Below, piece by piece: positions 1 to 25,556 of a DNA stretch of 25,556 nt. Below the pieces are notes generated by a model. The model made no database searches. It saw only the letters and a program-made list of their open reading frames with translations, and had not been told where the DNA came from. Each line of letters begins with the position of its first letter. Position 1 is the first letter of the stretch. The DNA is taken from IMG/VR virus record IMGVR_UViG_3300006925_000132, positions 1 to 25,556 of that record; one strand, 5' to 3'. This DNA is from a virus. Made by a program: the position numbers and the translations under genes.

Positions 1-1
1 A

Positions 2-196
2 ATGAGTAATGAATTAAAAGATATGTTAGAAAGAACTTCCTGGACATTTGTCGAGGCGTTCATAGGTGCGTTAACAGTTGCTCCTCTAGTTGGTGTAGAT
101 GCTGAAGTACTTCAGTTAGCTGCGTTAGCTGGTGGCGGTGCTGCACTTGCAGTAATTAAAACATATGCAAAGAAACAAATAACAATTAGTAAGTAA
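2..196 (+). CDS. Putative holin (small membrane protein)
   Basis: A 64-residue protein with a short charged N-terminus (to about residue 12), a hydrophobic stretch around residues 14-30, a second Ala/Gly/Leu-rich hydrophobic stretch around 36-53, and a basic tail. This is the layout of small phage holins with two membrane segments, which permeabilise the inner membrane so that lysin can reach the wall; the WTF.EAF.GALT pattern recalls r1t-type holins. The stop overlaps the next start (TAATG), so the two genes are translationally coupled. The start lies at the window edge, so its ribosome site cannot be seen and a longer N-terminus is possible. The holin assignment rests on topology and general resemblance, not on a diagnostic motif. 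Confidence 0.6.
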   Translation: MSNELKDMLERTSWTFVEAFIGALTVAPLVGVDAEVLQLAALAGGGAALAVIKTYAKKQITISK

Positions 197-483
197 TGAG
201 AAAAGGTAAAAAATCAAAGAATCCAGATTTAAAGGATTTAAATTATACCCTTAAAGGTAGAGGTGATATGCATGCACTCGATAGAGTAGATAAATATACA
301 TCAAGAACACCACGTAAAAAACAACCTGGTATAAAAGATTACGTAAATGTTGCACATACTATGTTGCAGTTATCTGTTTTTGGAGGTTTAATAAAAGACC
401 GACCAAAAGAACTTTTAGAACCATTAGTACCTGTATGGGAAGATAGAAACCGTGCTAACATTGGTACTAAGTTAAGTAAATGA
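196..483 (+). CDS. Hypothetical basic protein, 95 aa
   Basis: Not recognised. The first 50 residues are strongly basic and polar (RKGKKSKN start, then RKKQPG near residue 40), followed by a more hydrophobic segment around residues 52-66 and a charged C-terminus. There is no cysteine and no clear membrane span. It begins inside the stop of the holin candidate (TAATG) and ends inside the start of the following gene (ATGA), so the three genes are one translational unit. The position at the end of the rightward arm, next to a holin candidate, suggests a late-expressed structural or lysis accessory protein, but this is inference from neighbourhood only. Confidence 0.65.
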   Translation: MRKGKKSKNPDLKDLNYTLKGRGDMHALDRVDKYTSRTPRKKQPGIKDYVNVAHTMLQLSVFGGLIKDRPKELLEPLVPVWEDRNRANIGTKLSK

Positions 484-785
484 AAAAAATATCTAAAGAT
501 ATAATAGTTGGTGCTGGTTACTTAGGTCTTGGTAAACAAGAACTTAATAAACGTATGAAACAACATACTGCTATTAGAGATAAAGCTATTGCTTCACATA
601 CTAAAGCTTATAAAGAACAAAAGAGTATGGAAAAAATGATTGGTCAATTTGGACAAGACCCTGGTTTTCCTACTGATGCTGCGTATAGAACTGCAGATAA
701 AGCTTACAGTAAACAAAAAGCACAGCTTAAAAAAGCTGCTGACTTTAATCGTAAGTTACAAAACTTTAAAGCTTTTAATAAATAA
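480..785 (+). CDS. Hypothetical Lys-rich helical protein, 101 aa
   Basis: Not recognised. It is rich in Lys, Ala and Gln, with a short hydrophobic N-terminus (residues 8-18) followed by what looks like long amphipathic helix through most of the length, with a central turn at GQDPGFPTD (about residues 59-67). It has no cysteine. Its ATG overlaps the preceding TGA (ATGA). Its TAA ends at 785, directly against the stop of the converging HNH gene at 786, leaving no room for a separate terminator. It may be a small late virion or lysis-associated protein; there is no direct evidence for either. Confidence 0.65.
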   Translation: MKKISKDIIVGAGYLGLGKQELNKRMKQHTAIRDKAIASHTKAYKEQKSMEKMIGQFGQDPGFPTDAAYRTADKAYSKQKAQLKKAADFNRKLQNFKAFNK

Positions 786-1061
786 TTAACTGACACCTGA
801 ATGTCTATCTAGATATCCTTCTAGTAGTTCTCTGTACGCTACCTTAGTACCCATAGACTGTCGTCCATCGTATATATCGTGATGCCACTTACACAATACA
901 GCTGTATTATCTACATTATATTTGCGTGCTTTGTTGCCACCCATACCTATATCTTTTAAATGTGCTAGCTCTAACCATTTATTACTGTCACAATTTGCCC
1001 ACTCACAGACGTTTCCAGCCCTTCTAAAGGCTTCTTCTCGTATCGGTGCTATATCACTCAT
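786..1061 (-). CDS. HNH endonuclease
   Basis: A 91-residue HNH-family protein. Visible motifs are a CEWANC cysteine pair, an AHLKDIGMGG segment with the catalytic-type His, an N in YNVDNTAVLC, and CKWHHDIYD at the end of the motif: the Cys-HNH-Cys-His zinc and metal arrangement of small phage HNH nucleases. I chose ATG 1061 because the protein then opens with a normal nuclease N-terminus (MSDIAPIREEAFRRAG) and overlaps the SET gene by only 8 bases; the longer frame from 1139 adds 26 hydrophobic residues read from inside the SET gene. It is the last gene of the leftward arm. HNH proteins near packaging genes can aid terminase cleavage; others are homing nucleases. The C-terminal YLDRHSG also occurs in the vWA protein at 6.2 kb. 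Confidence 0.85.
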   Translation of the reverse strand: MSDIAPIREEAFRRAGNVCEWANCDSNKWLELAHLKDIGMGGNKARKYNVDNTAVLCKWHHDIYDGRQSMGTKVAYRELLEGYLDRHSGVS

Positions 1062-1371
1062 CAATACTGTACATACTATATTTAAGTGTGATTTCTTCGT
1101 TAGCTTTAATAGGACGTAAAGGAAACAAATGATTAACATAAGTACCCTGCATACGTTTTACTTCGCAGTTAGGATTGTCGCTATGGTTTATGAATCCTCC
1201 TAAAGGTGTACGTATTACCTGTCCTTTGTCATCCATAAAGACATGCGTTACACCTATACTTGTTTCTAAATCACGTATAGCCCTGATAGTAAACAGACCT
1301 AGACCTTCTATCTTGCTAGGTTGTATAGTTAAATACTTAGGTAAGGGTCTGTATGTAGGTACATTATCCAT
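1054..1371 (-). CDS. SET-domain protein (putative lysine methyltransferase)
   Basis: A 105-residue protein that is essentially a bare SET domain. Seen in order: SKIEGLGLFTIRAI (the GxGLF-type N-terminal strand motif), GGFINHSDNPNCEV (the NHSxxPN cofactor-site motif, near residues 59-72), and EEITLKYSMY near the C-terminus (the E-x-ITxxY catalytic tyrosine motif). SET domains transfer methyl groups from S-adenosylmethionine to lysine side chains. There is no pre-SET or post-SET zinc domain, as is usual for short bacterial and viral versions. The start overlaps the end of the upstream gene by 8 bases without a good ribosome site, so translation is probably coupled. The target is unknown; a host or phage DNA-binding or ribosomal protein would be a guess. 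Confidence 0.85.
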   Translation of the reverse strand: MDNVPTYRPLPKYLTIQPSKIEGLGLFTIRAIRDLETSIGVTHVFMDDKGQVIRTPLGGFINHSDNPNCEVKRMQGTYVNHLFPLRPIKANEEITLKYSMYSIDE

Positions 1372-1927
1372 ATACTGTTAGGTATTTCCCTGAAGGCATG
1401 TCCCATGTTTGCATAATGTCGTTCCATCTAACTTTATTTTCTTTTGATGAACCCTCATATGCTACGTTTGATACCATCATAAACAGTTGCGTACTACATT
1501 TGCCATTGACTTTACCTATACTAGACTCAGCCATACCAAACAATTTGTCTATATAACGTAATGTATTTTGTGTAACTTCACCCATATCTTTAGCTGTCTT
1601 AGGTCTCATAGCAAACTCTATGTCTGGCATCTGCTCACCGTTAGCTACAGTTACACGTCTAGGACATAGCTTTGAGTTACGTATAGTTTTTATATCGTGT
1701 GATAATTTTACTTTTATATCAAGTGTTTCTCTATCTATAGTATATGATGCCCAGATAGGTACATCTTTATCTGTTAAACCTAGTAATCTTTTACCACCAA
1801 ATTTATTTATAGTCTTAGCTAAATCTTTTTTACTCTGCTCCCAAGCTCTAAACTTTTCTCTATCACTTAGGTCTGTTGTTGCATCTCTAGCTTCTTTAGA
1901 TGCAAATGCTTTAAATGTATTGCCCAT
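1364..1927 (-). CDS. Hypothetical protein, 187 aa
   Basis: Not recognised. A soluble, mixed alpha/beta-looking protein with a charged helical N-terminus (residues 1-40), then alternating hydrophobic strands (WASYTIDRETLDIKVKL around residues 60-76) and a helical C-terminal half. It has only two cysteines and no membrane segment. The start is well supported by an AGAGGAGG ribosome site seven bases before the ATG. It lies 2 bases after the preceding small gene and overlaps the SET gene by 8 bases, so it belongs to the tightly coupled end of the leftward arm. No catalytic motif is evident. Confidence 0.7.
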   Translation of the reverse strand: MGNTFKAFASKEARDATTDLSDREKFRAWEQSKKDLAKTINKFGGKRLLGLTDKDVPIWASYTIDRETLDIKVKLSHDIKTIRNSKLCPRRVTVANGEQMPDIEFAMRPKTAKDMGEVTQNTLRYIDKLFGMAESSIGKVNGKCSTQLFMMVSNVAYEGSSKENKVRWNDIMQTWDMPSGKYLTVYG

Positions 1928-1929
1928 AG

Positions 1930-2127
1930 TTATTCCTCCTCTAATCCTTCAAGATGAAAATTGTAATCTTTTACAAACTTTTCCATCAAGTATCTTAATG
2001 TTATTGTGTCTGGTGCTACGTTAAATGTATCACTGCCACATGCTTTACTAAATTGTTGCGCCCATACTTTCATGTATCTAGGGTGATTAAATATATTTAG
2101 TTTGTCTATATTAATTTTTTTATTCAT
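1930..2127 (-). CDS. Hypothetical small protein, 65 aa
   Basis: Not recognised. A small basic-then-acidic protein (MNKKINIDKLNIF start, EGLEEE end). The frame can be extended by one TTG codon to 2130, but the ATG at 2127 sits about 8 bases downstream of an AAGGA ribosome site and is preferred. The start overlaps the stop of the zinc-ribbon gene upstream, and the next gene follows after 2 bases. It has one cysteine and no clear domain; the predicted helices would suit a small accessory or protein-binding role. Confidence 0.6.
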   Translation of the reverse strand: MNKKINIDKLNIFNHPRYMKVWAQQFSKACGSDTFNVAPDTITLRYLMEKFVKDYNFHLEGLEEE

Positions 2128-2302
2128 CAAACATTTCCTTGTTAACTTCGTGTTCTAAATCATCTATACAACTAGGACAATATTTTATTTCGTCCCAAGT
2201 TGTAACATAACTTTTATTACAAAGTTCACATGTTAGATTTAATAAATTGTCTATATCTTTTTTGTGTTTCGTTAGTATTTTTTCGTATTGTCTATACATC
2301 AT
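2120..2302 (-). CDS. Small zinc-ribbon protein, 60 aa
   Basis: Two Cys pairs, CELC (about residues 25-28) and CPSC (about 42-45), separated by 13 residues, form a probable zinc ribbon; the N-terminus is helical and charged. The open frame continues upstream to 2386, but ATGATG at 2302-2297 is preceded by GGGGAGGAAAC, an excellent ribosome site, so the start is placed there; the upstream extension is only the reverse reading of the lysozyme-like gene's end. It overlaps that gene by 11 bases. Small zinc ribbons in phages commonly bind nucleic acid or RNA polymerase; the specific role here is unknown. Confidence 0.65.
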   Translation of the reverse strand: MMYRQYEKILTKHKKDIDNLLNLTCELCNKSYVTTWDEIKYCPSCIDDLEHEVNKEMFDE

Positions 2303-2708
2303 AGTTTCCTCCCCAACAATGTTTACTTGAGTTCCAGTGATGCCATCCATCATTGTAGATAAGCCAAGCTGCGTAACGTGTAGCAACTTCTGGATTTGTT
2401 CTCTTACCTATTATACTAAGCTTTTGTTTTAACCAAGACCAAGTGTTGTCATTAAATTGCCAGAGTCCAACGTCACTCGTACCGTCAGTGTTTTGTCCCA
2501 CAACTGTAGGTCGTCCACTACTTTCGCAGAAGATAACCTTTGCAGCACGAACAACGTCTTCATCTTTAAAATAACTTTGTATTGTGGGTAACCATTGTTC
2601 TACACTGTACACCATATACTGTGTTTCTCGGCACTCACGATACGCAGTAAATTCAGCAGGTGTCGGTGCTGTTACCCACAGACACGCTGCTAAAATATAT
2701 TCTATCAT
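2292..2708 (-). CDS. Lysozyme-like / SLT transglycosylase domain protein
   Basis: A 138-residue protein with a lysozyme-fold signature: FCESSGRPT with the probable catalytic Glu at residue 62, then GQNTDGTSDVGLWQFNDNTW, the GLxQ.N..TW pattern of SLT-type transglycosylases and actinobacterial resuscitation-factor-like enzymes, and a C-terminal region with several Trp and His. The first 20 residues (IEYILAACLWVTAPTPA) look like a signal peptide, or a lipoprotein-like segment with Cys9, so export to the cell wall is likely. It would cleave the glycan strand of peptidoglycan. ATG 2708 overlaps the previous stop (TAATG). It is encoded in the leftward arm, far from the rightward holin candidate, so it could be either the endolysin or another exported wall enzyme. 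Confidence 0.8.
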   Translation of the reverse strand: MIEYILAACLWVTAPTPAEFTAYRECRETQYMVYSVEQWLPTIQSYFKDEDVVRAAKVIFCESSGRPTVVGQNTDGTSDVGLWQFNDNTWSWLKQKLSIIGKRTNPEVATRYAAWLIYNDGWHHWNSSKHCWGGNYDV

Positions 2709-2974
2709 TAGCTAATGGTAGTTCTCGTAGGTACTTTAGTGCAGTAGTAACTGACTAAGCCCTTTGTTTTTGTTTTAAGTGTTGTAATTTCATAACCTTC
2801 TTGTCGTAGGTTAAAGAGTATTCCGCCAAATCTATGGCAATATAACTCTCTTACAAACTCCCAGTTAGTTATAGGGTCTGAGTTTTGAAACTCCTCTAAC
2901 GCCCATGCAACTAATTGTGTTTTACTTTTTACATATGCGGGTACAAGTGTACCTCTAAATGCACTAGGTATCAT
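2708..2974 (-). CDS. Winged helix-turn-helix protein, 88 aa
   Basis: Residues about 18-70 match the pattern of small phage winged-helix domains (HTH_39-like): an opening helix KSKTQLVAWALEEF, then ITNWEFVRELYCHRFGG, then the recognition segment LFNLRQEGYEITT followed by a wing ending in SYYC. This fold binds DNA and is common in phage genes of unknown target. The start at ATG 2974 is chosen because of an AAAGGA ribosome site; the longer frame from 3046 reads through the preceding gene. The stop overlaps the lysozyme-like start (TAATG), so the two are coupled. It could be a transcription regulator or a recombination accessory protein given the Rad52-like gene upstream. Confidence 0.65.
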   Translation of the reverse strand: MIPSAFRGTLVPAYVKSKTQLVAWALEEFQNSDPITNWEFVRELYCHRFGGILFNLRQEGYEITTLKTKTKGLVSYYCTKVPTRTTIS

Positions 2975-2987
2975 AATTATCCTTTCT

Positions 2988-3590
2988 TTAGTATGGTGTT
3001 GGTAAGTCATCGCCAGCATTGTTTGGTGCTGTCTCGACTTCCCCATCTAAGTTCCACTCTTTAGGTAGGTCTGAGTTATCAAGCCACCAAGACTTACGCC
3101 ATTTACCACTATGTCCTCCGCATATTACAGGGTCATTAGTGCTGCAGGTAAAGTCTGGACTTTTCTCTGACCGTTTACTGTTACGGTTATCGTACACCAT
3201 TTGTTTACAGAAAGGACATGTAAGGTCATCTCTGTATTTGTTTTGTTTTTCCATCTTTTTAACTACGCTTCCTAGCATGTCACCAGCTGGTTGTACACCT
3301 GGCTCTGTACTATCTTTTACTTCAAGTCCTACTGCACCTAGCTTTTCTTCTATTGACATCATATCAAAAGATTCTTGCGTAACAACAGTAGGCATATCAA
3401 CAAGTTTTTCTATGTAAACAAAATACATATCTAACTGTTCATCTGTCCATGTTGTTTTATCTGCAGGTAACTTCTTTAATTGTGCATACTGATTTGCAGA
3501 ACCAAGTATCTTGTTAAGAGTCTCTGGTGATTCTACATTAGCAGTAATACCTTGCACTGTTTCTGCTATAAACTGTACATCTTGACTCAT
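2988..3590 (-). CDS. Zinc-binding protein linked to recombination gene, 200 aa
   Basis: Two-part protein. Residues 1-115 are acidic and helical. Residues about 124-170 hold CPFC, then a later Cys in FTCSTND and another in VICGGHSGKW, a probable four-ligand zinc module; the C-terminus is acidic (GDDLPTPY). It begins inside the stop of the Rad52-like gene (ATGA), so the two proteins are made together. Phage annealing proteins are often co-encoded with an accessory or nuclease partner, but I see no nuclease motif here. The zinc module with basic and aromatic residues around it (KWRKSWWL) suggests nucleic-acid binding. Function otherwise unknown. Confidence 0.65.
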   Translation of the reverse strand: MSQDVQFIAETVQGITANVESPETLNKILGSANQYAQLKKLPADKTTWTDEQLDMYFVYIEKLVDMPTVVTQESFDMMSIEEKLGAVGLEVKDSTEPGVQPAGDMLGSVVKKMEKQNKYRDDLTCPFCKQMVYDNRNSKRSEKSPDFTCSTNDPVICGGHSGKWRKSWWLDNSDLPKEWNLDGEVETAPNNAGDDLPTPY

Positions 3591-4138
3591 GCTTCAGTAC
3601 CTAAGATACTGTCCATGATTGCAGCAGCTGCAGCTTTATCTTCTTTAGACATTTTGTTTTCTTTTAAACGCATATCTACTTTGGTAACTTCTACCATAGC
3701 ATCTTTGTCTGCTTGCTCTTGTGTGTAACCATCAGGTGCAATAGATGTAGCTTCTTCTTCTGTCTGTTTACTACCAGACCATAGCTCTACACCTAGACCG
3801 AACCGCATACACGCACGTTTAAATGCATCAGACTCTGCGTCTTTAAGGTTGTTACCGTCATTAAACTTAGCATTGCCAAGCTTAAAGGTATCAACATCTC
3901 CGAAGCCATCGTAACTACCCATACCTTCTATGGTTATAGTACCTTTAGCACCGACTATTCTTTTCTCTCCGTTGTGTGTACCGTATACAGGTTTACACTT
4001 CCAGGAGTATGTTACACCACTATCACGTAGTCTTTCTACATAATTAGCGTGTGGTACATAGTCCCCGAACTTACCAGCAGGTGCTTTTTTTACTAGCTCC
4101 TGTGGAAATGGGGATAACAAGTCAACGTTATTATTCAT
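3587..4138 (-). CDS. Rad52-like single-strand annealing protein
   Basis: A 183-residue protein with the compact Rad52/DdrA-type core: HANYVERLRDSGVTYSWKCK near residue 30, a beta-hairpin region IVGAKGTITIEG, the glycine-rich GSYDGFGD, and the diagnostic helix KDAESDAFKRACMRFGLGVELW near residues 97-119. These proteins form rings that anneal complementary single strands for phage recombination and replication-end repair. The C-terminal 60 residues are charged and probably disordered, a usual place for contacts with the single-strand-binding protein. The start has an AAAGGA site 8 bases upstream. It is coupled to the zinc-binding protein downstream and is preceded by a hairpin at 4155-4196. Confidence 0.85.
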   Translation of the reverse strand: MNNNVDLLSPFPQELVKKAPAGKFGDYVPHANYVERLRDSGVTYSWKCKPVYGTHNGEKRIVGAKGTITIEGMGSYDGFGDVDTFKLGNAKFNDGNNLKDAESDAFKRACMRFGLGVELWSGSKQTEEEATSIAPDGYTQEQADKDAMVEVTKVDMRLKENKMSKEDKAAAAAIMDSILGTEA

Positions 4139-4154
4139 AACTGTCCTTTCTTTT

Positions 4155-4196
4155 ACTACTTTCTGCCGAAAGCATAAGCCCGAGGCAGAAAGAAGT
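4155..4196 (-). other. Intergenic hairpin upstream of Rad52-like gene
   Basis: Arms CTTTCTGCC (4159-4167) and GGCAGAAAG (4184-4192) pair perfectly over 9 bp around a 16-base loop. After an A/A mismatch, ACT (4155-4157) pairs with AGT (4194-4196). It fills the only gap between two leftward genes in this area and has no U-run after it, so it is not a classic intrinsic terminator. In overall size and 16-base loop it resembles the hairpin at 10214-10258. An mRNA-processing or stability role is an inference. Confidence 0.6.
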
Positions 4197-4198
4197 TT

Positions 4199-4396
4199 CT
4201 ATTCTTCTTCTGTATTCAAGTCTACTAGCTTCGCAATGTTAGTTATACCACGTTCAAGAGGTATTAACTTTACGTCACCTTGGTCATTAGTAAGTATAAC
4301 TTGCGGTCTATCACCTAGACCAGAGTATTCTATACTCGTTAACTTCCATTTAGACTTCACAATTAAGATAGCCATATACTTATTATACTCATGCAT
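4199..4396 (-). CDS. Hypothetical small beta-rich protein, 65 aa
   Basis: Not recognised. Alternating hydrophobic residues (AILIVKSKWKLTSIEYSGLGD, then PQVILTNDQGDVKLIPL) suggest a small beta barrel or sheet; the C-terminus is acidic. ATG 4396 overlaps the end of the phosphoesterase gene by 8 bases and has only a weak GAAG upstream. ATG 4375 (MAILIVK) is an equally reasonable start and would remove seven residues. It has no cysteine or catalytic motif. Being coupled to the phosphoesterase, it may act with it. Confidence 0.55.
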   Translation of the reverse strand: MHEYNKYMAILIVKSKWKLTSIEYSGLGDRPQVILTNDQGDVKLIPLERGITNIAKLVDLNTEEE

Positions 4397-5450
4397 CTTC
4401 TAAATTTACAAGGTATTCAGCAGTTACGCCTTGACCTGGCTTAGCAAACAACAAGTACTGGCATGGTCTACCCATACTAGCAAGCTGTTCTTGTGCATAA
4501 GTGTTGTAGCTTTCAGTACTACCATTAACCCACAAGCGTATGTCATTAACGTACATTGTTGTAGGTGTATGAAAGTGTCCAGCTATAGCGTAATCAAAGT
4601 CAGGCATTAACTTAGCTGCTGCTAATGCTTTCCAACCTAATAGTTTCTTACCAAAACCATACCATGGAAATCCACCATGACCTCTTACATTGTCACCATG
4701 CCATACAAAGAACCTACATTTTTTACCAAGGTCTGCAATACCAAACCAATGTTCGTCTCCTGTAGGTATCTGCCATGTTATACGTTTCTCATTGTCATAT
4801 ATCATTGACATAATTTTGCCTAGCATTCTATCGCTATTACTGTCTGGGTGATAATCTTTTCTAGCTCTACCACCTAAGCTACCATGATTGCCTATTACCC
4901 ATGTAACATCTACTTCCTCAAAATTAGCAAGTAATATGTCAAAGAACTTTGTCAAGATTCTAGGACCATCTACTGTCACTTGGTTGTATAGACTCGCATC
5001 TATTAAGTGTGATTGACCTGGGAAGATTAGTTCACCTTCGACTATGTCACCAGCAACTAACACAGCACACTTCTTTACTGTGTGTGCATGTCGTTGCAAG
5101 TTTGTCAAGGTTACAATCTTATTAGCGTATTCAATGACACGTGCCTCTGCTACCTCTGTGCTATAATCTGGTGTTACTTTTGCAAGTTGTACATCAGACA
5201 ATATAGCAACAGCTATTTCTTCAGTTTTATTTTTCTTAGAAATTGTAGGCTTAGGTATCTTAGGCTTATCCCACGTCCGTAAGTTGGTATGTACTGCCTC
5301 TAATAAAGCTTCAATTAAATCTGCTTTTTTATTCTTAGCTTTATCTAGTTGTTTTAATAAACGTAGGTTATCTGCTTTAAGTTGCTGTATCTTAGTTGAC
5401 TCAGCTTCAGCAAGTAATTCATCTATGTCTATCTTTTTTTTATTCGGCAT
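4389..5450 (-). CDS. Calcineurin-like metallophosphoesterase
   Basis: A 353-residue protein. Residues 1-60 are charged and predicted coiled coil (LKADNLRLLKQLDKAKNKK). The catalytic domain shows the family's ordered metal-binding motifs: AILSDVQ (Asp86), VAGDIVEG (Asp135), VIGNHG (Asn188, His189), WHGDN and AGHFHTP. These enzymes hydrolyse phosphodiesters or phosphomonoesters with two metals; the GDIVEG and GHFHT forms recall nuclease and archaeal polymerase-small-subunit relatives. The first motif is normally DxH; here the His is replaced by Gln88, so one metal site may be altered. The first ORF residues (IDIDELLAEAE) echo the N-terminus of the upstream protein. It overlaps that gene by 11 bases. 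A role in phage DNA processing is likely but not proven. Confidence 0.8.
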   Translation of the reverse strand: MPNKKKIDIDELLAEAESTKIQQLKADNLRLLKQLDKAKNKKADLIEALLEAVHTNLRTWDKPKIPKPTISKKNKTEEIAVAILSDVQLAKVTPDYSTEVAEARVIEYANKIVTLTNLQRHAHTVKKCAVLVAGDIVEGELIFPGQSHLIDASLYNQVTVDGPRILTKFFDILLANFEEVDVTWVIGNHGSLGGRARKDYHPDSNSDRMLGKIMSMIYDNEKRITWQIPTGDEHWFGIADLGKKCRFFVWHGDNVRGHGGFPWYGFGKKLLGWKALAAAKLMPDFDYAIAGHFHTPTTMYVNDIRLWVNGSTESYNTYAQEQLASMGRPCQYLLFAKPGQGVTAEYLVNLEDA

Positions 5451-5685
5451 TTTCTACCAGATTTGTAAAGTGATTCCTAACTGCAGATTCACTTATCTTA
5501 ATACCATACTGTTCACGTAATAATCTGTGTACTACGTATGGTTTTAATTGACGACCAGCAAGTACTCTCTGTTCACAACCTTCCCAAAAGGGCATGGCTT
5601 CTTCTGTGATTCTGTTAGTAATCTTGCTTACTTTACCTGTTTCTGCTTCCTGAAGAAGCTTATCTATATCATTCATAGTATTCAT
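5440..5685 (-). CDS. Small HTH-like protein, 81 aa
   Basis: Residues 28-81 look helical with a possible helix-turn-helix: LAGRQLKPYVVHRLLREQYGIKISESAVRNHFTNLV, where ISESAVRNHF has the form of a recognition helix. The N-terminus (NDIDKLLQEAET) resembles that of the phosphoesterase encoded next. The open frame extends to a GTG at 5808, but that extension is Arg/Gly-rich and covers structured intergenic DNA, so ATG 5685 or ATG 5676 is preferred. TATAAT at 5689-5684 overlaps ATG 5685 and would place a transcription start at about ATG 5676, hinting at a leaderless message. It probably binds DNA and may recruit or regulate the phosphoesterase; this is inference. Confidence 0.6.
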   Translation of the reverse strand: MNTMNDIDKLLQEAETGKVSKITNRITEEAMPFWEGCEQRVLAGRQLKPYVVHRLLREQYGIKISESAVRNHFTNLVENAE

Positions 5686-5689
5686 TATA
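5684..5689 (-). promoter_or_regulatory. Possible -10 element (TATAAT)
   Basis: A perfect TATAAT on the leftward strand overlaps the first ATG of the HTH-like gene. The sequence 17 bases upstream (ATACTT) is a poor -35. If active it would start transcription at about the second ATG (5676), giving a leaderless mRNA. A chance match is quite possible in AT-rich DNA. Confidence 0.25.
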
Positions 5690-5975
5690 CTCACAGTATT
5701 GTATTTAAGTATGTATTTAATTTCGTGACTCCCTCCACGACATCCCTCACTGTTTCGCGTGCCATGGATAGGCACACTCACAGCTCGGTTTGTCTTAGGA
5801 ACCGTCACTAATTTTGGGTAAGTGAAGGAGTGTTCACTATAGGTTGATTGTTGACATCATTGAATACCTTGTTCGTAGTTCTCCTACGACTCTAGTCTCC
5901 TTCTAATAAAGGTTTAACAGAGAGAAAGGAGGTCTCTGCACCCTTGCGGGTTGACCTTATATCCTTACCACTCTA
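5686..5975 (-). other. Structured 290-base intergenic region
   Basis: No convincing gene. Several short hairpins are visible: ACCC/GGGT (5940-5943 with 5948-5951) around TTGC, which is a GCAA tetraloop on the leftward RNA; CAGAGA/TCTCTG (5918-5923 with 5933-5938); TCGTAG/CTACGA (5873-5878 with 5884-5889); CGGTT/AACCG (5786-5790 with 5800-5804); and GTGCC/GGCAC (5759-5763 with 5771-5775). It lies directly after the vWA gene stop. There is no U-run behind any stem, so termination is uncertain. Being mostly paired, it may be a processed RNA or a leader for the downstream HTH and phosphoesterase genes. Confidence 0.45.
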
Positions 5976-7397
5976 TCACATGTTCAATTTAAGTCCATGT
6001 TCCTTTACTTCTTCTATGTCTTTAAGATTTATAATATTGTATTTCTTAACTAACTTATTTACATCAGCCATTAAATTAAAGCCAGATGTATCACCATGCG
6101 CACCAAACACATGCATGTCTGATACCCATATTCTTCTAGCTGGTTGTGTACCTAGCCACTCTAAAGCTGGACCGTCTACAACATTACCAAAACCTGAATG
6201 TCTATCTAAATACTTTTCAGTTACACGTTTACCATTCTTAGCAATGATACGTAAGTTACCTATGTCACCAGTACCATTGTACATAGCAATAGTAACTGCA
6301 GGTAATAGCTGCATAATTTCTAAGATATCTTGACCATCAAATGACATAGAACCTGAAGCATCAATAAGTATTGTGCCACCAAGTGCTGTCATTTTTTGTT
6401 TGAATATCTTTTTATCTATACAGTATCTACTAATATATTTTGGATTGTAACCAAAGTCAGATGGTCTGTATGCTCTACCATTTTTAAGTCTACCTTGCAA
6501 ATTAACAGACAAAGGTGGTTTATGTGTAAACATTTCACCCCATTGACCTGTACCTTGACTACTGTTATACAACATTTCAGCTATATCGTTTCTTGTACGT
6601 TGTTGTAAAGAACCACCACCTAACTCATTAGATTCTTGAGCTTCACCTTCACCTTCATCCATACCAGGTGCGGTATGTTTTGGTTTAGGTTTGTACACTT
6701 CATCATGCTCAGGTTCATCTCTGAACATATCTAATATTAGACTTAATTGTTCTGCATACTTTTGTACTTTACGATAGCTAATTGTCTGACCGTAACCATG
6801 ATTAGTAATACTTTGAAAGAATCTAGTGATAGTTCTTTCTGCATAAATAATCTGTTGTTTACGGTAATCAGTAACTGTATCATCATCTCTTATCATGGCA
6901 AAACAAGATGACATTACAACCCATTCATCATTGTATTTATAACTAGCATACCTACGGTTAGTATCATTGTCTGGTACTTTCCATTTGCTAGCTAAACCCA
7001 TAAGTATTATTTCTGCAATACCTGATTCATAAACTAACTTCATAGTTTTTTGTTGTAATGTACCTAAACATTGTGATGGCTCAGATAACGCAAGTTTGTT
7101 CTCGTATAAAAGATGGTTAACTCTAACTTCTTCTAGTACATGAACAGCTTCTGCACGTACACCAGGCTTTAGCTTACCCATAGTTTTAGGACTCCACTTG
7201 GCATGACCAAGTTCATGTCTACGTATCATACGACTATGATTGATACCACATTCCGAACACTCTCTGTCGAGTGGAACTGTCATCTGTCTGTTGAGATTAT
7301 CTGTAGAACCTTCGGGACTATTGTTAATAGTACCTACTACTTCCCACTTCTCACCAGTAACAATTTCTGGATATGGATAAGCTTTGCTGTTAGGCAC
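5976..7397 (-). CDS. HExxH metallopeptidase-like + von Willebrand A protein (CobT/DUF2201-like)
   Basis: A 473-residue two-domain protein. The N-terminal part has CSEC (47-50) and HELGH (61-65) followed by LEEVRVN at 88-94, an arrangement like gluzincin zinc peptidases (HExxH plus a downstream Glu). A low-complexity acidic linker (MDEGEGEAQESNELGGG, about residues 244-262) leads to a vWA domain: ILIDASGSMS gives the MIDAS DxSxS (Asp346), and WVSDMHVFG near residue 425 supplies the later Asp. The usual MIDAS Thr is not obvious. Such proteins partner with MoxR-type ATPases, as in CobS/CobT chelatase and MoxR-vWA pairs, and the ATPase is encoded immediately upstream with an 8-base overlap. The start is GTG 7397. 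Role in the phage: probably ATP-driven remodelling or metal insertion; the substrate is unknown. Confidence 0.8.
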   Translation of the reverse strand: MPNSKAYPYPEIVTGEKWEVVGTINNSPEGSTDNLNRQMTVPLDRECSECGINHSRMIRRHELGHAKWSPKTMGKLKPGVRAEAVHVLEEVRVNHLLYENKLALSEPSQCLGTLQQKTMKLVYESGIAEIILMGLASKWKVPDNDTNRRYASYKYNDEWVVMSSCFAMIRDDDTVTDYRKQQIIYAERTITRFFQSITNHGYGQTISYRKVQKYAEQLSLILDMFRDEPEHDEVYKPKPKHTAPGMDEGEGEAQESNELGGGSLQQRTRNDIAEMLYNSSQGTGQWGEMFTHKPPLSVNLQGRLKNGRAYRPSDFGYNPKYISRYCIDKKIFKQKMTALGGTILIDASGSMSFDGQDILEIMQLLPAVTIAMYNGTGDIGNLRIIAKNGKRVTEKYLDRHSGFGNVVDGPALEWLGTQPARRIWVSDMHVFGAHGDTSGFNLMADVNKLVKKYNIINLKDIEEVKEHGLKLNM

Positions 7398-8103
7398 GAG
7401 CTAATGTAACAGCATCTATTAATTCTTCTGCTTTGTCTGCAAAGATTAACTTAGCTGCTTGTTCAGGTGTGAAACCTTTACCTTGTAGTGCAAAGAACTC
7501 TGTCCATGCACGTACTGAAATACGTTCCTCATCATCTTCTACCATTGTTGTGTCATTGATTACACCGTGCCACTCATCTGGAAACTGTTCCATTGCTTTA
7601 GGGTGTATACTGTCAACATATATTTTTACAGGGAATCTATCTTTTAACGCTAGTGGCAATGACTCAGGTGGACTGTTCGTAGTAGCTACGACTTGAAAGC
7701 CTTCAGCTGGACGTACTGTCTCCTTAGTATCATTGTTCAATGTCAACATTGCTATGTCTTGGTCATCAAGAATAGCGTGTAGAAATGTCATAGCATCTGG
7801 TGAAGCATGGTCTATCTCGTTGATAACCAATCTACCACCATTACGCCATGCTTGAATAGCAATACCATCATGCCATTCAAAGCCACCGTCTTTAGCAGGC
7901 TTATAGAAACCTTCTAAGTTAGCAGCTGCCGTATCTTCTGTCATAGTAATCTGATAAACATTAGCTTTACCGTCCATATCTAATGGAGTGCTTTGCTTAA
8001 CAGCACTGTATGTTTTACCTGTACCTGGTGGACCGTATAGTAATGTTCTACGTGTCTTACCTAGCACAGATGATATCATCTTCCAACAATCATTGTTGCT
8101 CAT
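7390..8103 (-). CDS. MoxR/CobS-type AAA+ ATPase
   Basis: A 237-residue AAA+ protein. Walker A is GPPGTGKT (24-31); the Walker B region is LVINEIDHA (92-100), where Asn95 takes the place of the usual Asp before the catalytic Glu96; sensor 1 is VVATTNSP (Asn143); and ALKDRF (Arg156) is a probable arginine finger. It is compact, with a short C-terminal lid and no extra N-terminal domain. MoxR-type ATPases form hexamers that remodel a vWA-domain partner, and such a partner overlaps its 3' end here. AAGAGGAG lies upstream of the ATG at 8103, which also overlaps the previous stop (ATGA). CobS-like ATPases occur in marine phages, but cobalt chelation cannot be concluded from this sequence. Confidence 0.88.
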   Translation of the reverse strand: MSNNDCWKMISSVLGKTRRTLLYGPPGTGKTYSAVKQSTPLDMDGKANVYQITMTEDTAAANLEGFYKPAKDGGFEWHDGIAIQAWRNGGRLVINEIDHASPDAMTFLHAILDDQDIAMLTLNNDTKETVRPAEGFQVVATTNSPPESLPLALKDRFPVKIYVDSIHPKAMEQFPDEWHGVINDTTMVEDDEERISVRAWTEFFALQGKGFTPEQAAKLIFADKAEELIDAVTLARA

Positions 8104-8408
8104 AGTATCTCCTCTTTATAGTTAGGGACAAACCGACAATATATATCTATCTGTCCAGTTTTATTTCTTCTTTGTTGTATCTCAAACTTACCTTTGTCTG
8201 ATAAGTGTGCAATATTACGCTGAGTCATAGACTCAATGTTTGCTTTAACACCACTAATCCACTTGTCTTTAGTAGATATAATGAACCATTGTTCTGGTGA
8301 TGATAAAAGTATTCTTACTTTGTCATCTGTTAATAGACTAGGTTGTTTACCTTTTCTATTTAGATATGGTTCAGGTGGTGTAGCAGCTTGCATTCCTTCA
8401 GGCATCAT
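8100..8408 (-). CDS. Hypothetical protein, 102 aa
   Basis: Not recognised. After a Pro-rich N-terminus (residues 1-28) the protein shows a compact domain, LLSSPEQWFIISTKDKWISG then SMTQRNIAHLSDKGKFEIQQRRNKTGQIDIYCRFV, whose helix followed by a basic beta-hairpin would suit a winged-helix or small DNA-binding fold. AAAGGAG lies 8 bases before ATGATG at 8408-8403; either ATG could be used. It overlaps the upstream gene by 11 bases and the MoxR gene by 4, so it belongs to the MoxR/vWA translational unit and may be an adaptor for it. Confidence 0.65.
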   Translation of the reverse strand: MMPEGMQAATPPEPYLNRKGKQPSLLTDDKVRILLSSPEQWFIISTKDKWISGVKANIESMTQRNIAHLSDKGKFEIQQRRNKTGQIDIYCRFVPNYKEEIL

Positions 8409-8877
8409 TGTCTTGCTCCTTTAGGAAGTCTTCTGCATCATCGCCAATATGTGTAGCATGATGCATAACATTATCAACAGTCATGTCAATAAGTTTATCT
8501 TCGTCATCTACTCTATTAGCTTGAATAGATGTTGGTTGCATAGCTAACCAATTTTGAAATAACCCAATCTCTACTGCTTGCTCATATATATCTTCTATAT
8601 CTTGTCGCGTATATGTATCTTTCTCTAGATACATTGGATTACTATTAATGTAATCAGCCATAGTTTCTGCACGTGCATGAGTTACTATTTCCATGCCACG
8701 ATTAACAGCATTAATTAAACTATCTGCCCATACTTCAACACGATATATCATATGTCTACCGTCATTGTCGTCTGGTATAAACGTTTTGTCATTAACACTG
8801 TCATCAGCCATATAGTTAGCAACAATATAATACTTATGCATATCGCGCTTTCTACTGGACAATCCTATTACTTCCAT
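8398..8877 (-). CDS. Hypothetical acidic protein, 159 aa
   Basis: Not recognised. An acidic soluble protein; YYIVANYMADD and MIYRVEVWADSLINAVNRGMEIV near residues 16-65 read like an alternating beta-alpha fold, followed by a helical half and a very acidic C-terminus (DDAEDFLKEQDNDA). There are no cysteines and no catalytic motif. AAAGGA lies 8 bases upstream of the ATG. It is the first gene after the large structured gap at 8878-9129 and the start of the cluster leading into MoxR and the vWA protein, so any control by that structured region would act on this whole cluster. Confidence 0.65.
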   Translation of the reverse strand: MEVIGLSSRKRDMHKYYIVANYMADDSVNDKTFIPDDNDGRHMIYRVEVWADSLINAVNRGMEIVTHARAETMADYINSNPMYLEKDTYTRQDIEDIYEQAVEIGLFQNWLAMQPTSIQANRVDDEDKLIDMTVDNVMHHATHIGDDAEDFLKEQDNDA

Positions 8878-8897
8878 TATATTTCCTTTCTTTTATA

Positions 8898-9120
8898 GTC
8901 GACTTCTCTCGAACCTCTTGGCAGAGAGAGAAGGAGACATGACTGAGTGGTATGTCGTAGGGCAACGATGTAACTCAGTCACACTCCAATAGCTACGTAC
9001 GTGTAGCTTGTAACACACCTTCATAGTTTCTTCGCCTAAGCTACTACTTACTATTACTACTATGTGCTACAAGCTACTCACAGAATCACTTGCGTGACTT
9101 TGGGCTATGCTGTGAATAGC
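8898..9120 (-). other. Highly structured intergenic region (possible cis-RNA)
   Basis: A 252-base gap (8878-9129) with no gene but dense pairing. Stem 1: CTTCTCTC (8903-8910) with GAGAGAAG (8926-8933), extended through a GA/GA internal loop by GTC/GAC. Stem 2: TGACTGAGT (8940-8948) with ACTCAGTCA (8973-8981), enclosing TCGT/ACGA. Stem 3: GTAGCTTGTA (9003-9012) with TACAAGCTAC (9068-9077), then CAC/GTG after one mismatch. Stem 4: GCTA plus TCACAG (9073-9083) with CTGTGA plus TAGC (9110-9120), enclosing TCAC/GTGA around a GCAA tetraloop on the leftward RNA. Stems 3 and 4 share bases 9073-9077, so they exclude each other. This could be a leader, attenuator or processing element for the MoxR/vWA cluster. 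Confidence 0.6.
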
Positions 9121-9129
9121 TAGCGTTAG

Positions 9130-9339
9130 TTAATCTACTAGACTTGATAGTCCTGATATGCTAAACATACTTGGTTTATAAGATTTAAATTCTATATCAC
9201 CATCGTTGTCTACATTACTTACCATCATATCTATCTGTGCAATAGCGTCTTCCATTGTTACGTCACCATTAAAGGTAAAGTCAACTGATAATATATTCTC
9301 ATCACGCCTTGCGTTACTATCTACATATTTGTATGTCAT
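9130..9339 (-). CDS. Hypothetical small acidic protein, 69 aa
   Basis: Not recognised. A small acidic protein with a possible beta-alpha-beta core: NILSVDFTFNGDVTMEDAIAQIDMMVSNVDNDGDIEFKSY, then a hydrophobic C-terminus (FSISGLSSLVD). It has no cysteine. AAGGAG is 6 bases upstream of the ATG at 9339. It is the last gene before the large structured gap, so its mRNA 3' end probably lies within stems 3-4 of that region. Confidence 0.6.
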   Translation of the reverse strand: MTYKYVDSNARRDENILSVDFTFNGDVTMEDAIAQIDMMVSNVDNDGDIEFKSYKPSMFSISGLSSLVD

Positions 9340-9351
9340 AGTTTCTCCTTA

Positions 9352-9441
9352 TTATTTTTGTGCTATATACATAGATATAAATAAAAACGCTATTGGAATT
9401 ATTACACCTACTAACATAACTTCTGTTGTTAATTCACTCAT
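9352..9441 (-). CDS. Tiny single-pass membrane protein, 29 aa
   Basis: A 29-residue frame with ATG at 9441 inside the stop of the Api92-like gene (TAATG) and TAA at 9354-9352, 12 bases before the next start. After a polar N-terminus (MSELTTEV) comes one uninterrupted hydrophobic segment (VMLVGVIIPIAFLFISMYIA) and a short QK tail, a typical one-helix membrane peptide. The gene fills an otherwise empty 100-base gap in a tightly packed operon, which supports it being real. It is an early-expressed membrane peptide; a role such as inhibiting superinfection or altering a host membrane protein is possible but only inferred. Confidence 0.6.
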   Translation of the reverse strand: MSELTTEVMLVGVIIPIAFLFISMYIAQK

Positions 9442-10007
9442 TATCTACCAAATTGTTTAATCATATTTACAAATGAGTTAGTATGTTCTTGTTCTACCAT
9501 ACCAAAGTTTTCTATTGGATAATCTGTTCGGTGTGGTTCGGGTAAATCATACTCAAACTCATCAAGAAACTTATTAACTATCTCTACTTTATATGTCTCT
9601 GCTATGTGTTGTAATAATAAAAATGGTTCACCCCATGCAGTTTGAAATGTAAGAACAATACTTTTATCGTCTTTACTTATTATTTCAGTGTCTCTGTCAC
9701 CCCATTTAGTACCCCAGTTAAGATACTGCCAGTCAATAGAGTTAGTACATTTATATTTTTCTTTTAACTCATCAAGTTTCATATCTAATACTGGACGTCT
9801 AGTACCGTCATCATCTTCATACCAATTTCTATATCTAACATCATCAATAGTTATTGAACCACTATGTATATCTGTTAATTCTGAAGGTGTTGGCATTGTA
9901 TTAGCTAAATAAAATACACCTTCGTTAATAGTTATATCATCATATAATTCATCTAAACTATTTTTATCTCCTGTAATTACTGCGTTATTTGTTACCCAAT
10001 TAGGCAT
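9441..10007 (-). CDS. Api92-like / ferredoxin-fold (DUF1281-type) protein
   Basis: A 188-residue protein that opens with MPNWVTNNAVITGDK, the hallmark start of the Api92-like/DUF1281 family, and later has YLNWGTKWGDRD and LTFQTAWGEPFLLL, the paired N-WGTKW and TAW-P motifs of the same family. The fold is ferredoxin-like and the biochemical function of the family is not established; members are common on phages and plasmids. GAGGAGG lies 5 bases before the ATG, which also overlaps the previous stop (TAATG). Its own stop overlaps the start of the tiny membrane protein. Confidence 0.8.
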   Translation of the reverse strand: MPNWVTNNAVITGDKNSLDELYDDITINEGVFYLANTMPTPSELTDIHSGSITIDDVRYRNWYEDDDGTRRPVLDMKLDELKEKYKCTNSIDWQYLNWGTKWGDRDTEIISKDDKSIVLTFQTAWGEPFLLLQHIAETYKVEIVNKFLDEFEYDLPEPHRTDYPIENFGMVEQEHTNSFVNMIKQFGR

Positions 10008-10201
10008 TATTCCTCCTCGTTTATAGTTTCTTTATTGATTTGATATAAGAATGCCTCAAGTATCATTGCACTGTGTGAACGTAACTCATCACGCACTCTA
10101 TCATTTTTACTCCAGTTAAGTAAGTCTCTTATTAACCATAAGATTATCCTCGTTAACTGTTTGTTGTTTAATAATTGTAATTTTTCTATAGCTTTATCCA
10201 T
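10007..10201 (-). CDS. Hypothetical small helical protein, 64 aa
   Basis: Not recognised. Mostly helical: LQLLNNKQLTRIILWLIRDLLNW is amphipathic and hydrophobic, followed by a charged helix (RDELRSHSAMILEAFL) and an acidic tail (INEEE). It has no cysteine. A good AAAGGA ribosome site precedes ATG 10201, and the stop is coupled to the Api92-like gene (TAATG). It begins just after the hairpin at 10214-10258, which would therefore lie in its 5' leader. Confidence 0.6.
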   Translation of the reverse strand: MDKAIEKLQLLNNKQLTRIILWLIRDLLNWSKNDRVRDELRSHSAMILEAFLYQINKETINEEE

Positions 10202-10213
10202 TGTATCCTTTCT

Positions 10214-10258
10214 TAGACAGCTTCGTGCTGAACCCGTGAGAGCGAAGCACGAAGTCTA
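10214..10258 (-). other. Intergenic hairpin
   Basis: CTTCGTGCT (10221-10229) pairs with AGCACGAAG (10246-10254) around a 16-base loop; a further TAGA (10214-10217) pairs with TCTA (10255-10258), leaving CAG as a 3-base bulge on one side. It occupies the whole gap between two small leftward genes. There is no U-run. The 16-base loop starts with GAA and ends with CGA on the given strand, as does the loop at 4168-4183. Confidence 0.6.
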
Positions 10259-10271
10259 TCTTATCTTTTAA

Positions 10272-10475
10272 TTAAAAGGGTGAATCTTCAAAGATAAACT
10301 TTGACGCTGTTATATTTAATGCGTCTAAGTCACTTGCTATCTTTGCGTCAACTAATCCCTCATGGTATGCAGTTATTGCATTTTCAATCATCGTGTTTAG
10401 TTTATTAATTTCTGCAGCATTTAATATAGGTTTGATTATATCTAATGCATTTTTAATTTCGATTATGTTATCCAT
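10272..10475 (-). CDS. Hypothetical small helical protein, 67 aa
   Basis: Not recognised. A helical, slightly acidic protein with heptad-like spacing (IIEIKNALDIIKPILNAAEINKLNTMIENAITAYHEGL), suited to dimerisation or binding another protein, then ALNITASKFIFEDSPF. There is no cysteine and no nucleic-acid motif. AAAGGA is 8 bases before ATG 10475. Hairpins lie on both sides (10507-10534 and 10214-10258), so the gene could be released as its own mRNA if those are processing sites. Confidence 0.6.
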   Translation of the reverse strand: MDNIIEIKNALDIIKPILNAAEINKLNTMIENAITAYHEGLVDAKIASDLDALNITASKFIFEDSPF

Positions 10476-10506
10476 AATATTCCTTTCATAGTGTTATCTA
10501 GTATAC

Positions 10507-10534
10507 ATACATGCCTGACTTAACAGACATGTAT
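10507..10534 (-). other. Intergenic hairpin
   Basis: ATACATG (10507-10513) pairs with CATGTAT (10528-10534); after a single C/A mismatch, CTG (10515-10517) pairs with CAG (10524-10526) around a six-base loop. It lies in the 116-base gap between the genes starting at 10475 and ending at 10592. The rest of that gap is AT-rich with no gene seen. Confidence 0.5.
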
Positions 10535-10591
10535 ATAATATTTATCTTGAGCAATTACATATATGATTATGTACTTTGTTTATACAATAAC

Positions 10592-10831
10592 TCATCTGAA
10601 TGCCAATCGCATTTGTGTTAACTTACTTAATGGTCTACGAGATACTTCCCATAGGTCTTGTCCATTCATATATGCTTGGTTAGCACAGTCAACGTAATGA
10701 ATGTTAAGTGGATACTTAATTAGTTCTCCACTACTATCTCGTTTCGTACCTGGTTTATAGTATGCATCTTTATGAAAGATTATAGGGTACGTACATACTC
10801 TACATATTTTCTTAGTTTTAAATTTAGTCAT
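10592..10831 (-). CDS. Small zinc-binding protein, 79 aa
   Basis: CRVC (about residues 10-13) and HYVDC (about 45-49) give CxxC...HxxxC ligands for one zinc; the middle is basic (FHKDAYYKPGTKRD) and the tail RRPLSKLTQMRLAFR is strongly basic, so nucleic-acid binding is likely. AAAGGA precedes ATG 10831. I do not recognise the family. It is one of the first genes downstream of the leftward promoter, a place where phages often encode host-takeover or transcription-modifying proteins. Confidence 0.65.
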   Translation of the reverse strand: MTKFKTKKICRVCTYPIIFHKDAYYKPGTKRDSSGELIKYPLNIHYVDCANQAYMNGQDLWEVSRRPLSKLTQMRLAFR

Positions 10832-10902
10832 AACTTAATTCCTTTCTATTGACTAATTACTTTATAGTAAGAACATATTATTTCTTTACGCCTCTTTCTG
10901 CG

Positions 10903-10952
10903 ATATGTTCTATAGTATCTACCAAAGGGGTTGATAGATACTAACAACATAT
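10903..10952 (-). other. Long two-part intergenic hairpin
   Basis: Outer stem ATATGTT (10903-10909) with AACATAT (10946-10952); inner stem TAGTATCTA (10913-10921) with TAGATACTA (10935-10943); then CC/GG with a small loop and a TTGA bulge on one side. The outer-inner-bulge plan is like the three hairpins at 11.34-11.68 kb, but the sequences differ. It fills the 127-base gap between the genes ending at 10959 and starting at 10831. Confidence 0.6.
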
Positions 10953-10958
10953 AGTTGT

Positions 10959-11276
10959 TTAGAAGTTAGCTTCTTCAGCTTCCATAACCTCTACTTCTAC
11001 AACCTCAGCTACATTAACTTCGGTCTTAGGACCTTTGTAATATAGTGATGTTGGGCTTTGGTTATGTAACTCGAGCAGTTGCTTTTCAGCATCGTATTTT
11101 TGTTGTAACAAAGCCGCAACTGTTGGCTCTGTTTTATCTAAGTGTAACCACATAGTGTTAGTAGTTTTCTTAGTTTTGCTGTATCTAGGCATAGCTGGTT
11201 GTAATCTATCCTCAAATGGTAGTTCTTTACCAGTTACGCCACATATAGGTGTTACCCATTCTCTTGTAGTTGCCAT
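10959..11276 (-). CDS. Hypothetical protein, 105 aa
   Basis: Not recognised. The N-terminal half has VTPICGVTGKELPFEDRLQPAMPRYSKTKKTTNTMWLHLDK, a basic segment that could fold as a small beta domain; the middle is helical (AALLQQKYDAEKQLLELH); and the C-terminus is Val/Glu-rich and very acidic (VEVEVMEAEEANF). It has one cysteine. AAAAGGAGG nine bases before ATG 11276 is one of the strongest ribosome sites in the window, which suggests high expression. A hairpin (11336-11392) lies in its leader. Confidence 0.65.
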   Translation of the reverse strand: MATTREWVTPICGVTGKELPFEDRLQPAMPRYSKTKKTTNTMWLHLDKTEPTVAALLQQKYDAEKQLLELHNQSPTSLYYKGPKTEVNVAEVVEVEVMEAEEANF

Positions 11277-11335
11277 AATAATAACCTCCTTTTATTATTG
11301 TTAATTTGTTATTTATAGCTGATATATACATTTTA

Positions 11336-11392
11336 TATATATCTAGAGTCTTTCTGACCCCGTGGGTCGGAAGAAAGACTTTGAGATATATA
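11336..11392 (-). repeat. Repeated hairpin, copy A
   Basis: Outermost TATATATCT (11336-11344) pairs with AGATATATA (11384-11392); next AGTCTTTCT (11347-11355) pairs with AGAAAGACT (11372-11380); next GACCC (11356-11360) pairs with GGGTC (11364-11368) around CGT; GGA (11369-11371) is bulged. This gives 23 base pairs with two small interruptions. The middle stem, inner stem and GGA bulge are the plan shared with copies B and C. It lies in the leader of the 105-residue protein gene. Confidence 0.8.
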
Positions 11393-11396
11393 CAAC

Positions 11397-11483
11397 TCAT
11401 ATGTTCATTATGTGACAAACCTCGCAATAGATAACGCTATTTTTATTTGGGTGGTCATTAGAACAAGTGTATTTATTAGGCAT
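11397..11483 (-). CDS. Tiny zinc-finger-like protein, 28 aa
   Basis: ATG 11483 is preceded by AAGGAGATACT, a textbook ribosome site, and the frame ends with TGA at 11399-11397. The 28 residues contain CSNDH (Cys7, His11) and YCEVCH (Cys20, Cys23, His24), enough ligands for one zinc finger, with a polar Asn/Lys-rich linker between them. Similar very short Cys/His peptides are common early phage genes. It sits between two copies of the repeated hairpin and directly downstream of the leftward promoter, so it would be among the first proteins made. It could bind nucleic acid, including the neighbouring hairpins; that is speculation. Confidence 0.6.
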   Translation of the reverse strand: MPNKYTCSNDHPNKNSVIYCEVCHIMNI

Positions 11484-11510
11484 AGTATCTCCTTAACATA
11501 ATATAGAATC

Positions 11511-11544
11511 AGACGTTCTGACTCTATGAGTCGGAAGAACGTCT
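11511..11544 (-). repeat. Repeated hairpin, copy B
   Basis: AGACGTTCT (11511-11519) pairs with AGAACGTCT (11536-11544); GACTC (11520-11524) pairs with GAGTC (11528-11532) around TAT; GGA (11533-11535) is bulged on the same side as in copies A and C. It lies in the leader of the 28-residue zinc-finger-like gene. Confidence 0.8.
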
Positions 11545-11550
11545 TATGCT

Positions 11551-11640
11551 TTAGTGTGTAGTTATATATAGATTACATATCCTTACAAGGGAACTTAAAG
11601 TAACCATATATCTCTTTAAATTAAAGCATCTAGTATTCAT
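11551..11640 (-). CDS. Possible tiny ORF, 29 aa
   Basis: An open frame from ATG 11640 to TAA at 11553-11551 lies between hairpin copies B and C, in the same position that the zinc-finger-like peptide has between copies A and B. The peptide is basic and slightly hydrophobic. Its only ribosome-site candidate (AGAAGG) is too close to ATG 11640; an internal ATG at 11607 has AAAGAG upstream and would give 18 residues. Coding is doubtful; it may simply be spacer. Confidence 0.2.
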   Translation of the reverse strand: MNTRCFNLKRYMVTLSSLVRICNLYITTH

Positions 11641-11678
11641 ACCTTCTGACTCTGTGAGTCGGAAGAAGGTATGTATAC
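11633..11678 (-). repeat. Repeated hairpin, copy C
   Basis: GTAT (11633-11636) pairs with ATAC (11675-11678); after a T/T mismatch CATACCTTCT (11638-11647) pairs with AGAAGGTATG (11664-11673); GACTC (11648-11652) pairs with GAGTC (11656-11660) around TGT; GGA (11661-11663) is bulged. It is the copy nearest the leftward promoter, starting about 35 bases into the predicted transcript. Confidence 0.8.
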
Positions 11679-11720
11679 AAGAAGATATATTTTTCTATAA
11701 GCTTCTGTAATTATGTACCT

Positions 11721-11749
11721 ATTACAAGTGTATGACTAGCATATGTCAA
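11721..11749 (-). promoter_or_regulatory. Leftward sigma70-type promoter
   Basis: On the leftward strand, TTGACA (11749-11744, perfect -35) is followed after exactly 17 bases by TGTAAT (11726-11721, five of six -10 bases). Transcription would start near 11714 and run into hairpin C. It is the best promoter match found in the window by eye and probably drives the whole leftward (early) arm. Confidence 0.7.
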
Positions 11750-11976
11750 TCTTAGGTCTTACTATATAGTACGTATGTCTAGAAATATATGCTGGTAATT
11801 CAGAAGAAACCCTGTCCGTATGGGCGTTAGCGGGCATTAGGGGTAAATGTTTGACTTAACATGTTTTAGTGTCCTTGGGTACTGCCTTTGTCTTTCTAGT
11901 GTACTGTCTTGCCAGTCAGCAGCTTTCCGCATCCCGATTGCAACTTCACCTGTAACAAAATACTTGTGTTAAGTGT
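11750..11976. other. Divergent control region with a GC-richer patch
   Basis: No gene is seen. Positions about 11805-11850 and 11880-11950 are richer in G and C than the surrounding intergenic DNA. A possible hairpin pairs CCCT and CCG (11810-11818) with CGG and AGGG (11831-11842). The region separates the leftward and rightward promoters and lies just upstream of the terminase gene, a common site for operators, a replication origin or a packaging signal; none can be identified by sequence alone. Confidence 0.4.
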
Positions 11977-12005
11977 TTGTAATATTTAGAACTATAACAT
12001 ATAAT
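11977..12005 (+). promoter_or_regulatory. Rightward promoter for packaging/structural operon
   Basis: TTGTAA (11977-11982, four of six -35 bases) and TATAAT (12000-12005, perfect -10) are separated by exactly 17 bases. The start would be near 12012, leaving a leader of about 30 bases before the terminase ATG at 12043. AT-rich context makes chance matches easier, so this is less certain than the leftward promoter. Confidence 0.5.
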
Positions 12006-12042
12006 TCTCACTATACAAACATCTAATGAAAGATAGTGAAAT

Positions 12043-12855
12043 ATGGTAGATACTACCAATAATGTAATCTGCATAGCAGAGGGCTGTCGAAAGAAACTTA
12101 AGGGCAAGCAACGCAAATTTTGCTCTCCTACTTGCCAAAAACGACAGTTTGCTAGAGACAAATACTATAACAAAGAAGATGACATAAAACCTATCAATAT
12201 AGATAGAAAATCAGACGATGGCGACTATGCTAGTGTTAGAAGGGGTCAGTATTATCGAGCTTTCGTAAGCGAAGGAATAGCTGACCAAGTTGCAACAGGC
12301 GACATGACGGTAGCTGACGCAGCTTCCATGCTAGGTTGCACGTCTGCTACTGTCTCTCGCATGCTCGCTGCCTACAAGATAGACAGTAGAAATGAGATAG
12401 CTGCAGAAGATTGGGAGTTATCAGAGGATGCCAAAGACGCATTAGAAAATTTCGCTACCTTCCGACAAAAATACTTCCGAACCGAACTAGGTAAACAGTA
12501 TGACACCGCGCCTTTTCATACTAACTGGATAAATAACATTATAGATAGTATAGAAAACGGTAAAGAGTTACTTATCTTAAGCCCCCCTAGACATGGAAAG
12601 ACAGAACTGTTAATACATTTTGCTGTGTATCAGATATGTAAGAATCCAAACACACGTATCATGTGGGTAGGTGGGAACGAAGATATAGCTAAGAATGCCC
12701 TTAGCGCAGTCCTAGACGTGCTTGACACGAACGAAGAACTCAGAGAGGCATATTGTATGCCAGGAACATCTTTTAAGCCAGATAACCGCTCTGGTAAGAA
12801 CTGGACGCAGAATCAGTTTACTGTAGGTACTCGTACAGTTGCAGGTATTAAATAA
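12043..12855 (+). CDS. Large terminase, N-terminal part (zinc finger + HTH + Walker A), ends at in-frame TAA
   Basis: A 270-residue open frame. Residues 10-31 hold C-x4-C and C-x3-C (Cys10, Cys15, Cys27, Cys31), a zinc ribbon; residues about 86-113 (GDMTVADAASMLGCTSATVSRMLAAYKI) form a helix-turn-helix like those of small terminases; residues 179-187 (LSPPRHGKT) are the Walker A loop of the packaging ATPase. Translation stops at TAA 12853-12855, before the Walker B motif, and the same frame continues beyond. The fragment alone cannot be an active motor. A single change TCA to TAA would explain the stop. The start has only a weak GAAAG upstream. Local GC and C-ending codons look higher here than in the second part. 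Confidence 0.85.
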   Translation: MVDTTNNVICIAEGCRKKLKGKQRKFCSPTCQKRQFARDKYYNKEDDIKPINIDRKSDDGDYASVRRGQYYRAFVSEGIADQVATGDMTVADAASMLGCTSATVSRMLAAYKIDSRNEIAAEDWELSEDAKDALENFATFRQKYFRTELGKQYDTAPFHTNWINNIIDSIENGKELLILSPPRHGKTELLIHFAVYQICKNPNTRIMWVGGNEDIAKNALSAVLDVLDTNEELREAYCMPGTSFKPDNRSGKNWTQNQFTVGTRTVAGIK

Positions 12856-12861
12856 CCAACA

Positions 12862-13965
12862 ATGGTAGCTGTAGGTAAAGGTGGAAAGATTCTATCACGT
12901 GACTGTGACATAATTATTGCTGATGACATTGAAGACCACCAAACTACTATGCAACCTGGTGCAAGAGAAAGTACTAGACAATGGTGGACTACAACATTAT
13001 CAAGTCGTAAAGAGGAACACACAGCTGTAATTGTTATTGGGTCAAGACAACACCCTGATGATTTATATAACCATCTTTTAGAATCAGATAACTTTACAAG
13101 CATTGTAGAAACTGCACATAAGCTAGATTGTGCAATACCTGAACACTTACAAGAAGAACACATTGACTGTATGTTATGGGCAAACAAAAGAACGTTTAAG
13201 TGGTTAATGTCTAGGTTGCACTCTGCTGAATCTACAGGTGGTAGGCAGACATTTGAGATGGTGTACTTTAATCAAGCATACGTAGAAGGTACGCAAATAT
13301 TTACTATGAATGTTATTGACCAATGTATGCGACCTGACTTAGTACTAGGACAAGTATATAAAAACTTATACTTAGTAGCTGGACTTGACCCTGCATCGTC
13401 AGGGTATCAAGCATCAGTACTATGGGGTATAGACCAATACCGTGGTGAGTTATATCTAGTTGACCTAGAAAACAGAAGAGGTGGAGGTATTAGAGCTGCC
13501 TTAGACCAAATGGCTGAGTGGGCGCATCAATACGATTGTAGACATTGGATAGTAGAAGAAAACGGTTTCCAAACAGCTATACGTCAAGATGCTGCAATAA
13601 AAGAATTTACACTACGTAGTGGTATAACAGTACAAGGACACTTGACTGGTAAAAACAAACACGACCCACTATATGGTGTAGGTGCTATGGCAGATTTGTT
13701 CGAAGACAAGAGAATACATCTACCTACTGGTGATGGGGAAAGTAGTGCAAAAGTACAGAAATTTAGACAACAACTGTTATACTTTGATGGAAAACCTGTT
13801 TCCAAAAGAAACAAAGAGAAAACTGATATAGTTATGGCTAGTTGGTTTCCGATGAAAGTTTTTAGGCGTATGCAAAAAGAACATACTGCTGACATGGGAT
13901 TAGACTATAATCCTAGTTATGGAGATTACAAGATGACCGATACAAATGAGGCACCATGGGCATAG
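12862..13965 (+). CDS. Large terminase, C-terminal part (Walker B + RNase H nuclease)
   Basis: The same frame as the preceding part resumes after the stop; the first ATG is 6 bases downstream. Near its start is ILSRDCDIIIADDIEDH, the Walker B and catalytic Glu of the packaging ATPase. The nuclease half has VAGLDPASSG (first Asp), WIVEENG (Glu) and KTDIVMASWF (last Asp), the RNase H-like metal site that cuts concatemeric DNA during headful or cos packaging. With the upstream part the protein would be about 640 residues. No ribosome site precedes ATG 12862, so if the stop is real this part depends on readthrough or reinitiation. Its end overlaps the portal start by 10 bases, the normal terminase-portal order. 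Confidence 0.88.
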   Translation: MVAVGKGGKILSRDCDIIIADDIEDHQTTMQPGARESTRQWWTTTLSSRKEEHTAVIVIGSRQHPDDLYNHLLESDNFTSIVETAHKLDCAIPEHLQEEHIDCMLWANKRTFKWLMSRLHSAESTGGRQTFEMVYFNQAYVEGTQIFTMNVIDQCMRPDLVLGQVYKNLYLVAGLDPASSGYQASVLWGIDQYRGELYLVDLENRRGGGIRAALDQMAEWAHQYDCRHWIVEENGFQTAIRQDAAIKEFTLRSGITVQGHLTGKNKHDPLYGVGAMADLFEDKRIHLPTGDGESSAKVQKFRQQLLYFDGKPVSKRNKEKTDIVMASWFPMKVFRRMQKEHTADMGLDYNPSYGDYKMTDTNEAPWA

Positions 13966-15737
13966 AAAACCTAGACACAAAAACATATCAAGAGATTGTT
14001 AAAAACGCTGCAGAACTTACTGCAGGAAAATTAGTACAAGAACGTCAAGTTCAGAAAGCTAGAATAAAAGCAATCCTTAATGGTGGTGCAGATGGTATTA
14101 AAGCATTACTAGGTAACACAATGGAAACCTCTGATGCTGACTTGTTACCAGCTCCTAACATGTTGCAGTCTGGTATTGACCGACTTGCACAAAAGATTTC
14201 AGGTATACCTCAAGTACGAGTAGATGTACCTAATGATAATGATTCTGATAGAAGTAAAATACGTGCAGAAAAACTAGAACGTATTGTTTCTAACTATGAT
14301 GAGAAGCAAGGGTTACTTGCACAGTTGCAACAAGCAGCTAGGTGGTTACCTGGTTATGGTTACTGTGCTTGGGTAATAACAACAAAAAAAGATGTCAATG
14401 GTTTCTTTTATCCATCAGCAGAACTTAGAGACCCTTACGATACATTCCCAGGAAACTTTGGACCTGACCAACAACCAAGAGAAATGGCTGTTATTAGACG
14501 TGTGCCTAGATATAAACTTGCACAAATCTATCCTGAGTTTGCTGCAGAAATACTTAAACAAGATGATGACGATACAGATTCACAAGTGGATACTGCTACA
14601 CCGTTTATGTCTTATGAAAATAACAGAGAACAGGGTTGGGAAGATAACACATACTCTGGTGTAAGAATTATTGAATACTATGACATGGGTGGTACTTATG
14701 TAGTATTCCCAGAACGTAATATGATTCTTGACTTTATACCAAACGTATTATCTACACCACCGTTTGTGTTTATGAAGAAAGTTTCTTTTGACCAACTTAA
14801 AGGTCAATACGACCACGTAATAGGTTTGATGGCAATGATGGCAAAGATAAACATTATGTCAGCAATCGCTATGGAAGATAGCGTATTTACAGAAACCAAC
14901 ATATCAGGAGAGATAGAATCTGGACAATACAGAAAAGGTAGATTTGCAGTAAATTATCTAGCTCCAGGTACGCAGGTTTCTAAACCAATGAATAACATAC
15001 CGTATCAGTTATTCCAACAAATAGATAGATTGGAACGACAGTTACGTATGGTTGGTGGTTACCCAGTTACTGATGACTCACAGTCACCTAACTCTTTTGT
15101 TACTGGTGCAGGGTTATCAGAATTAAATAGCACAATGTCTTTAATGATTAGTGAATACAGAGATGTCATTAAAACAGCTGTAACGCAAATGGATGCTAAG
15201 AGATTAGAGATGGATGTAGTTTTATCTTACTCACAAGGTGTATCCAAAAAACCTATGGCTGGTTACTTTAATGGTTCAGCATTCGCAGAAAATTACAAGC
15301 CACTTGCAGATATAGGTGGAGACTTTAGAACAAGACGTATCTATGGTGTTATGGCTGGATTCGATGAACCACAAAAAATTGTAACTGGTTTGCAATTACT
15401 ACAAGCTGGTGTTATAGACGTAGAGACATTACAAGATAACATTGACGGTTTAGAGAATATAGCTAAGGTACAAGAACGTATTAGAAAAAATAAAGCAGAA
15501 GGTGTATTGTTTGACAGTATTCTAGCTAGGTCTGCACAGGGAGATGCACAAGCAACAATGGCTGCTATAGCTATTTATGAGTATCCTTCTGGCATTACTG
15601 AAATAATGAAGCAATTTTATACTCCACAAGAACCACAGATGTCTCCTGAAGAAGAAGCTATGATACAACAACAGATGATGCAACAACAGATGGGTGGACA
15701 AAATGTACCAACAATGGCTCAAGCATTTGGAATGTAA
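13956..15737 (+). CDS. Portal protein
   Basis: A 593-residue protein directly after the terminase, in the standard position of the portal, the dodecameric ring through which DNA enters and leaves the capsid. The sequence fits: an N-terminal helical region, DADLLPAPNMLQSGIDRLAQKISG, an alpha/beta wing with FYPSAELRDPYDTFPG (about residues 150-168), a stem/clip region rich in polar residues, GYPVTDDSQSPNSFVTGAGLSEL near residue 370, long crown helices, and a Gln/Met-rich tail (MIQQQMMQQQMGG). It has a single cysteine. GAGG sits 5 bases upstream of ATG 13956. The size agrees with portals of short-tailed and siphovirus-like phages. Confidence 0.85.
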   Translation: MGIENLDTKTYQEIVKNAAELTAGKLVQERQVQKARIKAILNGGADGIKALLGNTMETSDADLLPAPNMLQSGIDRLAQKISGIPQVRVDVPNDNDSDRSKIRAEKLERIVSNYDEKQGLLAQLQQAARWLPGYGYCAWVITTKKDVNGFFYPSAELRDPYDTFPGNFGPDQQPREMAVIRRVPRYKLAQIYPEFAAEILKQDDDDTDSQVDTATPFMSYENNREQGWEDNTYSGVRIIEYYDMGGTYVVFPERNMILDFIPNVLSTPPFVFMKKVSFDQLKGQYDHVIGLMAMMAKINIMSAIAMEDSVFTETNISGEIESGQYRKGRFAVNYLAPGTQVSKPMNNIPYQLFQQIDRLERQLRMVGGYPVTDDSQSPNSFVTGAGLSELNSTMSLMISEYRDVIKTAVTQMDAKRLEMDVVLSYSQGVSKKPMAGYFNGSAFAENYKPLADIGGDFRTRRIYGVMAGFDEPQKIVTGLQLLQAGVIDVETLQDNIDGLENIAKVQERIRKNKAEGVLFDSILARSAQGDAQATMAAIAIYEYPSGITEIMKQFYTPQEPQMSPEEEAMIQQQMMQQQMGGQNVPTMAQAFGM

Positions 15738-15738
15738 A

Positions 15739-15903
15739 GTGCAAGAATATTTTGATACAGAGTTTTGGGATTTAGTGTATGAAACATACGGTGTAGAAGA
15801 TGAATTAGATATTTTATCTGAATCAGTTACACAAATCATACAACCAATAGAAGGCATAATAATTTTAATTACAAAGGATTTTACTAATGGCAAAGAATCG
15901 TAG
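15739..15903 (+). CDS. Hypothetical small acidic protein, 54 aa
   Basis: An open frame between the portal and the next gene, read from GTG 15739 two bases after the portal stop; GTG 15694 or ATG 15703 inside the portal gene are alternative starts in the same frame. The peptide is acidic with aromatics (EYFDTEFWDLVYETYGVEDELDIL) and a hydrophobic C-terminal stretch (IIQPIEGIIILI). Its end overlaps the following gene by 17 bases. It is not recognised. It may be a small virion or scaffold-type protein, and the start is uncertain. Confidence 0.5.
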   Translation: MQEYFDTEFWDLVYETYGVEDELDILSESVTQIIQPIEGIIILITKDFTNGKES

Positions 15904-16276
15904 AGGCGGATATAGACAACCAAGTAAACCAGCTGCTGTAGCTACACCACAGGGTGGGCAAAGAACAGATGGCGGACCTGGTAGTTCTAAGCAACCTTTA
16001 AGAAGACTGCCTGATGCTGATTATGGAGCAAACAAAGCTTTTGTTCAACAACAACAAGCCGCTCCCCTACCAGTTCAACAGGGTATTCCTACTGCACCTA
16101 ACGTATTTGCACCTACTGAAAGACCTGGAGAACCAGCAACACAAGGATTGCCGATAGGGGATGGGGCAGGACCACAACAACAGATGGCTGATAACACAGA
16201 TGCAATATTACAAGCCTTGTATCAAATCAACCCTACACCAACATTATTAGAGATTATCAATAATAGGAACATTTAA
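15887..16276 (+). CDS. Hypothetical disordered protein, 129 aa
   Basis: Low-complexity protein rich in Gly, Pro, Gln and Ala: a basic start (AKNRRGGYRQPSKPAA), a GGQRTDGGPGSSKQ segment, QQQQAAP repeats, then one probable helix at the C-terminus (DAILQALYQINPTPTLLEIINN). AAAGGA lies upstream of ATG 15887. There is no cysteine. Such proteins between portal and internal-core genes may be minor virion or assembly factors; the C-terminal helix looks like a docking peptide. Function unknown. Confidence 0.65.
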   Translation: MAKNRRGGYRQPSKPAAVATPQGGQRTDGGPGSSKQPLRRLPDADYGANKAFVQQQQAAPLPVQQGIPTAPNVFAPTERPGEPATQGLPIGDGAGPQQQMADNTDAILQALYQINPTPTLLEIINNRNI

Positions 16277-16278
16277 CA

Positions 16279-19200
16279 GTGTTACTAGGAGATAGGAATG
16301 AGTATTATGATGTACTCAATGCAAGAAGACAACTAGATTTACAAGCGTTGCAATATGGTTCTATGTTTAAAGAAGACCCAGAAGCAATACTTAATAACTT
16401 AGAAAAATACCCTACTGAATTAGATACAGGCACTGCATTAGGACTAAGTATTTTAGGTATACCCCCTGAATTTCAAGCTGTAGCTGATATAGCTCAGGAA
16501 AGTAAAACAAGTAAAATATATAACGAAGCTAAGTTATGGAAACAATTACAACAAGAATTTCAATATGACCATGTAGAAGACAATATGAAGATGTCTTTTG
16601 GTGATTTATTAACAGGCGGCTTTATGCCAGGTGGAGCTAAACCAGGTGATGTGCAATACGGTGTATGGGCATTTGCTGCTTTAGATGCTTTTTTTCAAAC
16701 AGTAGGACCTTCAGGTAAATGGTCTGTACTAGCAAGTGCTACAAACGCTTTATCACCAGGTCAACCTATGAAAGTAGGTAGGTCACAAGCATATCTTAGA
16801 GATTTACGCGAATACGATAAACTATTAGAAAAAGGTTATACCTCACAAAAAGCACAAGATATGTTGCAAATAGACCTTAGTGGTACTCAAGTACAAGGTT
16901 TAGGACAAGAACTAGGTACGCTCGAAGAATTAAAACAACAAATAGATATGGTACAAGAAGCACACAAGATGGGTGGAGAACCTGTACTTGCTGCTATGTT
17001 TAGAGCTGTAGCTAATGGAGAACCGTTAAACTTTGATAGAGCTACTAAAATTACATTAGAATCTGTTAAAGCAGAAAAAACACCTTATTATGTAAAACTT
17101 ACTAATGAGTACGGTATGTCTCCTGATGAAGCTAGAGACTTTATTTACAAAAACATAGGTACTCCTTTAGCAGGACAGTATGATGCACAAACAGGTGAAA
17201 GTAGATATGCTTTTAATGAAGATGGTGAAATAAGTTACACATCCTCTTACAATCCAAACAAAGTAAATTTTTATGCTGGTAGAGCTAGACAAAGATTTTT
17301 CTGGGCTGGACAGTCACAACAAGATTATTACAGACCTGAATGGGCAGATAGAGATTTATTACTTGAATACTCACCAGGTAGAGTAACTGCAGCAGAAGTG
17401 TTTGCACCAGGTTCTAAATCATTTGATATACTATCTGGTTTAACTGATGCTGGTTATCAGCTTGTACCAGAATTATTTGCTGGTAAAGGTGTTAAAGGTG
17501 CTAAGAACTTACAAAAAGGTCTACGTAGAGTAAATCCTTTAATGGAAGCAATAGACCAAGGTACTGTTACAAAAGGTAAAGGTAGTCTTAGAAAAGTTAA
17601 ATTAGATTCTAAAAGTTTAGCTGATAATGTATTAGATGAAGTAGGTCCAATTATTGATGGAGCTACAGGAGATGGTAATCTAAGTAAAGTTACAGATAGT
17701 GTTGGTAGATTAATTACTAATAAAAATACAGTAAAAGATACAAAACAAACAAAAAAAGCTTTTAGGAAACTTAAAAAAGAAAATTCGTTATTTGGTAGAG
17801 TTCCTAAATTTTATCAAACAACAAAACAAGAGATACTAAATCAACCTACAAACGTAGAGTTCTTTAAAGCTATAGCTGATGAAGATAATTTATATTTATT
17901 AAATACAAATCCAATTACAAAACATCTACCTGCACAAGTTAAATCAGATTTAACAAATATAGATGATTGGCAAAATGTACAAAACGTATTTGACCAAATG
18001 ATTTCTACTGGATACAACATTATTAATGATGTAGGACAAAATGTACCTTATACTCTTCCTGGCAAGATACTACCAAAGACAGGTTCTCTAACTATAAATA
18101 AATTTTTACAATCATCTGGTATAAATCCTACTGCTTCATATAGAACATTTGGTAGCTGGGCAGGAGAAAAATCTAGAAAAGTTAGACAAAGTGTATTTCC
18201 TGTAAGACGTAAAAGCAAAAACCCACAAAAACTTGTAGAAGTAGGTCGAGAAGCTGTAATAGACACAATGGATTCTGTTGCAGATAAAGCAAGTGTACTT
18301 GCTAAGTTAGAAAATGTTACACCTGATTATGCCTTAGAAGCTATGGGTAAATTAGATTTACCTAAGTTTGAAAAATATTTAGGTTTTAGTTCTAACTTTA
18401 ACTCAAGTTACAATCCTTATTACAGAAAGTTATTAGGAGTAGTACCTGACATGGGTATTCCTCTAAATAATTTAAACGTAGGATTAAAACAATTAACATC
18501 TCATTTACAAATTAACGGATACGATGTTGAATCTGGTAACAAAATATTAAAAGAATTTATGGAAATTAATCCATTAGATAAAACTGCTTATAGAGATTTT
18601 GCATTTAACCAAGCATCAAGAGATTTAAAGCTAGTAAGAGCTAAAGGTGGTAACTCAGAATATATAGCAGACCACGCAGCAGAAATGTTTGAAGGGTTAA
18701 AGAAAATGAAAATATATTCCACTGATAAAGACAAAAACATTCTTCCTAACATAGGTTCTAATTACCGTGGACATGAAATAAATGAATTAGGAAATGCTGT
18801 AGACGATATTGGTGAAGTTGTAACTACTATGAGTGGTTCATTATTTAGTGAAATGCAAGATAATATTGCTCCTTTAATGGACTATAGACTTATAGAACGT
18901 GCAGTAGGACCACTATTTAAAGCATATCCAGATAATCAGTTTAAAGCTACATCAATACTTACTGATACTAAAAAGTATGCAAAGTATAAAACACAGCATT
19001 TTAGTTGGAACAAAGCTGATGACGCTATACCTAATCCTTTTGATGATGGAATACTAAATGTTAAAAGATTAGAAAATAACTTTGTAAGCAATCTTATGTC
19101 TTTTTACACAAGAAATTTATTTAAACCTTTAGTTCTTATGAGAGCTGCTTTCTTTACACGTGTGTTTATGGAAGAACAAGCACGTATAGCAGTTAAAGGA

Positions 19201-25556: not shown

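Follow-up and report, generated by a model that had tools for sequence, protein, structure and literature searches.

A family of bulged hairpins, whose shape rather than sequence is preserved by evolution as judged from aligned copies, recurs between the early genes of a group of related phages and is probably a cis-acting punctuation of the leftward early transcript. The DNA from which the analysis started (the window) is a virus record of 25,556 bases that carries three copies of the hairpin, A, B and C, among the following features, listed from right to left:

11721 to 11749, minus strand: candidate sigma-70-like leftward promoter (TTGACA-N17-TGTAAT)
11733 to 11748, no strand: conserved dyad TGACTAGCATATGTCA, seen in the alignment, overlapping the candidate -35 element of the leftward promoter
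11638 to 11673, minus strand: core of hairpin C, the first in the leftward transcript, at a leader position
11511 to 11544, minus strand: core of hairpin B
11397 to 11483, minus strand: mini-gene between B and A, encoding a 28-aa CxxC-type peptide and preceded by a Shine-Dalgarno sequence; another ORF stands here in the relative L007
11347 to 11380, minus strand: core of hairpin A, extended by a 3x2 internal loop and a 12-bp lower stem to about 11336-11392
10959 to 11276, minus strand: F0 gene (105 aa), which comes after the last hairpin in the arrays
10913 to 10943, minus strand: intercistronic hairpin built on another plan, immediately following the 105-aa gene, with similar ones in L020 and L085

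The three hairpins exist as originally predicted, since a search of the window with the core pattern (up to three mismatches allowed) matched A, B and C only, and nothing on the opposite strand, versus a chance expectation of 0.00 in 100 shuffles. Their outer stems have 9 (A and B) or 10 (C) Watson-Crick pairs, all ending in TTCT/AGAA, and are followed by a 5-bp inner stem (GACYC/GRGTC) with a 3-nt loop and by a GGA bulge on the 3' side of the plus strand, which reads UCC on the leftward RNA. Copies A and C carry additional lower stems beneath the internal loop or mismatch, C having a 1x1 mismatch beneath its 10-bp stem and an extended fold within 11628-11684. The leftward RNA folds with energies of -28.5 (A), -17.3 (B) and -24.5 kcal/mol (C), corresponding to z values against shuffled sequence of -6.6, -4.3 and -6.7 on this strand. 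Covariation among the three copies is narrower than had been claimed, as three of the nine shared outer pairs (positions 2, 3 and 5, counting from the outer end) covary rather than four, while the covarying inner pair (C-G/T-A) was confirmed. Similarly, the placement of all copies in the early leader holds for C, whereas a small gene lies between A and B. The leftward promoter proposed at 11721-11749 is plausible, its upstream half lying in a block conserved in relatives, but its -10 element is not conserved and promoter-like matches in the region are no more frequent than expected by chance. The conserved block holding the dyad, which is possibly an operator, is also present in relatives without hairpins.

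To collect relatives, we searched IMG/VR with the N-terminal part of TerL and with the portal protein, which yielded some 150 loci belonging to a single phage group, and an inverted-repeat scan of these loci (with a one-sided 3-nt bulge required) recovered the same plan many times, the bulge lying almost always on the same side. The 32 seeds of a first covariance model (R1) had been selected by pairing and, because of this selection, a second model (R2) was built with seeds mainly from the class with a 4-nt bulge. R2 finds hairpins A, B and C of the window again (E-values of 3e-4 to 2e-3), and 86 of its 87 matches lie on the leftward strand. The model search of related phage contigs that had been suggested with the original prediction thus recovered a covarying family of at least 68 distinct hairpins, spread over some 40 related phage contigs. 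Its members have at least 9 bp in the outer stem and a short cap (GAC..GTC), and on the leftward strand their bulge of 3-4 nt lies on the 5' side. Matches on near-complete contigs are confined to the early region beside terL, with none in the rest of the contig. The family is missing from many relatives whose TerL is about 90% identical and is therefore not essential to the phage group. No family in Rfam 15 scored at or near its gathering score, the only matches being sub-threshold chance ones, and a literature search of incomplete coverage found no described element sharing the hairpin plan, in agreement with the earlier view that none had been described. The hairpin element and its concerted apex (see below) appear to be new, while the proposed role is of a known kind.

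In the R1 alignment, 93% of cells are paired and double changes occur in 16 of the 18 pairs, filling 148 cells compared to 40 in shuffled and at most 35 in slid versions; in the R2 alignment, 95% of cells are paired, with 237 double-change cells versus 77 (shuffled) and at most 75 (slid controls). As a less biased test, we took two patterns that fix nothing beyond the core and the innermost outer pairs and ran them against 2.9 million viral contigs of IMG/VR. Each match on a contig carrying this group's genes had 6-10 further consecutive Watson-Crick pairs beyond the pattern, compared to 0-2 for matches on contigs without these genes, and outer stems were found by these core-only patterns in this phage group alone. 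The hairpin element is therefore group-specific and its stem selected, so that the predicted selection on the structure is upheld both by models from two bulge classes and by a scan free of any outer-stem requirement.

Pairing within the stem is strict. Neither G.U nor A.C occurs in the 612 cells at positions 1-9 of the outer stem (68 distinct parsed hairpins), an absence that is partly selected, since the parse threshold was at least 7 of 9 Watson-Crick pairs and the seeds too favoured such pairs; from position 10 outward pairing is looser and mismatches are frequent. The contrast with G.U frequencies elsewhere is large (20 of 124 pairs in T7 R sites, 9 of 96 in local U-tract hairpins, i.e. 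terminators). Read on the leftward strand, the mismatches at the two commonest mismatch columns are A.A, C.C or A.C and never G.U; read on the opposite strand, several of them would become G.U, which favours the leftward orientation that had been predicted. Inside the core stem the same strand test was uninformative, G.U and A.C both being near zero. The complete lack of G.U in the nine core outer pairs weighs more heavily than anything else against reading the element as RNA alone, as it also fits a hairpin formed at the DNA level. According to such a reading, a single-stranded or cruciform DNA hairpin of the leftward strand would be recognised by a replication or recombination protein and the early-gene slots would be prone to recombination; this reading, which the organisation of the genes around the hairpins also touches, we judge distinctly unlikely.

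That organisation obeys one rule throughout: a hairpin, then n units of mini-gene plus hairpin, and then the conserved gene F0 of about 100 aa. The distance from stop codon to hairpin start is mostly 7-17 nt, and the mini-genes encode 20-85 aa, often with a CxxC motif, some slots being without an ORF accepted by the gene caller used. Comparison of the window with L007 revealed nearly identical flanks and the same hairpins, with the 28-aa peptide replaced by an unrelated 43-aa ORF, and a similar exchange of mini-genes was seen among L020, L022, L054 and L062. The exchanged segment begins close to the start codon and ends at the stop codon, the flanking hairpins and the Shine-Dalgarno region being kept, and replaced mini-gene pairs reach local BLOSUM62 alignment scores of 18-23, which we took as no detectable homology. 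That ORFs are exchanged so precisely while the hairpins around them are conserved, as several pairs of relatives show, speaks for the DNA reading, as does a phage-encoded single-strand annealing protein (weak Rad52 match). However, the hairpins remain with the slot and not with the gene, the swaps are explained by ordinary homologous recombination within the conserved intergenic DNA, placement beside stop codons is equally well accounted for by RNA, and neither a recombinase nor an HUH-type protein was found among the proteins scanned.

The apex of the hairpin behaves differently from the stem. The inner stem opens with G-C in all 68 distinct parsed hairpins, followed by A-U in 63, and the loop is short, while the bulge on the leftward strand is UCN, GYN or UUCC, the GYN class missing the first bulge U. 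A single bulge class is used in 24 of 25 distinct genomes (shuffled mean 3.4, maximum 9; none of 5000 shuffles as high), which partly reflects shared descent, although identical outer stems occur in 0 of 117 within-genome pairs. The outer stem CAGTATTCT carries two bulge classes, L096 differs from L142 by one and the same TTCC to TTAC change in its two hairpins with outer stems unchanged, and the classes are scattered on the TerL tree (where some of the 'none' labels denote loci not searched with the models). From one bulge class per genome despite never-repeated outer stems, we infer a shared trans-acting reader; short-tract gene conversion is an alternative explanation for the concerted change of the bulge.

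If there is a reader, it could be an RNA-binding protein of phage or host that does not cut but controls the translation, stability or transcript elongation of the early region. The near-fixed apical module, the genome-wide concerted bulge classes and the position of the copies near stop codons are all consistent with this, and the bulge of HIV TAR that binds arginine offers an analogy to the bulge and its G-C/A-U step; the GYN class, however, is without the first bulge U. No candidate binder emerged from the proteins considered. The 28-residue zinc peptide, originally named as a possible partner, is swapped out in L007 while the same hairpins stay, and was therefore rejected as the reader. 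The 105-aa F0 protein was rejected as the specific reader because the F0 family occurs, further downstream, in hairpin-less relatives; its structure model gave no significant structural match, and its bL28-like CxVTGK motif received no support from Pfam, NCBIfam or Foldseek. A CRVC protein is likewise present in hairpin-less relatives, its four C/C/H/C residues being invariant in all aligned relatives, including these. On balance, binding without cutting is unlikely. Tiny CxxC proteins are numerous among the products of the early genes (window 10592-10831, minus strand; families F1, F2, F6-F9 and F12-F14).

Hairpins also occupy other gaps of the leftward operon. Strong ones of other plans lie on the minus strand of the window at 10913-10943, 10207-10279, 9003-9077, 8921-8996 and 4155-4196, none with a following U-tract and several with z of about -5. 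In L160, where the family is absent, intercistronic hairpins lie at 2761-2807, 3034-3084 and 3354-3415 (minus strand), having stems of at least 10 bp, mostly with a 1x1 mismatch and a further stem, and an open loop in place of the bulged cap. Within the family itself, an intrinsic-terminator test found no U-tract directly after the stem, and the only leftward terminator-like match (11527-11503) overlaps hairpin B with a different pairing and an AT-rich tail. That strong hairpins free of U-tracts stand in several other gaps counts for a punctuation role. It would also suit generic intercistronic stem-loops that protect mRNA 3' ends or insulate translation, with the apex as folding nucleus and no dedicated reader, as would the use of other hairpins by hairpin-less relatives; yet stability alone explains neither the constant bulge nor its concerted change within genomes, making this reading very unlikely.

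The role that we propose, with somewhat less than even credence on the present computational analysis, is that the early mRNA is processed, or has its 3' ends formed, between cistrons, the main rivals being RNA binding without cutting and the DNA-level hairpin; RNase III-type processing, one of the options in the original prediction, is the most likely predicted role. A trans-acting factor of host or phage would recognise the apical bulged module in RNA, and this reading of the hairpin would lead to endonucleolytic processing or 3'-end formation between cistrons. Each mini-gene would thereby gain its own mRNA end, much as RNase III sites serve the T7 early region, and the outer stems would differ probably because identical copies could recombine or cross-pair and so delete the genes between them. 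The near-fixed apical sequence counts against a processing role, as it exceeds the known requirement of RNase III. A dedicated form of early-gene punctuation, in which a lineage-specific reader coevolves with the single bulged apex and the strictly Watson-Crick, never-repeated stems mark fixed slots that exchange tiny zinc-binding early genes, is possible but doubtful.

The window also offers some hints on the phage and its host. An in-frame stop divides TerL, on the plus strand, into two ORFs of the same frame (12043-12855 and 12862-13965), where the relative G001 (L169:12009-13931) shows one uninterrupted ORF of 640 aa; the stop is either a nonsense change or an assembly error. Searches of Pfam, PDB sequences and 50,697 phage records gave no significant match for a 1933-aa protein (16279-22080, plus strand) that is nevertheless conserved across the group. 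The proteins most similar to TerL and portal come from Streptomyces phages and one unclassified phage (23-27% identity), and portal relatives occur at 76-77% on a contig in an Actinomycetota MAG and at 74% in a Flavobacteriaceae MAG, which gives no more than a hint of an actinobacterial host. Neither R1 nor R2 matched at these MAG loci. The two Actinomycetota relatives, L188 and L190 (76 and 77%), lie near both ends of one 54-kb contig (PBPX01000048.1), which holds either two phages or a duplicated assembly.

If the punctuation role is correct, an uncultured marine phage group has a structured nucleic-acid family absent from Rfam and a way to separate and swap tiny early genes. The hairpins would then be a boundary marker for very short phage genes overlooked by gene callers, and the search for the reader would be directly testable through strict pairing and concerted bulge changes.

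Several known systems share traits with the family. The N4 virion-RNA-polymerase promoters, which are DNA hairpins, likewise have a 5-bp stem and 3-nt loop and lie ahead of early genes in a phage with a giant protein; they were rejected as a model because the 1933-aa protein of the window is not similar to N4 vRNAP (hhalign probability 0.1%) and lacks an RNAP motif set. Integron attC sites are also hairpins that conserve structure while varying in sequence, carry unpaired bases specific to one strand and closely follow the stop codons of small genes; attC-type cassettes were dismissed, as the phage hairpins stay put when the gene is replaced and no integrase was found among the proteins scanned. 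The put element of HK022 is a two-stem element of about 70 nt, one per early promoter, that binds the zinc-binding domain of the RNAP beta' subunit (PMC9378689). Like put, the family places a structured element with bulged stem-loops near an early phage promoter, the first hairpin lying just downstream of the leftward promoter candidate, and its apical classes could track the polymerases of different hosts if the RNA bound host RNA polymerase and suppressed termination or pausing. Unlike put, the hairpins are single-stem and several per genome, one after each small gene with none in the rest of the contig, and the put arrangement of two stem-loops in one element per early promoter was not found in the family; as the put model does not predict a copy after every small gene, the antitermination role proposed earlier is highly improbable. 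Like the T7 RNase III sites (R0.3-R1.3), the family consists of irregular hairpins without a U-tract that stand in the leader and separate the many small early genes of one transcript, which is assumed here. T7 R sites have an upper stem of 9-10 bp, short internal loops and 16% G.U, whereas the phage family combines a bulge with a near-fixed cap some 5 bp long, lacks G.U in the core stem and has concerted bulge classes. As to the T7 trait of two stacked stems of about 10 bp with an internal loop between them, many copies show a lower stem, a mismatch and a 9-10 bp stem, but their cap is about 5 bp and their bulge one-sided. Because position and number of the hairpins resemble those of the T7 RNase III sites, we take a role in processing or 3'-end formation as the likeliest.
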